Source: Modestobacter sp. VKM Ac-2986 (GTDB taxonomy: Bacteria > Actinomycetota > Actinomycetes > Mycobacteriales > Geodermatophilaceae). From it: 64,000 nucleotides of DNA. The notes below the pieces were generated by a model. That model had not been told where the DNA came from, ran no database searches, and worked only from the letters and a program-made list of their open reading frames with translations. Location of the stretch: positions 186,001 to 250,000 of the forward strand of contig NZ_JAPVBH010000002.1 in the NCBI RefSeq assembly GCF_026967795.1, in the 5' to 3' direction. Below, piece by piece: positions 1 to 64,000 of this stretch; within the stretch, counting starts at the first letter, position 1; every line of letters begins with the position of its first letter. A program made the translations under genes and the position numbers.

Positions 1-1030
1 GGTCCAGGCCGATCCCCTCGGCGAAGGCCACGCCCTGGTCGACGGTGTTGATCGGCCCGCAGGGCACGCCTGCGGCGATGATGTCGGTGAACCAGTCGAG
101 CTTGGAGCGGGTCTGCAGCCGCTCGACCAGCAGCGGGCGGAGCTGGTCGCGGTTGGCCGTGCGGTCCTCGTTGCGGGCGAAGCGCGGGTCCTCGGCCAGC
201 TCCGGGACGCCGAGCACCTGCACCAGCTTGCGGAACTGGCCGTTGTTGCCGGCGGTGACGATCAGGTCGCCGTCGGCGCAGGGCAGCGGCTCGTAGGGGA
301 ACAGGCTCGGGTGGCTGTTGCCCATCCGGAACGGGACGACGCCGCCGGCGACGACCGCGCTGGCGTGGTTGACCAGCCCGGACAGCGCCGAGGACAGCAG
401 GTTGACCTCCACGTGCTGACCCCGGCCGGTCTCGTGCCGGGAGTTGAGCGCGGCCAGGACGCCGATGGTGGCGTGCAGGCCGGCCATCACGTCGAAGACG
501 GAGATGCCGGCCCGGTACGGCTCACCCTCGGGGTCGCCGGTGAGGCTCATCAGCCCGGAGATCGCCTGGACGATCAGGTCGTAGCCGGGCAGCTCGGCGC
601 CGCCGGGCTGGCTGCCGAACCCGGTGATCGAGGCGTAGACGACGCGGGGGTTGGTGGCCGCGACGGTGTCGAAGTCCAGCCCGAAGCGGGCCAGGCCACC
701 GCTCTTGAAGTTCTCGATGACCACGTCGGCCCGGCGGGCCAGCTCGCGGGCCACCGCCAGGTCGTCGGGGTCCTTGAGGTCCAGGGCCACCGAGCGCTTG
801 TTGCGGTTGACGCCCAGGTAGTACGTGGACACCTCACCGCGGACCGGCGGCTGCCAGCTGCGGGTGTCGTCACCGGCCGGGCCCTCGACCTTGACCACCT
901 CGGCGCCCATGTCGGCGAGGAGCATGGTGGCGTACGGACCGGCCAGGATCCGCGAGAAGTCGGCCACCAGCAGTCCGGCCAGGGGCCCGCGCCCGGGCTC
1001 GACGCCCGGCACAGGTGGTGGCGCGCTCAT
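1..1030 (-). CDS. CaiB/BaiF family CoA-transferase (class III), partial
   Basis: Moves a CoA group between acyl-CoA and a free carboxylic acid in the cytoplasm (family knowledge); the substrate is not predictable here. The frame is open from the window edge to an ATG at 1030, preceded by a GGGAGGGG ribosome site, and gives 343 residues; the C-terminus lies outside the window. Family marks are the N-terminal segment LVADFSRILAGPYATMLLAD, the MGAEVVKVE strand, NRNKRSVALDL, and a GYD motif whose Asp (about residue 151) matches the catalytic Asp of formyl-CoA transferase. It is divergent from the amidohydrolase at 1250 across 219 bases that hold two related dyads, and an IclR gene lies two genes away, so shared control is likely (inference). 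Confidence 0.92.
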   Translation of the reverse strand, partial: MSAPPPVPGVEPGRGPLAGLLVADFSRILAGPYATMLLADMGAEVVKVEGPAGDDTRSWQPPVRGEVSTYYLGVNRNKRSVALDLKDPDDLAVARELARRADVVIENFKSGGLARFGLDFDTVAATNPRVVYASITGFGSQPGGAELPGYDLIVQAISGLMSLTGDPEGEPYRAGISVFDVMAGLHATIGVLAALNSRHETGRGQHVEVNLLSSALSGLVNHASAVVAGGVVPFRMGNSHPSLFPYEPLPCADGDLIVTAGNNGQFRKLVQVLGVPELAEDPRFARNEDRTANRDQLRPLLVERLQTRSKLDWFTDIIAAGVPCGPINTVDQGVAFAEGIGLD

Positions 1031-1057
1031 GGATCCCCTCCCGCTGACGCCGCAGGA

Positions 1058-1071
1058 CGGACAGGCGTCCG
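1058..1071. promoter_or_regulatory. Dyad operator candidate 1 (CGGAC-N4-GTCCG)
   Basis: Perfect 5-bp dyad CGGAC AGGC GTCCG lying 28 bases upstream of the CoA-transferase start. The same half-sites recur at 1212-1225 on the amidohydrolase side. Candidate binding site for the nearby IclR protein (inference). Confidence 0.5.
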
Positions 1072-1210
1072 CCGTTGGATGACCGGCAGTCTCAGCCGCC
1101 AGTCCCGGCTGTGTCAAGGCTGATGAGTGAACTGGGTCACCGGACTGCACGGTCTTGACAGCGTGTGCCAGATCACTCCACAGTGGCCGGGGCGGCGACG
1201 CGGCCGCCAG

Positions 1211-1226
1211 ACGGACGGCTGTCCGT
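1211..1226. promoter_or_regulatory. Dyad operator candidate 2 (ACGGAC-N4-GTCCGT)
   Basis: Perfect 6-bp dyad ACGGAC GGCT GTCCGT, 24 bases upstream of the amidohydrolase ATG. It contains the same CGGAC-N4-GTCCG core as the site at 1058-1071, so the divergent pair probably shares a regulator. Confidence 0.55.
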
Positions 1227-1249
1227 CCCTGTCCCGAGGAGATCCTCCG

Positions 1250-2737
1250 ATGGTCCACCCCGACAACGGCGTCGAGCAGCCGGCGGCCGGCCGTCCGGTC
1301 GTGCTGCGCGGCGGCACCGTGCTGACCATGGACGCGGCGCACACCGTCCTCACCGACGCCGACGTGCTGGTCGTCGACGACCGGATCGCCGCCGTGGGCC
1401 GGCAGCTCGACGTCCCCGAGGGCACCGCCGAGGTGGACGCGACCGGCGGCATCGTGATGCCCGGGATGATCGACACCCACCGGCACATGTGGCAGACGGC
1501 CATGCGCGGCTACGGCGCCGACTGGACGCTCACCCAGTACTTCGTCTGGTACTACCTCGAGCACGGGAGGGCCTTCCGCCCCGAGGACGTGCACGCGGGC
1601 AACCTGCTGTCGGCCTGGGACGCCCTCGAGGCCGGCGTCACCACCACCGTCGACTGGTCGCACGGGCTGCAGACCGTCGACCACGCCGAGGCCGCCGCCG
1701 ACGCCCTGCTCGCCGTCCCCGGTCGGTTCGTGCTGGCCTACGGCAACATCCAGGCCGGGCCCTGGGAGTGGGCCACCGACGGGAGCGTGCAGGCGTTCCT
1801 CCGCCGCCGCCGGGACGAGGGCCGGCTGGGGCTGCAGCTGGCCTTCGACGTCACCGGCGACCCGGCGTTCCCGGAGAAGGCCGCGTTCGAGGCCGCCCGC
1901 GAGCTCGACCTGCCCGTCACCACCCACGCTGGCGTGTGGGGTGCGACCAACGACGACGGCATCCGGCTGATGCACGAGCACGGCTTCATGACCCCCGAGA
2001 CGGTCTACGTGCACGCGGCCACGCTGACCGCCGACTCTTACCACCGGATCGCGGCCACCGGCGGCTCGATCTCGGTGTCGACGGAGTCCGAGCAGAGCGC
2101 CGGGCAGGGCTACCCGCCCACCTGGCAGGTGCGTCAGCACGGCATCCCGGTGTCGCTGTCGATGGACACCAGCGTGTGGTGGAGCAGCGACCTGTTCTCC
2201 GCGATGCGGACGACGCTGGGCGCCGACCGGTCCCGTGAGCACATGGAGGCCCACGAGAAGGGCGAGACCGTCACCTCGGTGCACCTGCGCGCCGAGCAGG
2301 TCGTCGACTGGGCGACCCGCGGTGGCGCCCAGGCCCTGGGCCGCGACGACCTGGGCAGTCTCGAGGTGGGCAAGAAGGCCGACGTGGTGCTGATCAAGAA
2401 CGACCGCTCGCCGGTGTCCTTCCCGCTGCTCAACCCCTACGGGCACGTCGCCTTCCAGGCCCAGCGCGGCGACGTGCACACCGTCCTGGTCGACGGCCGG
2501 GTGGTGAAGAGCGAGCACCAGCTGGTCGGCGCCGACCTCGCCGCGGTGCGTCGCAGCGTCGACGCCACCGTCGAGCACCTGCGCGCGAGCATGGGCGAGG
2601 AGGCGTGGACCGCCGGGATGAACCCGGAGCTGCCGAGCGAGGAGCTGCTGGACAACCCCTACAGCTACACCGAGTACAAGTCGGCCAGCACGCACGGCGC
2701 CCGCCGCAGCGACGAGCTGGGCGACGAGATCGGCTGA
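1250..2737 (+). CDS. TRZ/ATZ-type amidohydrolase (chlorohydrolase/deaminase family)
   Basis: 495-residue metal-dependent hydrolase of the amidohydrolase superfamily, in the subgroup with atrazine chlorohydrolase, guanine deaminase and cytosine deaminase; the true substrate is unknown. Visible marks are the metal-binding IDTHRHMWQT (HxH), later His residues in TTHAGVWG and YVHAATL, the metal Asp in SLSMDTSVWW, and the C-terminal beta-sandwich return GKKADVVLI. The ATG at 1250 follows GAGGAGAT at a good distance and precedes the first conserved strand (VLRGGTVLTMDAAHTVL); the frame stays open further upstream to 1127, but that stretch has no conserved character and overlaps the dyad. Divergent from a CoA-transferase and followed by an IclR regulator, which suggests catabolism of a small N-containing compound (inference). 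Confidence 0.9.
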   Translation: MVHPDNGVEQPAAGRPVVLRGGTVLTMDAAHTVLTDADVLVVDDRIAAVGRQLDVPEGTAEVDATGGIVMPGMIDTHRHMWQTAMRGYGADWTLTQYFVWYYLEHGRAFRPEDVHAGNLLSAWDALEAGVTTTVDWSHGLQTVDHAEAAADALLAVPGRFVLAYGNIQAGPWEWATDGSVQAFLRRRRDEGRLGLQLAFDVTGDPAFPEKAAFEAARELDLPVTTHAGVWGATNDDGIRLMHEHGFMTPETVYVHAATLTADSYHRIAATGGSISVSTESEQSAGQGYPPTWQVRQHGIPVSLSMDTSVWWSSDLFSAMRTTLGADRSREHMEAHEKGETVTSVHLRAEQVVDWATRGGAQALGRDDLGSLEVGKKADVVLIKNDRSPVSFPLLNPYGHVAFQAQRGDVHTVLVDGRVVKSEHQLVGADLAAVRRSVDATVEHLRASMGEEAWTAGMNPELPSEELLDNPYSYTEYKSASTHGARRSDELGDEIG

Positions 2738-2742
2738 CCGGC

Positions 2743-2774
2743 GGCGCCGTCCCGCCCCGGGCCGGGACGGCGCC
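2743..2774 (+). terminator. Hairpin terminator after the amidohydrolase
   Basis: Perfect 12-bp stem GGCGCCGTCCCG / CGGGACGGCGCC with an 8-base loop, 5 bases after the stop codon. It has no T-run, as is usual in such GC-rich genomes. Confidence 0.75.
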
Positions 2775-2829
2775 GCGACGGGCCGTGGGAGCCTGCGACA
2801 CGACGACCGACGGCTGGGAGGGGACGGGC

Positions 2830-3654
2830 ATGGCAGGTCGAGGGACCGGACCGGACTTCGTCGAGGCACTGGCCCGCGGACTGGACGTGCTGGCCTGCTT
2901 CGACGCCGATCGGCCGGTGATGTCGCTGTCCGACGTGGCCGCCGCCGCGGGGCTGGCCCGGCCGACCGCGCGCCGGCTGCTGCTGACGTTGGAGGAGCTG
3001 GGCTTCGTGCGCAGCTCCGGCGGGGCGTTCCAGCTGACCCCGAAGGTGCTCACCCTCGGCATGGCCTATGTCGGCGCGCTGGGGTTGTGGGACATCGCGC
3101 GGCCGCACCTGGAGGCGCTGGTCGCCCGCATCGGCGAGTCCTCCTCGATGGCCCAGCTGGACGGCTCGGACATCGTCTACGTCGCCCGGGTCGCGGTGCC
3201 GAAGCTCATCGCGCTGCGGGTCGAGATCGGCACCCGGTTCCCGGCGGTGCAGACGTCCCAGGGCAAGGTGCTCCTGGCCGCGCTGACCGCCGAGGAGCTC
3301 GGCGCCGCGCTCGCCGAGCCGAGCCGGTCGGGACTGCCGCCCTACATCGGCCGTTCCCGCGAGCAGCTGGACACCGAGCTGACCGAGGTGCGGGCCCGTG
3401 GCTGGGCGCTGGCCGACGAGGAGCTGGCCCCCGGGGTGCGGTCGGTCGCCGTCCCGGTGCGCGACGCTACCGGGGCGGTGCGGGCGGCGATGAACGTGAC
3501 GGTGCACGCCGCGGAGACCTCTGTCGACCGGCTGCTCATCGAGCACCTGCCGCTGCTGCTGCGCACCGCCGGTGACGTCAGCGCGGAGTGGGCGCTGTGG
3601 CAGTCCCGCCCGCACGCCGAGGTCCGCCGCACCGACCGCCCCGCGACCGCCTGA
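2830..3654 (+). CDS. IclR-family transcriptional regulator
   Basis: 274-residue regulator: N-terminal winged helix-turn-helix (about residues 8-65, with [20 protein letters not shown]) and a C-terminal effector-binding IclR domain (about 80-255; SSMAQLDGSDIVYVARV, LPPYIGRS, GWALADEELAPGVRSVAVPV). The length is typical of the PcaR/PobR branch, which controls catabolism of aromatic and other organic acids; the ligand here is unknown. The ATG at 2830 has GAGGGG just upstream. It lies after the amidohydrolase, separated by a strong terminator, so it may be transcribed alone. It most plausibly controls the divergent CoA-transferase and amidohydrolase through the CGGAC-N4-GTCCG dyads (inference). 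Confidence 0.93.
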   Translation: MAGRGTGPDFVEALARGLDVLACFDADRPVMSLSDVAAAAGLARPTARRLLLTLEELGFVRSSGGAFQLTPKVLTLGMAYVGALGLWDIARPHLEALVARIGESSSMAQLDGSDIVYVARVAVPKLIALRVEIGTRFPAVQTSQGKVLLAALTAEELGAALAEPSRSGLPPYIGRSREQLDTELTEVRARGWALADEELAPGVRSVAVPVRDATGAVRAAMNVTVHAAETSVDRLLIEHLPLLLRTAGDVSAEWALWQSRPHAEVRRTDRPATA

Positions 3655-3673
3655 CGCCGTCCCACCGCACGCA

Positions 3674-3715
3674 CGTCTGTCCTCCCGCACCAACGCTGCT
3701 GAGGGAGGACAGACG
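3674..3715. terminator. Inverted repeat, probable bidirectional terminator
   Basis: Perfect 13-bp stem CGTCTGTCCTCCC / GGGAGGACAGACG with a 16-base loop, between the convergent IclR gene and polA. A second, different hairpin (repeat copy A) follows 10 bases later. Confidence 0.7.
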
Positions 3716-3725
3716 GTGATCAGAC

Positions 3726-3782
3726 GAAGGACCTCGTCCCCCTCACCCCTCGCGAGCTCGGGGCGAGCCTCTGGACGAGGCC
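3726..3782 (+). repeat. GAAGGACC...GGCC hairpin repeat, copy A
   Basis: Begins GAAGGACC and ends GGCC. Outer stem CCTCGTCC / GGACGAGG; inner stem CTCACCCC / GGGGCGAG with one A.C mismatch; loop rich in CTCG/CGAG. Closely similar to copy E (49279-49335), and the two differ by a compensatory T-A to C-G change in the outer stem. It lies between the convergent IclR gene and polA and probably also works as a terminator. Confidence 0.8.
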
Positions 3783-3793
3783 GGACGGGCTGA

Positions 3794-6535
3794 CTAGTGC
3801 GCCGCGTCGTCCCAGGTCGTGCCGAAGCCGACGGAGACCTCCATGGCCACCGACAGTTGGGCAGCACCCGCCATCTCGCGGCGGACCAGGGTCTCCAGCG
3901 CCTCGTGCTCACCCTCGGCGACCTCGAGCACCAGTTCGTCGTGGACCTGCAGCAGCATCCGCGACCGCAGCCCCTCGTCCGCGATCGCCTTCTCAACCTT
4001 CAGCATGGCGACCTTGATGACGTCGGCGGCTGAGCCCTGGATCGGTGCGTTGAGCGCCATCCGCTCGGCCATCTGCCGCCGCTGCCCGTTGTCGCTGGTC
4101 AGGTCAGGCAGGTAGCGCCGCCGCCCCATCGTCGTCTCGGTGTAGCCGGTCTGCCGGGCGTCGTCGACCACGCCGTCCAGGTAGTCGCGGATCCCGCCGA
4201 AGCGCTCGAAGTAGGCGTGCATCTGCTCCCGGGCCTCCTCGACGGAGATGTTCAGCTGCCCCGACAGCCCGTAGGCGCTCAGCCCGTAGGCCAGCCCGTA
4301 GCTCATCGCCTTGATCCGCCGGCGCATCTCCGGGTCGACCTGCTCGATCGGGATGCCGAACGCCCGGGACGCGACGAAGGAGTGCAGGTCCTCCCCCGAG
4401 GAGAACGCCTCGATCAGGCCGGCGTCCTCGGACAGGTGGGCCATGATCCGCATCTCGATCTGGCTGTAGTCGGCGGTCATCAGCGACTCGTAGCCGGCGC
4501 CGACGACGAAGGCCTGCCGGATGCGGCGGCCCTCCGCGCTGCGGATCGGGATGTTCTGCAGGTTCGGGTCGGTGGAGCTCAGCCGCCCGGTGGCCGCGAT
4601 CGTCTGCTGGAACGTCGTGTGGATCCGGCTGTTGTCGTCGACCATCGGGATCAGCCCGTCGATGACGGTGCGCAGCCGGGTGACGTCGCGGTGCCGCAAC
4701 AGGTGTTCCAAGAACGGGTGCCCGGTGGAGGCCAGCAGCGAGGTCAGCGCGTCGGCGTCGGTGGTGTAGCCGGTCTTGTTCTTCTTCGTCTTGGGCAGGC
4801 CCAGCTCGTCGAACAGCACCGCCTGCAACTGCTTGGGCGAGCCGAGGTTGATCTCCTTGCCGATGACCGCGTAGGCCTCCTGCGCTGCGTCCGCGACCGC
4901 GGTGGCGAACTCCCGCTGCAGCTCGTGCAGGAAGTCCAGGTCCACGGCGATGCCGCGGTGCTCCATCGAGGCCAGCACGCGGGTCAGCGGCAGCTCGATG
5001 TCGGTGAGCAGGTGGTCCCCGCCCTTCTGGCCGAGCACCTGCTCCAGGGCGTCGGAGAGGTCGTTGACCGCCACGGCCTTGAGGACGTCGGCGTGCGCGG
5101 CCTCGGCGGCGACGTCGTCCTCGGTGGGGCCCAGCCCGTCCAGGGTGAGCTGGGCGGCCGGGGCGGCGTCGTCCTTGAGCTCGCGCTTGAGGTAGCGGAC
5201 GGCGAGGTCGGCCAGGTCGAAGGAGCGCTGGCCGGGCGCGGCCAGGTAGGCGGCCAGCGCGGTGTCGCTGGCGATGCCCTGCAGGTCCCAGCCGCGCTCG
5301 AACACCGCCAGCAGCGGGCCCTTGACGTCGTGCACGATCTTCGGCCGGGCCGGGTCGCGCAGCCAGGCCGCCAGCGCCTGCTCGTCGGCGGGGTCGAGCG
5401 CCGGCCCCAGGTCGACGAAGGTGGCGTGGTCGTCGGCGGCGGCCAGTGCCAGGCCGGTCAGCTCGCCCACGCCGCGGCCCCAGGTGCCGCGGAAGACGAC
5501 ACCGGTGTGCCCGGTGCGGGCGTGCGCGTCCAGCCACTCGCCCAAGGCGCCGGGGGCGACCACGTCGGCGGTGACGTCGAAGCCGCCGTCGACCTCGGGC
5601 TCGGGGGTGGCCAGGGTGGCGAACAGCCGGTCGCGGAGCACCCGGAACTGCAGGTTGTCGAAGAGGGTGTGCACCTCGTTGCGGTCCCAGGGCTGGACGG
5701 CGAGGTCCTGCGGGCCCAGCTCCAGCGGCACGTGCCGGTCCAGCTCGGTGAGCCGGCGGTTCTGCATCACCTGGGACAGGTGCTCGCGCAGCTTCTCCCC
5801 CACCTTGCCCTTGACCGTGTCGACCTGGTCGACCAGCGCGTCGAGGGAGCCGTACTCGCGCACCCACTTGGCGGCGGTCTTCTCCCCCACGCTCGGGATG
5901 GAGGGCAGGTTGTCACTCGGGTCGCCGCGCAGCGCGGCGAAGTCCGGGTACTGGGTCGGGGTCAGGCCGTACTTGGTCTCGACCTCCTCCGGGGTGAACC
6001 GGGTCAGGTCGGACACGCCCTTGCGCGGGTACAGCACGGTGACGTGGTCGTTGACCAGCTGCAGCGCGTCGCGGTCACCGGTGCAGATGGCCACGTCCAT
6101 GCCCTGCTCGACCGCCTGCACGGTGAGGGTGGCGATGACGTCGTCGGCCTCGTAGTTCTCCGCGGTGATCACCGGCACGTGCAGCGCACCCAGGACCTCC
6201 TGCACGAGGCTGACCTGGCCCCGGAAGTCCGTCGGGGACTCCGACCGGTTGGCCTTGTAGTCGGCGAAGATCTCGCTGCGGAAGGTCTTCCGGCTGACGT
6301 CGAAGGCGACCGCCAGGTGCGTGGGCTGCTCGTCGCGCAGCACGTTGATCAGCATCGAGGTGAAGCCGTAGACGGCGTTCGTCGGCTGACCGGTGGTGGT
6401 CGAGAAGTTCTCCACCGGCAGGGCGAAGAAGGCCCGGTAGGCCAGCGAGTGGCCGTCGAGCAGCAGCAGCCGCGGGCGGGCGCCGTCGGCGCTGGCGGCG
6501 GCGGTGGACTGGGGGGCGGCGACCGGAGCGGACAT
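3794..6535 (-). CDS. polA: DNA polymerase I
   Basis: 913-residue polymerase for repair and Okazaki-fragment processing. Domains: N-terminal 5'-3' exonuclease (about residues 20-300; LLLLDGHSLAYRAFFALP, AFDVSRKTFRSE), a degenerate 3'-5' exonuclease-like domain (about 325-500), and the polymerase domain with motif A ADYSQIEMRIMAH (about 689), the O-helix RRRIKAMSYGLAYG, and motif C LLQVHDELVLEV (about 861). The middle domain lacks the first DxE metal motif, so proofreading is probably absent, as in mycobacterial and Taq enzymes. The ATG at 6535 has TAGGAT 8 bases before it; the open frame continues to 6616, but the extra residues are not conserved. Divergent from the thioesterase gene at 6607. 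Confidence 0.98.
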   Translation of the reverse strand: MSAPVAAPQSTAAASADGARPRLLLLDGHSLAYRAFFALPVENFSTTTGQPTNAVYGFTSMLINVLRDEQPTHLAVAFDVSRKTFRSEIFADYKANRSESPTDFRGQVSLVQEVLGALHVPVITAENYEADDVIATLTVQAVEQGMDVAICTGDRDALQLVNDHVTVLYPRKGVSDLTRFTPEEVETKYGLTPTQYPDFAALRGDPSDNLPSIPSVGEKTAAKWVREYGSLDALVDQVDTVKGKVGEKLREHLSQVMQNRRLTELDRHVPLELGPQDLAVQPWDRNEVHTLFDNLQFRVLRDRLFATLATPEPEVDGGFDVTADVVAPGALGEWLDAHARTGHTGVVFRGTWGRGVGELTGLALAAADDHATFVDLGPALDPADEQALAAWLRDPARPKIVHDVKGPLLAVFERGWDLQGIASDTALAAYLAAPGQRSFDLADLAVRYLKRELKDDAAPAAQLTLDGLGPTEDDVAAEAAHADVLKAVAVNDLSDALEQVLGQKGGDHLLTDIELPLTRVLASMEHRGIAVDLDFLHELQREFATAVADAAQEAYAVIGKEINLGSPKQLQAVLFDELGLPKTKKNKTGYTTDADALTSLLASTGHPFLEHLLRHRDVTRLRTVIDGLIPMVDDNSRIHTTFQQTIAATGRLSSTDPNLQNIPIRSAEGRRIRQAFVVGAGYESLMTADYSQIEMRIMAHLSEDAGLIEAFSSGEDLHSFVASRAFGIPIEQVDPEMRRRIKAMSYGLAYGLSAYGLSGQLNISVEEAREQMHAYFERFGGIRDYLDGVVDDARQTGYTETTMGRRRYLPDLTSDNGQRRQMAERMALNAPIQGSAADVIKVAMLKVEKAIADEGLRSRMLLQVHDELVLEVAEGEHEALETLVRREMAGAAQLSVAMEVSVGFGTTWDDAAH

Positions 6536-6543
6536 CGCCCTCG

Positions 6544-6549
6544 ATCCTA
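6544..6549 (-). promoter_or_regulatory. polA -10 box
   Basis: TAGGAT on the minus strand ending 8 bases before the polA ATG, so the 5' leader would be nil or very short. Confidence 0.5.
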
Positions 6550-6594
6550 TGTGCGGGGTACGACCGTCCGGGCCGCGCGCGCCCCCGCGCTGGC

Positions 6595-6600
6595 TACGGT
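6595..6600 (+). promoter_or_regulatory. Leaderless -10 box for the PaaI thioesterase
   Basis: TACGGT followed by a 6-base spacer and GTG at 6607; no ribosome-binding site. Typical actinobacterial leaderless layout. Confidence 0.6.
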
Positions 6601-6606
6601 GCCCCG

Positions 6607-7011
6607 GTGACCACACCCCGTCCGGACTGGCTGCCGTCGATGACCGGCCCGCTCGACAGCAAGCTCGGCATCGAGATCGTCGACTGGGACCCCGACCGGC
6701 TGGTCGGCACGATGCCCGTGGCGGGCAACGAACAGCCCTTCGGCCTGCTGCACGGCGGGGCGACCTGCGTGCTGGCCGAGAGCCTCGGGTCGGTGGCCGG
6801 GCTGCTGCACGCCGGCCCCGGCGGCGGCGTCGTGGGCATCGAGCTGTCCGCCAGCCACCTGCGCGCGGCCTCCGGCGGGGTCGTCACGGCCGTGTGCACC
6901 CCGGTGCACCGCGGGCGCACCCTGGCCACCTTCCTGATCGCCGTCTCCGACGACGCCGGGCGGCCCACCGCGAGCCTCCGGCTCACCTGTCTGCTCCGCC
7001 CGGCCCGCTGA
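6607..7011 (+). CDS. PaaI-family hotdog-fold thioesterase
   Basis: 134-residue single hotdog-domain protein that hydrolyses acyl-CoA thioesters, often aromatic ones (family knowledge). The catalytic-loop signature FGLLHGGATCVLAESLGS is visible at about residues 40-57, with the central GVVGIELSASHLRAA strand after it. The length is normal for PaaI/YdiI proteins. The GTG at 6607 is chosen because TACGGT ends six bases upstream and no Shine-Dalgarno is present, fitting a leaderless transcript; the first residues (TTPRPDW) are plausible. Divergent from polA with 71 bases between starts; the liv operon follows after 131 bases. The physiological substrate is unknown. Confidence 0.88.
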   Translation: MTTPRPDWLPSMTGPLDSKLGIEIVDWDPDRLVGTMPVAGNEQPFGLLHGGATCVLAESLGSVAGLLHAGPGGGVVGIELSASHLRAASGGVVTAVCTPVHRGRTLATFLIAVSDDAGRPTASLRLTCLLRPAR

Positions 7012-7092
7012 CGACCGGTCGTGCACGACGGGTCGGCTGCCACGTCGGCGTGTCGCAGAAGGGTCACGACGTGTCCCTGCTGGTCGATGCCC

Positions 7093-7110
7093 GTAACAGG
7101 GGTGGGTTAC
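7093..7110. promoter_or_regulatory. Inverted repeat GTAAC-N8-GTTAC before livH
   Basis: 5-bp dyad GTAAC / GTTAC, 33 bases upstream of livH. Its right arm overlaps TACTGT (7108-7113), a possible -10 box, so a repressor bound here could block livHMGF transcription (inference). Confidence 0.35.
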
Positions 7111-7142
7111 TGTCCCGGCTCAACCAACGGCTGGGAGGTCGA

Positions 7143-8513
7143 GTGACGCACGCGCCGCAGCGCGCCCGAGGGCGCGGTGAGGCCAGCACGGCAGGCAGAG
7201 GACAGGTGGGCACGTCCGCCCGCCGACGCCCGTCCCGGTGGCTCCCGGGCCGCCGACCGCTGGTCCTGACCCTGCTCCTCGCCGCCTTCACCATGGCGCT
7301 GGCCATGCTCATGCCGGGCGTCGCCTCGGCCGCGAACGAGGCGGTCACCGGCACCCTGCAGACCAGCCGCAGCGGCCCGATCGCCGGCGTCCCGGTGACC
7401 GTCGAGACCGCCGCCGGCGACCCGGTCGACACCGCCGAGACCGACGAGGACGGCCGGTTCTCCGTCCCGGTCCCCGGGCCCGGCGAGTACGAGGTCACCA
7501 TCGACCCCGAGGCGCTGCCCGACGGCGTGGAGCTCGGCGAGCGGGGTGAGTCGCTCACCGTCACCGTCGGACCCAACCGCGCCCAGCCGGTGCTCTTCGG
7601 CCTGGCCGACGGCACGTCCAACGCCGGTGGCGGGTCCGTCGAGGCCGTCCAGCTGCTCGTCGACGGCATCCGCTTCGGCCTGCTGATCGCCGTCTGCGCG
7701 GTCGGCCTCTCGCTGATCTACGGCACCACGGGGCTGACCAACTTCGCCCACGGCGAGCTGGTCACCATCGGCGCCGTCGTCGCCTGGTACATCAACGTCC
7801 AGGGGGGCATCCCGCTCATCCCGGCCACGATCATCGCGATGATCGTGGGTGCGGCCGTCGGCGCGCTCAACGAGCTCGCCATCTGGCGGCCGCTGCGCCG
7901 CCGGGGCACCGGCCTGGTAGCGGCACTGGTGGTCTCCATCGGCCTGTCGATGCTGCTGCGCTACCTGGTCCAGATCGTCTACGGCGGGTTCTCCAGCCCG
8001 TACGCGGACTTCCAGACCCAGCGCACGATCGACTACGGCGTCTTCACCATGACCAACCGCTCGCTCGCCTCGATCGTCATCTCGGTGGTCGTCCTGGTGC
8101 TGGTCGCGCTCATGCTGCAGCGCACCGCGATCGGCAAGGCCATGCGCGCGGTCGCCGACAACCGCGACCTCGCCGCCTCCTCGGGGATCGACGTCAACCG
8201 CGTGATCCTCGTCGTCTGGATGATGGGCGGGGCGCTGGCCACCCTGGGTGGTGTGCTCCTCGGCCTGTCCGACCAGGTCCAGTGGGACATGGGCTTCCGC
8301 CTGCTGCTGCTCATGTTCGCCGGGGTCACCCTCGGTGGCCTGGGCACCGCCTACGGCGCCCTCGTCGGCAGCCTCATCGTCGGTGTGTTCGTGCAGATGT
8401 CCACCCTCGTCATCCCCAGTGACGTGAAGTACGTCGGAGGGCTCCTTCTGTTGATCGTCATCCTCGTTCTGCGGCCCCAGGGCATCCTGGGCAGCCGGGC
8501 CCGGATCGGCTGA
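7143..8513 (+). CDS. livH: Branched-chain amino acid/amide ABC transporter permease LivH with extra exported N-terminal domain
   Basis: 456-residue membrane permease of the LivH/UrtB type. Residues 1-60 hold an Arg-rich start and a signal-like hydrophobic segment (LVLTLLLAAFTMALAML) ending in an AxA-like site (GVASA). Residues about 62-160 resemble a carboxypeptidase-regulatory/Ig-like beta-sandwich (VTGTL, GVPVTVETAAGDPV, TDEDGRFSVPVPGPGEYEVT). The LivH core follows, with SLIYGTTGLTNFAHGE and LGGLGTAYGALVGS. LivH proteins are normally about 290-310 residues, so the roughly 150-residue extension is unusual. The GTG at 7143 follows GGGAGG at good spacing and is the first start giving a signal sequence. 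First gene of livHMGF; livM starts 4 bases after its stop. Confidence 0.92.
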   Translation: MTHAPQRARGRGEASTAGRGQVGTSARRRPSRWLPGRRPLVLTLLLAAFTMALAMLMPGVASAANEAVTGTLQTSRSGPIAGVPVTVETAAGDPVDTAETDEDGRFSVPVPGPGEYEVTIDPEALPDGVELGERGESLTVTVGPNRAQPVLFGLADGTSNAGGGSVEAVQLLVDGIRFGLLIAVCAVGLSLIYGTTGLTNFAHGELVTIGAVVAWYINVQGGIPLIPATIIAMIVGAAVGALNELAIWRPLRRRGTGLVAALVVSIGLSMLLRYLVQIVYGGFSSPYADFQTQRTIDYGVFTMTNRSLASIVISVVVLVLVALMLQRTAIGKAMRAVADNRDLAASSGIDVNRVILVVWMMGGALATLGGVLLGLSDQVQWDMGFRLLLLMFAGVTLGGLGTAYGALVGSLIVGVFVQMSTLVIPSDVKYVGGLLLLIVILVLRPQGILGSRARIG

Positions 8514-8517
8514 CGCC

Positions 8518-9516
8518 ATGTCCGAGCTCCTCGACGCGTTCGCGATCGCCGGCAAGGCGTTCTTCGGCTTCCAGGCGATCTTCTTCGCCCTGCTGGCCAT
8601 CGGCATCAACGTGCACTTCGGCTACACCGGGCTGCTGAACTTCGGGCAGATCGCCTTCGCGATGCTCGGCGGCTTCGGCATCGCCATCTCGGTGAGCATG
8701 TGGGGCCTGCCCTTCTGGGTCGGCGTCCTCGTGGGTGTGGCCGCCGCCGTCGTCCTGGCGCTGCTGCTGGGTCTGCCGACCCTGCGGCTGCGCGCGGACT
8801 ACCTGAGCATCGTCACCATCGCCGCCGCGGAGGGCCTGCGCCTGCTCTTCCGCTCGGTCTCGGCCACGCCGGTGACCGGTGGCACCCGGGGCCTGTCGGC
8901 GTTCAACGCCGACTTCATCAACCTGGCCCCCTGGGACCCGGCGGGCCGCCACCAGATCCTGGGCACGTCCTGGAGCGGTGGCGAGCTGTGGGTGGCGCTG
9001 ATCGGCTGGCTGCTGGTGACCGTCTTCAGCCTGCTGGTCTGGCAGCTCATGCGCAGCCCCTGGGGCCGGGTGGTCAAGGCCATCCGTGAGGACGAGGACG
9101 CCGTCCGCGCGCTGGGCAAGAACGTCTACGCGTACAAGATGCAGGCCCTGGTGCTGGGCGGAGTGATCGGCGCCTTCGGCGGCATGGTCTACGCCGTGGC
9201 CACCGGCTCGGCGATCCCCGACCAGTACCAGAACGCCAACACCTTCCTGGCCTACGCGGCGCTGATCCTCGGCGGTGCGGCCCGGGTGCTCGGCCCGGTC
9301 ATCGGGTCGATGCTGCTGCTGTTCATCCTGCAGTTCGCCGACACGGGCCTCCGGGCGCTGATCGACAACGGCATCATCCCCGAGGCGCTGCTGTCCTCCA
9401 CCGACGTGGCGCAGATCCGCTTCGTCCTGGTCGGCCTCGGGCTCATGCTGTTGCTGGTGTTCCGACCGCAGGGCATCTTCGGTGACCGACGAGAGGTGAT
9501 GCTCGATGCCCGCTGA
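8518..9516 (+). CDS. livM: Branched-chain amino acid/amide ABC transporter permease LivM
   Basis: 332-residue second permease subunit, with about eight to ten hydrophobic helices. Family marks are HFGYTGLLNFGQIAFAMLGG near the N-terminus, the long TLRLRADYLSIVTIAAAE segment, and the cytoplasmic loop VVKAIREDEDAVRALGKN that contacts the ATPase. It pairs with LivH to form the membrane pore. The ATG at 8518 lies 4 bases after the livH stop, and its end overlaps the livG start by 11 bases, so all four genes are probably translated from one mRNA. Confidence 0.95.
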   Translation: MSELLDAFAIAGKAFFGFQAIFFALLAIGINVHFGYTGLLNFGQIAFAMLGGFGIAISVSMWGLPFWVGVLVGVAAAVVLALLLGLPTLRLRADYLSIVTIAAAEGLRLLFRSVSATPVTGGTRGLSAFNADFINLAPWDPAGRHQILGTSWSGGELWVALIGWLLVTVFSLLVWQLMRSPWGRVVKAIREDEDAVRALGKNVYAYKMQALVLGGVIGAFGGMVYAVATGSAIPDQYQNANTFLAYAALILGGAARVLGPVIGSMLLLFILQFADTGLRALIDNGIIPEALLSSTDVAQIRFVLVGLGLMLLLVFRPQGIFGDRREVMLDAR

Positions 9517-10567
9517 CCCGTCAGCGCACGGCGCCCACGCGGCGCGGCCCGAGGAGCTGTCCACCGCCCAGGCCGCGGCCGCCCTCCCGGGCACCGCCAC
9601 GGCCGGCCGGCCCGCTCCCCAGCGGCTGGCCCAGGCCGCCCTCAAGGACCTCCCCTGGGAGGTCGGGGTGGCCAAGCCCGACCCGGCGATCGTCGTCGAC
9701 GGCGTGACCCGCGTCTTCGGCGGCCTCACCGCCGTCTCGGTCGACCACCTGGAGATCCAGCGCGGCGGCATCACCGGCCTGATCGGGCCCAACGGTGCCG
9801 GCAAGACCACGCTGTTCAACCTGATGACCGGCTTCGACCAGCCCAACACCGGCACCTGGTCCTTCGACGGCAAGGACCTCGGCAAGCTGGCCCCCCACCA
9901 GGTGGCCCGGCTCGGCGTGGTCCGCACCTTCCAGCTGACCAAGGCGCTGTCCCGGCTCACCGTGCTGCAGAACATGCTGCTCGGTGCGCAGGGCCAGCGC
10001 GGCGAGGGCTTCCTGCGGGCCCTGGTGCCCGGCGGGTGGCGCGCCCAGGAGAAGGAGAACACCGAGAAGGCGATGGACCTGCTGCGGCGGTTCAAGCTCG
10101 ACGCCAAGAAGGACGACTTCGCCGGCATCCTCTCCGGCGGTCAGCGCAAGCTGCTGGAGATGGCACGCGCGCTGATGAGCGACCCCAAGGTCGTCATGCT
10201 CGACGAGCCGATGGCCGGGGTGAACCCCGCGCTGACCCAGAGCCTGCTCGGGCACGTCAAGGACCTCCGCGAGGAGGGCATGACGGTCATCTTCGTCGAG
10301 CACGACATGGACGTCGTCCGGGACATCAGCGACTGGGTCGTCGTCATGGCCGCCGGCAAGGTCATCGCCGAGGGCCCGCCGGAGTCGGTGTCGCAGAACC
10401 AGGCCGTCGTCGACGCCTACCTGGGCGCCCACCACGACGCCCCGCTGACCGTCGAGGAGGAGGACCGCGTCCTCGCCGAGGTGGAGGCGGAGATCGCCCG
10501 CGAGGAGCAGGGCCCGCCGCGGGTCCCGCACGCGAACCGCAGTGACGAGAAGGACGGTCTGGTGTGA
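9506..10567 (+). CDS. livG: Branched-chain amino acid/amide ABC transporter ATP-binding protein LivG
   Basis: 353-residue ATPase. Walker A GPNGAGKTT, signature LSGGQRKLLEMARAL, Walker B VVMLDEPMAG and the EHDMDVV His-switch are all present, with the LivG-type insert between Q-loop and signature. It has about 65 additional N-terminal residues (Ala/Pro-rich) and about 45 C-terminal residues beyond the usual 250-260. The ATG at 9506 lies inside the end of livM; a later start would remove the extension but lacks the overlap. It powers the LivHM pore together with LivF. Confidence 0.94.
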   Translation: MPADPSAHGAHAARPEELSTAQAAAALPGTATAGRPAPQRLAQAALKDLPWEVGVAKPDPAIVVDGVTRVFGGLTAVSVDHLEIQRGGITGLIGPNGAGKTTLFNLMTGFDQPNTGTWSFDGKDLGKLAPHQVARLGVVRTFQLTKALSRLTVLQNMLLGAQGQRGEGFLRALVPGGWRAQEKENTEKAMDLLRRFKLDAKKDDFAGILSGGQRKLLEMARALMSDPKVVMLDEPMAGVNPALTQSLLGHVKDLREEGMTVIFVEHDMDVVRDISDWVVVMAAGKVIAEGPPESVSQNQAVVDAYLGAHHDAPLTVEEEDRVLAEVEAEIAREEQGPPRVPHANRSDEKDGLV

Positions 10568-11415
10568 GCGAGCCCCTGTTCGAGGTCGACGAGACCGGCG
10601 AGGACGTCACCCGCGCCCAGACCGTGGCGACCGGTGAGCTGTCCCCCGCCGAGAAGGCGGCCACCCGCGAGGAGCACCTCAAGCTCGCCGAGGGCGCGCT
10701 GGTGCGTGCCGACGACCTGGTCGCCGGCTACGTCCCCGGGGTCAACATCCTGCGGGGCTGTGACTTCTACCTGCAGGACGGCGAGCTCGTCGGCATCATC
10801 GGCCCCAACGGTGCCGGCAAGTCGACGCTGCTGAAGACGCTGTTCGGGCTCATCCCGGTGCGCTCGGGCGGGGTGACGCTGCGCGGCGAGTCCATCACCG
10901 GCGCCCCGGCGCACCAGCTGGTGTCCATGGGCGTGGGCTACGTGCCGCAGAACAACAACGTGTTCCCCTCCCTCACCATCGAGGAGAACATGCAGATGGG
11001 CGTGTACCTGCGCCCGAAGTCGTTCAAGGAGCGGTTCGACTACGTCATCGACCTGTTCCCGCTGCTCGGTGAGCGGCGCAAGGGCAAGGCCGGGTCGCTG
11101 TCCGGCGGTGAGCGCCAGATGGTGGCGATGGGCCGCGCGCTGATGATGGACCCGTCGGTGCTGCTGCTCGACGAGCCCTCGGCGGGCCTGTCCCCCGCCT
11201 ACCAGGACGAGGTGTTCATCCGCTGCAGGCGGATCAACGCCACCGGCGTCTCGATCATCATGGTCGAGCAGAACGCCCGCCGGTGCCTGCAGATCTGCGA
11301 CCGCGGCTACGTGCTCGACCAGGGCCGTAACGCCTACACCGACACCGGCCAGTCGTTGATGAACGACCCCAAGGTCATCGAGCTGTACCTGGGCACCCTG
11401 GCCAAGGCCAAGTGA
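10564..11415 (+). CDS. livF: Branched-chain amino acid/amide ABC transporter ATP-binding protein LivF
   Basis: 283-residue second ATPase. Walker A GPNGAGKSTLLKTLFGL, LivF-type VPQNNNVFPSLTIEENM, signature LSGGERQMVAMGRALM, Walker B VLLLDEPSAGLSP and the VEQNARRCL switch are visible. About 45 acidic N-terminal residues precede the usual start. The GTG at 10564 overlaps the livG stop in a GTGA, showing translational coupling. Last gene of livHMGF; a strong hairpin follows the stop. No binding-protein gene follows on this strand; the convergent gene at 12341-13690 fills that role. Confidence 0.94.
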   Translation: MSEPLFEVDETGEDVTRAQTVATGELSPAEKAATREEHLKLAEGALVRADDLVAGYVPGVNILRGCDFYLQDGELVGIIGPNGAGKSTLLKTLFGLIPVRSGGVTLRGESITGAPAHQLVSMGVGYVPQNNNVFPSLTIEENMQMGVYLRPKSFKERFDYVIDLFPLLGERRKGKAGSLSGGERQMVAMGRALMMDPSVLLLDEPSAGLSPAYQDEVFIRCRRINATGVSIIMVEQNARRCLQICDRGYVLDQGRNAYTDTGQSLMNDPKVIELYLGTLAKAK

Positions 11416-11418
11416 CCG

Positions 11419-11446
11419 AGGGTCCCGGGTCACCGCCCGGGACCCT
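11419..11446 (+). terminator. Terminator of livHMGF
   Basis: Perfect 11-bp stem AGGGTCCCGGG / CCCGGGACCCT with a 6-base loop, starting 4 bases after the livF stop. Confidence 0.85.
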
Positions 11447-11460
11447 GCAGCGAGACCACG

Positions 11461-11490
11461 ACGGCGCCGCCCCCCTGGGGGCGGCGCCGT
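11461..11490 (-). terminator. Hairpin terminator for the minus-strand pair
   Basis: Nearly continuous dyad ACGGCGCCGCCCC / GGGGCGGCGCCGT, 12 bases downstream of the minus-strand gene ending at 11502; probably acts on both strands. Confidence 0.7.
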
Positions 11491-11501
11491 TCGTCGTCCG
11501 G

Positions 11502-11930
11502 TCAGCCCAGCACGGCCCACGCGCTGGCCGCCACGTTCGCGGTGGCGGCGGCGACCCGCAGCGTGTCCGCGCGCAGCAGCCCGGCGTAGGCGGCCGGGTC
11601 GAAGCCGTCGGCCAGCTGCCGGTGCCGGGGCACGGCGAGCAGCGCGGTGACCGCCAGGACCACGGCCAGGCACGCGGCGCTGACCAGCACCCCGGCCAGG
11701 GAGACGCCGTCGGGCCGGTCGAGCAGCAGCCAGCCGGTGGTGACCAGCTGACCGGCGAACAGCGGCCCGACCACGCGTGAGACCAGCCGGGAGTGGCTCG
11801 CCTCGTAGGCCGCCGAGGCCGCGGCCGGCACCGCGGTGAACTGCGGGTAGACCAGCACGCGCACGGTCCACTGGAAGCCGGCGTACCCGCCCACGAGGAG
11901 CAGGTGGGCGACGGCCAGTCCGCTGGTCAC
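11502..11930 (-). CDS. Small integral membrane protein, unknown function
   Basis: 142-residue protein with about four hydrophobic segments (LAVAHLLLVGGYAGFQW, VVGPLFAGQLVTTGWLLL, VLVSAACLAVVLAVTALLAV, VAAATANVAASAWAVL) and a conserved-looking RVLVYPQFTAVP loop after the first. The shape resembles small four-helix actinobacterial membrane proteins of unknown role; I cannot assign a function. The GTG at 11930 overlaps the stop of the upstream gene in a GTGA, so the pair is co-translated. The pair lies inside the liv region between livF and the binding-protein gene, but nothing links it directly to transport. Confidence 0.7.
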   Translation of the reverse strand: MTSGLAVAHLLLVGGYAGFQWTVRVLVYPQFTAVPAAASAAYEASHSRLVSRVVGPLFAGQLVTTGWLLLDRPDGVSLAGVLVSAACLAVVLAVTALLAVPRHRQLADGFDPAAYAGLLRADTLRVAAATANVAASAWAVLG

Positions 11931-12253
11931 CGGCGGCCCGGGGACTTGGCGTGCTTGCCCCGCCACTGCAGGCTCTGCGCGTCGAGCCGGCGCAGCAGCG
12001 GGTCGCCCTCGGCCGCGATGCGCTCGGCCAGCCCCACCGCGGTGTGCAGCTGTGCGTCGTCCAGCTGCGCGAAGGCCGGGGAACGGCGGCGGTCCAGCAC
12101 GTCGTACCAGCGGCCGCCGACCGCGTGGTCGAGCACGATCCGGCCGAAGCAGTGGTCGGCGGTCACCACCCACCCCTCGGCACGGGCCCGGCGGGGCAGC
12201 TGGTCGAGCACCAGCTCGCGGTAGCGGGCCAGCAGGAGCGCACGGTCGTCCAC
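11927..12253 (-). CDS. Conserved hypothetical protein (108 residues)
   Basis: 108-residue soluble protein rich in Arg, Leu and Asp: ARYRELVLDQLPRRARAEGW, then VVTADHCFGRIVLDHAVG, RWYDVLDR, and a C-terminal helix SLQWRGKHAKSPGRR. The HCFGRIVLD and LRRLDAQSLQWRGK patterns look conserved and I associate them with uncharacterised actinobacterial proteins; no function is known to me. The ATG at 12253 starts a two-gene unit with the membrane protein downstream (GTGA overlap). The strong 17-bp hairpin at 12281-12319 separates it from the binding-protein gene upstream on the same strand, so it should have its own promoter in the short gap. Confidence 0.68.
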   Translation of the reverse strand: MDDRALLLARYRELVLDQLPRRARAEGWVVTADHCFGRIVLDHAVGGRWYDVLDRRRSPAFAQLDDAQLHTAVGLAERIAAEGDPLLRRLDAQSLQWRGKHAKSPGRR

Positions 12254-12280
12254 CCGGGAGAGTCTGCCCTCCGCACAGCA

Positions 12281-12319
12281 CTGCGGCCCGGCACCCCGGG
12301 GAGGGGTGCCGGGCCGCAG
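12281..12319 (-). terminator. Strong terminator of the binding-protein gene
   Basis: Perfect 17-bp stem (12281-12297 with 12303-12319; arm ends CTGCGG and CCGCAG) and a 5-base loop. Lies 21 bases after the stop of the minus-strand binding-protein gene. One of the strongest hairpins in the window. Confidence 0.85.
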
Positions 12320-12340
12320 CCTGGTGCAGGGGTCAGCGGG

Positions 12341-13690
12341 TCAGCGCTGGGGCCCCACGCCCTGGGTGTTGAGACCCTGGATGATCCGCGAGGACTCCTC
12401 GAACCCGATGACAACGATGCCGTCGGGGGCGAAGGTGGTCATCTGCTGGACCTCGGCGTCGTAGTTGGCCGCCTGCGGGTCGTAGACGACCGTCTGGATC
12501 GAGTCCTCGGACAGACCGCCGGCCACCAGGTTGTTCTTGGTGTTCTCCGCCAGGCCCGTGCCGTACGGGTCGTTGGTGGCGAGGATGCCGACGGTGTTGT
12601 TGCCGTCCTGCAGGATCAGGTCCGACAGCGCGGTGGCCTGCAGCGTGTCCGGGGGCGCGGTGCGGAAGTACAGCCCCTGGTCGGCGTACTCGGTGAACTG
12701 GTCGGAGGTGTTCGCCGGGGAGATCTGCATGACGCCGGCCTGGGTGATCGTGTCGATCACGGTCAGGCTGACGCCGGAGGAGGCGGCACCGACGATCGCG
12801 TTCACACCGGACTGCAGCAGCCGGTCGACGGTCTGGGTGGCGGTGTCGGTGGAGGCGTCACCGGAGTCACCGGTCACCAGGGTGACGGGCTTGCCGAGCA
12901 CACCGCCGGCGGCGTTGACGTCGTTGATCGCCAGCTGGACGCCGGCGACCTCCGGCGGGCCGAGGAAGGCCAGGTTGCCGGTCTCGGGCAGCAGGGTGCC
13001 GATGGTCAGCGGGGTGTCGCTGGCGGCACCCGCGGGGACCGGCGCGGGGCCGGCCTCGGTGGCGGCGTTGGCCTCGTCACCGGCGATGACGAACTCGGTC
13101 TTCGAGTCGTCGAGGGCGTTGTCGGTGCCGAACTGCAGCAGACCGAAGCTCGCCTGGGCGGGCTCACCGGCCTCGGCGAAGCTCAGCGGGCCGGAGATGC
13201 CGTCGTAGTCGACGTCCCCACCGGCGTTGATGATCGCCAGGCAGGCGGCGAAGTCGGAGCACTTGTCGCCGCCCACGGTCAGGGCGTTGACGTACGGGCC
13301 GAAGGTGCGGGCGTCGGTCGACCCGGCCGACTGGGCGGCCATGGCCACCAGCATCACGGCGTCGTAGGACTCACCGGCGTAGTTGAAGTCCTTGAGCGCG
13401 GGGTCGACCTCCTTGAGGCGGTCGGTGAACTCCGGGCCGAGCTCGGTGAGGGGCGTGGTGCCCTTCATGCCGGCCAGGGCGCCGTCGGCCTGGAAGTCCT
13501 CACCCAGGGCGTTGCCCATGTTGCCGTCGGTGCCGTAGATGTTGACCTGCTTCGCGCCGCCGCTGGCTGCACCACCGGTGCTGCCCGCGGAGCCGCTGGC
13601 GGCGTCGTCGCTGCTGCCGCCACAGGCGCTCAGCGCGAGGAGGGCTGCGCCGGACAGGGCGGTGGCGCGGACGATCGTGCCTGTGCGCAT
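12341..13690 (-). CDS. LivK-like ABC substrate-binding lipoprotein, circularly permuted
   Basis: 449-residue exported binding protein. Residues 1-23 form a lipoprotein signal ending LSAC (Cys23 lipidated), then a Ser/Gly linker. Residues about 47-208 match the C-terminal half of LivK-type proteins (VNIYGTDGNMGNALGEDF, FNYAGESYDAVMLVAMAA, DYDGISGPLSFAEAGEP). A Pro/Ala linker (209-224) leads into residues 225-449, which match the normal N-terminal half (PLTIGTLLPETGNLAFLGPP, VNAAGGVLGKPVTLVTGDSG, VMQISPANTS, DPYGTGLAENTKNNL) and end GFEESSRIIQGLNTQGVGPQ, where a normal protein would continue into the YGTDGN strand. So the two halves are swapped. The ATG at 13690 has GGGAG upstream; a TTG one codon earlier is less likely. 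Expected to deliver substrate to LivHMGF. Confidence 0.93.
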   Translation of the reverse strand: MRTGTIVRATALSGAALLALSACGGSSDDAASGSAGSTGGAASGGAKQVNIYGTDGNMGNALGEDFQADGALAGMKGTTPLTELGPEFTDRLKEVDPALKDFNYAGESYDAVMLVAMAAQSAGSTDARTFGPYVNALTVGGDKCSDFAACLAIINAGGDVDYDGISGPLSFAEAGEPAQASFGLLQFGTDNALDDSKTEFVIAGDEANAATEAGPAPVPAGAASDTPLTIGTLLPETGNLAFLGPPEVAGVQLAINDVNAAGGVLGKPVTLVTGDSGDASTDTATQTVDRLLQSGVNAIVGAASSGVSLTVIDTITQAGVMQISPANTSDQFTEYADQGLYFRTAPPDTLQATALSDLILQDGNNTVGILATNDPYGTGLAENTKNNLVAGGLSEDSIQTVVYDPQAANYDAEVQQMTTFAPDGIVVIGFEESSRIIQGLNTQGVGPQR

Positions 13691-13888
13691 CAAGTTGCTC
13701 CCAGAGGTGTGAGTACGTCTCCATCGCCCCGCGGCAGGCCGGGTGCGCCTGCCGGGGCTCGATCAGTGCGGAGAAACCTAACTGCCACCTCAGGCGGTGA
13801 CGCCACCGTCCGGTGCACCGTGACGAGGTCGTGACCTTCCCGTCACGCCAGCGCCACACGCCGTCCAGCGCGACACGCCGTGGCAACA

Positions 13889-13909
13889 CGCCGGGGGCAT
13901 GCCCCGGCG
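13889..13909 (-). terminator. Terminator after pdtaR
   Basis: 8-bp stem CGCCGGGG / CCCCGGCG with a 5-base loop, 7 bases after the pdtaR stop. The remaining bases from 13691 to 13888 hold the binding-protein promoter region, where I see no clear -10 box. Confidence 0.6.
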
Positions 13910-13916
13910 CGCCGGG

Positions 13917-14528
13917 TCAGGAGCCGGCCGGGGACGCGGCGTCGTCGGCCGGCGTCTCGGTGGCCAGGACGGCCTCGGCCAGCGCGCGCATCGAGGTGCG
14001 CTCGTTCATGGCGGTGCGCTGGATCCAGCGGAAGGCCTCGGCCTCGGTGATGCCGCGCTCGGCCATCAGCCGGCCCTTGGCCTGCTCGATGACCTTGCGC
14101 GCCTCCAGCCGCTCCTTCAGGTCGGCGACCTCGGCGTCCAGGGCGTGCATCTCCTGGAACCGGCCCACCGCGACCTCGATCGCCGGCACCAGGTCGTTCT
14201 TGTTGAACGGCTTCACCAGGTAGGCCATCGCACCGGCGTCACGGGCACGCTCGACCAGCTCGCGCTGGCTGAAGGCGGTCAGCACGATCACCGGGGCGAT
14301 GCGCGCGCCGGCGATCTGCTCGGCGGCGGCGATGCCGTCCAGCACGGGCATCTGGACGTCGAGGACGACGAGGTCGGGGCGCAGCTGCTCGGCCTGGTCG
14401 ACGGCGGCCTGGCCGTCCCCGACCTCGGCGACGACGACGTAGCCCTCTTCCTCGAGCATCTCCTTGAGGTCGAGACGGATGAGGGCCTCGTCCTCGGCGA
14501 TGAGGACCCTGGTCGGTGCGTTGGTCAC
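13917..14528 (-). CDS. pdtaR: ANTAR-domain response regulator PdtaR
   Basis: 203-residue cytoplasmic regulator. N-terminal receiver domain (RVLIAEDEALIRLDL acidic pocket, phospho-acceptor Asp in LVVLDVQMP, switch Thr in VIVLTAFSQ, Lys in YLVKPFNKND) and a C-terminal ANTAR RNA-binding domain (about 135-185; ARKVIEQAKGRLMAERGITE, AFRWIQRTAMNE). It matches the PdtaR (Rv1626) family, which binds dual-hairpin mRNA leaders near start sites (family knowledge). The GTG at 14528 is leaderless: TAGGAT ends six bases upstream. It is divergent from the tRNA, and a 24-bp palindrome lies between. No sensor kinase is adjacent, as usual for this family. Confidence 0.96.
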   Translation of the reverse strand: MTNAPTRVLIAEDEALIRLDLKEMLEEEGYVVVAEVGDGQAAVDQAEQLRPDLVVLDVQMPVLDGIAAAEQIAGARIAPVIVLTAFSQRELVERARDAGAMAYLVKPFNKNDLVPAIEVAVGRFQEMHALDAEVADLKERLEARKVIEQAKGRLMAERGITEAEAFRWIQRTAMNERTSMRALAEAVLATETPADDAASPAGS

Positions 14529-14534
14529 GGGTCG

Positions 14535-14540
14535 ATCCTA
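14535..14540 (-). promoter_or_regulatory. Leaderless -10 box for pdtaR
   Basis: TAGGAT on the minus strand, a 6-base spacer, then GTG at 14528. Confidence 0.6.
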
Positions 14541-14542
14541 TC

Positions 14543-14566
14543 GGCCGTCGGCCCGGGCCGACGGCC
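14543..14566. promoter_or_regulatory. 24-bp perfect palindrome between the pdtaR and tRNA promoters
   Basis: Arms GGCCGTCGGCCC / GGGCCGACGGCC with no loop. It sits between the divergent -10 boxes of pdtaR (14535-14540) and the tRNA (14570-14575), whose flanks (CCTATC / GATAGG) extend the symmetry after one extra C. It may be a shared operator or a cruciform-forming site. Confidence 0.65.
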
Positions 14567-14569
14567 CGA

Positions 14570-14575
14570 TAGGCT
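14570..14575 (+). promoter_or_regulatory. -10 box for the tRNA gene
   Basis: TAGGCT 22 bases upstream of the tRNA 5' end, facing away from pdtaR. Confidence 0.45.
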
Positions 14576-14597
14576 CACAGCTCACCCGGTCGAGCTG

Positions 14598-14674
14598 GCC
14601 CCCGTACCCCAATCGGCAGAGGGAGCGGATTCAAAACCCGCGCAGTGTGCGTTCGAGTCGCACCGGGGGCACCA
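14598..14674 (+). tRNA. tRNA with anticodon CAA (predicted Leu), class I body
   Basis: Acceptor stem GCCCCCG (14598-14604) pairs with CGGGGGC (14664-14670), followed by discriminator A and an encoded CCA (14672-14674). D-stem CCC/GGG with GG in the D-loop; anticodon arm GCGGA-TTCAAAA-CCCGC with anticodon CAA at 14632-14634; five-base variable loop; T-arm GTGCG-TTCGAGT-CGCAC. CAA reads the leucine codon UUG, but bacterial tRNA-Leu normally has a long class II variable arm, which is absent. The last anticodon-stem pair is an A.C mismatch. Leu identity therefore rests on the anticodon only. Confidence 0.85.
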
Positions 14675-14701
14675 CGACGGTCCAGGACCGCACCGGGAGA
14701 C

Positions 14702-14724
14702 GGCGGTCAGCTCACCTGACCGCC
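14702..14724 (+). terminator. tRNA terminator hairpin 1
   Basis: Perfect 9-bp stem GGCGGTCAG / CTGACCGCC with loop CTCAC, 27 bases after the tRNA 3' end. Confidence 0.75.
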
Positions 14725-14750
14725 TGCCTGCCGCAGCACAGCAGGCAGGC
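14722..14750 (+). terminator. tRNA terminator hairpin 2
   Basis: Perfect 10-bp stem GCCTGCCTGC / GCAGGCAGGC with a 9-base loop. It shares three bases with the preceding hairpin, so the two would compete or act in turn. Confidence 0.65.
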
Positions 14751-14831
14751 CGACGCACCGGCTGGGGACGCCGGCCTGCGGGCCCCGCGGACGCGGACCG
14801 CCCCACCGCCACCACGTCCGCCCCGGGCCAA

Positions 14832-14837
14832 TACCGT
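14832..14837 (+). promoter_or_regulatory. Leaderless -10 box for the PLP decarboxylase
   Basis: TACCGT, a 6-base spacer, then GTG at 14844; this decides that start over the ATG at 14856. Confidence 0.6.
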
Positions 14838-14843
14838 GGCCGT

Positions 14844-16700
14844 GTGACCGGACACATGACCCCCGAGGAGTTCCGCCAGCACGGCCACGAGGTCGTCGAC
14901 TGGATCGCCGACTACTGGGGCCGCATCGGTGAGTTCCCGGTCCGGTCGCAGGTCTCCCCCGGCGACGTCCGGGCCGCGCTGCCGCCCTCGCCGCCGGAGC
15001 AGGGCGAGCCCTTCGCCGCGATCATGGCCGACCTCGACCGCGTGGTCCTGCCGGGCACCACCCACTGGCAGCACCCCGGCTTCTTCGGCTACTTCCCGGC
15101 CAACACCTCCGGGCCCTCCGTGCTCGGCGACCTGCTGTCAGCCGGCCTGGGCGTGCAGGGCATGTCCTGGGTGACCAGCCCGGCGGCCACCGAGGTCGAG
15201 CAGCACGTCATGGACTGGCTGGCCGAGCTGCTGGACCTCCCCGCCTCCTTCCGCTCCACCGGCACCGGCGGCGGCGTCGTCCAGGACTCCAGCTCCGGGG
15301 CCAACCTCATCGCCCTGCTGGCCGCGCTGCACCGGGTCAGCCGGGGCGCCACGCTGCGCCAGGGGGTGCGCCCCGACGAGTACACCGTCTACGTCTCGGC
15401 GCAGACGCACAGCTCGATGGAGAAGGCCGCCCGGATCGCCGGCCTCGGCACCGACGCGATCCGCGTGGTCGAGGTCGACGCGGAGCTGGCCATGAGCCCG
15501 CGGGCGCTGGCCGCCCGGATCGAGCGCGACGTCGCCCGCGGATTCGTCCCCGTCCTGGTCTGCGCCACGGTCGGGACGACGTCGACGACGGCGATCGACC
15601 CGCTGGCCGAGTTGGGCCCGATCTGCCAGCGGCACGGGGTGTGGCTGCACGTCGACGCCGCGTACGCCGGGGTCGCCGCCGTGGCGCCCGAGCTGCGGCC
15701 GCTGCAGGCCGGCGTGGAGTGGGCCGACAGCTACACCACCGACGCGCACAAGTGGCTGCTCACCGGCTTCGACGCCACCCTGTTCTGGGTCGCCGACCGG
15801 GCCGCGCTGACCGGTGCGCTGGCGATCCTCCCCGAGTACCTGCGCAACGCCGCCACCGACGCCGGCGCAGTCGTCGACTACCGCGACTGGCAGATCGAGC
15901 TGGGCCGCCGCTTCCGGGCGCTCAAATTGTGGTTCGTCGTCCGCTGGTACGGCGCCGAGGGACTGCGGGCGCACGTCCGCGAGCACGTGGCGCTGGCCCA
16001 GGAGCTGGCCGGCTGGGCCGAGGCCGACGAGCGGTTCGACGTCGTCGCCCCGCACCCGCTGTCGCTGGTTTGCCTGCGACCCCGCTGGGTGCGCGGTGTG
16101 GACGCCGACGTGGCCACCATGACGCTGCTGGAGCGGCTCAACGACGGCGGCGAGGTGCTCCTGACCCACACGACGGTCGACGGCGCGGCGGTGCTGCGGG
16201 TGGCCATCGGCGCCCCGGCGACCACCCGGGCGCACGTCGAGCGGCTGTGGACCTTGCTGCGCGAGGGCCACGACTGGCTGGCCGACGACTTCGAGGAGCA
16301 GGCCCGCGAGCAGCGCGAGGCCGAGCAGGCCGCCCGCGAGCAGCGCGAGCGGGAGCGGGCCGAGCAGCGCGAGCAGGCCGAGCGCGACCAGGCCGAGCGC
16401 GAGGCGGCCGCCGCAACGGAGAACGCAGTGTCCCCCGCCGACGGAGCGGCGTCGGCTGACGAGGCCGCGCAGCCCGATGCGGCCGCGCAGGTCGACGGCT
16501 CCCAGCCGGCGGACGAGACCCCGCCCGTCGGTGAGGTCGACGACCCGACGTCCGCCGTCCCGGCGACCGACGAGGTCACGCTCACGGACGAGGCCCCGCT
16601 CCCCGAGACGCCCGCGGCGTGGGACGAGACGGCCGCCCAGGCGAGCGCCCAGGCCGACCGGCAGCCGCCCGCGAACCCGGCGGAGCACCCCGCGGGTTGA
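14844..16700 (+). CDS. Pyridoxal-dependent amino acid decarboxylase (group II) with long charged C-terminal tail
   Basis: 618-residue protein. Residues 1-480 are a complete group II decarboxylase like aromatic-L-amino-acid decarboxylase: HPGFFGYFPANTSGPSVLGD, WVTSPAATEVEQHVMDWLAE, the cofactor-binding HVDAAYAGVAAVAPE, and DAHKWLLTGFDATLFWV with the PLP Lys at about 303. The substrate (Trp, Tyr, Phe or DOPA-like) cannot be told. Residues about 481-528 are an almost pure Glu/Gln/Arg/Ala helix (coiled coil or single alpha-helix), and about 529-618 are acidic, Pro/Ala-rich and probably disordered; this tail is not part of the family. The leaderless GTG is supported by TACCGT six bases before it. 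Convergent with tesB. Confidence 0.92.
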   Translation: MTGHMTPEEFRQHGHEVVDWIADYWGRIGEFPVRSQVSPGDVRAALPPSPPEQGEPFAAIMADLDRVVLPGTTHWQHPGFFGYFPANTSGPSVLGDLLSAGLGVQGMSWVTSPAATEVEQHVMDWLAELLDLPASFRSTGTGGGVVQDSSSGANLIALLAALHRVSRGATLRQGVRPDEYTVYVSAQTHSSMEKAARIAGLGTDAIRVVEVDAELAMSPRALAARIERDVARGFVPVLVCATVGTTSTTAIDPLAELGPICQRHGVWLHVDAAYAGVAAVAPELRPLQAGVEWADSYTTDAHKWLLTGFDATLFWVADRAALTGALAILPEYLRNAATDAGAVVDYRDWQIELGRRFRALKLWFVVRWYGAEGLRAHVREHVALAQELAGWAEADERFDVVAPHPLSLVCLRPRWVRGVDADVATMTLLERLNDGGEVLLTHTTVDGAAVLRVAIGAPATTRAHVERLWTLLREGHDWLADDFEEQAREQREAEQAAREQRERERAEQREQAERDQAEREAAAATENAVSPADGAASADEAAQPDAAAQVDGSQPADETPPVGEVDDPTSAVPATDEVTLTDEAPLPETPAAWDETAAQASAQADRQPPANPAEHPAG

Positions 16701-16718
16701 CGGGTCGTGCGCGCTCGT

Positions 16719-16745
16719 CGGGGTGTCCGGGCGACCGGCACCCCG
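16719..16745. terminator. Hairpin between the decarboxylase and tesB
   Basis: 7-bp stem CGGGGTG / CACCCCG with a 13-base loop, in the 67-base gap between convergent genes. Confidence 0.5.
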
Positions 16746-16767
16746 GCGGGTGCGCAGCGGGCCGGGG

Positions 16768-17670
16768 TCACTCCAGGGAGCGGATGAGCCCCTCCTGGAC
16801 GGCGGTGGCGACGTGCGTGCCGTCCGCAGCCCAGATCTGCCCGATGCAGAGCGCGCGACCACTGGCGGCCGCAGGGCTGTCGGTCTCGTAGAGGAACCAC
16901 TCGTCGGCGCGCACCGGCCGGTGGAACCAGATGGCGTGGTCGAGGCTCGCGCCGACCGTCGTCCCGCTCCAGCCGCCACCGATCCGGGCGAGCCCGGCCG
17001 ACAGCAGGGTCAGGTCGCTGACGAAGGTCAGCGCCGCGGCGTGCACGGCGTCCTCGTCGGGCAGCCGGCCGGCGACGCGGAACCACACGCGGGAGGCGGT
17101 GTGCGGGGGCACCCGCGGCGTCGGGTCGAACGGGTCGGCCAGGTAGCGCTGCTCGACCGCCCGCTCCAGCGCCCGCAGCACCGCACCCTGCTCGGGGTGG
17201 GCGGCGGCGACCTCGGCCAGCCCGGGCAGGCCCTCGGGACCGGGCACCTCGGGCATCGGCAGCGAGTGCTCGACGAGCGGGCGCTCCCCCGCGGTGAAGT
17301 CCGCGGTCAGCGCGAAGATGGCGACGTCCTCGCCCTTGCGGGTCTGGCGGGCCACGACCCGGCGGGTGCTGAACGACCGGCCCTCGCGGATCCGGTCGAC
17401 CTCGTAGCGGATCTCCTCGTGCGGGTCGCCCGGGCGCAGGAAGTAGGAGTGCAGCGAGTGCACCGCCCGGTCACCGGACACCGTGGCGTTGGCCGCGGCC
17501 AGCGCCTGCGCGGCGACCTGCCCGCCGAAGATCCGCTGCAGGGGCGTTCGGGGGGTGGTGCCGACGTAGAGGTCGCGTCCCCGCTCCTCCAGGTCCAGCA
17601 CCACCATCAGCCCGGCGGCCGGGGTCTCCCCCGGCCGCCCGCCGCCGTCCCGCACGTCCCCGGCGGTCAC
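16768..17670 (-). CDS. tesB: Acyl-CoA thioesterase II (TesB)
   Basis: 300-residue double-hotdog thioesterase that hydrolyses medium- to long-chain acyl-CoAs in the cytoplasm (family knowledge). First hotdog: QRIFGGQVAAQALAAANATV, VHSLHSYFLRPGDP, IREGRSFSTRRVVARQ. Second hotdog: ASLDHAIWFHRPVRADEWFL, with the Asp of the family triad in SLDHAIWFH, and GQIWAADGTHVATAVQEGLI. The length is normal. The GTG at 17670 overlaps the pyk stop in a GTGA, so it is translationally coupled to pyruvate kinase. Convergent with the decarboxylase. Confidence 0.94.
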   Translation of the reverse strand: MTAGDVRDGGGRPGETPAAGLMVVLDLEERGRDLYVGTTPRTPLQRIFGGQVAAQALAAANATVSGDRAVHSLHSYFLRPGDPHEEIRYEVDRIREGRSFSTRRVVARQTRKGEDVAIFALTADFTAGERPLVEHSLPMPEVPGPEGLPGLAEVAAAHPEQGAVLRALERAVEQRYLADPFDPTPRVPPHTASRVWFRVAGRLPDEDAVHAAALTFVSDLTLLSAGLARIGGGWSGTTVGASLDHAIWFHRPVRADEWFLYETDSPAAASGRALCIGQIWAADGTHVATAVQEGLIRSLE

Positions 17671-19082
17671 GCTTCGGAGCCCACCTCGTGCACACGCACC
17701 AGGTTGGTGGTGCCGGCGGTGTTGGGCGGGCTGCCGGCGATGATGACGACCTGGTCGCCCTCGTGCAGCCGGCCGATGGACAGCAGCGAGAAGTCGACCT
17801 GACCGACCATGTCGTCGGTGTGCGTGACCTCGGGGACCAGGAAGGTCTCCACGCCCCACGACAGCGCCAGCCGGCTGCGCACCCGCGGGTCGGTGGTGAA
17901 GGCCAGGATCGGCAGCCGGGTCTTCACCGACGCCAGGCGCTGGGCGCTGCGGCCGGTGGAGGTGAAGGCCGCCAGCGCGGACACGTTGAGCGCCTCGCCG
18001 ACGTCCTTGGCCGCGCGCACCATGGCACCGGGACGGGAGTGCGAGGCGTGCTTGAGCGGCGGGGCGAGGATCTCGTCGGCCTCGACCGCGCCGATGATCC
18101 GCTCCATCGTCTTGACCGCGACGACGGGGAACTTCCCGACGGAGGTCTCCCCGGACAGCATCACCGCGTCGGCACCGTCGAGCACGGCGTTGGCGACGTC
18201 GGAGGCCTCGGCCCGGGTGGGCCGGGAGTTCTCGATCATCGACTCGAGCATCTGCGTGGCCACGATGACCGGCTTGTTGCGCTCACGGGCGGCCTGCACG
18301 GCGCGCTTCTGCACGAGCGGAACCTGCTCCAGCGGCAGTTCCACGCCGAGGTCGCCGCGGGCGACCATGACGCCGTCGAAGGCGTCGCAGATGGCCTCGA
18401 GGTTCTCGATCGCCTCGGGCTTCTCCAGCTTGGCGATCACCGGGACCTCGACGTCCTCCTGGCGCATGACCTCGCGCACCAGCTCGACGTCCTTGGCGTG
18501 CCGGACGAAGGACAGGGCCACGAAGTCCACGCCCAGGGAGAGGGCGAAGCGCAGGTCGGCGGTGTCCTTGTCGGACATGGCCGGGACGCTGACGGCGACG
18601 CCGGGCAGGGACAGGCCCTTGTTGTTCGAGACCGGCCCGCCCTCGAGCACCAGGCAGAAGACGTCGGGCCCGGCGACCTCGACGACGGTCAGGGCGATCT
18701 TGCCGTCGTCGACGAGCAGGCGGTCACCGACCCGGGCGTCGTTGGCGAGGTCCTTGTACGTGGTGGACACGCGCTCGGCGGTGCCCTCGACGTCCTCGAC
18801 GGTGATGCAGACGCGGCTGCCGGTGGGCCACACGACGGGGCCGTCGGCGAAGGTGCCGAGCCGGATCTTGGGGCCCTGGAGGTCGGCGAGGATGGCCACC
18901 GCGCGGCCGACCTTGTCGCTGGCCTGCCGGACGAGGCGGTAGGCCGTCTCGTGGTCGGCGTGCTTGCCGTGGCTGAAGTTGAGGCGGGCGACGTCCATGC
19001 CGGCCTCGACGAGGGCGGTGATCTGCTCCAGCGAACCGGTTGCCGGGCCCAGCGTGCAGACGATCTTCGCGCGACGTGACAT
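17667..19082 (-). CDS. pyk: Pyruvate kinase
   Basis: 471-residue glycolytic enzyme converting phosphoenolpyruvate and ADP to pyruvate and ATP. Start RRAKIVCTLGPATGS, then MDVARLNFSHG, substrate and metal region VIAKLEKPEAIENLEAI with MVARGDLGVELP, and MLESMIENSRPTRAEASDVA with AVMLSGETSVGKFP, all diagnostic. The length is full and the C-terminal allosteric domain ends VVIIAGSPPNTAGTTN. The ATG at 19082 is preceded by TAGTTT with a 7-base spacer and no ribosome site, so it is probably leaderless. tesB overlaps its stop. Confidence 0.98.
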   Translation of the reverse strand: MSRRAKIVCTLGPATGSLEQITALVEAGMDVARLNFSHGKHADHETAYRLVRQASDKVGRAVAILADLQGPKIRLGTFADGPVVWPTGSRVCITVEDVEGTAERVSTTYKDLANDARVGDRLLVDDGKIALTVVEVAGPDVFCLVLEGGPVSNNKGLSLPGVAVSVPAMSDKDTADLRFALSLGVDFVALSFVRHAKDVELVREVMRQEDVEVPVIAKLEKPEAIENLEAICDAFDGVMVARGDLGVELPLEQVPLVQKRAVQAARERNKPVIVATQMLESMIENSRPTRAEASDVANAVLDGADAVMLSGETSVGKFPVVAVKTMERIIGAVEADEILAPPLKHASHSRPGAMVRAAKDVGEALNVSALAAFTSTGRSAQRLASVKTRLPILAFTTDPRVRSRLALSWGVETFLVPEVTHTDDMVGQVDFSLLSIGRLHEGDQVVIIAGSPPNTAGTTNLVRVHEVGSEA

Positions 19083-19089
19083 GGGGCAG

Positions 19090-19095
19090 AAACTA
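19090..19095 (-). promoter_or_regulatory. Leaderless -10 box for pyk
   Basis: TAGTTT on the minus strand, a 7-base spacer, ATG at 19082. Confidence 0.55.
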
Positions 19096-19105
19096 GTCGC
19101 CCCCC

Positions 19106-19142
19106 GGGGGGACTCGGCGGACCGGGTCCGTCGTGTCCCCCC
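19106..19142 (-). terminator. Terminator after gltD
   Basis: Outer 8-bp stem GGGGGGAC / GTCCCCCC closing an inner GGAC/GTCC stem, 50 bases after the gltD stop and just upstream of the pyk promoter. Confidence 0.6.
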
Positions 19143-19192
19143 GAGGGGGCGTAGTCGTCAGGGACGTCTCGTCCCCGGCGGTGACCAGCGGA

Positions 19193-20680
19193 TCAGGACA
19201 GCGGGACGGCCCGCGGGGTCACCGGACGCGGCAGCATCGAGTTGCCGGTGAGCCAGTTGTCGACCGCCCCGGCCGCCGCCCGGCCCTCGGCGATCGCCCA
19301 GACGATGAGCGACTGGCCGCGGCCCATGTCACCGGCGACGAACACGCCGGGCGTGGTCGACATGTACTCGTCGTCGCGGGCGACCCGGCCGCGCTCGTCG
19401 ACGCCGCAGCCCAGCTGCTCCACCAGGCCGGTGGTCTCCGGGCCGGTGTAGCCCAGCGCCAGCAGCACCAGGTCGGCCGGCAGCTCGCGGGTGCTGCCGG
19501 GCTTCGGCTGCCGCTTGCCGTCGACGACCTCGATCTCGACGACCTCCAGCGCGCGGACGTTGCCCTCGCCGTCGTCGAGGAAGCGCTCGGTGTTGACCGC
19601 GAAGAGCCGGTCACCGCCCTCCTCGTGGGCCGGGGAGACCCGCAGGATCATCTCGTAGGTCGGCCACGGGTTGTCCTGCGGACGGCTGCCGGCCGGGGCC
19701 GGCTTGTAGTCCAGCTGGGCCACCGTCGCCGCGCCCTGGCGCAGCGCGGTGCCCAGGCAGTCCGCGCCGGTGTCGCCGCCGCCGATGATGACCACGTTCT
19801 TGCCGCGGGCGTTGATCGGCGGGTCGTCGAGCTCACCGAGGGCCTCGAGGTTGCCCCCGGGCAGGAACTCCATGGCGAAGTGGACGCCGGCCAGGTCGCG
19901 GCCGGGCAGCGGCAGGTCGCGGGCGATCGGCGTGCCGATGGCCAGGACGACCGCGTCGAACTCCTCGCGCAGCTGCTCGGTGGTGACCGCGCCCTCGCCG
20001 GTGCCTCCGACGTTCACGTCGGTGACGAAGCGGGTGCCCTCGGCGCGCATCTGGTCCAGCCGCCGGTCCAGGTGGCGCTTCTCCATCTTGAACTCGGGGA
20101 TGCCGTAGCGGATGAGCCCGCCGATCCGGTCGTCCCGCTCGTAGACGGTGACCTCGTGCCCGGCCCGGGTCAGCTGCTGGGCGGCGGCGAGGCCGGCCGG
20201 ACCGGAGCCGACGACGGCGACCTTCTTGCCCGTCAGCTCCGCCGGCGGCTGCGGGGTCACCCAGCCGTTGAGGAACGCCTGGTCGATGATCTCCCACTCG
20301 ATGTTCTTGATCGTGACCGGCGCGTTGTCCAGGTTGAGCACGCACGCCGACTCGCACGGCGCCGGGCAGAGCTTGCCGGTGAACTCCGGGAAGTTGTTCG
20401 TCGCGTGCAGCCGCTCGATCGCCTCCTGCCAGTCGTCCCGGCGGGCGAGGTCGTTCCACTCCGGGATCAGGTTGCCCAGCGGGCAGCCGTGGTGGCAGAA
20501 CGGGATGCCGCAGTCCATGCAGCGCGCCGCCTGTTCACGGACGGCCTGCACCGGGAAGACGGCGTCCTCCCCGGTGTCGCGGGTGAGGTACACCTCCTTC
20601 CAGTCCAGCAGGCGCAGGTCGACCGGACGCCGCGGCGGCGTCTGCCGGTCGAACTTCAGGAACCCCGTTGCATCAACCAC
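19193..20680 (-). CDS. gltD: Glutamate synthase (NADPH) small subunit
   Basis: 495-residue flavoprotein that passes electrons from NADPH to the large subunit. N-terminal iron-sulfur region [19 protein letters not shown] (four Cys) plus [11 protein letters not shown] site [23 protein letters not shown] site [15 protein letters not shown], and C-terminal [20 protein letters not shown]. The GTG at 20680 is chosen because GGAGG lies seven bases upstream inside the gltB end, and the protein then begins [12 protein letters not shown], typical of GltD. It overlaps gltB by eight bases. Confidence 0.97.
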
Positions 20681-23600
20681 GTGCCGCCTCCATGACAGCT
20701 CGGTCCACGTCGTGCCCGGCGGCCTCGGCGGCCCGTCGGGCCTCCAGGGCACGCCGGTAGTCACGCGGCATGATCACGCTGAACCGCTCGGACCAGCGGC
20801 CCCAGTCGGCGAGCAGGCTGGTCGCCACGGCGGAGCCGGTCGCCTCGCGGTAGCGGACCAGCACCTCCCGCAGCCAGGCCGAGGCCTCGGCGTCGAGCTC
20901 CTCGACCTCCACCATCTCCCGGTTCACCCGGTGCCGGGCGAGGTCCAGCACGTAGGCCACCCCACCGGACATGCCGGCGGCGATGTTGCGTCCGGTCTCG
21001 CCCAGGATCACCGCGGTGCCGCCGGTCATGTACTCCAGGGCGTGGTCACCCACGCCCTCGACGACGGCCAGGGCACCGGAGTTGCGGACGCAGAACCGCT
21101 CCCCCACCCGGCCGCGCAGGAACAGCTCACCGGAGGTCGCGCCGTAGCCGATGACGTTGCCGGCGATGACGTTGTCCTCGGCGGCGAAGGACGCCTCGGG
21201 CGCGGGGCGGACCACGACGTGCCCGCCGGACAGTCCCTTGCCGACGTAGTCGTTGGCGTCCCCGACCAGGGTCATGGTGATCCCGCGGGGCAGGAAGGCG
21301 CCGAAGGACTGACCGGCCGACCCGGTGAAGGTCAGGTCGATCGTGCCGTCGGGCAGCCCCTCGCCACCGAAGCGGCGGGTCACCATCGAGCCCAGCATCG
21401 TGCCGACGGTGCGGTTGACGTTGCGCACCGGCAGCTCCAGGTGCACCGGGCGGGCGTCGAGCAGCGCGCCCTCGCACAGCTGGATGAGCGTCTGGTCCAG
21501 GGCGACGTCCAGGCCGTGGTCCTGGTCGCGCACCTTGCGCCGCGGGGTGCCCTCGGGCATGTCCGGGACGGCGACGATCGGGCTCAGGTCGAGACCCGAG
21601 GCCTTCCAGTGGTCGACCGCCGGGGCGACGTCGAGCAGCTCGGCGTGCCCGACGGCCTCGTCGATGGAGCGGAAGCCGAGGGCGGCCAGGTACTCGCGCA
21701 CCTGCTGGGCGATGAACTCGAAGAACGTCACGACGAACTCCGGCTGCCCGGTGAACCGCTTGCGCAGCTCCGGGTTCTGGGTCGCGACACCGACCGGGCA
21801 GGTGTCGAGGTGACAGACGCGCATCATCACGCAGCCCTCGACCACCAGCGGCGCGGTGGCGAAGCCGAACTCCTCGGCCCCGAGGAGCGCGGCGACGATG
21901 ACGTCCCGGCCGGTCTTCATCTGCCCGTCGACCTGGACCACGATGCGGTCGCGCAGGCCGTTGGCCAGCAGCGTCTGCTGGGTCTCGGCCAGGCCGATCT
22001 CCCACGGGGTGCCGGCGTGCTTGAGCGAGGTCAGCGGTGCCGCACCGGTGCCCCCGTCGAAGCCGGAGACCAGGACGACGTCGGCCTTGGCCTTGCTCAC
22101 CCCGGCCGCGACCGTGCCGATCCCGGACTCCGAGACCAGCTTGACGTGCACCCGCGCCTCGTTGTTGGCGTTCTTGAGGTCGTGGATGAGCTGCTTGAGG
22201 TCCTCGATCGAGTAGATGTCGTGGTGCGGCGGCGGGCTGATCAGGCCGACGCCGGGCGTGGAGTGCCGGGTGCGGGCGATCCAGGGGTAGACCTTGCTGC
22301 CGGGCAGCTGGCCGCCCTCGCCGGGCTTGGCACCCTGCGCCATCTTGATCTGGATGTCGTCGGCGTTGACCAGGAACTCGCTGGTCACCCCGAACCGGCC
22401 GCTGGCCACCTGCTTGATGCCCGAGCGGCGCAGGTCGCCGTTGGCGTCGGGGGTGAACCGGCCGGCGTCCTCACCGCCCTCCCCGCTGTTGGACCGGCCA
22501 CCGAGCCGGTTCATCGCGATCGCCAGCGTCTCGTGCGCCTCGGCGGAGATCGAGCCGTAGCTCATCGCGCCGGTCTGGAAGCGCTTGACGATCTCGCTGA
22601 TCGGCTGCACCTCCTCGATCGGCAGCGCCGGGCGCTCACCGGTCTTGAGGGTGAACAGCCCGCGCAGCGTCGCCGCCTTGGCCGACAGGCCGTCGACGGC
22701 CTCGGTGTAGCGCTGGAAGACGTCGTACTGCCGGGACCGGGTGGCGTGCTGGAGCAGGAACACCGTCTCGGGGTTGAACAGGTGCACCTCGCCCTCGCGG
22801 CGCCACTGGTACTCCCCGCCGGTCTCCAGCCGGCGGTGCGCGGTCTCGGTCGCGTTCGGCGGCCAGGCCCGGCGGTGGCGCATGGCCACCTCCTCGGCGA
22901 GCACGTCCAGGCCGACGCCGTCCAGGGTGGCCGGGGTGCCGGTGAAGTACTCCTCGACGACGGCCTTGCTCAAGCCGACGGTCTCGAAGATCTGCGCCAT
23001 CGTGTACGAGCCGACGGTGCTGATGCCCATCTTGCTCATCACCTTCAGCACGCCCTTGCCCATGGCCTTGACCACGTTGCGGACGGCCTGGGCCGGCTGC
23101 ACGCCGGTGAGGGTGCCGGTGCGGATCAGGTCCTCGACGCTCTCGAAGGCCAGGTAGGGGTTGACCGCGGCGGCGCCGTAGCCCAGCAGCAGTGCGACGT
23201 GGTGCACCTCGCGGCAGTCGCCGGTCTCGACGACCAGGCCGACCTGCATCCGGGTGCGCTCGCGCACCAGGTGGTGGTGGACGGCGGCGGTCATCAGCAG
23301 CGACGGGATCGGCGCGCGCTTCTCGTCGCTGTCCCGGTCGGACAGCACGATCACGCGGGCGCCGGCGGCGATGGCCTTGCTGACCTTGGTGCGCAGGTCC
23401 TCGATCGCCTGGGCCAGCGCCGCTCCCCCGCCGGTGACGTCGAAGTGGCCGGTGATCCGCACGGCGGCGAAGCCGGGGAGGTCCCCGTCGTCGTCGATGT
23501 GCAGGATCTTGGCCAGCTCGTCGTTGTCGATGACCGGGTAGGGCAGGTGCACCTGACGGCAGGACGCCGGGCTCGCGCCGAGCAGGCTCTGCTCCGGGCC

Positions 23601-25349
23601 GAAGGTGCGGCCCAGGCTGGTCACCAGCTCCTCGCGGATGGCGTCCAGCGGCGGGTTGGTCACCTGGGCGAAGAGCTGGCTGAAGTAGTCGTAGAGCTGC
23701 CGGGAACGGTCCGACAGCGACGCGATGGGGGTGTCGCTGCCCATCGAGCCGATCGGCTCGGCACCGCTGGCCGCCATCGGCTGGACCAGGATGCGCAGCT
23801 CCTCCTCGGTGTAGCCGAAGAGCTGCTGGCGGCGGACGACGGACTCGTGGCTGGGCCGCGCGCGGCGGCGGTCGGGCAGCGTGGGCAGGTGCACCAGCCC
23901 GGCGTGCAGCCAGTCCTCGTAGGGCTCGGCCGTGGCCAGGTCGCCCTTGACCTCCTCGTCGCTGACGATCCGCCCGGCGGCGGTGTCGACGAGGAACATC
24001 CGGCCCGGCTGCAGCCGGCCCTTGGCCACCACGTCACCGGCCGGGATGTCCAGCACGCCGGCCTCGCTGGCCAGCACGACCAGGTCGTCCTTGGTGCGCC
24101 ACCAGCGGCCCGGGCGCAGGCCGTTGCGGTCCAGGACCGCGCCGATGAGCGTGCCGTCGGTGAACGCGACGCAGGCCGGCCCGTCCCAGGGCTCCATGAT
24201 CGAGGAGTGGAAGCGGTAGAACGCGCGGCGGGCGGCGTCCATCTCGGCGTGGTTCTCCCACGCCTCGGGGATCATCATCAGCACCGCGTGCGGCAGTGAG
24301 CGCCCCGACAGGTGCAGCAGCTCGAGCACCTCGTCGAAGGTGGCCGAGTCGCTGAAGTCGCTGGCGGTGACCGGGAAGATGCGCTCCAGGCCGAGCTCGC
24401 TGGCCGGGCCGGCCGGGCCGTCGAACAGCTCGGTCTCGAGCTTGGCCTCCCGGGCCCGCATGCGGTTGCGGTTGCCCTTGATGGTGTTGATCTCGCCGTT
24501 GTGGGCGATGAACCGGAACGGGTGCGCCAGCGGCCAGCTCGGGAAGGTGTTGGTGGAGAAGCGGCTGTGCACCAGGGCGATCGCCGACTCGTAGCGCTCG
24601 TCGCGCAGGTCGGGGAAGAACGCCGGCAGCTGGTCGGTGGTCAGCATGCCCTTGTAGGTGATCGTGCGGGCCGACAGCGAGGCGATGTAGCAGCTGCTGC
24701 CGGCCTCCCGGGCGGCCCGCTCGACGCGCTTGCGCAGCACGAACGCCCGGCGCTCGAGCCGGGTCACCCCGTGCGGGGCGGTGGCGCCGCCGCCGAAGGC
24801 CGCGACGTCGGCGCGGGCGCCGGTGGTCTCGGCGACGAACACCTGGGCGAAGTGCGGCATGACCGCCCGCGCGGTGGGGCCGAGGTCGGCGCCGTCGGGG
24901 TCGACCGGCAGCTCGCGCCAGCCGAGGACCGCCAGGCCCTCCTCCGCGGCGAGCCCGGCGACGGTGTCGACGACCGAGGCCCGCTCGGCGGGGTCGGCGG
25001 GCAGGAAGGCGATGCCCACGGCGTACTCACCGGCCGGCGGCAGGTCGAAGCCGACGCTGGCGCGCAGCAGCGCGTCGGGCACCTGGGTGAGGATGCCCGC
25101 GCCGTCGCCGGAGTTCGGCTCGGAGCCGGCGGCACCGCGGTGGTCGAGGTTGTGCAGCGCGGTGAGGCCCGCGGCCACGATCGACCGGGAGCGGCGTCCC
25201 TGGGCGTCGGCGACGAAGGCCACACCGCAGGCGTCGTGTTCCCGGGCGGGGTCGTAGAGACCGGAGGCCGCCGGGAGGGCGGAGAACGGGACCGGCGAGG
25301 GGGCAGCCGGGACCGGCTGTCCTGCGGAGGGGGCGGCGAGGTCGGACAT
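20673..25349 (-). CDS. gltB: Glutamate synthase large subunit
   Basis: 1558-residue enzyme that makes glutamate from glutamine and 2-oxoglutarate. N-terminal class II amidotransferase domain begins at Cys41 ([11 protein letters not shown]), so about 40 residues should be removed to free the catalytic Cys. The central domain, FMN-binding synthase domain ([55 protein letters not shown]) and the 3Fe-4S cluster Cys residues in [16 protein letters not shown] follow, then the C-terminal Gly-rich beta-helix ([20 protein letters not shown]). The ATG at 25349 has GGGAG upstream. The long 5' region probably holds its promoter. Confidence 0.98.
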
Positions 25350-25761
25350 GTCACTCCCGTCGTCGGCTGGCCGCGGCGCCCGGGTCCGCGCCGTCCGCGA
25401 GGACGGCCCGGGGGCGCTGGTGCGGGGGGTCACGTCGACCCCGCCGGGTGGTCAGAGCGGTGGGGTGGAGCAGGGAGGGTCGAACGGTGCGGTCCGTCGG
25501 GGTGGGGCAGCGGGGCCGGCGCACACGGTACGTCCGGCCTCGTGGATCCGCGCAGCCCGCGGACTGGTGGCCGCGGGGTGGTCGTGCGCGGGGCAGCGCT
25601 GGCCCGGTTCCGACGTCGCCGGCCGGCCCAGGATCACTGGTCGGCCGAGAAGGAGCGTACACAGCGAGGACACCTGGGCGACATCTCCAGAGGGTCTCGG
25701 AGAGGTCTCGGCGGCGCGTCGCCGCCGACGGTCCGCCCTGGTGGCGCCCGCCACACCCAGG
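25350..25761 (-). other. 412-base intergenic region between lgt and gltB
   Basis: No gene with a convincing protein is visible on either strand; open frames here are by-products of GC content. The part next to gltB should hold its promoter, but I see no clear -10 box or known operator. The part next to lgt holds the hairpin at 25708-25728. Confidence 0.6.
25708..25728 (-). terminator. Hairpin after lgt
   Basis: Perfect 9-bp stem TCGGCGGCG / CGCCGCCGA with a 3-base loop, 33 bases after the lgt stop. Confidence 0.65.
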
Positions 25762-26919
25762 TCAGCCGGACGTGGGCCTGTCCCGGTCCTCGGCGGCGCC
25801 CCCGGTCCGGGGCTCCTCCGGGCCGCTGCCGGCGGCCTCGGGAACGCCGGCGGCCTCCGCCGGCCCGGCCGTGCCCGCTGCCGCCCGCCCGGTCGCTCCT
25901 TCGTCCTTACCCCGCTCGGCGTCCCCGCGGGTCCGGCCGCGCTGGGCGACGAGCTGGGCGGCCGTCAGCACCCCGGCGGCCGTGGCGCCCCCGTGCTCGC
26001 CCGCGGCCGCGGCCGCCTCCACCGGCCCGGTCGTGACCGGGCGGTCGGCCGCGGCCCTCTCCCGGCCCCGGGTGACGACCTCGCGCGGCCGGCCGCGGTT
26101 GACGACCAGGTAGGCCACGGCCAGCAGGCCGACGATGACCGAGGTGAAGACGTTGAGCCGCAGCCCGAGGAACTGCTCGGCGGTGTCGATGCGCAGCGCC
26201 TCGATCCAGCCGCGGCCCGCGCAGTAGGCGGCCACGTAGAGGGCGAAGGCCCGGCCGTGCGAGAGCTGGAAGCGGCGGTCGGCCCAGATCACCAGCACGG
26301 CGACGCCGACGTTCCACAGCAGCTCGTAGAGGAAGGTCGGGTGGAAGGTGCCCAGCACCTCCGCCTGCCCGTCCGCGCCCGTGATCGCCCGCCCGGCCGA
26401 GGAGTCCCAGCGGTGGATGGTCAGCGCCCAGGGCAGGTCGGTGGCCCGGCCGTAGAGCTCGTTGTTGGCCCAGTTGCCCAGCCGGCCGACGGCCTGGGCC
26501 AGCACGATGCCCGGGGCGATGGCGTCGGCGAAGGCCGGCAGCTCGATCCCGCGGCGGCGACAGCCGATCCAGGCACCGACCGCGCCCAGGGCGATGGCGC
26601 CCCAGATCCCGAGCCCGCCCTCCCAGATGGCGAAGGCCCGGACTGGGTCGCCGTCCTGCCCGAAGTAGGGCTCCGGGGTGGTGAGGACGTGGTAGATGCG
26701 GCCGCCGACGATGCCGAAGGGCACCATCCAGACGGCGATGTCCAGCACGTCGCCGGGGGCGCCACCGCGGGCGACCCAGCGGCGCTCGCCCAGCCAGCAG
26801 GCGAGCACGATGCCGGCGATGATCGCCAGCGCGTAGCCACGCAGCGGGAACGGCCCGATCTCCCACACGCCCACCGTGGGGCTGGGGATGGCCGCGAGCT
26901 GCTCCAGGGCACCGGTCAT
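25762..26919 (-). CDS. lgt: Prolipoprotein diacylglyceryl transferase
   Basis: 385-residue membrane enzyme that adds diacylglycerol to the lipobox Cys of lipoproteins, the first step before LspA. Seven or so hydrophobic segments; marks are PLRGYALAIIAGIVLACWLG, GGRIYHVLT, the signature AVGRLGNWANNELYGR, and GTFHPTFLYELLWN. The last 105 or so residues after VVNRGRPREVV are Ala/Gly/Glu-rich and low in complexity, beyond the usual end at about 280. The ATG at 26919 overlaps the trpA stop, coupling it to the trp genes. Its substrates here include the lipoprotein at 12341-13690. Confidence 0.96.
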   Translation of the reverse strand: MTGALEQLAAIPSPTVGVWEIGPFPLRGYALAIIAGIVLACWLGERRWVARGGAPGDVLDIAVWMVPFGIVGGRIYHVLTTPEPYFGQDGDPVRAFAIWEGGLGIWGAIALGAVGAWIGCRRRGIELPAFADAIAPGIVLAQAVGRLGNWANNELYGRATDLPWALTIHRWDSSAGRAITGADGQAEVLGTFHPTFLYELLWNVGVAVLVIWADRRFQLSHGRAFALYVAAYCAGRGWIEALRIDTAEQFLGLRLNVFTSVIVGLLAVAYLVVNRGRPREVVTRGRERAAADRPVTTGPVEAAAAAGEHGGATAAGVLTAAQLVAQRGRTRGDAERGKDEGATGRAAAGTAGPAEAAGVPEAAGSGPEEPRTGGAAEDRDRPTSG

Positions 26920-27712
26920 GCGCCCACCCTGGCACGACGGACGCCGGCGGCGAGCTCCTCGGACAGGACACGCACGCCCTCGGCGCCGTGGCCGTCGAGC
27001 AGCTGGCGGACGTAGGCCGAGCCGACGATGACCCCGTCGGCGAAGCCGGCCACCTCGGCGGCCTGGTCGCCGGTGGACACGCCCAGCCCGACGCAGACCG
27101 GCAGGTCGCCGCTGACCTCACGGCTGCGGTCGACCAGGCGCTCGGCGGCGTCCCCGACGGTCGCGCGGGACCCGGTGACGCCCATGGTGGAGGCGGCGTA
27201 GACGAACCCGCGGCAGGACGCGATCGTGGCGGCCAGCCGGGTGTCGGTGGAGGACGGCGCGACCAGGAAGACCCGGTCCAGGCCGGTCCGCTCACTGGCC
27301 GACAGCCACGCGGCGGCCTCGTCGGGGATCAGGTCGGGCGTGATCGCGCCCGCTCCCCCGGCGGCGGCCAGGTCGTCGGCGAACCGGTCGACGCCGTAGC
27401 GCTCGATGGGGTTCCAGTAGCTCATCACCACCGGCACCGCCCCGGCCGCGGAGACGGCCGCGACGGCGCGGAGCACGTCGGGCATGCCGACGCCGGCGGA
27501 GACGGCGACCTCGACCGCCTCCTGGATCACCGGACCGTCCATCCCGGGGTCGGAGTAGGGGACGCCGACCTCGACGACGTCGGCGCCGCCCTCGACCGCG
27601 GCGACCATGGCCGCGATCGAGGAGTCGACGTCGGGGTAGCCCACCGGCAGGTAGGCGATGAGTGCGGCGCGGCCCTCGGCCTTGGCGCCGTCGATGACCG
27701 TCTGCAGCGCGC

Positions 27713-27716
<4 letters not shown>
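26916..27716 (-). CDS. trpA: Tryptophan synthase alpha chain
   Basis: 266-residue (beta/alpha)8 barrel that splits indole-3-glycerol phosphate to indole. Marks: [12 protein letters not shown], the catalytic-Asp loop [56 protein letters not shown], and [20 protein letters not shown] with [10 protein letters not shown]. The GTG at 27716 overlaps the trpB stop (GTGA). Partner of TrpB, which takes the indole through a tunnel. The open frame runs much further upstream, but that part is antisense-like sequence inside trpB. Confidence 0.97.
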
Positions 27717-29104
<1,388 letters not shown>

Positions 29105-29110
29105 CCCTAC

Positions 29111-29116
29111 AGCGTA
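29111..29116 (-). promoter_or_regulatory. Leaderless -10 box for trpB
   Basis: TACGCT on the minus strand, spacer GTAGGG, GTG at 29104. Confidence 0.6.
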
Positions 29117-29188
29117 GGGACCGCCGCGCCCTCCACCGACCCGCAGGTCCCCGCCGCCTCCGGCCCTCTCGCAGGGGCCCGCCGCCCC

Positions 29189-29250
29189 GGCCCTCCTGCA
29201 GGGCCCCGCCGCGAGCTTGCTCGTGGTGGGGCCCTGCAGGAGGGTCCTTG
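29189..29250 (-). repeat. GAAGGACC...GGCC hairpin repeat, copy B
   Basis: On the minus strand it starts CAAGGACC two bases after the trpC stop and ends GGCC. The 17-bp perfect arms are at 29191-29207 and 29228-29244, and inside them GCGAGC pairs with GCTCGT. It sits between trpC and trpB and probably terminates the trpE-side transcript. Confidence 0.8.
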
Positions 29251-29251
29251 C

Positions 29252-30061
29252 TCAGCGGGTGGTGCGCGGGGTCGCCGGGTGCGAGCCGGCGGTGACCAGG
29301 TCGGCCACGGCCTGGCGGGGGTCGCCGGCGGTGACCAGCCCCTCGCCGACGAGGACGGCGTCGGCGCCCGCCCCGGCGTAGCTGATCAGGTCGTGCGGGC
29401 CGCGGACGCCGGACTCGGCGATCTTAACGACCTCGCTGGGCAGCCCCGGGGCGATCCGCTCGAAGGTGCTGCGGTCGACCGACAGGGTGGTCAGGTCGCG
29501 GGCGTTGACCCCGATGACCGAGGCACCGGCGGAGAGCGCGCGGTCGGCCTCGGCCTCGTCGTGCACCTCGACCAGCGCGGTCATGCCCAGGGACTCGATC
29601 CGCTCGAGCAGCCCGGTGAGCACCGGCTGGTCGAGCGCGGCGACGATGAGCAGCACCAGGTCGGCGCCGTGGGCACGGGCCTCGTGCACCTGGTAGCTGC
29701 TCACCACGAAGTCCTTGTTGAGCACCGGGACGTCGACGGCGGCGCGGACGGCGGCCAGGTCGGCGTGCGAGCCACCGAAGCGGCGCCGCTCGGTGAGCAC
29801 GCTGATCACCCGGGCGCCGCCGGCGGCGTACTGCGCGGCGAGCGCGGCCGGGTCGCTGATCTCGGCGAGCGCGCCCTTGCTCGGGCTCTTCCGCTTCACC
29901 TCGGCGATCACCCCGACGCCGGGGGCGCGGAGGGCGGCGAGGGCGTCCAGCGCGGGGCGGGTGTCGCGGGCGACGGCCTGCACCTCGGCCAGCGGGGTGG
30001 CGGCCTGGCGTGCTGCGACGTCCTCCCGGACGCCGGCGACGATGTCGTCGAGGACGCTCAT
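29252..30061 (-). CDS. trpC: Indole-3-glycerol-phosphate synthase
   Basis: 269-residue barrel enzyme that closes the indole ring in tryptophan synthesis. Diagnostic motifs are [18 protein letters not shown] (catalytic Lys), [33 protein letters not shown] (second Lys), [30 protein letters not shown] and [12 protein letters not shown]. The ATG at 30061 has GGAGGGG just upstream; open sequence before it is not conserved. It lies 241 bases from the membrane protein gene upstream, a gap taken up by the nested repeat copy C. The family is monofunctional here; no TrpF domain is fused. Confidence 0.97.
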
Positions 30062-30207
30062 GACCCCTCCTCCGTGTGCCAGGACGTGTGCCGCCGGACT
30101 CTCCTGGGCAGCTGCGGTCACTCTAGAGACGCCCCGGTTCCGCTCCGACCCGGGGTCCACCACGACCCCGCCGGCGCCTCGGCCTCAGCTCCGACGGCGC
30201 CCTTCGG

Positions 30208-30300
30208 CCTCGGCGCAGTTGGAGGACCCCGCTGCCCCCCACGACTCGCCAGCTCGCCGCGGGACCCTGCACCGGGGCCTGAGGGGGCGCCGAGGTCCTT
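30208..30300 (-). repeat. Hairpin repeat, copy C (one element nested in another)
   Basis: The outer element on the minus strand starts CAAGGACC two bases after the stop of the membrane protein gene (30303). Its arms CCTCGGCGC (30208-30216) and GCGCCGAGG (30287-30295) pair. Inside, in the opposite orientation, is a second element: AGGACC (30224-30229) to GGGGCC (30274-30279), with arms CCCCG-TGC / GCA-CGGGG. Looks like one copy inserted into another. Confidence 0.65.
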
Positions 30301-30302
30301 GT

Positions 30303-30950
30303 TCAGACCGTCGGGTCGTCGCCCCGGTCGAGGGCCTTCCACGCCGCCTGGTGCCGGTCCTCGGGGGTCTCGGGCCGCGCCCGGCCGGCCGGCGCGGGCG
30401 CAGCTGCGGCGCCGGTGGGGACGGTGGTGCGCTCGTAGCGGCGGCTCATCCCCGGCCAGCGCCGGCCACGCAGCACGACCAGGACCCCGGCCAGCACCCC
30501 GAGCACCCCGGCCAGCAGCGCCAGCAGCGGCCAGGTCACCGCGGCGTCGGTGGTGACCTGCGCGTCGCCGAGCCCGACCGAGGAGGTCACGTCGGCGAGG
30601 TCGACGCCCAGCCGGCCGGTCAGCCCGCGCAGCCCCGACCAGGCCAGCACCCCGCCGGCCACGGCCACCAGCAGGCCGACGACGACCCGGCCGGCCCCGC
30701 GGACGGCGATGACGGCGAGGGCGGCGGCCAGCAGCAGCAGCCCGCAGGCCCCGACCAGCGGCGCGGCCTGCCCGCCGGTGAGCGCCTCGACCGTGGACGG
30801 CAGCGGCGGCTGCCGGGTGATGGTCACCTCGGCCCACGGCGAGGACGACGACGTGAGCGCCAGCCCGCCGGCCGCCGCGCACGCCAGCACCGCGACGGTC
30901 AGCTCCCGCCGGCCGGGGGCGGGGGCGCCGGTGCCCGCCGGTGCGCTCAC
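30303..30950 (-). CDS. Trp-operon-associated membrane protein
   Basis: 215-residue integral membrane protein of the actinobacterial type found between trpE and trpC (Trp biosynthesis-associated membrane protein family). Four hydrophobic segments: ELTVAVLACAAAGGLALT, PLVGACGLLLLAAALAVIAV, VVVGLLVAVAGGVLAWSG, and TWPLLALLAGVLGVLAGVLV, with a SSSPWAEV loop after the first helix that looks conserved. C-terminal 45 residues are cytoplasmic and charged. Function unknown; a role in Trp transport or sensing is only a guess from position. The GTG at 30950 overlaps the trpE stop. Confidence 0.88.
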   Translation of the reverse strand: MSAPAGTGAPAPGRRELTVAVLACAAAGGLALTSSSSPWAEVTITRQPPLPSTVEALTGGQAAPLVGACGLLLLAAALAVIAVRGAGRVVVGLLVAVAGGVLAWSGLRGLTGRLGVDLADVTSSVGLGDAQVTTDAAVTWPLLALLAGVLGVLAGVLVVLRGRRWPGMSRRYERTTVPTGAAAAPAPAGRARPETPEDRHQAAWKALDRGDDPTV

Positions 30951-32461
30951 GGGAGCTCCCGCAGCCCCTCGGCGGTGGCGATCGCCGAGAGCACGGCGCG
31001 CGCCTTGTGCCGGGTCTCGGCCTCCTCGCTGACCGGGTCGCTGTCGGCCACGACGCCCGCGCCGGCCTGCACGTACGCGCGGCCCGCGTGCAGCACCGCG
31101 GTGCGGATGGCGATGGCCATGTCCATGTCGCCGCCGGCGTCGAGGTAGCCGACCGTGCCGGCGTAGAGCGCACGCCGGGTGGGCTCGATGTCCTCGATGA
31201 CCTCCATGGCCCGGGGCTTCGGCGCCCCGGAGACGGTGCCGGCGGGGAAGGTCGCGTCGAACACGTCCAGGGCGTCGCGGCCCGGGCTGACCTGGCCGGA
31301 GACGGTGGAGACCATGTGCATCACGTGGCTGTAGCGCTCGATCCGCATGAAGTCGGCGACCTCGACGGTGCCCGGGACGCAGACCCGGCCCAGGTCGTTG
31401 CGGGCCAGGTCGACCAGCATCACGTGCTCGGCGCGCTCCTTGGGGTCGGCGAGCAGCTCCTCGGTGAGCCGGACGTCGTCCTCCGGGGTCGCCCCGCGCG
31501 GTCGGGTCCCGGCCGGCGGGTGGACGACGGCGCGGTCGCCGGTGACGGTGACCAGCGCCTCGGGCGAGGAGCCGACGACGTCGAAGGGCGTCTGCCGCCC
31601 GGCGAAGCGCAGCAGGTACATGTACGGCGAGGGGTTGGTCGCCCGCAGCACCCGGTAGAGGTCCAGGGCCGCGACGTCGGTGGCCAGCTCGAACCGCTGG
31701 CTGAGCACGGTCTGGAACACGTCACCGGCCCGCACGTGCTCGCGCACCCGCTCGACGCCGGCCTCGTACACGCCCGGGCCCATGTTGCTGGTGACCGGCG
31801 GGGCGTCGCGGGTCTCCAGCGTGGCCACGCCCGGCGGCACCGCCTTCGTCAGGTCCGCGGCCATCGCGTCGAGCCGGGTGACCGCGTCGTCGTAGGCCGC
31901 AGGGCTGGCGCCCAGGGCGTTGGCGATGAGCAGCACGGTGCCGTCGGTGTGGTCGAGCACGGCCAGGTCGGTGACCAGCATGAGCGCGACCTCGGGCATG
32001 CCCAGGTCGTCGGTGGCGGTCTCCGGCAGCCGCTCCAGCCGCCGGACGACGTCGTAGCCGAGGTACCCGACCAGCCCGCCGGTCAGCGGCGGCAGGCCCT
32101 GGGGGTCGGCGTGCGCGCTGCGGGGTGAGCGCAGCCGCCGGGCCAGGGTGCGGACGGCGGCCAGCGGGTCGGGAGGCAGGTCGTCGGTGAGCCCGGGCAG
32201 CGGGTCGCCCAGCCACGCCGTCGTCCCGTCGATCTCGGTCAGCACCCCGGCGCTGCGGACGCCGACGAAGCTGTACCGCGACCACTGCTTGCCCTGCTCG
32301 GCGGACTCCAGCAGCACGGTGCCGGGGCGGTTGCCGGCGAGCTTGCGGTAGATGCCGACGGCGGTCTCGCTGTCGGCCAGCAGCCGGCGGGTGACCGGGA
32401 CGACCGGTGCGTCCAGCGCCGCGAACCCCTCGGCCGAGGGGGTGGTCTCACCGAGTCGCAT
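30947..32461 (-). CDS. trpE: Anthranilate synthase component I
   Basis: 504-residue chorismate-binding enzyme that makes anthranilate with a TrpG amidotransferase (not found in this window). The feedback-site LLES motif is in [20 protein letters not shown]; the catalytic core carries [75 protein letters not shown] and [20 protein letters not shown]. Full length. The ATG at 32461 overlaps the end of hisI by 14 bases, so trpE is co-transcribed with hisI. Likely subject to Trp feedback inhibition given the intact LLES region. Confidence 0.97.
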
Positions 32462-32813
32462 CGGAGACCTCCAGCGGGCGGTGGAAGCAGCTGCGCTCGC
32501 CGGTGTGGCAGGCGGGCCCCTCCTGGTCGACGAGCAGCAGCAGCGCGTCGCCGTCGCAGTCGAGCCGCACGTCGCGCACCCACTGGCGGTGCCCGGAGGT
32601 CTCGCCCTTGACCCAGTACTCCTCGCGGCTGCGCGACCAGTAGGTGGCCCGGCCGCTGGTCAGCGTGCGGTGCAGCGCCTCGTCGTCCATCCAGGCGACC
32701 ATGAGCACCTCACCGGTGTCGTGCTGCTGGGCGACGACGGCGACCAGGCCGGCCGGGTCGCGGCGCAGCAGCTCGGCGACGGCGGGGTCGAGCGGGGAGA
32801 CGGGGGCGGACAT
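32448..32813 (-). CDS. hisI: Phosphoribosyl-AMP cyclohydrolase
   Basis: 121-residue enzyme that opens the purine ring of phosphoribosyl-AMP in histidine synthesis; single-function, without a HisE domain. Marks: [34 protein letters not shown], the metal-ligand Cys region [29 protein letters not shown]. The ATG at 32813 gives the normal length; the frame is open only eight codons further. It overlaps trpE, linking the his and trp pathways in one transcript, an arrangement known in actinobacteria. Confidence 0.96.
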
Positions 32814-32846
32814 GCCCCTGATCGTCCCACCCCGCACCGGCGCGGC

Positions 32847-33569
32847 TCAGGCCCAGGGCGGCCGGGTGGGCTCGGGCTGCTGCACCGGCTGGGGTCCCTC
32901 CCCCGCCGTCCGCCCGGTGCGCCGGGCCAGCCAGCCCCGGAGCTCGGGCAGGAACGGCAGCCCGCCGGCGAGCAGGGCGAGGACGGCGAAGACCGCCGGC
33001 AGCACGAACACCCCCTCGCTGAGGGTGGCCGGCGCGAGGTCGTCGAGGACGGCGACCCAGTACAGGCTCAGCGCGAGCTGCAGGGCGGCCGCGCCGAGGA
33101 GCCACCGCCGGCTGCCGCCCAGCACCTGCACGCCCCCGGCGACGAGCAGGCCGGCCAGCACGAGCTGGAGGAACGCCGTCCCGCCGCCGATGCCGGCCGA
33201 GGACCCGCGGGCCAGGCTGGACAGGGCGGAGAAGGCCATCGCCCAGATGGTGCCCACCACCACCAGCAGCGTGGAGACGAATGCCAGCACGGCGGCGGCG
33301 ACGTGCAGCCCGGAGCGACCCGGACGCACCGGCGGCGGTCCCCACGCGGGCGGCCCCCACTGCGGCTGGCCCCACTGCTGCTGCGGCCACTGCGGCTGGG
33401 CCCAGGGCTGGGGTCCCCAGGGCTGCTGCCCGTACGGCTGCGACGCCCCGTACGGCTGCTGGTGGGACTGCGGCGGCCAGGACGGACCGGGCTGCGGTGC
33501 CGTGGTCGGCGGGCCGGCGTAGGGCGGGACGGCGGAGGGCGGGACGGCGTCCCAGTCCTGGGTGCTCAC
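32847..33569 (-). CDS. Proline/glutamine-rich membrane protein, unknown function
   Basis: 240 residues. The first 85 or so are a low-complexity Pro/Gln/Trp/Tyr stretch with short repeats (QPYGASQPYGQQPWGPQPW, then QPQWPQQQWGQPQWGPPAW), followed by four hydrophobic segments (AAAVLAFVSTLLVVVGTIW, FLQLVLAGLLVAGGVQVL, WLLGAAALQLALSLYWVAV, VFVLPAVFAVLALLAGGLPF). This shape is common among actinobacterial cell-envelope proteins with disordered cytoplasmic tails; no function can be given. The GTG at 33569 overlaps the stop of the flavoprotein gene (GTGA). Confidence 0.78.
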   Translation of the reverse strand: MSTQDWDAVPPSAVPPYAGPPTTAPQPGPSWPPQSHQQPYGASQPYGQQPWGPQPWAQPQWPQQQWGQPQWGPPAWGPPPVRPGRSGLHVAAAVLAFVSTLLVVVGTIWAMAFSALSSLARGSSAGIGGGTAFLQLVLAGLLVAGGVQVLGGSRRWLLGAAALQLALSLYWVAVLDDLAPATLSEGVFVLPAVFAVLALLAGGLPFLPELRGWLARRTGRTAGEGPQPVQQPEPTRPPWA

Positions 33570-35236
33570 AGCGCAGCCGCCACGGCCCGGCCGGCGACCC
33601 GGCCGGAGAACAGGCAGCCGCCGAGGAACGTGCCCTCCAGCGAGCGGTAGCCGTGCATGCCGCCGCCGCCGAACCCGGCGACCTCCCCCGCCGCGTACAG
33701 CCCCGGGACCGGCGCGCCCCCGTCGCGCAGCACGCGCCCGGACAGGTCGGTCTCCAGCCCGCCGAGGGTCTTGCGGGTGAGCAGGTTGAGCCGGACGGCG
33801 ATCAGCGGGCCGGCGTCGGGGTCCAGCAGCCGGTGCGGCTGGGCCACCCGGATGAGCTTGTCGCCGAGGTAGCTGCGGGCCTGGCGCAGCGCGGTGACCT
33901 GCTGGTCCTTGCTGAACCGGTGGGCGATCTCCCGGTCGCGGGCGACGACCTCCCGCTCGACGGTGGCCAGGTCCAGGTGCGGGGTGTCGCCGGTGACGCG
34001 GTTCATCCCGGCGACGAGCTCGGGCAGGGTCGGGGCGACCACGAAGTCCTCGCCGTCGTCCATGAACCGCTGGACCGGCGCTGCGGCGCCGGGCCGGATG
34101 CGGGTGAGCAGCAGCTTCAGGTCCTTGTCCGTCAGGTCGGGGTTCTGCTCGGAGCCCGAGAGCGTGAACTCCTTCTCGATGATCTTCTGCGTCAGCACGA
34201 ACCAGGTGTGCTCGTGGCCGGTCGTGCCGATGTGCGCCAGCGTGCCGAGGGTGTCGAAGCCGGGGAACAGCGGCGCGGGCAGCCGGGTGCCGGTGGCGTC
34301 GAGCCAGAGCGAGGAGGGGCCGGGCAGGATCCGGATGCCGTGCCGCTCCCACACCGGCGAGTGGTTCACGACGCCCTCGGTGTAGTGCCACATCCGGTCG
34401 GGGTTGATCACCCGGCCACCGGCGTCCTCGGTGATCTGCAGCATCCGCCCGTCGACGTGCGCCGGGACGCCGGACAGCAGCCGCTGCGGCACCGGGCCCA
34501 GCCGCGCTGGCCAGTTGCGGCGCACCAGCTCGTGGTCGCCGCCGATGCCGCCGGCGGTGACGACGACGGCCTGCGCGGCCACCTCGAACTCCCCGACGTC
34601 GGTGCGCGAGCTGGCGACCCCGCGCGCGACGTCGCTGGGCTCGAGGACCGCGCCGCGCACCCCGGTGACGGCGCCGTCGGTCAGCACCAGCCCGTCGACC
34701 CGGTGCCGGTGGCGGACATCGACCAGCCCGGCGTCCACGGCCCGGGCGAGACGGGCGAGGAACGGGGCGAGGACGCCGGGACCGGTGCCCCAGGTGACGT
34801 GGAAGCGGGGCACGGAGTTGCCGTGCCCGGTGGCCGTGTAGCCGCCGCGCTCGGCCCAGCCGACGACCGGGAAGAACCGCACGCCCTGCGCGTGCAGCCA
34901 GGCGCGCTTCTCCCCCGCGGCGAACTGCAGGTAGGCCTCGGCCCACTGCCCGGGCCAGTGGTCCTCGGGGCGGTCGAAGCCGGCGGTGCCGAACCAGTCC
35001 TGCCGGGCGAGCTCGAGGGAGTCGTGCACCCGCAGCCGGCGCTGCTCGGGGGTGTCGACCAGGAACAGGCCGCCGAAGGACCAGAAGGCCTGCCCGCCCA
35101 GGGAGGCGGCCGGTTCCTGGTCCAGCAGCAGCACCCGCTTGCCGGCGTCGGCCAGCTCGGTGGTGGCGACCAGCCCGGCGAGGCCGGCCCCGACCACGAT
35201 GACGTCAGCGTCCGCGTGCACTCCTGCCAGGTCCAC
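33566..35236 (-). CDS. FAD-binding dehydrogenase (3-ketosteroid dehydrogenase/fumarate reductase-like)
   Basis: 556-residue flavoprotein. N-terminal FAD fold DVIVVGAGLAGLVATTELADAG followed by LLDQEPAASLGGQAFWSFGG; central substrate region TATGHGNSVPRFHVTWGTGP; C-terminal FAD closure LYAAGEVAGFGGGGMHGYRS then EGTFLGGCLFSGRVAG. It belongs to the FAD_binding_2 family that includes 3-ketosteroid-delta1-dehydrogenase and a group of uncharacterised actinobacterial dehydrogenases; the substrate is not evident. The ATG at 35236 lies within the 3' end of the small membrane protein gene (32-base overlap). It is in a four-gene minus-strand run that leads into hisI-trpE. Confidence 0.87.
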   Translation of the reverse strand: MDLAGVHADADVIVVGAGLAGLVATTELADAGKRVLLLDQEPAASLGGQAFWSFGGLFLVDTPEQRRLRVHDSLELARQDWFGTAGFDRPEDHWPGQWAEAYLQFAAGEKRAWLHAQGVRFFPVVGWAERGGYTATGHGNSVPRFHVTWGTGPGVLAPFLARLARAVDAGLVDVRHRHRVDGLVLTDGAVTGVRGAVLEPSDVARGVASSRTDVGEFEVAAQAVVVTAGGIGGDHELVRRNWPARLGPVPQRLLSGVPAHVDGRMLQITEDAGGRVINPDRMWHYTEGVVNHSPVWERHGIRILPGPSSLWLDATGTRLPAPLFPGFDTLGTLAHIGTTGHEHTWFVLTQKIIEKEFTLSGSEQNPDLTDKDLKLLLTRIRPGAAAPVQRFMDDGEDFVVAPTLPELVAGMNRVTGDTPHLDLATVEREVVARDREIAHRFSKDQQVTALRQARSYLGDKLIRVAQPHRLLDPDAGPLIAVRLNLLTRKTLGGLETDLSGRVLRDGGAPVPGLYAAGEVAGFGGGGMHGYRSLEGTFLGGCLFSGRVAGRAVAAAL

Positions 35237-35756
35237 GTCCCGACGCTAACCGCCCCGGGGCCCGGTCGGCCTGCGCCCGGCCGCGCCGGGTCCACTCCCG
35301 CACCGGACGGCGCAGCGCCAGCACCAGTCCGCCGAGCGGGCCGACCACGAGCAGCAGCGCCGGCCACGCCGCCGCGCCGTCGCCGAGGGCGGCGAAGAAC
35401 AGGGCCAGGGCGAGGAGTCCGAGCAGCGGCAGGACGCAGCTCCAGGCCAGCACCGCCGACCCGCTGACCGGCCCGAGGCCCCGGCCGCGCAGCACCAGGA
35501 CCCCGCCGGCGAGCGCGCCGGCCGCCAGCAGCAGCGGGACGAGCAGGTACCAGCTCCAGCTGCGGTCGGCGTCCCACAGGAGCCAGCCGAGGTAGCCGTC
35601 CTCCAGTGCGACCAGCCCGCCGAAGAGGGCGGCGAACGGCGCCTGCACGGGCCGGACGGGCGCCGGCGGGGCTGCCGACGGGCCGCGGCCGAGCGGACGA
35701 CGGGGACGGTGCCGGGTCGCCGCCGCGCCCGGGCGGCGACTGGAGGTGGACGGCAT
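35205..35756 (-). CDS. Small membrane protein, unknown function
   Basis: 183 residues: a basic Arg/Pro-rich N-terminal stretch (about 1-45), four hydrophobic segments (FAALFGGLVALEDGYLGWLL, YLLVPLLLAAGALAGGVLVL, GSAVLAWSCVLPLLGLLALAL, AAWPALLLVVGPLGGLVLAL) and a basic tail. I do not recognise a family. The ATG at 35756 is the first start giving a sensible membrane topology; the open frame runs further but without hydrophobic or conserved character. Its end overlaps the flavoprotein start by 32 bases. Confidence 0.6.
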   Translation of the reverse strand: MPSTSSRRPGAAATRHRPRRPLGRGPSAAPPAPVRPVQAPFAALFGGLVALEDGYLGWLLWDADRSWSWYLLVPLLLAAGALAGGVLVLRGRGLGPVSGSAVLAWSCVLPLLGLLALALFFAALGDGAAAWPALLLVVGPLGGLVLALRRPVREWTRRGRAQADRAPGRLASGRGPGRSARGR

Positions 35757-35984
35757 GCCGGGCAGGCTAGGGCCACCGGCCCAGGGCCCGCTGGCCGTCG
35801 GCTGGGAGTGCGCTGGGACCGGTCCTGCTCGCGGCGCGGGCAGGACGGTGAGCGACACGGTGTGGACGGCGCAGCTGTCGGTGTCCTCGCACGGCTGGTC
35901 GTACGGGCTGCCGGACACCGACCCCGCGGGCTCCCGGTGTCGGCCGGCCGGCCGGCGTCCGGGGGCGGCCTCCACGGGCAGGCC

Positions 35985-36017
35985 GGGCGGGTCCGCTGCC
36001 GGTCGCAGGGCCCGCCC
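35985..36017 (-). terminator. Hairpin after the ABC exporter pair
   Basis: 7-bp stem GGGCGGG / CCCGCCC with a 19-base loop, 5 bases after the exporter stop. The rest of the 266-base gap (35757-36022) shows no gene. Confidence 0.45.
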
Positions 36018-36022
36018 CGCCC

Positions 36023-37840
36023 TCACGCCTGCGCGGCCTGGGCCTCCGGCCGGCTGCCCGAGCTGCGCCGCCACGAGGCGTGCAGCCGCCCGTACGGGCC
36101 CTCGGCGTCCACCAGCTCGGCGTGCGTGCCGCGCTGGACGACCCGGCCGGCGTCGACGACCAGCACCTCGTCGGCCCGCTCGGCGGTGGAGAGCCGGTGG
36201 GCGATGGTCAGCGTGGTGCGCCCGTCGGTGAGGGCGTCCAGGGCGCGGGTCAGCCGCATCTCGGTGGCCGGGTCGACCGCGCTGGTGGCCTCGTCGAGCA
36301 CCAGCAGGTCGGGGTCGGCGACGTAGGCGCGGGCCACGGCGACCAGCTGCCGCTCCCCCGCCGACAGCGACTCACCGCGCTGCCCGACCGGGGTGGCGAC
36401 GCCGGCGGACAGGCTCTCCAGCCAGTCACCGAGGCCGAGCTCGTCGAAGGCCGCGGTGATGTGCGCGTCGGTCATCCCGGGCCTGCCGTAGCGCACGTTG
36501 TCGGCCACGGAGGCGTCGAAGAGGAAGCCGTCCTGCGGGACCATCACCACCCGCTGGCGCAGCGAGGCGAAGGCGGTCTCGGTCAGCGGCACACCGCCGA
36601 TGAGCACCCGACCCTCCGTGGGGTCCATCAGCCGGGTGACGAGCTTGGCGAACGTGGTCTTGCCCGAGCCGGTCTCCCCCACGATGGCCACCCGGGTGCG
36701 GGCGGTGATCGTCAGGTCGACGTCCTCCAGCGCCTTGCGGCCACCGGCCGAGTAGGCAAAGCCGACGTGGTCGAAGCGGACGTCGAGCGGCCCGGGCGGC
36801 AGGGTGCGGCCGTGCTCCGGGTCGGAGACGTCGGGGGCGGTGTCGAGCACGTCGAGCACCCGACGGAAACCGGCGACGGCGTTCTGCGCCTCGTTGAGCA
36901 CCTCGCTGGCGGTCTGCACCGGCGCGACGAACAGGGTGACCAGGAACAGGAAGGCGACCAGGGTGCCGGCGGAGATCTGCCCGCCGATGCCCAGCAGCAC
37001 CCCGACCACCACGACCGCGGCGTTGGCGACGGCGGCGACGAGCTCGCCGCTGACGAACACCGCGGCCGTCGTCCGCTGGGCCTGCACCGAGGCGCGGTAG
37101 TGCCGGTCGATGGCGCTGTCGATGCGCGCCGCCGTCCGGGCGCGGATGCCGTAGGCGCGCACCGTCGGGGCGCCGACGACGGACTCGGCGACCGCGCCCA
37201 GGACGTCCCCGACCCGCTCCCGGACGACGCCGTAGACGGTGGCGAGCTTGCGGGAGAAGTACTTGACCGCCATCGCCAGCGGGACGAAGCAGACCAGCAC
37301 CAGCAGGGTCAGCTGCCAGGAGTAGACGGCCATCACGATCGTGGCCACGACCAGCTGGCCGACGCTGATCAGGCCCAGCACGCCGCCCCACTGCATGAAC
37401 ACCGACAGCTGGTCGACGTCGCTGGTGACCCGGGAGACCAGCGAGCCGCGGCGCTGCCCCTGCTGGTGCAGCACCGACAGGTCGTGCACGTGCCGGAAGG
37501 CGCGCACCCGCAGGCCGGCGAGCGCGGTCTCGGTGGTGCGGAAGAGCCGGACGTTCATCCGGTACACGGCGAGGCTGGTGACCAGCACGACCACCACGCT
37601 GATCGCGACGAGCACCCGGACCAGGTCGATGTCCGGGCCGGTGGGCGCGCCCAGCCCCCGGTCCAGGGTCTGCTGCACCGCGATCGGGACGACGACCCGG
37701 CCGGCGGTGGCGATCAGGGCCAGGGCGAAGGTCGCGGGCAGGCCCTGGCGGAACTCCGGCATCATCCGCAGGCCGCGGCGCAGGGTCTGCAGGGCGCCCT
37801 CGTGCCGCTCGTCGGCGGGCAGCAGCGGCTCGTCGGTCAC
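36023..37840 (-). CDS. ABC exporter half-transporter, canonical ATPase
   Basis: 605-residue exporter subunit with six transmembrane helices (about 30-310) and an ATPase domain. Walker A GETGSGKTTFAKLV, Q-loop VVMVPQDGFLFDASV, signature LSAGERQLVAVARAY, Walker B DLLVLDEATSAVD with the catalytic Glu, and switch TIAHRLSTAERAD. It forms a heterodimer with the product of the upstream gene, overlapped by four bases (GTGA at 37840). Its signature reads LSAGE rather than LSGGQ, as expected when it faces the degenerate site of its partner. Substrate unknown; multidrug or lipid export are both possible. Confidence 0.92.
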   Translation of the reverse strand: MTDEPLLPADERHEGALQTLRRGLRMMPEFRQGLPATFALALIATAGRVVVPIAVQQTLDRGLGAPTGPDIDLVRVLVAISVVVVLVTSLAVYRMNVRLFRTTETALAGLRVRAFRHVHDLSVLHQQGQRRGSLVSRVTSDVDQLSVFMQWGGVLGLISVGQLVVATIVMAVYSWQLTLLVLVCFVPLAMAVKYFSRKLATVYGVVRERVGDVLGAVAESVVGAPTVRAYGIRARTAARIDSAIDRHYRASVQAQRTTAAVFVSGELVAAVANAAVVVVGVLLGIGGQISAGTLVAFLFLVTLFVAPVQTASEVLNEAQNAVAGFRRVLDVLDTAPDVSDPEHGRTLPPGPLDVRFDHVGFAYSAGGRKALEDVDLTITARTRVAIVGETGSGKTTFAKLVTRLMDPTEGRVLIGGVPLTETAFASLRQRVVMVPQDGFLFDASVADNVRYGRPGMTDAHITAAFDELGLGDWLESLSAGVATPVGQRGESLSAGERQLVAVARAYVADPDLLVLDEATSAVDPATEMRLTRALDALTDGRTTLTIAHRLSTAERADEVLVVDAGRVVQRGTHAELVDAEGPYGRLHASWRRSSGSRPEAQAAQA

Positions 37841-39630
37841 GCCGGCACCTCCACGGGGTCGGCGGCGGCCAGCTCCGGCGGCTGGTAGGCCTGCACCAGG
37901 CGGCCGTAGCCGGGGACCTGGGCGAGCAGCTCGGCGTGCGTGCCGCGGGCGACGAGCCGGCCGCGCTCGATCCACACGACCTCGTCGGCCAGCGCGATCG
38001 TGGCCTGGCGGTAGGCGACCACCACGACGGTGGCCGGGCGGTCGCTGTCGCGCAGCGCGTCCAGGATCCGGGCCTCGACCGAGGGGTCGACGGCGCTGGT
38101 CGCGTCGTCGAGGACGAGCAGCCGCGGGTGCCGGACGACGGCCCGGGCCAGCGCGAGCCGCTGCCGCTGGCCACCGGACAGCGAGGCGCCGCGCTCACCG
38201 ACCCGCGTGTCGAGGCCCTCGGGCAGCCGGGCGACGAAGTCCTCGGCGGCCGAGGTGCGCAGGGCGGCGTGCACCTGCTCGTCGGTGAAGTCCGCGCCGA
38301 GGGTGACGTTGTCGCGCACGGTGTCGTCGAAGAGGAACGTCGACTGCGGGACGAACGCGACCTGGCTGCTGACCTCCCCCTCGCGCAGGGTGCGCAGGTC
38401 GACGCCGTCGAGCAGCACCGACCCGTCGTGCGGGTCGACCAGCCGCACCAGCAGGCCGGCGAGGGTCGACTTGCCGGCACCGGTGGGGCCGACGACGGCG
38501 ACGGTGCGCCCGGCGGCCACCTCGAAGGTCACCCCGGACAGGGTCGGGCGGGCGGACTCGTCGTGCCGGAAGTCGACGTCCCGGACGCCGACGGCGGCGC
38601 CGCCGGTCCCGGCGGGGGCGGCGTCGGGGCCGTGCGGGGTCTCCCCCCGGGCCTCCAGCACGGGGGTGACCCGGTCGAAGCCGGCCATCGCCCGCGGCAG
38701 GTCGGCCAGCACCCAGCCGATCGCGCGGATGGGCAGCGTGAGCAGCGTGAACAGGTAGGCGATGGAGACCAGGGCACCGGCCTCGGTCTCGCCGGAGGCG
38801 ACCCGCTCGGCGCCGATGAGCAGGACGGCGAGGGTGCCCAGGTTGGGCAGCGCCTCCATCATCGGGTCGAACAGGCCGCGGACCCGGCCCACCGCGACCA
38901 GGCCGTCGCGGAGCTCGTCGGCCTTGACCGCGAAGCGGGCGGTCTCGGAGGTCTCCCGGCCCAGGGTCTTCACGACCAGGGCGGCGTCGAAGCTCTCGTG
39001 GGCGATCTCGCTGACCTCGGCGCGCAGCTGCTGCGCGCGGGCCATCCGCGGGCTCATCACCTGGCTGTAGACGGCGTTGAGCGCGAAGACCAGCGGGAAG
39101 ACGACCAGCCCGACCAGGGCCAGCAGCGGGTCGGTGAGGAACAGCGCGACGACGGTGATCGCCACCATGACCAGCGCGCCGCAGGCGAAGGGCAGCGGCA
39201 TGACGAAGAACCAGGCGGACTCGACGTCGGAGTTGGCATTGGACAGCAGCTGGCCGGTCGGGTGCCGCTGGTGCCAGGACAGCGGCAGCCGCAGGTACTG
39301 ACCGGTGACGCGGCGGCGGTAGTCGGCCTGCAGCCGGTAGGCCATGATCCCGGCGAACAGCCGCCGGCCGATGATGCCGACGATCTTCAGGACGGCGACG
39401 CCGATGATCGCCAGGGCGGCCAGCGTGAGGGCGGCGGCGGTCGTGGCGCCCTCGGCGAAGGCCGGCAGCAGGACCCGGTCGGTGATGCCGCCGATGACGT
39501 AGGCGCTGGCGACGGTCATGCCGCCGTAGAGGCTGCTGCCGAGCACCGCCCAGGTGAAGATGCCGGGTTGCTCGCGGATCCCCCGGGCGACGTGCCGGAG
39601 GCCGCGCCGGACGACGGCGTCTCGCGGCAC
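37837..39630 (-). CDS. ABC exporter half-transporter, degenerate catalytic site
   Basis: 597-residue exporter subunit, six transmembrane helices then an ATPase domain. Walker A GPTGAGKSTLAGLLVRL, signature LSGGQRQRLALARAV and Q-loop VAFVPQSTFLFDDTV are normal, but Walker B reads LLVLDDATSAVD (Asp in place of the catalytic Glu) and the switch region reads VVAYRQATIALAD, lacking the His. These changes mark the non-catalytic half of an asymmetric heterodimeric exporter such as TmrAB or BmrCD. The GTG at 39630 starts the pair. Confidence 0.92.
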   Translation of the reverse strand: MPRDAVVRRGLRHVARGIREQPGIFTWAVLGSSLYGGMTVASAYVIGGITDRVLLPAFAEGATTAAALTLAALAIIGVAVLKIVGIIGRRLFAGIMAYRLQADYRRRVTGQYLRLPLSWHQRHPTGQLLSNANSDVESAWFFVMPLPFACGALVMVAITVVALFLTDPLLALVGLVVFPLVFALNAVYSQVMSPRMARAQQLRAEVSEIAHESFDAALVVKTLGRETSETARFAVKADELRDGLVAVGRVRGLFDPMMEALPNLGTLAVLLIGAERVASGETEAGALVSIAYLFTLLTLPIRAIGWVLADLPRAMAGFDRVTPVLEARGETPHGPDAAPAGTGGAAVGVRDVDFRHDESARPTLSGVTFEVAAGRTVAVVGPTGAGKSTLAGLLVRLVDPHDGSVLLDGVDLRTLREGEVSSQVAFVPQSTFLFDDTVRDNVTLGADFTDEQVHAALRTSAAEDFVARLPEGLDTRVGERGASLSGGQRQRLALARAVVRHPRLLVLDDATSAVDPSVEARILDALRDSDRPATVVVVAYRQATIALADEVVWIERGRLVARGTHAELLAQVPGYGRLVQAYQPPELAAADPVEVPA

Positions 39631-39725
39631 AGCTGTCCTCCAGGTACGTCGTGCGGGTCGGTGGGCCGAGCGTACCCGCGCTCGTTACCCGCCCTAACGG
39701 ATCGGCCGGGCGCTGCCGGACTGGC

Positions 39726-39731
39726 TAGCCT
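39726..39731 (+). promoter_or_regulatory. Leaderless -10 box for the gene at 39738
   Basis: TAGCCT, a 6-base spacer, then ATG at 39738; no ribosome site. Confidence 0.6.
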
Positions 39732-39737
39732 CGGGGC

Positions 39738-40364
39738 ATGCCGACCGCAGCCCAGCCCGTGTCGCAGTCGGAGCGGGCGGCGCTGGCCGACCTGCTGGAG
39801 CAGCTGGGGCCCGACCAGCCGACCCGTTGCGAGGGGTGGACGACCCGCGACCTGGCCACGCACCTGGTGGTGCGCGACCGCCGCCCCGACGCGATGCCCG
39901 GGGTGGTGCTCGGCGGCCCGTTCGCCGGGTGGACGGCGAGGGTGTCGGCCCGCACGGCGCAGCGCCCGTTCGCCGAGCTGGTCGCCGGGGTGCGCTCGGG
40001 CCCGCCGTCGTGGGTACCGACCTCCTGGCCGGCGGTGGACCGGCTGCTCAACACCGTGGAGATGGTGGTCCACCACGAGGACGTGCGGCGGGCGCAGCCG
40101 GACTGGGCGCCCCGCGAGCTGCCCCGGACCGTGCAGGACCAGCTGTGGTCGAGCGTGCCGCTGCTGGCCCGCGGCGGTGGGCTGCCGCGGACCGCGGGCG
40201 GGCTGGTCGTGCGGCGCAGCGACGTGCCCGACGGCGCGGCGGACAGCGAGCGCCGGCTGCGCAAGGGCAGCCCCGCGACGACCGTGACCGGCGCGCCGCT
40301 GGAGGTGCTGCTCTGGGTGAGCGGCCGCCCCGACGTCGCCTGCGTCGACCTCACCGTCGACTGA
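39738..40364 (+). CDS. Maleylpyruvate isomerase/DinB-like protein, TIGR03085 type
   Basis: 208-residue protein of the mycothiol-dependent maleylpyruvate isomerase N-terminal (DinB-like) group. Marks: CEGWTTRDLATHLVVRDRRP (first metal His) and LLNTVEMVVHHEDVRRAQP (HHEDV metal pair), and the FAELVAGVRSGPPSW middle. These proteins bind a metal with three His and often use mycothiol; the specific reaction is unknown. Leaderless ATG: TAGCCT ends six bases upstream. The methyltransferase follows after 23 bases, so the two may form one unit. Confidence 0.87.
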   Translation: MPTAAQPVSQSERAALADLLEQLGPDQPTRCEGWTTRDLATHLVVRDRRPDAMPGVVLGGPFAGWTARVSARTAQRPFAELVAGVRSGPPSWVPTSWPAVDRLLNTVEMVVHHEDVRRAQPDWAPRELPRTVQDQLWSSVPLLARGGGLPRTAGGLVVRRSDVPDGAADSERRLRKGSPATTVTGAPLEVLLWVSGRPDVACVDLTVD

Positions 40365-40387
40365 GCCCGACCCCGGCCCGCCCGTCC

Positions 40388-41110
40388 GTGCCCGACCGCG
40401 CGTTCGCCGACCCGCGGCTGGCCGAGCTGTACGACCCGCTGGACCCCGACCGCTCCGATCTCGACGTGTACGCCGGGATCGTCGAGGAGCTGGGCGCGCG
40501 GACGGTGCTCGACGTCGGGTGCGGCACCGGCACCTTCGCCTGCCTGCTCGCCGGACGCGGACTGACGGTGACCGCACTCGACCCGGCCGCCGCCTCGATC
40601 GACGTGGCCCGCCGCAAGCCAGATGCCGGGCTGGTCGACTGGGTGGTCGGGGACGCGTCGTCCCTGCCGCCGCTCGCGGTCGACCTGGTGACCATGACCG
40701 CCAACGTGGCGCAGGTCTTCTGCACCGACGCCGACTGGACGGCGACCCTGCGCGCGGTGCACGACGCGCTGCGGCCCGGTGGCCGGCTGGTGTTCGAGAG
40801 CCGCGACCCGGCGCGACGTGCGTGGGAGGAGTGGGCCCCGGCCCGGACGCACACCACGGTCGACGTCCCCGGCGTCGGCCCGGTCGAGTCCTGGGTCGAG
40901 GTCCTCGAGGTGCGGGGCGACCTGGTCGGCTTCCGGGAGACCTTCGTCCTCGGCGGCGAGGTGCTGACCTCGGAGTCCACGCTCCGCTTCCGGACCCGCG
41001 CCGAGCTGGTCGGGTCGGTGACCGCGGCCGGGCTGGTCGTCGACGAGGTCCGCGACGCCCCGGACCGGCCGGGCCGCGAGCTGGTCGTCCTGGCCCGCCG
41101 TCCGGGCTGA
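40388..41110 (+). CDS. Class I SAM-dependent methyltransferase
   Basis: 240-residue methyltransferase. SAM motif I TVLDVGCGTGTFACLLAGRG, acidic end of strand 2 TALDPAAASIDVARRK, motif II-III DWVVGDASSLPP, and the post-motif strand ALRPGGRLVFESRDP are clear. The C-terminal half (VGPVESWVEVLEVRGDLVGF) forms a small beta sheet seen in UbiE/Tam-like enzymes. Substrate unknown. The GTG at 40388 is the first start in the non-overlapping part; the frame is open far upstream, but that part is antisense-free overlap with the previous gene in another frame. It ends two bases from the convergent hisF stop. Confidence 0.9.
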   Translation: MPDRAFADPRLAELYDPLDPDRSDLDVYAGIVEELGARTVLDVGCGTGTFACLLAGRGLTVTALDPAAASIDVARRKPDAGLVDWVVGDASSLPPLAVDLVTMTANVAQVFCTDADWTATLRAVHDALRPGGRLVFESRDPARRAWEEWAPARTHTTVDVPGVGPVESWVEVLEVRGDLVGFRETFVLGGEVLTSESTLRFRTRAELVGSVTAAGLVVDEVRDAPDRPGRELVVLARRPG

Positions 41111-41112
41111 TC

Positions 41113-41907
41113 TCAGCCGAGCGGGCGGTCGGCCTCGTGCCGGACCGGGACGCCGGCGGCGGCCAGCCCGGCCTTGACGTCGCCCACCCGCAGCTGGCCG
41201 AAGTGGAAGACGCTGGCCGCCAGCACCGCGTCGGCGCCGGCCTCGACCGCGGGCGGGAAGTGGTCGACCGCGCCGGCTCCCCCGCTGGCGATCAGCGGCA
41301 CGGTGACCTCGCGGCGCACGGCCCGGATCAGCTCGGTGTCGAACCCGGCCCGGGTGCCGTCGGCGTCCATGGAGTTGAGCAGGACCTCGCCGACGCCGAG
41401 CTCCGCGGCCTGCACGACCCACTCCACGGCGTCCCGGCCGGTGCCCTGGCGGCCACCGTGGGTGGTGATCTCGAAGCCGGAGTCGGTGTGCGCGCCGCCC
41501 TGGACCCGGCGGGCGTCCAGGCTCAGCACGAGCACCTGGTTGCCGAACCGGTCGGCGATCTCGGCGATGAGCTCGGGCCGGGCGACGGCGGCGGTGTTGA
41601 CCGCCACCTTGTCCGCACCGGCCCGCAGCAGCTTGTCGACGTCGCCGACGCTGCGCACGCCGCCGCCGACGGTCAGCGGGATGAACACGCTCTCCGCCGT
41701 CCGCCGGACCACGTCGTAGGTGGTCTCCCGGCTGCCGGAGCTGGCGGTGATGTCGAGGAAGGTCAGCTCGTCGGCGCCCTCGGCGTCGTAGACCCGGGCC
41801 ATCTCCACCGGGTCACCGGCGTCGACGAGGTCGACGAAGTTGACGCCCTTGACCACCCGGCCGGCGTCGACGTCCAGACACGGGATCACCCGCACCGACA
41901 GGCTCAC
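41113..41907 (-). CDS. hisF: Imidazole glycerol phosphate synthase cyclase subunit
   Basis: 264-residue (beta/alpha)8 enzyme that uses ammonia from HisH to form imidazole glycerol phosphate and AICAR. Catalytic Asp near residue 11-12 in [20 protein letters not shown], phosphate loops [12 protein letters not shown] and GGAGAVDHF, second catalytic Asp in VLSLDARRV, and [16 protein letters not shown]. Full length. The GTG at 41907 overlaps the RidA-like stop (GTGA), placing it third in priA-ridA-hisF. Convergent with the methyltransferase, two bases apart. Confidence 0.97.
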
Positions 41908-42299
41908 GCCCCGGCCCCCCGCACGGCGTCCGCCTCGATCTCCACCAGCATGGTCGGGTCGATCAGGGCGGACACCTGCACCATCGTCGTGGCCGGCCGG
42001 ACGTCGCCGAAGACCTCGCCGTGCGCCCGCCCGACCTGCTCCCAGGCGCTGATGTCGGTCACGTAGATGCGGGTGCGGACGACGTCACCGACGGAGAACC
42101 CGGCGTCGGTGAGGGCGCGGGCGACCGTCTGCAGGGCGACCCGGGTCTGCCCGCCGGCGTCCCCGGGGTGGGCCACGGTGCCCTCGACGGTGGCGGCCGT
42201 GCACCCGCTCACCCAGGCCTGGTCGCCGACCGCGACGACCCGGCTGTAGCCGACGATGCCCTCCCAGGGCCCACCCGAGCCCAGCCGCACGGCGCTCAC
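41904..42299 (-). CDS. RidA-family protein
   Basis: 131-residue small trimeric fold (YjgF/RidA). RidA members hydrolyse reactive enamine/imine intermediates, but only those with a conserved Arg (visible here as [10 protein letters not shown]) are active; members in biosynthetic operons can be specialised. Marks: [36 protein letters not shown] and [20 protein letters not shown]. Both ends overlap neighbours by four bases (priA and hisF), so it is tightly co-translated in the histidine unit. The same position is occupied in other actinobacteria, hinting at a link to histidine flux (inference). Confidence 0.92.
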
Positions 42300-43027
42300 G
42301 CCAGGTCCTCGGTGACCCGCAGCGCCTCGGGCAGGGTGAACTGCCCGGCGTAGAGCGCCTTGCCGACGATCGCACCCTCGACGCCGATGCCGGACAGGCC
42401 GGCGAGCGCCCGGATGTCGTCGAGCGAGCTGACCCCGCCGGAGGCGATCACCGGGCGCGGGGTGGCGGCGCAGACCTCGCGCAGCAGCTCCAGGTTGGGG
42501 CCGCGCAGCGTGCCGTCCTTGGTGATGTCGGTGACCACGTAGCGGGCGCAGCCCTCGTCGTCCAGCCGGGCGAGGGTCTCGTAGAGCTCCCCGCCCTCCT
42601 TGGTCCAGCCGCGGGCGGCGAGCCGGGTGCCACGCACGTCGAGGCCGACGGCGATGCGGTCACCGTGCTCGGCGATCGCCCGCGCGCACCACTCCGGAGA
42701 CTCCAGCGCGGCGGTGCCCAGGTTGACCCGGCGGCAGCCGGTGGACAGTGCGGCGGCCAGCGACTCGTCGTCCCGGATGCCGCCGGACAGCTCCACGTCG
42801 ACGTCCAGCGCGCCGACCACCGAGGCCAGCAGCTCGCGGTTGGACCCGCGGCCGAACGCGGCGTCGAGGTCGACGAGGTGCACCCACTCGGCGCCGTCCC
42901 GCTGCCACGCGAGCGCGGCCTCGAGGGGGTCGCCGTAGGAGGTCTCGCTCCCGACCTCCCCCTGCACCAGGCGGACGGCGAGACCGTCGGCGACGTCGAC
43001 GGCGGGGAGCAGCTGCAGCTTCGGCAC
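42296..43027 (-). CDS. priA: Phosphoribosyl isomerase PriA (HisA/TrpF)
   Basis: 243-residue barrel isomerase for ProFAR (histidine) and probably PRA (tryptophan), since no trpF is seen near the trp genes. General acid/base Asp11 in LLPAVDV, Arg19 in [35 protein letters not shown], second catalytic Asp in [15 protein letters not shown], and [13 protein letters not shown]. The GTG at 43027 is chosen over 43045 because TAGGCT lies seven bases upstream (leaderless) and because it restores the D11/R19 numbering known for PriA. Heads the priA-ridA-hisF unit. Confidence 0.95.
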
Positions 43028-43034
43028 GACGATC

Positions 43035-43040
43035 AGCCTA
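43035..43040 (-). promoter_or_regulatory. Leaderless -10 box for priA
   Basis: TAGGCT on the minus strand, a 7-base spacer, GTG at 43027. Confidence 0.6.
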
Positions 43041-43064
43041 GGCACCGCCCGCTCGCGGCCCGCG

Positions 43065-43904
43065 TCACGTCCCGGACGCGTGCCGGTCGGCGAACTGGCG
43101 GGGCGTCGTACCGGTCACCTGGCCGAAGTCGCGGGTCAGGTGCGGCTGGTCGGCGTAGCCCAGCTGCGCGGCCAGCTCGGCCAGGTCGACCGGGCCCGAG
43201 CGCAGCCGCTCGGCGGCCTCCTGCAGCCGCCGCCGCTGGATCAGCCACTTCGGCGTCAGCCCCAGCCGGCGGTGCACCAGCCGCTGCAGCGCCCGCTCGG
43301 ACAGGTCGAACCGCTCGCAGACCTGGCTCACCCGGACGACGTCCCGGTCGCCCTCGACGAACTCCACCACCCGGTTGACCAGCAGGCCCTCCTCGTCGAC
43401 GGGCAGCAGCGGCCGCAGCGCGTCCTCGAAGGCCGTCACCGCGGCGGCGTGCGCCGCCGGGTCGGCCGGGGCGGGGGTCATCGCGGTGCGCACCCGGGTG
43501 ACCAGCTCCTCGCCCGCGGCGCCCAGCACCTCGCGGACGTCGACGTGCCGGTCGGTGTAGCGGGTCATCGAGCCGCGGGCCAGCAACGTGCCGGCCGCCG
43601 GCGCGCACATCACCCCGACCGCCCAGCCCTCCCCGGTCAGCGTGGTCGTCGACAGCCCGGAGACGACGCCGTAGAAGCGGGCGTAGTCGTGCGCGACCAC
43701 GATCAGCGACACCGGGTACTGCAGCACCCGCTGCGGCGCCTCGGCACCCGGCGGCACCGACCACACCGGGATCCAGAACCGCTGCAGCAGCCCGGCGAAC
43801 TCCGGGCCGGCCGGGTAGCGGTGCATCACGTGCGAGGCGTCGCCGGGGTCCTTGAGGTGCGCGCGCTCGATCGCGTCGATCGACGGGTCGCTGTCGGGTT
43901 TCAT
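43065..43904 (-). CDS. AraC-family transcriptional regulator
   Basis: 279 residues. N-terminal ligand domain resembles DUF6597-type sensors ([40 protein letters not shown]) and the C-terminal part is a double helix-turn-helix (about 195-279; [21 protein letters not shown] and [20 protein letters not shown] with GTTPRQFA). The ligand is unknown. The ATG at 43904 is preferred to the TTG one codon upstream. It is divergent from the DinB-like gene at 43943 with 38 bases between, so it may control that gene (inference). It is one of the accessory genes inserted between priA and hisH. Confidence 0.92.
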
Positions 43905-43929
43905 CAAGACCCAGCCTGCCCCAGCCTCC

Positions 43930-43935
43930 TAGCGT
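43930..43935 (+). promoter_or_regulatory. Leaderless -10 box for the gene at 43943
   Basis: TAGCGT, a 7-base spacer, then GTG at 43943. Confidence 0.55.
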
Positions 43936-43942
43936 CCCGCCC

Positions 43943-44491
43943 GTGAACCCGACCGCGCAGCTGCACGCCGCCGCAGACGCCCCCCTGACCCGGCTCCTGG
44001 ACGGCGTCCCGCCGTCCGGCTGGAGCGCCCTCTCACCCTGCCCGGGCTGGACCGCCGCCGACGTGGTCGCCCACCTGGTCTCGGCCCAGCGGGACTTCCT
44101 GGGCACGCACGGCGCGGACCTCGGCAGCGCACCCGCAGTCGCCGCCGACCCGGCCGCCGCCTGGCGGGAGCACGCCGCCCGGGTGGCCGCCGCCCTGGCC
44201 GACGGCGACCTGCCCGCCCGGTCGTTCGACGGCTTCTTCGGGCCGACCACGGTAGGCGAGGCGTTCGCGCGGTTCTACGTCTGGGACATGGTCGTGCACC
44301 GCTGGGACCTCGCCCGGGCCGTCGGCGCCGACCCCGGGCTCACCGACGCCGAGCTGGACCTGGTCGAGGCCGGCGCCGACGGCTTCGGGCCCGCGCTGCA
44401 CATGGAGGGCATCTGCGGCCCCGCGCTCCCGGTGCCGGACGCCGCCGACCGGCCGACCCGCGTGCTCGCCCGGCTCGGCCGCACCGGCTGA
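43943..44491 (+). CDS. Maleylpyruvate isomerase/DinB-like protein, TIGR03086 type
   Basis: 182-residue DinB-fold protein. Marks: LSPCPGWTAADVVAHLVSAQ (first metal His), FARFYVWDMVVHRWDLARAV (the HxWD metal motif) and a short C-terminal region. It belongs to the TIGR03086-like metal-binding group related to mycothiol-dependent enzymes; reaction unknown. It is a second, clearly different member beside the one at 39738. Leaderless GTG supported by TAGCGT. Divergent from the AraC regulator, and followed by a nitroreductase after 30 bases. Confidence 0.87.
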   Translation: MNPTAQLHAAADAPLTRLLDGVPPSGWSALSPCPGWTAADVVAHLVSAQRDFLGTHGADLGSAPAVAADPAAAWREHAARVAAALADGDLPARSFDGFFGPTTVGEAFARFYVWDMVVHRWDLARAVGADPGLTDAELDLVEAGADGFGPALHMEGICGPALPVPDAADRPTRVLARLGRTG

Positions 44492-44509
44492 CCTGTCGCA
44501 CCCGGGTGA

Positions 44510-44515
44510 CAGGGT
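44510..44515 (+). promoter_or_regulatory. Possible -10 box for the nitroreductase
   Basis: CAGGGT, a 6-base spacer, then ATG at 44522; weaker match than the other leaderless boxes. Confidence 0.4.
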
Positions 44516-44521
44516 GGCGGC

Positions 44522-45121
44522 ATGGAGTTCCGGGACGTCGTCCGCCGCCGGCGGATGGTGCGCGACTACGACCCCGACCGCCCGGTGCCGGCCGAGGCGC
44601 GGGAGCGGCTGCTGGAGCACGCGATCCGGGCCCCCTCGGCCGGGTTCAGCCAGGGCTGGGCGTTCCTGGTGCTGGAGACCGCCGAGGAGCGCGACCGCTT
44701 CTGGGCCGCGACCACCGACGGCGGGACGCCGGACGGCTGGCTCACCCGGATGCGCCGGGCACCGCTGCTGGTCGTCCCGCTGTCGCACAAGGCCGCCTAC
44801 CTGGACCGCTACGCCGAGCCGGACAAGGGCTGGACCGACCGCGACGAGGCCCGCTGGCCGGTGCCCTACTGGGACGTCGACACCGGGATGGCCTCACTGC
44901 TGATGCTGCTCACCGCGGTCGACGAGGGGCTGGCCGCGGCGTTCTTCGGCGTCCCGCCCGAGCGGCTGGGCTCCTTCCGGGAGGCCTTCGGCGTGCCCAC
45001 CGCCTACACGCCGGTGGGCTGCATCTCGGTGGGCTACCCGGGAGCCGAGGACAAGCGCTCGCCGTCGCTGAAGCGGGGGCGGCGGGGCGTCGAGGAGGTC
45101 GTGCACCGCGGCCGGTGGTGA
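44522..45121 (+). CDS. Nitroreductase-family flavoprotein
   Basis: 199-residue FMN-dependent oxidoreductase. Marks: EFRDVVRRRRMVRDYDPDRP (N-terminal FMN phosphate Arg cluster), IRAPSAGFSQGWAFLVL, YWDVDTGMASLLMLLTAVDEG and FFGVPPERLGSFREAFGVP, with TPVGCISVGYPG near the end. These enzymes reduce nitro groups, quinones or act on other substrates; none can be fixed. The ATG at 44522 fits the family start. The SDR gene follows 16 bases after the stop, so a shared transcript is possible. Confidence 0.93.
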   Translation: MEFRDVVRRRRMVRDYDPDRPVPAEARERLLEHAIRAPSAGFSQGWAFLVLETAEERDRFWAATTDGGTPDGWLTRMRRAPLLVVPLSHKAAYLDRYAEPDKGWTDRDEARWPVPYWDVDTGMASLLMLLTAVDEGLAAAFFGVPPERLGSFREAFGVPTAYTPVGCISVGYPGAEDKRSPSLKRGRRGVEEVVHRGRW

Positions 45122-45137
45122 CTGGTTGACTCCCGGC

Positions 45138-45911
45138 GTGACCGAGAGCCAGCAGTCCCCGACCTCCCGCGCCGTCCTGGTGACCGGCGCCTCCCGCGGC
45201 ATCGGCCGGGCGATCGCGCTGGCGTTCGCCGCGCGCGGCGACCGGGTGGCGGTGCACTTCGGTGGCTCCCGGACGCGGGCCGAGGCGGTGCTGGCGGAGC
45301 TGCCCGGCGAGGGGCACGTGCTCGTGCAGGCCGACCTCGCCGACGCCGAGGCCGTCGGGGCGATGGTGGACGAGGCGGCGGGCGGCCTCGGCGGGCTGGA
45401 CGTGCTGGTCAACAACGCCGGGGTCTTCACCGCGCACCCGCCGCTGGAGACCGACTACGCCGACTGGCAGGCGGCCTGGCAGCAGACCCTGGCGGTGAAC
45501 CTGCTCGGCCCGGCCAACGCCACCTTCCGGGCACTGCCGCACCTGATCGCGGCCGGCGGCGGCGCGGTCGTCAACGTCTCCAGCCGGGGCGCCTTCCGCG
45601 GGGAGCCGAACAACCCCGCGTACGGGGCGAGCAAGGCCGGGCTCAACGCCTTCGGGCAGTCGATGGCCCTGGCGCTGGCCCCGCACGGCATCTCGGTGGG
45701 CACGGTCGCGCCGGGGTTCGTGCAGACCGAGATGGCCCGCGAGGTGCTCGACGGCCCGGGCGGGGACGCCGTCCGCGCGCAGTCGCCCTACGGCCGGGTG
45801 GCCCGGCCGGAGGAGGTCGCCTCGGCGGTGCTGTGGCTCGCCTCGCCGGAGGCCCGGTTCTCGACCGGCACGATCATCGACGTCAACGGCGCCAGCTACC
45901 TGCGCAGCTGA
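45138..45911 (+). CDS. SDR-family oxidoreductase (FabG-like)
   Basis: 257-residue classical short-chain dehydrogenase using NAD(P)H. Cofactor motif AVLVTGASRGIGRAIALAF, NNAG in LDVLVNNAGVF, catalytic Ser in VVNVSSRGAF, YxxxK in NPAYGASKAGLNAFGQSMA, and VAPGFVQTEMARE. Length and order match FabG-type 3-oxoacyl reductases, but a role outside fatty acid synthesis is more likely given the context. The GTG at 45138 is chosen (six bases after a TTGACT that could serve as -10); a TTG at 45126 is the alternative. Convergent with hisH across a 148-base gap holding a hairpin. Confidence 0.9.
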   Translation: MTESQQSPTSRAVLVTGASRGIGRAIALAFAARGDRVAVHFGGSRTRAEAVLAELPGEGHVLVQADLADAEAVGAMVDEAAGGLGGLDVLVNNAGVFTAHPPLETDYADWQAAWQQTLAVNLLGPANATFRALPHLIAAGGGAVVNVSSRGAFRGEPNNPAYGASKAGLNAFGQSMALALAPHGISVGTVAPGFVQTEMAREVLDGPGGDAVRAQSPYGRVARPEEVASAVLWLASPEARFSTGTIIDVNGASYLRS

Positions 45912-45957
45912 AGAAGGTCCCCGCTCAACCGTCGCTCACCCGGCTCAACCCGATCCG

Positions 45958-45997
45958 CCTGACGTTGACCCGTGCCACGGCACGGCTTCACGTCAGG
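45958..45997. terminator. Terminator between the SDR gene and hisH
   Basis: Two stacked stems: outer CCTGACGT / ACGTCAGG (8 bp) and inner CCGTGCC / GGCACGG (7 bp). Lies between convergent genes. GAAGGTCC at 45913-45920, one base after the SDR stop, may be the remnant of a hairpin repeat. Confidence 0.75.
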
Positions 45998-46059
45998 TCG
46001 CCCGGCTCAACCCGCCTCGCGGCCGGGTGGACCGGTCCCGTGCGCCGAGGACTGGGCGA

Positions 46060-46698
46060 TCAGTCGAGCGTGTCCAGCCAGTTGGTGAGCAGCTGGGCAC
46101 CGGCGTCGCCGCTCTTCTCCGGGTGGAACTGGGTCGCCGACAACGGCCCGTTCTCGACCCCGGCGACGAACCGGTCACCGTGCTCGGCCCAGGTGACCGC
46201 CGGCGGGGTGAGCCGGCCGGTGACGCCGGGCTCGGCCAGCGGGAACTGCCGCACGCCGTAGGAGTGCACGAAGTAGAAGCGCTGGTCCGCGAGGCCGGCG
46301 AACAGCGTCGAGCCCTCGGGTGCCTCGACGGTGTTCCAGCCCATGTGCGGCAGCACCGGCGACTCGAGCTTCTCCACCACGCCGGGCCACTCGCCGCAGC
46401 CCTCGGTGTCCTGGCCGTGCTCGACACCGCGCTCGAAGAGCACCTGCATGCCGACGCAGATGCCCAGCACCGGGCGCCCGCCGGCCAGCCGCCGGCCGAT
46501 GACCTTGGGGCCGTCGACGGCGCGCAGCCCGTCCATGCAGGCGGCGTAGGCGCCCACCCCGGGGACGACGAGACCGTCGGCCTCCATGGCGGCGTCGACG
46601 TCGGCGGTCACCGTGACGTCGGCACCCACGCGGGTCAGCGCACGCTCCGCCGACCGCAGGTTGCCCGATCCGTAGTCCAGCACGACGACCTTCTTCAC
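46060..46698 (-). CDS. hisH: Imidazole glycerol phosphate synthase amidotransferase subunit
   Basis: 212-residue class I glutamine amidotransferase that feeds ammonia to HisF. Marks: [31 protein letters not shown], nucleophile Cys81 in [26 protein letters not shown], and catalytic His/Glu in [10 protein letters not shown]. The GTG at 46698 is chosen over ATG 46716 because TAGCGT ends seven bases before it and the protein then begins KKVVVLDYG, as in other HisH. It is separated from hisB by accessory genes, unlike the compact his operon of Streptomyces. Confidence 0.96.
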
Positions 46699-46705
46699 AG
46701 CTGCC

Positions 46706-46711
46706 ACGCTA
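46706..46711 (-). promoter_or_regulatory. Leaderless -10 box for hisH
   Basis: TAGCGT on the minus strand, a 7-base spacer, GTG at 46698. It lies just past the stop codon of the nucleotidyltransferase gene. Confidence 0.55.
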
Positions 46712-46715
46712 CCCA

Positions 46716-47309
46716 TCAGCCGCGCGGGGCCCCGTCGTGTTCCCAGGGCAGCACTGTGAGCTGCGGCCACTCCCCGAGCCAGCGGGCCGCCTTGCCCTCG
46801 TAGACGTCCCGCGGCGCCGGCCCCGGGTTCGGCCGCACGACCATGCCGAAGAGGTCGGCGTAGCCGTACGGCGCGTGCACGCGCAGCCCGCCGTCGTCCA
46901 CCGTCACGCCGTAGCTGCAGCAGACGGCCGCGAAGGCGTCGATCGCGTCGCGGCAGTCGCGGAACGGGGCGGCCGACGGGACGCCGAAGCGGTCGGCGTA
47001 CCAGAGGTGCACCCGGGCCTCGTTGCGGATCTCCACCGGCACCGGCAGGTCGGCGAACAGCTCGGCGCCGCGGCGGATGACGGCGTCCTCGGCCGCCCAG
47101 GAGGTGTCCGGGTCGAAGTAGAAGAGGTCGGCGTCGCGCACCCCGGCGGCGGGGTCACGGCCGGTGAGGCCGTTCCACACCGACTGGAACAGCACACCGG
47201 CGGTCAGCCACCAGTCGTCCACGCCGAGGGACGGCGCCCGCTCCAGCACCGCGGCGACCGTCGGGTTGGCCAGCACCAGGTCGAGGAAGCGCTGCTCGTC
47301 GGTGGACAC
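46716..47309 (-). CDS. Nucleotidyltransferase-like protein (DUF925/PF06042 type)
   Basis: 197-residue protein with the look of the PF06042 nucleotidyltransferase-fold family: [20 protein letters not shown], the acidic pair region [16 protein letters not shown] (candidate metal-binding Asp-x-Asp), [18 protein letters not shown], and [15 protein letters not shown] near the end. Members have no proven biochemical role. The GTG at 47309 has CAGGCT six bases upstream, a leaderless arrangement. It sits on the same strand just upstream of hisH but with hisH having its own promoter, so a functional link is doubtful. Confidence 0.87.
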
Positions 47310-47315
47310 GCCCCG

Positions 47316-47321
47316 AGCCTG
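47316..47321 (-). promoter_or_regulatory. Leaderless -10 box for the nucleotidyltransferase gene
   Basis: CAGGCT on the minus strand, a 6-base spacer, GTG at 47309. Confidence 0.45.
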
Positions 47322-47354
47322 CCCGACGCGTCCGGCGGTCCACCCGACTCTCCT

Positions 47355-47364
47355 CTCACGTGAG
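47355..47364. promoter_or_regulatory. Palindrome CTCACGTGAG in the sulP promoter
   Basis: 10-bp perfect palindrome ending two bases before TAGGGT (47367-47372), a -10 box for the sulP gene. It falls within the -35/-10 spacer, where MerR proteins bind; a merR gene is co-transcribed downstream. Confidence 0.5.
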
Positions 47365-47366
47365 GG

Positions 47367-47372
47367 TAGGGT
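47367..47372 (+). promoter_or_regulatory. -10 box of the sulP-merR unit
   Basis: TAGGGT about 52 bases before the sulP ATG; unlike its neighbours this unit would have a leader of roughly 45 bases. Confidence 0.45.
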
Positions 47373-47424
47373 CTACGCCGAGCCCGCAGCGCCGCGGTCG
47401 GACCACCGCGACGGAACGGCCCCC

Positions 47425-48915
47425 ATGAGCACCGCACTGCCCGCCCGACTCCCCCGCCCGGCCCTGCGCCGGCCTGCCTGGCTCTCCCCGCGGGTCGCCC
47501 GCGTCGAGGTCCTCGCCGGCCTGGTGACCGCCCTGGCGCTCATCCCCGAGGTCATCTCCTTCTCGGTCATCGCCGGCGTCGACCCCCGGGTCGGGCTCTT
47601 CACCTCCTTCGTCATGGCCGTGACCATCGCCTTCACCGGCGGCCGGCCGGCGATGGTCACCGCGGCCGCCGGCGCCGTCGCGCTGGTGGTCGCGCCACTG
47701 GTCCGCGACCACGGGCTCCCCTACCTGATCGCCGCCGTCCTGCTGGGCGGGGCGTTCCAGGTGCTGCTCGGCCTGCTCGGGGTCGCCAAGGTCATGCGCT
47801 TCGTGCCGCGCAGCGTGATGGTCGGCTTCGTCAACGCCCTGGCGATCCTGATCTTCACCGCGCAGCTGCCGCAGCTCATCGACGTCCCGTGGCCGGTCTA
47901 CCCGCTCACCGCAGCCGGGCTGGCGGTCATCGTGCTGCTCCCCCGGCTGACCACCGCCGTCCCCGCCCCGCTGGTCGCGATCGTCGTGCTGACCGTGCTC
48001 ACGGTGGCCGCCGGGATCGCCGTCCCCACCGTCGGCGACCAGGGCGAGCTGCCCGACAGCCTGCCCGGCCTGGCCCTGCCCGACGTCCCGTTCACGCTCG
48101 AGACGCTGCGGGTCATCGCCCCGTACGCGCTGGCCATCGCCTTCGTCGGGCTGATGGAGTCGCTGATGACCGCCAAGCTGGTCGACGAGATCACCGACTC
48201 CCCGTCGGACAAGACCCGCGAGTCGATCGGGCAGGGCATCGCCAACCTGGCCGCCGGCGCCTTCGGCGGCATGGGCGGCTGCGCCATGATCGGCCAGACG
48301 ATGATCAACGTGCGGGCCGGTGCCCGCACCCGGCTGTCGACCCTCCTCGCCGGCGTGTGGCTGCTGGTCCTGGTGCTGGTGCTCAGCCCGGTGGTCGCGG
48401 CCATCCCGATGGCGGCCCTGGTGGCGGTGATGGTGTTCGTCGCCCTCACCACCTTCGACTGGCACAGCGTGCGCAGCGTCCGGCGCATGCCCCGCAGCGA
48501 GACGGCGGTCATGGTGGTCACCGTCGCGGTGGTGGTCGCCACGGACAACCTGGCGATCGGCGTGGGGGTCGGGGTCGTCGTGGCCTGCGTGCTCTTCGCC
48601 CGCCGGGTCGCCCACCTGGTCACCCTCACCCCCACGGACGGGCCGGACGGCGAGCGGGTCTACACCGTCCGCGGCGCGCTCTTCTTCGCCTCGGCCAACG
48701 AGCTGGTCGACCGCTTCGACTACGCCGGGGACCCCGACCGCGTCGTCCTGGACCTCTCCGCCGCCCACGTCTGGGACGCCTCGTCCGTCGCCGTCCTGGA
48801 CGCCGTCGGCAGCAAGTACGCCGCCCGCGGCAAGACCCTGGAGATCACCGGGCTCACCGACGTCACCGGCCACTACCACCAGCGGCTGGCCGGGAAGCTG
48901 GGTGGCGGGGAGTGA
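47425..48915 (+). CDS. SulP-family anion transporter with STAS domain
   Basis: 496-residue membrane protein: about ten to twelve hydrophobic helices (residues 25-400) and a C-terminal STAS domain (about 405-490; VRGALFFASANELVDRFD, RVVLDLSAAHVWDASSVAVLD). Marks: LVTALALIPEVISFSVIAGVDP and LMESLMTAKLVDEITDS, and GGMGGCAMIGQTMINVRAGA. SulP members carry sulfate, bicarbonate or other anions; the ion cannot be read from the sequence. The ATG at 47425 gives the standard start. Followed by a merR gene overlapping four bases, and preceded by a palindrome in the promoter spacer. Confidence 0.94.
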   Translation: MSTALPARLPRPALRRPAWLSPRVARVEVLAGLVTALALIPEVISFSVIAGVDPRVGLFTSFVMAVTIAFTGGRPAMVTAAAGAVALVVAPLVRDHGLPYLIAAVLLGGAFQVLLGLLGVAKVMRFVPRSVMVGFVNALAILIFTAQLPQLIDVPWPVYPLTAAGLAVIVLLPRLTTAVPAPLVAIVVLTVLTVAAGIAVPTVGDQGELPDSLPGLALPDVPFTLETLRVIAPYALAIAFVGLMESLMTAKLVDEITDSPSDKTRESIGQGIANLAAGAFGGMGGCAMIGQTMINVRAGARTRLSTLLAGVWLLVLVLVLSPVVAAIPMAALVAVMVFVALTTFDWHSVRSVRRMPRSETAVMVVTVAVVVATDNLAIGVGVGVVVACVLFARRVAHLVTLTPTDGPDGERVYTVRGALFFASANELVDRFDYAGDPDRVVLDLSAAHVWDASSVAVLDAVGSKYAARGKTLEITGLTDVTGHYHQRLAGKLGGGE

Positions 48916-49274
48916 ACACCGGGGGCCGCATGCAGATCGGCGAGGTCGCCGAGCGGATCGGGCTGTCGCTGCGCACGATCCGGTACTACGAGGAGGTCGG
49001 CCTGGCCGTCCCCTCGGCCCGCTCCGAGGGCGGGTTCCGGCTCTACGTCGAGGCCGACGTCGAGCGGCTGCGGGTGATCATGCAGATGAAGCCGCTGGGC
49101 TTCAGCCTGGAGGAGATGCGCGCGCTGCTGGAGCTGCTCGACGCCGGGCCGGACGCCGACCCGGCCCGGCTGGCCGCCTTCCGCGAGCAGGCCGCCGAGC
49201 GGGTGGCGACCCTGCGCCGGCAGCTGCGCACCGCCGAGGAGTTCGCCGCCCGCCTGAGCTCAGGCGGAGCCTGA
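48912..49274 (+). CDS. MerR-family transcriptional regulator
   Basis: 120-residue regulator. N-terminal winged helix MQIGEVAERIGLSLRTIRYY then EEVGLAVPSARSEGGFRLY, followed by the dimer helix (EADVERLRVIMQMKPLGFSL ...) and a short tail (EQAAERVATLRRQL). No Cys cluster is present, so it is not a typical metal sensor. The GTG at 48912 overlaps the sulP stop (GTGA); the ATG at 48930 would remove six residues and give the more standard MQIGEVA start, so the start is uncertain. Probably autoregulates sulP-merR through the palindrome at 47355 (inference). Confidence 0.92.
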   Translation: MNTGGRMQIGEVAERIGLSLRTIRYYEEVGLAVPSARSEGGFRLYVEADVERLRVIMQMKPLGFSLEEMRALLELLDAGPDADPARLAAFREQAAERVATLRRQLRTAEEFAARLSSGGA

Positions 49275-49278
49275 GTCC

Positions 49279-49335
49279 GGCCCCGTCCCGAGGCTCACCC
49301 CGAGCGTGCGAGGGGTGAGGAGGACGGGGTCCTTC
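49279..49335 (-). repeat. GAAGGACC...GGCC hairpin repeat, copy E
   Basis: On the minus strand it starts GAAGGACC one base after the stop of the 58-residue gene and ends GGCC five bases from the merR stop. Outer stem CCCCGTCC / GGACGGGG, inner stem CTCACCCC / GGGGTGAG, both perfect. It fills the gap between two convergent genes, so it should terminate both. Closest relative of copy A. Confidence 0.85.
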
Positions 49336-49336
49336 C

Positions 49337-49513
49337 TCAGACCAGGTAGAGGATGCCGCTGACCGTAGCCAGCAGGGCCGCCACCAGCAGGATGCCGGCG
49401 AAGACCAGCTGCCCGCTGGTGCGTCCCCTGGTCTCGGAGTCGGCCTTGGAGATGCTGTAGGCGCCGCCCAGGAAGAACCCGCCGACCACCAGCAGGGCGA
49501 CGCCGAAGTTCAC
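49337..49513 (-). CDS. 58-residue membrane protein co-translated with hisB
   Basis: Small protein with two hydrophobic helices ([19 protein letters not shown] and [20 protein letters not shown]) separated by a polar turn [14 protein letters not shown]. Too short for most automatic calls. The GTG at 49513 overlaps the hisB stop in a GTGA, the same coupling seen across this operon, which supports a real gene. Family not recognised and function unknown. Its stop is followed after one base by hairpin repeat copy E. Confidence 0.72.
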
Positions 49514-50106
49514 AGTGCGCCCTTGGTGGAGGGCACGTCGGTGACCCGCGGGTCGAGGGCGACGGCGGTCCGCAGCGCCCGGGCGAGCGCCTTGAACTGA
49601 CCCTCGACGATGTGGTGGGCGTCGCGGCCGGCGTAGAGCACCCGCACGTGCAGGCTGATCTTCGCGTTGAACGCGAAGGACTCGAGCACGTGCTTGGTCA
49701 GCGACGTCGGGTAGTCCGGGCCGATCATCGGGGTCATGTTCTCGGGCTCGGCGTGCACGAAGTACGGCCGGCCGGACAGGTCGACCGCGGCCTGCACCAG
49801 CACCTCGTCCATCGGGATGGTCGCGTCGCCGTAGCGGGTGATGCCGCGCTTGTCGCCGAGCGCCTCGGCGAAGGCCTGGCCCAGGGCGATGGCGACGTCC
49901 TCGACGGTGTGGTGGGCGTCGATGTGCAGGTCGCCGTCGGCGCGCACCGTCAGGTCGATCCCGCTGTGCTTGCTCAGCGCGGTGAGCATGTGGTCGTAGA
50001 AGCCGACCCCGGTGGCGATGTCGGAGGTCCCGGTGCCGTCGAGGTCGACCTCGACGACGAGGGTGGTCTCCTTGGTGGCCCGCTCGATGCGTGCAGTCCT
50101 GCTCAT
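49510..50106 (-). CDS. hisB: Imidazoleglycerol-phosphate dehydratase
   Basis: 198-residue single-function dehydratase (no phosphatase domain) that binds manganese through His-rich motifs: [47 protein letters not shown] and [20 protein letters not shown]. Full length. The ATG at 50106 lies five bases after the hisC stop, so it belongs to hisD-hisC-hisB-membrane protein. A GGGAG lies about 10 bases before the start. Confidence 0.97.
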
Positions 50107-50111
50107 GGTGC

Positions 50112-51218
50112 TCAGTCTCCCAGTCGGTGGTCGGGGGCCACGTCACCCAACGCGGTGAGGAAGGCGTCGGTCTCCTCCGGCGTGCCGGCGGTGACCCGCA
50201 GCCAGCCGGGCAGGCCGACGTCGCGGACCAGGACGCCACGGTCCAGCAGCGCCTGCCACGCGGCGTGCGAGTCGGCGAAGTGCCCGAACAGCACGAAGTT
50301 GGCGTCGCTGGGCACGCTGCCCAGGCCGAGCGCGGGCAGCTCGGCGACGATCCGGTCGCGCTGGGCCTTGACCGCCTCGACGGTGGCCAGCAGCTCGTCG
50401 GTGTGCGCCAGCGCGGCCCGGGCGGCGGCCTGGGTCAGCGAGCTCAGGTGGTAGGGCAGCCGCACCAGCTGCACGGCCTCCACCACCGCCGGGTCCGCGG
50501 CCAGGTAGCCCAGCCGGAGCCCGGCCATGCCGAAGGCCTTGCTCATCGTGCGGCTGACCACCAGGCGCGGGCGCCCGGACAGCAGCGACAGCGCCGAGAC
50601 GGTGCCCGTGCGGGCGAACTCCGTGTACGCCTCGTCGACGACCAGCACGCCCTCGGTCGCGTCGTAGAGCGCGGCGATGGCGTCCAGGTCGACCGCGGTG
50701 CCGGTGGGGTTGTTCGGGCTGGTCACGAAGACGACGTCCGGGCGCACCTCACGCACCTGGGCGACCGCCGCGGCGACGTCCAGGGTGAAGTCCGCGCGCC
50801 GGTGCCCCTCGACCCACGCCGTCCCCGTGCCCGTGCAGTACACCGGGTACATCGAGTAGGTCGGTGTGAAGCCCAGCGCCGTCCGGCCCGCCCCGGCGAA
50901 GGCCTGCAGCAGCTGCTGGATGACCTCGTTCGAGCCGTTGGCCGCCCACACCTGGTCGGCGGTGACCTGCTCGCCGGTGGTGCGCGTCAGGTAGGTCGCC
51001 AGGTCGGCGCGCAGCGCCACGGCGTCCCGGTCGGGGTAGCGGTTGAGCCCCTGGGCCGCCGCGGCGAGCGCGGTGCCCAGGTCGGCCAGCAGCGACGCCG
51101 GCAGCGGGTAGGGGTTCTCGTTGGTGTTGAGCTGGTGCGCGACGGGCAGCTGCGGCGCCCCGTAGGCGGACTTGCCCCGCAGCTCCGGCCGCAGCGGCAG
51201 CTCCTCGATCGAGGTCAC
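50112..51218 (-). CDS. hisC: Histidinol-phosphate aminotransferase
   Basis: 368-residue PLP aminotransferase. Marks: [87 protein letters not shown] Lys in [20 protein letters not shown], and [20 protein letters not shown]. The GTG at 51218 overlaps the hisD stop (GTGA). The open frame reads far upstream into hisD in another frame; that part is not protein-like. Confidence 0.97.
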
Positions 51219-52519
51219 GACCGCTGCCGGACCCGGACGGCGGCCGCGTGCCCGGGCAGGTCCTCGGCGTGCGCCAGGGCGTCGATGTGCCCGGCGACCT
51301 CGGCGAGGGCCTGCTCGTCGTACTCGATGAGGTGGACGCCGCGCAGGAAGGTCTGCACGCTCAGCCCGCTGGAGTGCCGGGCGCAGCCGCCGGTGGGCAG
51401 CACGTGGTTGGACCCGGCGATGTAGTCGCCCAGCGACACCGGCGCCCACGGGCCGACGAAGACCGCGCCGGCGTTGCGCACCCGCATCGCCACCGCGCGC
51501 GGGTCGCGGGTCTGGATCTCCAGGTGCTCGGCGGCGTAGGCGTCGACCACGGCGAGGCCGGCGTCGATGTCGTCGACCAGCACGATGCCGGACTGGGTGC
51601 CGTTGAGCGCGGTGGTGATCCGCTCGGTGTGCTTGGTGGCCGCCACCTGGTCCGGGACCCGCGCGAGCACGGCGTCGGCGAGCTCCTCGCTGGTGGTCAC
51701 CAGCACGGCGCCGGCCAGCGGGTCGTGCTCGGCCTGGCTGATCAGGTCGGCGGCGACGTGGCCGGGGTCGGCGGTGTCGTCGGCGAGGACGGCGACCTCG
51801 GTCGGGCCGGCCTCGGAGTCGATGCCGATCAGCCCGCGCAGCAGTCGCTTGGCCGCCGTCACGTAGACGTTGCCGGGCCCGGTGACCATGTCGACCGGCG
51901 CGCAGGAGCCCGCGCCGTAGCCGAAGACGGCGATCGCCTGCGCCCCGCCGACCGCGTAGACCTCGGTGACGCCCAGCAGCGCGCACGCCGCCAGCACCCC
52001 GGGGTCGGGCAGGCCGCCGTTGTCCCGCTGCGGCGGGCTCGCGACGGCGATGGACTCCACGCCGGCGATCTGGGCCGGGACGACGTTCATCACCACCGAG
52101 CTCAGCAGCGGGGCGAGGCCACCGGGCACGTAGAGCCCGACCCGGCGTACCGGGAGCCAGCGCTCGGTGACGGTGCCGCCGCGCGCGACCTGGGTGGTGA
52201 CGTCGGTGCGCCGCTGGTCGGAGTGCACGATCCGCACCCGGCGGATCGACTCCTCCAGCGCGGCGCGCACGGTCGGGTCGATGGAGGCCAGAGCCTCGTC
52301 GATCGCGGCCTGCGGCACGGCCATGTCGGGGACGTCGACGCGGTCGAGGCGCGCGGTGATCTCCCGGACCGCCTCGGCACCCCGCAGCCGCACGTCCTCG
52401 CAGATCGGCCGGACGGTCGCGAGCACCGCGTCGATGTCGGTACCGGCACGCGGGAGCAGGTGGGCCAGCTCACGCGGTCCGGGCAGAGCGGACCCTCGCA
52501 GGTCGATGCGGGACAGCAC
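51215..52519 (-). CDS. hisD: Histidinol dehydrogenase
   Basis: 434-residue zinc enzyme for the last two oxidation steps of histidine synthesis. Marks: [85 protein letters not shown], zinc-ligand region [35 protein letters not shown]. The GTG at 52519 is set by GGAGGTG just upstream and the typical first residues (SRIDLRG). Head of the hisDCB unit; divergent from the LON-domain gene with 82 bases between. Confidence 0.97.
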
Positions 52520-52589
52520 GGGGCACCTCCGGGTACGAGCAGCAGAACGACCAAACGGTAGACGCCCGGTACGACGGCCCCGCTGCCCG

Positions 52590-52595
52590 TAGGCT
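52590..52595 (+). promoter_or_regulatory. Leaderless -10 box for the LON-domain gene
   Basis: TAGGCT, a 6-base spacer, then GTG at 52602. Confidence 0.6.
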
Positions 52596-52601
52596 CCGGG
52601 C

Positions 52602-53513
52602 GTGCGGGCGAGCGGGAACGACGAGGGTGCGGGGGGCCGCGAGGTCATCGCGCTGTTCCCCCTGGAGAGCCCGCTCTTCCCCGGCGTGGTGCTGCCGCTG
52701 CAGATCTTCGAGCCCCGCTACCGCCGGCTGGTGGCCGACCTGGTCGCCCTGCCCGAAGGGGCGCCGCGCCGCTTCGGCGTCGTCGCGATCCGGCAGGGCT
52801 GGGAGGTCGAGCGGGTGGCGCCGGCGGAGGCGCTGTTCGACGTCGGCTGCACCGCCACCGTGCGGGTGATCGCGCCGCAGAGCGACGGCGGCTACCAGGT
52901 GGTCGCCGTCGGCGGCGACCGGTTCCGGCTGCTCGACGTCCTCGTGCCCTCCGGCCCCGACGAGCCGCCCTACCTGCAGGCGCTGGTGGAGTGGCTGGAC
53001 GAGGAGGAGGCCGCCGAGGAGGCGGCCGGGGACGCCGAGGGGCTCACCGGCCCGGACCAGACCGCCGGCATCGTCCCCGAGGACGTGCTCAGCGAGGTCG
53101 CCCGCGGGTCGCTGGAGGTGCTCGCCGGCAACGTCCGCGACCTGTTCGCCCGCTACGTCGCCGACGTGGCCATCCGCCAGTCCGGCGACGCCGGCGGCCT
53201 GCCGGACGAGGTGCTCGACGCGCTGTCCCCCGACGAGCTGCTCGGGGACGACGACGAGGGCGGCGGGGAGCTGGGCGGCACCGCGGCACTGCTGCGCGAG
53301 GTGGCCGACGACGCCCGCGGGCTGTCCTACCTGGTCGCGTCCGCGGCGCTGCTGACCACCGAGGACCGGCAGGCGCTGCTGGCCGAGTCCGCCACCCGGC
53401 GCCGACTGGCCCTGGAGTCCCGGCTGCTGCGCCGCGAGCTCACCCTGCTGCGCACGCTGGGCGCCGTCCCGGTGCCGCTGGTGCAGTTCGCCACCCCGAT
53501 GACCCCGAACTGA
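52602..53513 (+). CDS. LON substrate-binding-domain protein (no protease)
   Basis: 303-residue stand-alone LON N-terminal domain protein: [52 protein letters not shown], and [14 protein letters not shown]. There is no AAA+ ATPase or Ser-Lys protease domain. An acidic insert ([18 protein letters not shown] and [15 protein letters not shown], about residues 128-228) separates the sheet from a C-terminal helical bundle (LLRREL ... LLRTLG). Such proteins are widespread in actinobacteria, with unknown role. Leaderless GTG at 52602 after TAGGCT. Divergent from hisD; its stop is followed at once by hairpin repeat copies F and G. Confidence 0.88.
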
Positions 53514-53514
53514 C

Positions 53515-53571
53515 GAAGGACCCCTCGCCCCCCACCACTCGTACCTCGCGGTGGGGCGCTACGAGGGGGCC
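53515..53571 (+). repeat. GAAGGACC...GGCC hairpin repeat, copy F
   Basis: Starts GAAGGACC one base after the LON-domain gene stop; ends GGGCC. Outer stem CCCCTCG (53521-53527) / CGAGGGG (53562-53568); inner stem CCCCACC (53530-53536) / GGTGGGG (53550-53556). Likely terminator. Confidence 0.8.
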
Positions 53572-53572
53572 T

Positions 53573-53622
53573 GACCTCGCCCCCACCACTCGCCGCTCGC
53601 GGTGGAGCCTGGCGAAGGGCCG
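53573..53622 (+). repeat. Hairpin repeat, copy G (degenerate, in tandem with F)
   Basis: Starts GACC and ends GGGCC with arms TCGCC / GGCGA and CCACC / GGTGG around the same ACTCGC..CTCGC loop as copy F. Looks like a tandem duplicate that has drifted. Confidence 0.6.
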
Positions 53623-53633
53623 GGACGCCGCTG

Positions 53634-54413
53634 CTAGGACGCCGGCGGCGGGACGGGCGGGAGCGGCAATCGCGGCGGCAGGTCCTCGGGCTCGGGGCGG
53701 CCGAGGTCCTGGCGGGAGGTGTAGGTGGCCGCGACCAGGTAGACCAGCACCGCGAGGAACGGGCCGACCGCGAGAGCCGCGGTGGCCCGCAGGCTCAGCC
53801 CGGTGGTGACCGTGCGGCCGACCTCGGTCAGCTCGGCCTCGGTCGGGCCGTCGCCCAGCGCCGTCCCCAGCTGCCAGGCCACGATGCCGGCTGCCAGCAT
53901 CCCGGTGGCCAGCGCGACCAGGACCAGCGCGCCGCGCCGGCTGCGCAGCCGCCACAGCACCAGCCCGGCCAGCAGCCCGATCGCGGCGAGGACCAGCACG
54001 AAGACGCTGTCGTCGGAGACGAACAGCTCGGAGTTGGGCAGCCCGCTGAGCGGCACGACGTCGGTCTCGGTGACCCGGTACTCCGCCCGCGGCGCCAGCC
54101 ACAGCCACAGCGCACCGGCGGGCAGCCCGCACAGGGCCAGCACCAGCACGCTGAGCAGCCCGGTCCGCAGGTCCTCCCGGCTCCCCCGCAGACCCGGGAC
54201 GCCGGCCCGGCGGGCCTGCGCCCAGGGCGGCAGCGGCTGCCCCGGCTCGGCACCCGGCGCGGACGGGGCGCTCGCACCGGGCACCGGGAGGTGCTGCGGC
54301 CCGGAGGCCGGGAACCGCTCCGTGTCGGTCCCGGGCACCACGTCCGCCCCCTCCGCGGGGCCGGGGCGCGCCGGGAACGGGGGCAGCTGCCCGGCGGCTC
54401 GGGGGTCGGTCAC
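53634..54413 (-). CDS. Membrane protein with proline-rich N-terminus, unknown function
   Basis: 259 residues: a Pro/Gly/Ala-rich cytoplasmic N-terminus (about 1-80), then four hydrophobic segments (LLSVLVLALCGLPAGALWLW, SVFVLVLAAIGLLAGLVLW, GALVLVALATGMLAAGIVAW, ALAVGPFLAVLVYLVAATY) with an external loop between helices 1 and 2 (LAPRAEYRVTETDVVPLSG), and a Pro-rich tail. The layout is shared by uncharacterised actinobacterial membrane proteins; I would not assign a function. The GTG at 54413 has GACAAT six bases before it, a leaderless form. It lies downstream of dnaE behind two tandem terminators. Confidence 0.77.
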   Translation of the reverse strand: MTDPRAAGQLPPFPARPGPAEGADVVPGTDTERFPASGPQHLPVPGASAPSAPGAEPGQPLPPWAQARRAGVPGLRGSREDLRTGLLSVLVLALCGLPAGALWLWLAPRAEYRVTETDVVPLSGLPNSELFVSDDSVFVLVLAAIGLLAGLVLWRLRSRRGALVLVALATGMLAAGIVAWQLGTALGDGPTEAELTEVGRTVTTGLSLRATAALAVGPFLAVLVYLVAATYTSRQDLGRPEPEDLPPRLPLPPVPPPAS

Positions 54414-54419
54414 CGGCCC

Positions 54420-54425
54420 ATTGTC
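54420..54425 (-). promoter_or_regulatory. Leaderless -10 box for the gene ending at 53634
   Basis: GACAAT on the minus strand, a 6-base spacer, GTG at 54413. Confidence 0.45.
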
Positions 54426-54444
54426 GTCGCAGCCGCCGGGGAGT

Positions 54445-54465
54445 TCCCTGGCAGGTGGCCAGGGA
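54445..54465 (-). terminator. dnaE terminator 2
   Basis: Perfect 8-bp stem TCCCTGGC / GCCAGGGA with a 5-base loop. Confidence 0.65.
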
Positions 54466-54477
54466 GACGGTCCGGTA

Positions 54478-54504
54478 GCCCGCCCCGGACCTGTCGGGGC
54501 GGGC
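54478..54504 (-). terminator. dnaE terminator 1
   Basis: Perfect 10-bp stem GCCCGCCCCG / CGGGGCGGGC with a 7-base loop, eight bases after the dnaE stop. Confidence 0.8.
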
Positions 54505-54512
54505 CGCGCCGC

Positions 54513-57500
54513 CTACAGGAGGGCGACGCTGGTGGGGCCCAGGAGCGCCTTGATGTCGCCCATCAGCGCGGTGCTGGGTCGCACGCGGAGGCCCTGGTCC
54601 AGCCGCAGCACGGTCTCCCGCCCGCCGTTGAGCAGCTTCAACTGCACCTCGGTCGTGCCCGGGTGGCTGCCGAGCACCTCGCGCAGCCGTTCGACCACCG
54701 GCGGCGTGCAGCGGGCCGCGGGCATGGAGACCAGCACCGGGCCCCGGGGGCCCTCAGTGATCTCCGGGATGGTCACCTCGGCGGCGAACAGCGACGGGGT
54801 GTCGTCGCGGCGGCTGATCCGGCCCTTGACCACGACGATCTGGTCGCGGACCACCTTGTCCGACACCTGCGCCCAGGTCTTGGGGAAGAACAGCACCTCC
54901 AGCCCGGCCTCGAGGTCCTCCAGCGTGGCGATCGCCCAGGGCGCGCCCTGCTTGTTGGTACGCGGGCCGACCGCGGTGAGGATGCCGGCGATGGTGACGT
55001 TGGCGCCGTCCTCCACCCCGCCGGAGATGATCTCGGCCAGCGAGGTGTCGGCGTGCGAGGTGAGCACGTGCTCGACGCCGTGCAGCGGGTGGTCGGAGAC
55101 GTAGAGGCCGAGCATGTCGCGCTCGAAGACCAGCTTCTCCGACTTCGACCAGTCCGCGGTCGGGATCGGGATGTCCAGCGCGGCGCTCAGCGGGTCACCG
55201 AGCTCACCGCCGCCGTCCTCGCCGAAGCTGCCGAACAGGTCGAACTGCCCCTCGGCCTCCTTGCGCTTGAGGCTCATCGCGGAGTCGACGGCCTGGGCGT
55301 GGATCGCGGCGATGCCCTGACGGGAGTGGCCCAGGGAGTCGAAGCCGCCGGCCTTGGCCAGGGACTCGATGACCTTCTTGTTGCAGGCCACCGTGTCGAT
55401 CTTGCGCATGAAGTCGGCGAAGTCCTTGAACGCGCCCTTCTCCTCGCGCGCCCGCACGATCGAGTCGACGACGTTGTGCCCGACGTTGCGCACCGAGGCC
55501 AGGCCGAAGCGGATGTCGTTGCCGACGGCGGTGAAGTCCCAGGAGGACTCGTTGACGTCCGGCGGGAGCACCTTGATGCCCATCCGGCGGCACTCGGCCA
55601 GGTAGACCGGCCGGCGCTCCTTGTCGTCGCCCACGCTGGTCAGCAGCCCGGCCATGTACTCGGCCGGGTAGTTGGCCTTGAGGTAGGCCGTCCAGTAGGA
55701 GATCAGGCCGTAGGCCGCCGAGTGCGCCTTGTTGAAGGCGTAGTCGGCGAAGGGCACCAGGATGTCCCACAGCGTCTTGACCGCCGCGGCGGAGTAGCCG
55801 TTGGCCTTCATCCCGGCCTCGAAGCCGACGTACTCGGCGTCCAGGACGGACTTCTTCTTCTTGCCCATCGCGCGGCGCAGCAGGTCGGCCTTGCCGAGGG
55901 AGTACCCGGCGACCTTCTGCGCGATCGACATGACCTGCTCCTGGTACACGATCAGGCCGTAGGTGCCGCCCAGGATCTCCGCGAGCGGCTCGGCCAGCTC
56001 CGGGTGGATCGGGGTGATCTCCTGCTGGCCGTTCTTGCGCAGCGCGTAGTTGGTGTGCGAGTTCGCACCCATGGGGCCCGGCCGGTAGAGGGCGCCGACG
56101 GCCGAGATGTCCTCGAAGTTGTCGGGGCGCATCAGCCGCAGCAGCGAGCGCATCGGGCCGCCGTCGAACTGGAAGACCCCGAGGGTGTCGCCGCGCGAGA
56201 GCAGGGCGTAGGTCGCCGGGTCGGTGAGGTCCTTGCTGATCTCGTCGAGGTCGACCGGGTCCTTGCCGTTGATGACGATGTTGCGCAGCGCGTCGTCGAG
56301 GACGGTGAGGTTGCGCAGGCCCAGGAAGTCCATCTTGAGCAGGCCGAGCGTCTCGCAGGTCGGGTAGTCGAACTGCGTGATGATCGCGCCGTCGGCCTCG
56401 CGCCGCATGATCGGGATGCTGTCGATCAGCGGGTACCGGCCGATGATGACGCCGGCGGCGTGCACGCCCCACTGCCGCTTCAGGCCCTCGAGCTTGCGCG
56501 CCTGGTCGACGACCTCGGCGGCACCGGGGTCGGACTCGTAGCGGGCCCGGAACTCGGTGGCCTCCTTGTAGCGGTCGTGCTTGGGGTCGAAGATCCCCGA
56601 CAGCGGGATGTCCTTGCCCATCACGCCCGGGGGCATGAGCTTGGTCAGCTCGTCACCAACGGAGTAGGGCCGGTCCAGCACCCGGGCGGCGTCCTTGATC
56701 GCGGCCTTGGCCTTGATCGTGCCGTAGGTGACGATCTGGCTGACCCGCTCCTCGCCGTACTTCTGCGAGACGTACTGGATGACCTCGCCGCGGCGGCGGT
56801 CGTCGAAGTCGATGTCGACGTCGGGCATGGAGACGCGCTCGGGGTTGAGGAACCGCTCGAAGAACAGCCCGTGCGCCAGCGGGTCGAGGTCGGTGATGCC
56901 CATGGCGTAGGCGGCCATGGAGCCGGCGGCCGAGCCGCGGCCGGGGCCGACGCGGATGCCGTTGTCCTTGGCCCAGTTGATGAAGTCGGCGACCACGAGG
57001 AAGTACCCCGGGAAGCCCATCTGGGCGATGATCCCGGTCTCGTAGTCGGCCTGCTTGCGCACCGCGTCGGGGATGCCGTTGGGGTAGCGCTTGTGCAGCC
57101 CGGCCTCGACCTCCTTGATGAACCAGGAGGTCTCGTCCTCCCCCTCGGGCAGGGGGAAGCGGGGCATGAGGTCGGCGCCCTCGGTGAACTGGACCTCGCA
57201 CTGCTCGGCGATGACGAGGGTGTTGTCGCAGGCCTCGGGCAGGTCGGCGAACAGCGCGCGCATCTCGGCCGAGGACTTCAGGTAGTAGCCGTCGCCGTTG
57301 AACTTGAAGCGGTTGGGCTCGTTGAGCCGCGACCCGGTCTGGATGCACAGCAGGGCGTCGTGGGCCTGCGCGTCCTCGCGGTGGGTGTAGTGCAGGTCGT
57401 TGGTGGCCAGCAGCGGGATGCCCAGGTCCTTGGCGATCTTGAGCAGGTCGGCCCGGGTCCGCTTCTCGATGTTCAGGCCGTGGTCCATGACCTCGGCGTA

Positions 57501-58082
57501 GAAGTTCTCACGCCCGAAGATGTCCTGGAAGTCGGCAGCGGCGGCACGGGCCTTGTCGTACTTGCCGGCGCGCAGCCACATGTTCACCTCGCCCGACGGG
57601 CAGCCGGTGGTGGCGATCAGGCCCTTGCCGTGCTTCTCGAGCAGGTCGCGGTCGAAGCGGGGCTTGCGGTACTGGCCCTCGAGGCTGGCCATCGAGGAGA
57701 TGCGGAACAGGTTGTGCATGCCCTCGGTGGTGCGGGCCAGCATCGTCATGTGCGTGTAGGCGGCCTTGCCGCGGTTGTTGCCGCCGTCGCCCTCTTCGTC
57801 GATGAGCTTGTCGCCGAAGTCGAACGGTGCGCGGTCGAAGCGCGAGCCGGGCGTGTAGTAGCCCTCCATGCCGATGATCGGCTTGACCCCGGCGGCGTTG
57901 GCCTGCTTGTAGAAGTCGTACGCGCCGAACACGTTGCCGTGGTCGGTCATCGCCAGCGCCGGCATGCCCTCCGCGGCCGCCGCCTTGGTCACCTCACCCA
58001 GCTTCGCCGCCCCGTCGAGCATCGAGTACTCGGTGTGCACGTGCAGGTGTGCGAACGAGTCGGACGAGGGGGTGCTGCTCAC
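54513..58082 (-). CDS. dnaE: DNA polymerase III alpha subunit
   Basis: 1189-residue replicative polymerase. PHP domain at the N-terminus (FAHLHVHTEYSMLDGAAKL, ALAMTDHGNVFGAYDFY), polymerase core with catalytic Asp residues in RVSMPDVDIDFDDRRRGEV and GPGRGSAAGSMAAYAMGI, LLKMDFLGLRNLTVLDDAL, YQEQVMSIAQKVAGYSLG, helix-hairpin-helix AFNKAHSAAYGLISYWTAYL, and a C-terminal OB-fold (about 1000-1080; VTIAGILTAVGPRTNKQG). The intact PHP metal residues suggest that proofreading may reside there, as in mycobacterial DnaE1 (family knowledge). Full length matches DnaE1. The GTG at 58082 has GGAG about 11 bases upstream. Confidence 0.98.
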   Translation of the reverse strand: MSSTPSSDSFAHLHVHTEYSMLDGAAKLGEVTKAAAAEGMPALAMTDHGNVFGAYDFYKQANAAGVKPIIGMEGYYTPGSRFDRAPFDFGDKLIDEEGDGGNNRGKAAYTHMTMLARTTEGMHNLFRISSMASLEGQYRKPRFDRDLLEKHGKGLIATTGCPSGEVNMWLRAGKYDKARAAAADFQDIFGRENFYAEVMDHGLNIEKRTRADLLKIAKDLGIPLLATNDLHYTHREDAQAHDALLCIQTGSRLNEPNRFKFNGDGYYLKSSAEMRALFADLPEACDNTLVIAEQCEVQFTEGADLMPRFPLPEGEDETSWFIKEVEAGLHKRYPNGIPDAVRKQADYETGIIAQMGFPGYFLVVADFINWAKDNGIRVGPGRGSAAGSMAAYAMGITDLDPLAHGLFFERFLNPERVSMPDVDIDFDDRRRGEVIQYVSQKYGEERVSQIVTYGTIKAKAAIKDAARVLDRPYSVGDELTKLMPPGVMGKDIPLSGIFDPKHDRYKEATEFRARYESDPGAAEVVDQARKLEGLKRQWGVHAAGVIIGRYPLIDSIPIMRREADGAIITQFDYPTCETLGLLKMDFLGLRNLTVLDDALRNIVINGKDPVDLDEISKDLTDPATYALLSRGDTLGVFQFDGGPMRSLLRLMRPDNFEDISAVGALYRPGPMGANSHTNYALRKNGQQEITPIHPELAEPLAEILGGTYGLIVYQEQVMSIAQKVAGYSLGKADLLRRAMGKKKKSVLDAEYVGFEAGMKANGYSAAAVKTLWDILVPFADYAFNKAHSAAYGLISYWTAYLKANYPAEYMAGLLTSVGDDKERRPVYLAECRRMGIKVLPPDVNESSWDFTAVGNDIRFGLASVRNVGHNVVDSIVRAREEKGAFKDFADFMRKIDTVACNKKVIESLAKAGGFDSLGHSRQGIAAIHAQAVDSAMSLKRKEAEGQFDLFGSFGEDGGGELGDPLSAALDIPIPTADWSKSEKLVFERDMLGLYVSDHPLHGVEHVLTSHADTSLAEIISGGVEDGANVTIAGILTAVGPRTNKQGAPWAIATLEDLEAGLEVLFFPKTWAQVSDKVVRDQIVVVKGRISRRDDTPSLFAAEVTIPEITEGPRGPVLVSMPAARCTPPVVERLREVLGSHPGTTEVQLKLLNGGRETVLRLDQGLRVRPSTALMGDIKALLGPTSVALL

Positions 58083-58324
58083 GGTGGGTGGTGCTCCTCA
58101 CGGTCGTGCGGCCGCCTGGCCACCGGTGGGTGGTCAGGGGCGGCGGGTCGTTCTCAGGTGACCGGCGGGGAAGGCCGTTCGGTGCTGTCCCGATGGTGTG
58201 CGGACGCGAGGTCGGCACCTGTCGATCCTCGCACCTGATCAGTCCTACGCCGAGGGTCCGACAGGACGTGTCTCCGCGATCCGGACCACTCCGTCACGCC
58301 CGGCCCGGGCGCCCCTGCGCACGG

Positions 58325-58759
58325 TCACCGGAGCTCCTTGCGCATCGTCACGTGGACGATGCCGGCCTCCTCGTACTCCTCCCCCACGACCGCGTAGCCG
58401 GCGCGGTCGTAGAAGCCCCGGGCGGTCACCTGGGCGTGCAGCTTCACCGCCCGCTGCCCCCGGGCGGCGGCCTCGGCCTCCAGCACGGCGAGCACCGCCG
58501 ACCCGTGCCCGCGCCCCCGGACGGCGGCGTCGGCGGCCATCCGGCCCACGACCGCCCGGCCCGGCCCGGCGGCGTCGGGCAGCAGCCTGCCGGTGGCGAC
58601 CACGCGGCCGGCGTCGTCCCGGCTCAGGGCGTGGACGGCGGTCGCGTCCCGGTCGTCGAGCTCCAGCTCGGCGGGCACGCCCTGCTCGACGACGAAGACC
58701 CGCTGCCGCAGCGCGGAGACCTCCGGCCAGTCGGCGGGCGTGGCCAGGCGTGCGTCCAC
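58325..58759 (-). CDS. GNAT-family N-acetyltransferase (ElaA-like)
   Basis: 144-residue acetyltransferase. Marks: VSALRQRVFVVEQGVPAELE, ELDDRDATAVHAL, acetyl-CoA loop MAADAAVRGRGHGSAVLAVL, VKLHAQVTARGFYDRAGY and VVGEEYEEAGIVHVTM; these resemble ElaA-type GNATs of unknown substrate. Two starts are possible: GTG 58759, with GGAGGTG upstream (chosen), or GTG 58789, which overlaps the CPBP protease stop in a GTGA and adds ten residues. It lies 242 bases from the dnaE start; that gap shows no gene. Confidence 0.9.
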   Translation of the reverse strand: MDARLATPADWPEVSALRQRVFVVEQGVPAELELDDRDATAVHALSRDDAGRVVATGRLLPDAAGPGRAVVGRMAADAAVRGRGHGSAVLAVLEAEAAARGQRAVKLHAQVTARGFYDRAGYAVVGEEYEEAGIVHVTMRKELR

Positions 58760-58785
58760 GGGGCGTGCACCTCCGGGGTGTGCGC

Positions 58786-59586
58786 TCACCGGACCGGCAC
58801 CACCGAGGCGGCCGGCAGCGCGGTCGAGGGCACCAGCAGGAAGCGCAGGTCGATGGCGGCGTGCAGCAACACCGGCAGCAGCAGCGACCCGGTGGACAGG
58901 TAGACCCCGGCCAGCAGCGAACCCAGCACGCCGGTGGTCACGACCCCGGTCAGCCCCTGGTAGGCGTGCGCCAGCCCGAAGGCGACGCCGGCGACCACCA
59001 CGAGGGCGAGCGCGGGCAGCCCCGGGGCCAGGGCGGCGACCACGGCCAGCAGGAAACCGCGGTACAGCCACTCCTCGCACACCCCGGCGGTGACCCCGAC
59101 GAGGGCGAACAGCCGGCGCTCCCCCGGGCTGCGCGGCAGCAGCGCCAGCGCCGCGTGCCCCGGTGCCTCGGCGTGCCGGGCGTCGCCGGGCCGGGTGCGG
59201 CGCAGCACCTCCGGTGGCGGCCCCGCCAGTGCCCCCGACCGCAGCGCCCGGACCGACAGCGCCGCCAGCACGACCAGCGCGACGACCACCACCGAGGCCA
59301 ACGGGCCCGGCCAGCGGCCCGGCAGGTGCAGACCCACCTGCGCCGCGCCGACGCCCGGCGCGGCCAGCCAGACCACCAGCGTCACCGCCGCCAGGCCCCA
59401 CTCCAGGACCAGCAGCCGCTGGTAGAACGACCGCCGCGCGGCCGGGTCGGAGCGCAGCCGGCCCTCGAAGCGGCGGTGCAGCACGTACCCGACGAACGGC
59501 TCACCGACCACCAGGTAGACGGCGATGATCGCCGCCGCCAGCTGCGCCGGACCGAAGTCGGCGAAGGTCAGGTCGGGGCCGGTCAC
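58786..59586 (-). CDS. CPBP-family intramembrane metalloprotease
   Basis: 266-residue membrane protein with about seven to eight hydrophobic helices. The Abi/CPBP motifs are complete: motif 1 TAGVCEEWLYRGFLL (EExxxR), motif 2 AGVAFGLAHAYQG (FxxxH) and motif 3 PVLLHAAIDLRFL (HxxxD). Members cleave membrane peptides, process prenyl proteins, or give bacteriocin immunity; none can be chosen here. The GTG at 59586 begins a plausible N-terminus. The GNAT gene follows with an overlap or a short gap, and the pseudouridine synthase gene precedes by 12 bases. Confidence 0.92.
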   Translation of the reverse strand: MTGPDLTFADFGPAQLAAAIIAVYLVVGEPFVGYVLHRRFEGRLRSDPAARRSFYQRLLVLEWGLAAVTLVVWLAAPGVGAAQVGLHLPGRWPGPLASVVVVALVVLAALSVRALRSGALAGPPPEVLRRTRPGDARHAEAPGHAALALLPRSPGERRLFALVGVTAGVCEEWLYRGFLLAVVAALAPGLPALALVVVAGVAFGLAHAYQGLTGVVTTGVLGSLLAGVYLSTGSLLLPVLLHAAIDLRFLLVPSTALPAASVVPVR

Positions 59587-59598
59587 GAGGGGCGCGGC

Positions 59599-60579
59599 TC
59601 AGTTCTCGGCGCGCAGCACGGCCAGGGCACCGGCCAGGTCGGCCGGGTAGTCGCTGTGGAACTCCACCCAGCGGCCGTCGGCCGGGTGCGCGAAGCCCAG
59701 CCGGACGGCGTGCAGCCACTGCCGGGTCATGCCCAGCCGGGCCGCCAGCGTCGGGTCGGCGCCGTAGGTCAGGTCGCCCACGCACGGGTGGCGCAGCGCG
59801 GAGAAGTGCACCCGGATCTGGTGGGTGCGCCCGGTCTCCAGGTGGACGTCGACCAGGCTGGCCGAGGGGAAGGCCTCGACGACCTCGTAGTGGGTGACCG
59901 ACGGGCGGCCGCCGCTGACGACCGCGAAGCGCCAGTCGTGCTTGGGGTGCCGGTCGATGGGTGCGTCGATGGTGCCCTTGGACGGGTCGGGGTGGCCCTG
60001 CACCAGGGCGTGGTAGCCCTTGTCGACGGTGCGCTCCTTGAACGCGGCCTTGAGCAGCGTGTAGGCGCGCTCGCTCTTGGCGACCACCATCAGCCCGGTG
60101 GTGGCGGCGTCCAGCCGGTGCACGATGCCCTGCCGCTCGGCCGCGCCGCTGGTGGAGATCCGGTAGCCGGCCGCGGCCAGCCCGCCGGTGACGGTGGGGC
60201 CGGTCCAGCCGGGGCTGCCGTGCGCGGCGACGCCCACCGGCTTGTCGATCACCACCACGTCGTCGTCGTCGTACACGACGGTCATCCCGGACACCGGCTG
60301 CGGCGGGGCGGACTCGCCCGGGGGCGGGGGCAGCTCCACCTCCAGCCAGCTGCCACCGGTCAGCCGGTCGCCCTTGCCGCGCGGCCTGCCGTCGACGACC
60401 ACCACCCCGGCGTCGGCCAGGTCGGCGGCGACCCCGCGGCTGATGCCGAACATCCGGGCCAGCGCCTGGTCGACGCGCTGGCCCTCGAGGCCGTCGGGCA
60501 CCGGCACCGAGCGCAGCTCACCGCGCCGTACACCGGTGGCGGGCCCGTCGGGAGGGGTCGGGCCGGGACTGCTGGTCAC
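59599..60579 (-). CDS. RluA/RluD-family pseudouridine synthase
   Basis: 326-residue RNA modification enzyme. N-terminal S4 RNA-binding domain (about 30-85; [33 protein letters not shown]), catalytic domain with [14 protein letters not shown], the catalytic Asp in [20 protein letters not shown], and [18 protein letters not shown]; it ends [20 protein letters not shown]. Most likely modifies large-subunit rRNA like RluD. The GTG at 60579 has CACAAT six bases upstream (leaderless). It follows lspA on the same strand after 54 bases, the usual actinobacterial pair. Confidence 0.95.
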
Positions 60580-60585
60580 CGGTCC

Positions 60586-60591
60586 ATTGTG
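60586..60591 (-). promoter_or_regulatory. Leaderless -10 box for the pseudouridine synthase gene
   Basis: CACAAT on the minus strand, a 6-base spacer, GTG at 60579. Confidence 0.4.
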
Positions 60592-60633
60592 ACGGGTGGG
60601 GCCGACGGGACGACGCCGCCGGGCCGAGCCGGC

Positions 60634-61275
60634 CTAGTCGGCGGCGGTCCCGGCGTCCCGGTCGGTGTCCCGGGCGGCCTTCGCAGCCGCCTCCTTGTCC
60701 TTCGTCCGGCTGCCGTCGAACTCGATGCCGCGGAAGGCCAGCAGCGCACCGAGCACGCCGCCGCAGACGATCGCGGAGTCGGCCACGTTGAAGATCGGGT
60801 AGTGCTCGCCGTTCGGCCCGAACACCGAGATCCAGTCGACGACGCCGCCGCGCAGGAACCCGGGGTCGCGGAACAGCCGGTCGACCAGGTTGCCCACCGC
60901 ACCGCCCAGGACCAGCCCCAGTGCGACCGCCCAGCCCGTCGAGAACAACCGCCGGGCGCTGCGGATGATGACCGCCGCCACGACCAGCGCGATGAGGGTG
61001 AACACCACGGTGGCGCCCTCGGCGAAGGCGAAGGCCGCACCCGTGTTGCGCGCCTGGGTCAGGTAGACCGCCCCGCCCAGGGTGCGGATGTTCTCGCCGC
61101 GGTCGATGGTCGCGACGACCGCCAGCTTGGTGGCCAGGTCGAGGGCGAACACGACCAGCGCCAGGCCCAGCAGCAGCCGGGCCCGCGAGCGGCGCCGCGG
61201 CGCGGGGGTGGCGCCGTCGCCGTCGCCGGACGGCGGGGTCGCCGGCCCGGAGGTGGGGTGGGACTGCTCGGACAC
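60634..61275 (-). CDS. lspA: Lipoprotein signal peptidase
   Basis: 213-residue membrane aspartyl protease that removes the signal peptide after Lgt has modified the lipoprotein Cys. Four hydrophobic helices; marks are TQARNTGAAFAFAEGA, LGGAVGNLVDRLFRD with the first catalytic Asp, and DWISVFGPNGEHYPIFNVAD with the second Asp. Both ends carry charged extensions. The GTG at 61275 has GGAGG upstream and gives the usual basic N-terminus (APRRRSRARLLLG). It works after Lgt (25762-26919) on proteins such as the one at 12341. Confidence 0.96.
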   Translation of the reverse strand: MSEQSHPTSGPATPPSGDGDGATPAPRRRSRARLLLGLALVVFALDLATKLAVVATIDRGENIRTLGGAVYLTQARNTGAAFAFAEGATVVFTLIALVVAAVIIRSARRLFSTGWAVALGLVLGGAVGNLVDRLFRDPGFLRGGVVDWISVFGPNGEHYPIFNVADSAIVCGGVLGALLAFRGIEFDGSRTKDKEAAAKAARDTDRDAGTAAD

Positions 61276-61549
61276 CGCGCCGTCCTCCTGTCCGCGACCC
61301 GGGCGGCCACGTCGGCGACGACGATAGCGGCGGGTCCCGCGGAGGCCGTCTGCCACGCTGGTGCCCCGTCGTCCGGCCGTGTCGTGCGGCCGTGCTGCGG
61401 GTGCAGGTGACCGGAGCGCACCCTCGACGGTGGCCCGGTGTGAGACAGGTCATCCCCCTACTTCGGGGAGACTGACCGGCCGGGGCGGTGCAGCTCCCCG
61501 ACTGGGGCGACGATGGACGCCGAAGACACTCGATGCACGGAGGCACAAC

Positions 61550-63034
61550 GTGACCAGCGACGCTCACAACCCCGACGTCGTCCTCGTCGGCGGCGGCATC
61601 ATGAGCGCCACCCTCGCCGCCCTGCTGGGCATCGTCGCCCCGGACTGGACCGTCCAGGTCTTCGAGTCCGGCGCCGAGGTGGCCGGGGAGAGCTCCGGGC
61701 CGTGGAACAACGCCGGCACCGGGCACTCGGCGCTGTGCGAGCTCAACTACACCCCGGCCCGCCCCGACGGCACCGTCGACCCGACCAAGGCCGTCGGCAT
61801 CAACGAGCAGTTCCAGGTCTCGCGGCAGTTCTGGTCGCACCTGGTGCGCAGCGGGCTCACCGACTCGCCGAAGTCCTTCATCACCTCGGTGCCGCACATC
61901 AGCTTCGTCACCGGCCCCGACGGCCACCGCTACATGCGCAACCGGTACGACGCGCTGGCCCCGCAGCCGCTGTTCGCCGGCCTGGAGTACACCGACTCCC
62001 CCGGCGAGCTCACCGACTGGGTCCCGCTGATGATGGACCGCCGCGACCCCACCGAGGTCGTCGCCGCCACCCGCTCGCTGGCCGGCACCGACGTCAACTT
62101 CGGCGCCCTCACCGGGCTGCTCGTCGACGCCGCCGTCACCCGCGGCGTCGAGCTGCACCTGCGGCACCGGGTCACCCGGGTGCGCCGGGAGACCGACGGC
62201 CGCTGGGCGACCACGGTCACCGACCTCGCCTCCGGCGCCAAGCGCACGGTGCGCAGCCGGTTCCTCTTCGTCGGGGCCGGCGGTGGCGCACTGCCGCTGC
62301 TGCAGGGCGCCGGCATCCCCGAGATCCGCGGCTTCGGCGGCTTCCCGGTGAGCGGTCAGTTCCTGCGCAGCCGCAACTCCGAGCTGGTCGCCCGCCACCA
62401 GGCGAAGGTCTACGGGCAGGCCAAGGTCGGCGCCCCGCCGATGTCGGTGCCGCACCTGGACCTGCGGCTCATCGACGGCGAGCAGTCGCTGCTGTTCGGC
62501 CCCTACGCCGGCTTCTCGCCCAAGTTCCTCAAGTCCGGCTCGATGTGGGACCTGCCCCGCTCGGTGCGCAGCGGCAACCTCGGCTCGATGCTGGGCGCGG
62601 GCATCGCCAACATCCCGCTGACGAAGTACCTCATCGGCCAGGTGCTGCAGTCGACCAGCTCGCGGTTCCGCGCGCTGGAGGAGTTCGTGCCCACCGCCGA
62701 GTCCGGCGACTGGGAGCTGATCACCGCCGGCCAGCGGGTCCAGGTCATCAAGCAGGACGCGACCACCGGCCGCGGCGTCCTCCAGTTCGGCACCGAGCTC
62801 ATCGTCGGCGCCGAGGGCACCATCGCCGGCCTGCTGGGCGCCTCCCCCGGCGCCTCGACGGCCACCGCGGCGATGCTCACGCTGCTGGAGCGGGCCTTCC
62901 CCGACCGGATCGACGGCTGGCGCCCGCTGCTGCAGGAGGCCATCCCCTCCTACGGCCACCAGCTGTCGGAGAACCCGGACCTGCTGGCCGAGGTCCGCGC
63001 CGACACCACGAAGACGCTGGAGCTGCAGGGCTGA
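61550..63034 (+). CDS. mqo: Malate:quinone oxidoreductase
   Basis: 494-residue FAD-dependent, membrane-associated enzyme that oxidises malate and passes electrons to quinone. Marks: NPDVVLVGGGIMSATLAALL (FAD fold), GPWNNAGTGHSALCELNYTP, INEQFQVSRQFWSHLV, FLFVGAGGGALPLLQGAGIP, KVYGQAKVGAPPMSVPHLDL, LLFGPYAGFSPKFLK, and SPGASTATAAMLTLLE near the end. Full length. The GTG at 61550 is set by GGAGG nine bases upstream; longer reading frames lack conservation. Divergent from lspA; the 274-base gap between them holds no gene I can support. Confidence 0.97.
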   Translation: MTSDAHNPDVVLVGGGIMSATLAALLGIVAPDWTVQVFESGAEVAGESSGPWNNAGTGHSALCELNYTPARPDGTVDPTKAVGINEQFQVSRQFWSHLVRSGLTDSPKSFITSVPHISFVTGPDGHRYMRNRYDALAPQPLFAGLEYTDSPGELTDWVPLMMDRRDPTEVVAATRSLAGTDVNFGALTGLLVDAAVTRGVELHLRHRVTRVRRETDGRWATTVTDLASGAKRTVRSRFLFVGAGGGALPLLQGAGIPEIRGFGGFPVSGQFLRSRNSELVARHQAKVYGQAKVGAPPMSVPHLDLRLIDGEQSLLFGPYAGFSPKFLKSGSMWDLPRSVRSGNLGSMLGAGIANIPLTKYLIGQVLQSTSSRFRALEEFVPTAESGDWELITAGQRVQVIKQDATTGRGVLQFGTELIVGAEGTIAGLLGASPGASTATAAMLTLLERAFPDRIDGWRPLLQEAIPSYGHQLSENPDLLAEVRADTTKTLELQG

Positions 63035-63050
63035 GGTGGCCCGGTCGCGC

Positions 63051-63222
63051 GGGCCGGAGGCTCGCCGACCGGGACACGGGACGTGCGACGAGGCGGGTGG
63101 TCGCGGTCCGGAGGACCGCTGAGTCCTGACGACGCGGGGGCCGGAGGCTCCCCGGCGGCAGGGCTCGAAGCGGCTCGGCACGGGCCGGGACGGCTCCTGG
63201 CGGCGGTGCGGCCCGGAGGGTC
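63051..63222. repeat. Four short CCGGAGG-centred imperfect palindromes
   Basis: CCGGAGG occurs at 63054, 63108, 63141 and 63213, each inside a short hairpin-like context such as GGTCCGGAGGACC. All lie in the 194-base gap between the convergent mqo and antiporter genes. No other gene or known element is seen there; they may take part in termination. Confidence 0.45.
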
Positions 63223-63228
63223 GCCCTC

Positions 63229-64000
63229 CTAGTCGGTCTCGCTGGGGGCGCCGTCCTCGCCGCGCCAGGTGGCGAGGCGGCCGCCGCGGCTGACCGCCCG
63301 CAACCTCCGCTCGGCCTCCAGCCGGGACCCGCGGGTGGTGACCAGCAGCGCCTGGTCCCCGCGCATCAGCCGGGTCGACCGGTCGGGCACGAACGGCTGC
63401 CCGCCCCGGACGACGAGCACCACCGAGGCGTTCTCGGGCAGCCGCAGCTCGGGCAGGTAGACGCCGTGCAGCCGGGAGGTCTCCGGCACCCGCAGTTGCA
63501 TCAGCTCCGCACCCAGCTCGTCCAGCGGGGCGGACTCGACGTCGATGTCGGTCGGGGTGACCGGGGTGGCCAGGCGCAGCCAGCGGGCCACGGTGGGCAG
63601 CGACCAGCCCTGCACGAGCGTGAAGACCACGACGAGCACGAACACGGTGTCGAACACCCGCGTCGCGCCAGGCACCTGGGCGGCGACCGGGAAGGTCGCC
63701 AGCACGATCGGGACCGCACCCCGCAGGCCCGCCCAGGAGACGAACAGCTGCTGGGACGCCGGCATCCGGAACGGGGCCAGGCTCACCGCCACCGACAGCG
63801 GCCGGGCCAAAAGCAGCAGCACGCCACCGATCAACAGCGCCGGCAGCAGCGCCTCGGACAGCCGGGACGGCGAGACCAGCAGGCCCAGGAGCACGAACAG
63901 CCCGATCTGGGCGAGGGAGGCCAGGCCCTCGGCGAAGCCGATCGTGCCGGCGCGGTGCGGCAGTGCGGCGTTGCCCAGCACCAGCCCGCACAGGTAGACC
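63229..64000 (-). CDS. Cation/proton antiporter (CPA1/NhaP2-like) with TrkA-C domain, partial
   Basis: 257 residues visible of a longer membrane protein that continues past the right edge (N-terminus missing). The visible part holds several antiporter helices (SLAQIGLFVLLGLLVSPSRL, ALLIGGVLLLLARPLSVAVS, and VSWAGLRGAVPIVLATFP, the NhaP/CPA1 signature), then a cytoplasmic regulatory tail with a TrkA-C-like domain (LRVPETSRLHGVYLPELRLP, VLVVRGGQPFVPDRSTRL, GDQALLVTT). This domain order matches potassium/proton antiporters of the CvrA/NhaP2 group. Convergent with mqo. Confidence 0.9.
   Translation of the reverse strand, partial: VYLCGLVLGNAALPHRAGTIGFAEGLASLAQIGLFVLLGLLVSPSRLSEALLPALLIGGVLLLLARPLSVAVSLAPFRMPASQQLFVSWAGLRGAVPIVLATFPVAAQVPGATRVFDTVFVLVVVFTLVQGWSLPTVARWLRLATPVTPTDIDVESAPLDELGAELMQLRVPETSRLHGVYLPELRLPENASVVLVVRGGQPFVPDRSTRLMRGDQALLVTTRGSRLEAERRLRAVSRGGRLATWRGEDGAPSETD

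Follow-up and report, generated by a model that had tools for sequence, protein, structure and literature searches.

The gene described here encodes a lipoprotein of the LivK/LivJ type in which the two halves have exchanged places, and our analyses confirmed that the protein is a circular permutation of this class of binding protein. It is very probably a natural and functional circular permutant of a LivK/LivJ-type (HAAT, type I) substrate-binding protein (SBP), which most likely serves the neighbouring LivHMGF amino-acid importer as its receptor and would most likely have arisen by tandem duplication in place, fusion and trimming. The gene lies in a stretch of 64,000 nucleotides from Modestobacter sp. 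VKM Ac-2986, hereafter the window, and its parts and neighbours are listed in Table 1.

A LivK-type binding lipoprotein with exchanged halves

Table 1. Features of the permuted gene and of its neighbourhood in the window.
Feature	Coordinates	Strand	Basis or remark
Permuted substrate-binding lipoprotein gene	12341..13690	-	449 aa plus stop, ATG at 13690; single full-length matches in relatives
Signal peptide and lipobox LSAC, Cys23 (residues 1-23; LSAC at 20-23)	13622..13690	-	Sequence; lipobox by eye
Ser/Gly/Ala linker after the Cys (residues 24-46)	13553..13621	-	Sequence; pLDDT <50 for residues 1-45
C-terminal part of LivK-type protein, now first (residues 47-208, KQVNIYGTDGN...)	13067..13552	-	Profile and 4gnr alignments, relatives
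Pro/Ala linker, old C- to N-terminus (residues 209-226, 18 residues)	13013..13066	-	Sequence
N-terminal part of LivK-type protein, now last (residues 227-449)	12344..13012	-	PF13458 profile 1-217
LivH-type permease (PF02653) with extra N-terminal CarboxypepD_reg-like domain	6504..8513	+	True start uncertain
LivM-type permease	8518..9516	+	Family-model matches
LivG-type ATPase	9506..10567	+	Family-model matches
LivF-type ATPase	10564..11415	+	Family-model matches
ANTAR-domain response regulator, upstream of the SBP and a marker of synteny	13917..14528	-	Family models, synteny

Translation bore out the single continuous frame with a lipoprotein signal that the first-pass annotation had described from the letters alone, and the lipobox cysteine is invariant in 14 aligned proteins. 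The proposed order of parts, with the C-terminal LivK-type segment first, then a Pro/Ala linker and the N-terminal segment last, was likewise supported by the PF13458 profile and by rotation against the solved structure 4gnr. The exact borders needed small corrections: the last part opens with PLTIGTLLPETGNLAF, its PLTIG falling at residue 227 and not 225, and it closes with GLNTQGVGPQR, so that the motif GLNTQGVGPQ, given earlier as the precise end, is present but followed by a final Arg.

In its natural order, the protein matches Pfam PF13458 (Peripla_BP_6) over residues 227-447 only, which correspond to positions 1-217 of the 343 in the profile, with 119.6 bits against a Pfam cut-off of 31.7 bits. 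When the protein was rotated in silico (residues 227-448 joined to 49-204), one contiguous match covered profile positions 1-305 and the score rose to 135.2 bits. As the sequence becomes colinear with the profile only once rotated, it is a permuted relative, and thus a non-canonical member, of the HAAT/Peripla_BP_6 family. The comparison with 4gnr gave 83.6 bits (1.5e-22) over chain positions 9-302 for the rotated protein and 73.9 bits (1.3e-19) over positions 3-219 for the natural order. In the rotated alignment, YGTDGN stands opposite VGGDGF of 4gnr; we take this motif to mark the position of the ligand amino-group contact of LivJ (Glu226), in the second lobe. Families matched by the protein were PF13458 and its relatives, PRK15404 (branched-chain amino acids) and the binding models of urea and PQQ systems, with no sugar-binding family among them. 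The best NCBIfam model was a branched-chain amino-acid one, reached with 67.5 of 477 bits and therefore well under its cut-off.

AlphaFold2 predicted a confident fold for the window protein (pLDDT 83.4, pTM 0.82) from a shallow input alignment of 37 rows, namely 23 permuted proteins and 14 half-length fragments of normal relatives, and residues 1-45 were the sole stretch below 50. The model thus gives an ordered fold, in which the closed two-lobe arrangement expected earlier may be realised. Foldseek, which aligns sequentially, placed about 225 columns on LivJ-type structures; the output does not tell which half was aligned, and this number is the size of one half, as expected if one half alone can be matched in order. 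A BFVD fold search returned four partial matches at E <= 0.001, which were uninformative.

The permuted order is conserved at one syntenic locus

We searched the source genome and 58 relatives, 34 of which belong to the same family-level group (f1; 22 of the same genus and 12 others). The permuted order was found, as a single match across both halves, in 32 of these 34 (21/22 same-genus and 11/12 other same-family genomes), a regularity that excludes chance, and the two relatives lacking the permuted gene are drafts 79-80% complete. The first-pass annotation had suggested a search of close relatives for the same order at this locus, and it was found: all 32 f1 relatives with the gene are permuted, none has the normal order at the locus, and normal order was seen there only outside the family. 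Finding it there assists in polarising the change and is not a refutation of the permutation. In the wider scans of the order, class and phylum, four candidates were scored per genome and the counts are consequently lower bounds. The order-wide scan (397 genomes) found the permuted gene in at least 67 of 75 f1 genomes, the source genome included (hand count). The remaining eight contained no close relative in either order, four of them giving a match (best E 1.8e-13) and four nothing at 1e-6, which indicates that the gene is dispensable there.

Using the window genes as probes, we observed a recurring arrangement, pyk - ANTAR regulator - SBP - converging livF, G, M, H - polA, in which pyk and polA were named by eye from sequence and the other neighbours from family models. 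Reading of 48 named loci one by one gave 30 permuted SBPs, 17 normal ones and one cut by a contig end. Two of the permuted loci come from Acidimicrobiales/Acidimicrobiaceae MAGs and the other 28 are of the window type; the latter are Geodermatophilaceae records together with one labelled Bacillus sp. AZ43. This record, titled UNVERIFIED_ORG, has a Geodermatophilaceae-like locus with a permuted SBP and its label is probably wrong. The ANTAR gene lies upstream in all 28 window-type loci, and livF, G, M and H converge on the SBP in 25; of the remainder, L050 and L057 reach the end of their sequence after F or F+G, and at L045 none of the four is present within 1.7 kb. Both pyk and polA are within reach in part of the 28 only.

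The 17 normal-order loci belong to Rhodococcus/Rhodococcoides, Pseudonocardia, Egibacteraceae, Ilumatobacter and other MAGs. In particular, one Rhodococcoides locus (L060) carries the whole pyk-ANTAR-SBP-livFGMH-polA set with its SBP in normal order, and six Rhodococcus loci (L061-L066) have the same arrangement as far as their flanks reach, also with a normal SBP. The normal SBPs of Rhodococcus/Rhodococcoides are 64-66% identical to the window protein in the N-half and 52-58% in the C-half. Permuted SBPs of other groups (L147, L148) have a similar setting with ANTAR and livFGMH. Therefore, permuted and normal SBPs occupy one syntenic position and differ in their internal order.

Other features of the locus were also noted. 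Between the SBP and livF, the minus-strand ORFs at 11502-12281 have no Pfam matches, and one may encode a small membrane protein. The extra CarboxypepD_reg/SdrD_B-like domain of the LivH-type permease (residues about 281-334) precedes the membrane part and is found in many, not all, relatives. A coupling between this domain and the permutation was considered and rejected, as the domain also occurs beside normal-order SBPs (L068, L069, L075, L080).

Wider distribution and two cut points

Beyond f1, the order, class and phylum scans gave single matches in permuted order in groups f16, f13, f39, f41, f49, f68, f81 and f122. Group f16, with genomes of 5-11 Mb, contributed at least 67 genomes with a permuted match (order scan, hand count), and f13 at least one. 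The class and phylum scans found the permuted order in at least 11 of 394 and at least 8 of 396 genomes, respectively, in both cases including the source genome and others already counted. A type B query (see below) matched 47 of 66 genomes in the class of genome G846, and the permuted order accounted for two of these 47, which share a genus code; the permuted form is thus a minority outside f1 and f16. After merging of ORFs with the same last 250 residues, 155 remained, of which 80 were permuted, 73 normal and two partial at contig ends.

In the 26 permuted proteins that were inspected, the cuts fall on either side of one YGTDGN strand-loop of about 20 residues, defining two types. Type A proteins, including the window protein, start just before the Y-x-x-DGN strand and end with GIGPQR or alike; they were found in f1, f13, f16, f39, f41 and f49, and a fragment from f11 (L189) ends in the same way. 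Type B proteins (L058, L078, L149-L151, L154-L156) start after the strand-loop and end inside it, for example with YGTDGNMGNALGENFEAG. AlphaFold2 placed the YGTD strand of the type B protein L078 at its C-terminal end (E454-457) with pLDDT 77.1 and pTM 0.76, the five models spreading widely from 77 to 58. An AGDE..T stretch at the start of the linker, a pattern composed after some of the sequences had been seen, is present in 46 of 65 permuted ORFs of f1/f13/f16, in 0 of the 15 other permuted ORFs and in 0 of the 73 normal ones. One of the Acidimicrobiales MAG genes (L058, 5725-7182) is permuted and has its mid-protein in another frame. Second permuted copies, more diverged and 62-66% identical to the window protein, were seen at L081 (genome G025) and in G106, G152 and G281.

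The permuted form arose more than once

A tree was built from 97 of the 155 ORFs with their halves rejoined. For this sample, the f1/f13 rows were thinned by hand from 56 to 11, the two partial ORFs were left out, near-duplicates among the f16 loci (two) and among the named normal loci (10, nine of them still being present) were omitted, and L058 entered as read, with its frame disturbance unmended. Parsimony applied to the free tree requires five or more state changes to account for the permuted rows, and the starred branches force five; reversions may be among these five.

Approximately unbiased (AU) tests were run on groups that were named after the tree had been seen, except for "all permuted" and "all with the window's cut". 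One common origin was rejected for the permuted proteins as a whole (p = 1.2e-6) and for the type A proteins as a whole (p = 4e-8). On the side of larger groupings, f1/f13 and f16 as one clade were not rejected (p = 0.775) and had a likelihood above that of the free tree. The same holds for non-rejection when the six type B rows were added to this clade (p = 0.316), when the two f68 type B rows were added as well (p = 0.139), and for both type B sets together (p = 0.386). The union of f39/f49 with f41 was borderline (p = 0.0449). From the rejections of single clades, the firm minimum is two origins that made use of the same cut; four or five origins are likely, but this higher number is not firm.

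Function and origin of the permuted protein

The window gene is under purifying selection in both of its halves. NG86 dN/dS values against six relatives were 0.22-0.48 for the whole gene (6/6 pairs), 0.23-0.52 for residues 47-208 and 0.12-0.44 for residues 225-449, while residues 209-224, within the linker, were loose with 0.47 to 2.3, all figures being rough as these high-GC genes offer few synonymous changes. Purifying selection on the gene bears directly on a reading of it as an artefact of assembly or annotation or as a pseudogene in decay, which one draft genome by itself could not exclude. The same order recurs in dozens of independent assemblies, some of them single-contig, and the Rhodococcus locus has the normal order; together with the dN/dS values, this led us to reject an artefact, whose probability we consider negligible, and it answers the earlier concern that the order might come from an assembly rearrangement.

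From the LivHMGF-type genes next to it, and from a branched-chain amino-acid model as its best NCBIfam match, we infer that the permuted SBP is the receptor of this importer. The genome encodes two other HAAT-type binding proteins, both in normal order, and the pairing with LivHMGF is thus based on position. A permuted protein repurposed as an orphan or sensory binding protein, no longer feeding an importer, would fit several observations outside the window: no liv genes accompany the f16 copy L079 (G049) in the 11.5 kb examined, 5 of the 7 f16 genomes tested gave no LivF relative at E <= 1e-70 (150 candidates scored for most), f16 evolves fast, with a branch of 1.02 changes per column, and some f1 genomes hold a second permuted copy, that at L081 having no liv genes nearby. 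The permuted protein need therefore not serve LivHMGF everywhere, and in f16 it may have another role. For the protein described here, we regard such a repurposing as improbable, since the window and 25 of the 28 window-type loci adjoin livF, G, M and H just as the normal-order Rhodococcus gene does.

As to the route, partial loss after a tandem duplication was the suggestion of the first-pass annotation. The model of permutation by duplication (PMC3320104) expects a gene to be doubled in place, fused and then trimmed. Here, the SBP gene would have been duplicated in tandem in place, the two copies would have been fused in frame, and the outer halves would then have been lost with the signal peptide kept. 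The suggestion is plausible in that unfused tandem copies exist at the same locus in another family: at L169 (1933-5369, genome G689), a tandem pair of complete SBP genes in normal order separates ANTAR from livF, and in G526, which shares the genus code, two matches are spaced by about 2.4 kb. Moreover, inspection by eye showed that the linkers of type B and f41/f49 proteins retain, ahead of the N-half, a short Gly/Asp-rich lead-in resembling that of some normal proteins, which would be expected if a second copy were its source. The fused intermediate, with four parts in the order N-C-N-C, was not found among the 155 classified ORFs, which speaks for another route, in which separate half-proteins arose by fission and were fused anew, or two paralogues recombined. 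We think this route rather unlikely in view of the tandem copies just described and because the 155 ORFs include no split genes save two contig-end cuts, bearing in mind that a query with the whole permuted protein favours joined genes.

In the permuted protein, the two-lobed fold is probably retained, with the old ends joined by the 18-residue linker and the new ends lying just before the YGTDGN strand. The lipid anchor would then be attached to the GTDG-bearing segment instead of the native N-terminus. A bolder proposal, which we offer as speculative and on balance doubtful, is that of a recurrent, selected switch of the anchor point: tandem LivK genes at one syntenic actinobacterial locus would have collapsed repeatedly, in four or five events, with the new ends flanking the same YGTDGN strand-loop of about 20 residues (before it in type A, after it in type B) in every permuted protein examined, because an anchor there improves capture or handover.

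Significance and relation to known systems

An SBP with swapped halves that most of the sampled members of one soil-bacterial family retain offers a good natural example of proteins surviving the displacement of their ends. Natural permutations that have counterparts in normal order at the same position, tandem copies in other genomes and repeated origins would be unusually suitable for testing permutation by duplication in an extant family. The finding also bears on the importance of the tether point in binding lipoproteins, a question that the available text of PMC4990184 poses for TpMglB-2 without settling it. In addition, the Pfam profile detects only about half of the permuted SBP. Finally, for the design of biosensors, the cut sites have been pre-tested by evolution.

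The window protein resembles the LivK/LivJ-type proteins (HAAT, PF13458; 4gnr, 1usg) in that both halves align and are contiguous after rotation and that it is a lipoprotein encoded beside livHMGF; it differs from 4gnr and 1usg in having its halves swapped, the native ends fused and new ends before the YGTDGN strand. That the fold superfamily tolerates cutting and permuting is also indicated by laboratory-made proteins, as halves of the Thermotoga ribose-binding protein have been used to engineer permuted binding proteins (PMC9815098, in the part available).

The first-pass annotation knew of no natural example in this family. Indeed, no report of a permuted LivK/HAAT protein was among the matches listed from the open-licence PubMed Central literature; one natural permuted type I binding protein is known already, from another family and with another cut. 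This is TpMglB-2 (Tp0684) of Treponema pallidum, a circularly permuted type I ligand-binding lipoprotein described as "Type Ic / Cluster Bc". According to the available part of its report (PMC4990184), it binds glucose and belongs to the MglB family, its first three N-lobe strands are shifted towards the C-terminus with a fourth hinge crossing added, the moved part is poorly conserved in sequence, and membrane tethering was suggested as a possible reason for the permutation. As far as this description goes, the two proteins share the natural circular permutation of a type I binding lipoprotein. In contrast to TpMglB-2, the window protein belongs to the HAAT family and not to the sugar-binding MglB proteins, both of its halves are clearly homologous, and its cut lies after position 217 of the 343 in PF13458, at the YGTDGN strand and not at the first N-lobe strands. 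Moreover, the permuted HAAT form occurs in several lineages, with two cut points and with normal-order relatives at the same locus. What is new here is thus a different family with different cuts, wide conservation within one bacterial family, normal-order relatives at the locus and recurrence of the permutation.
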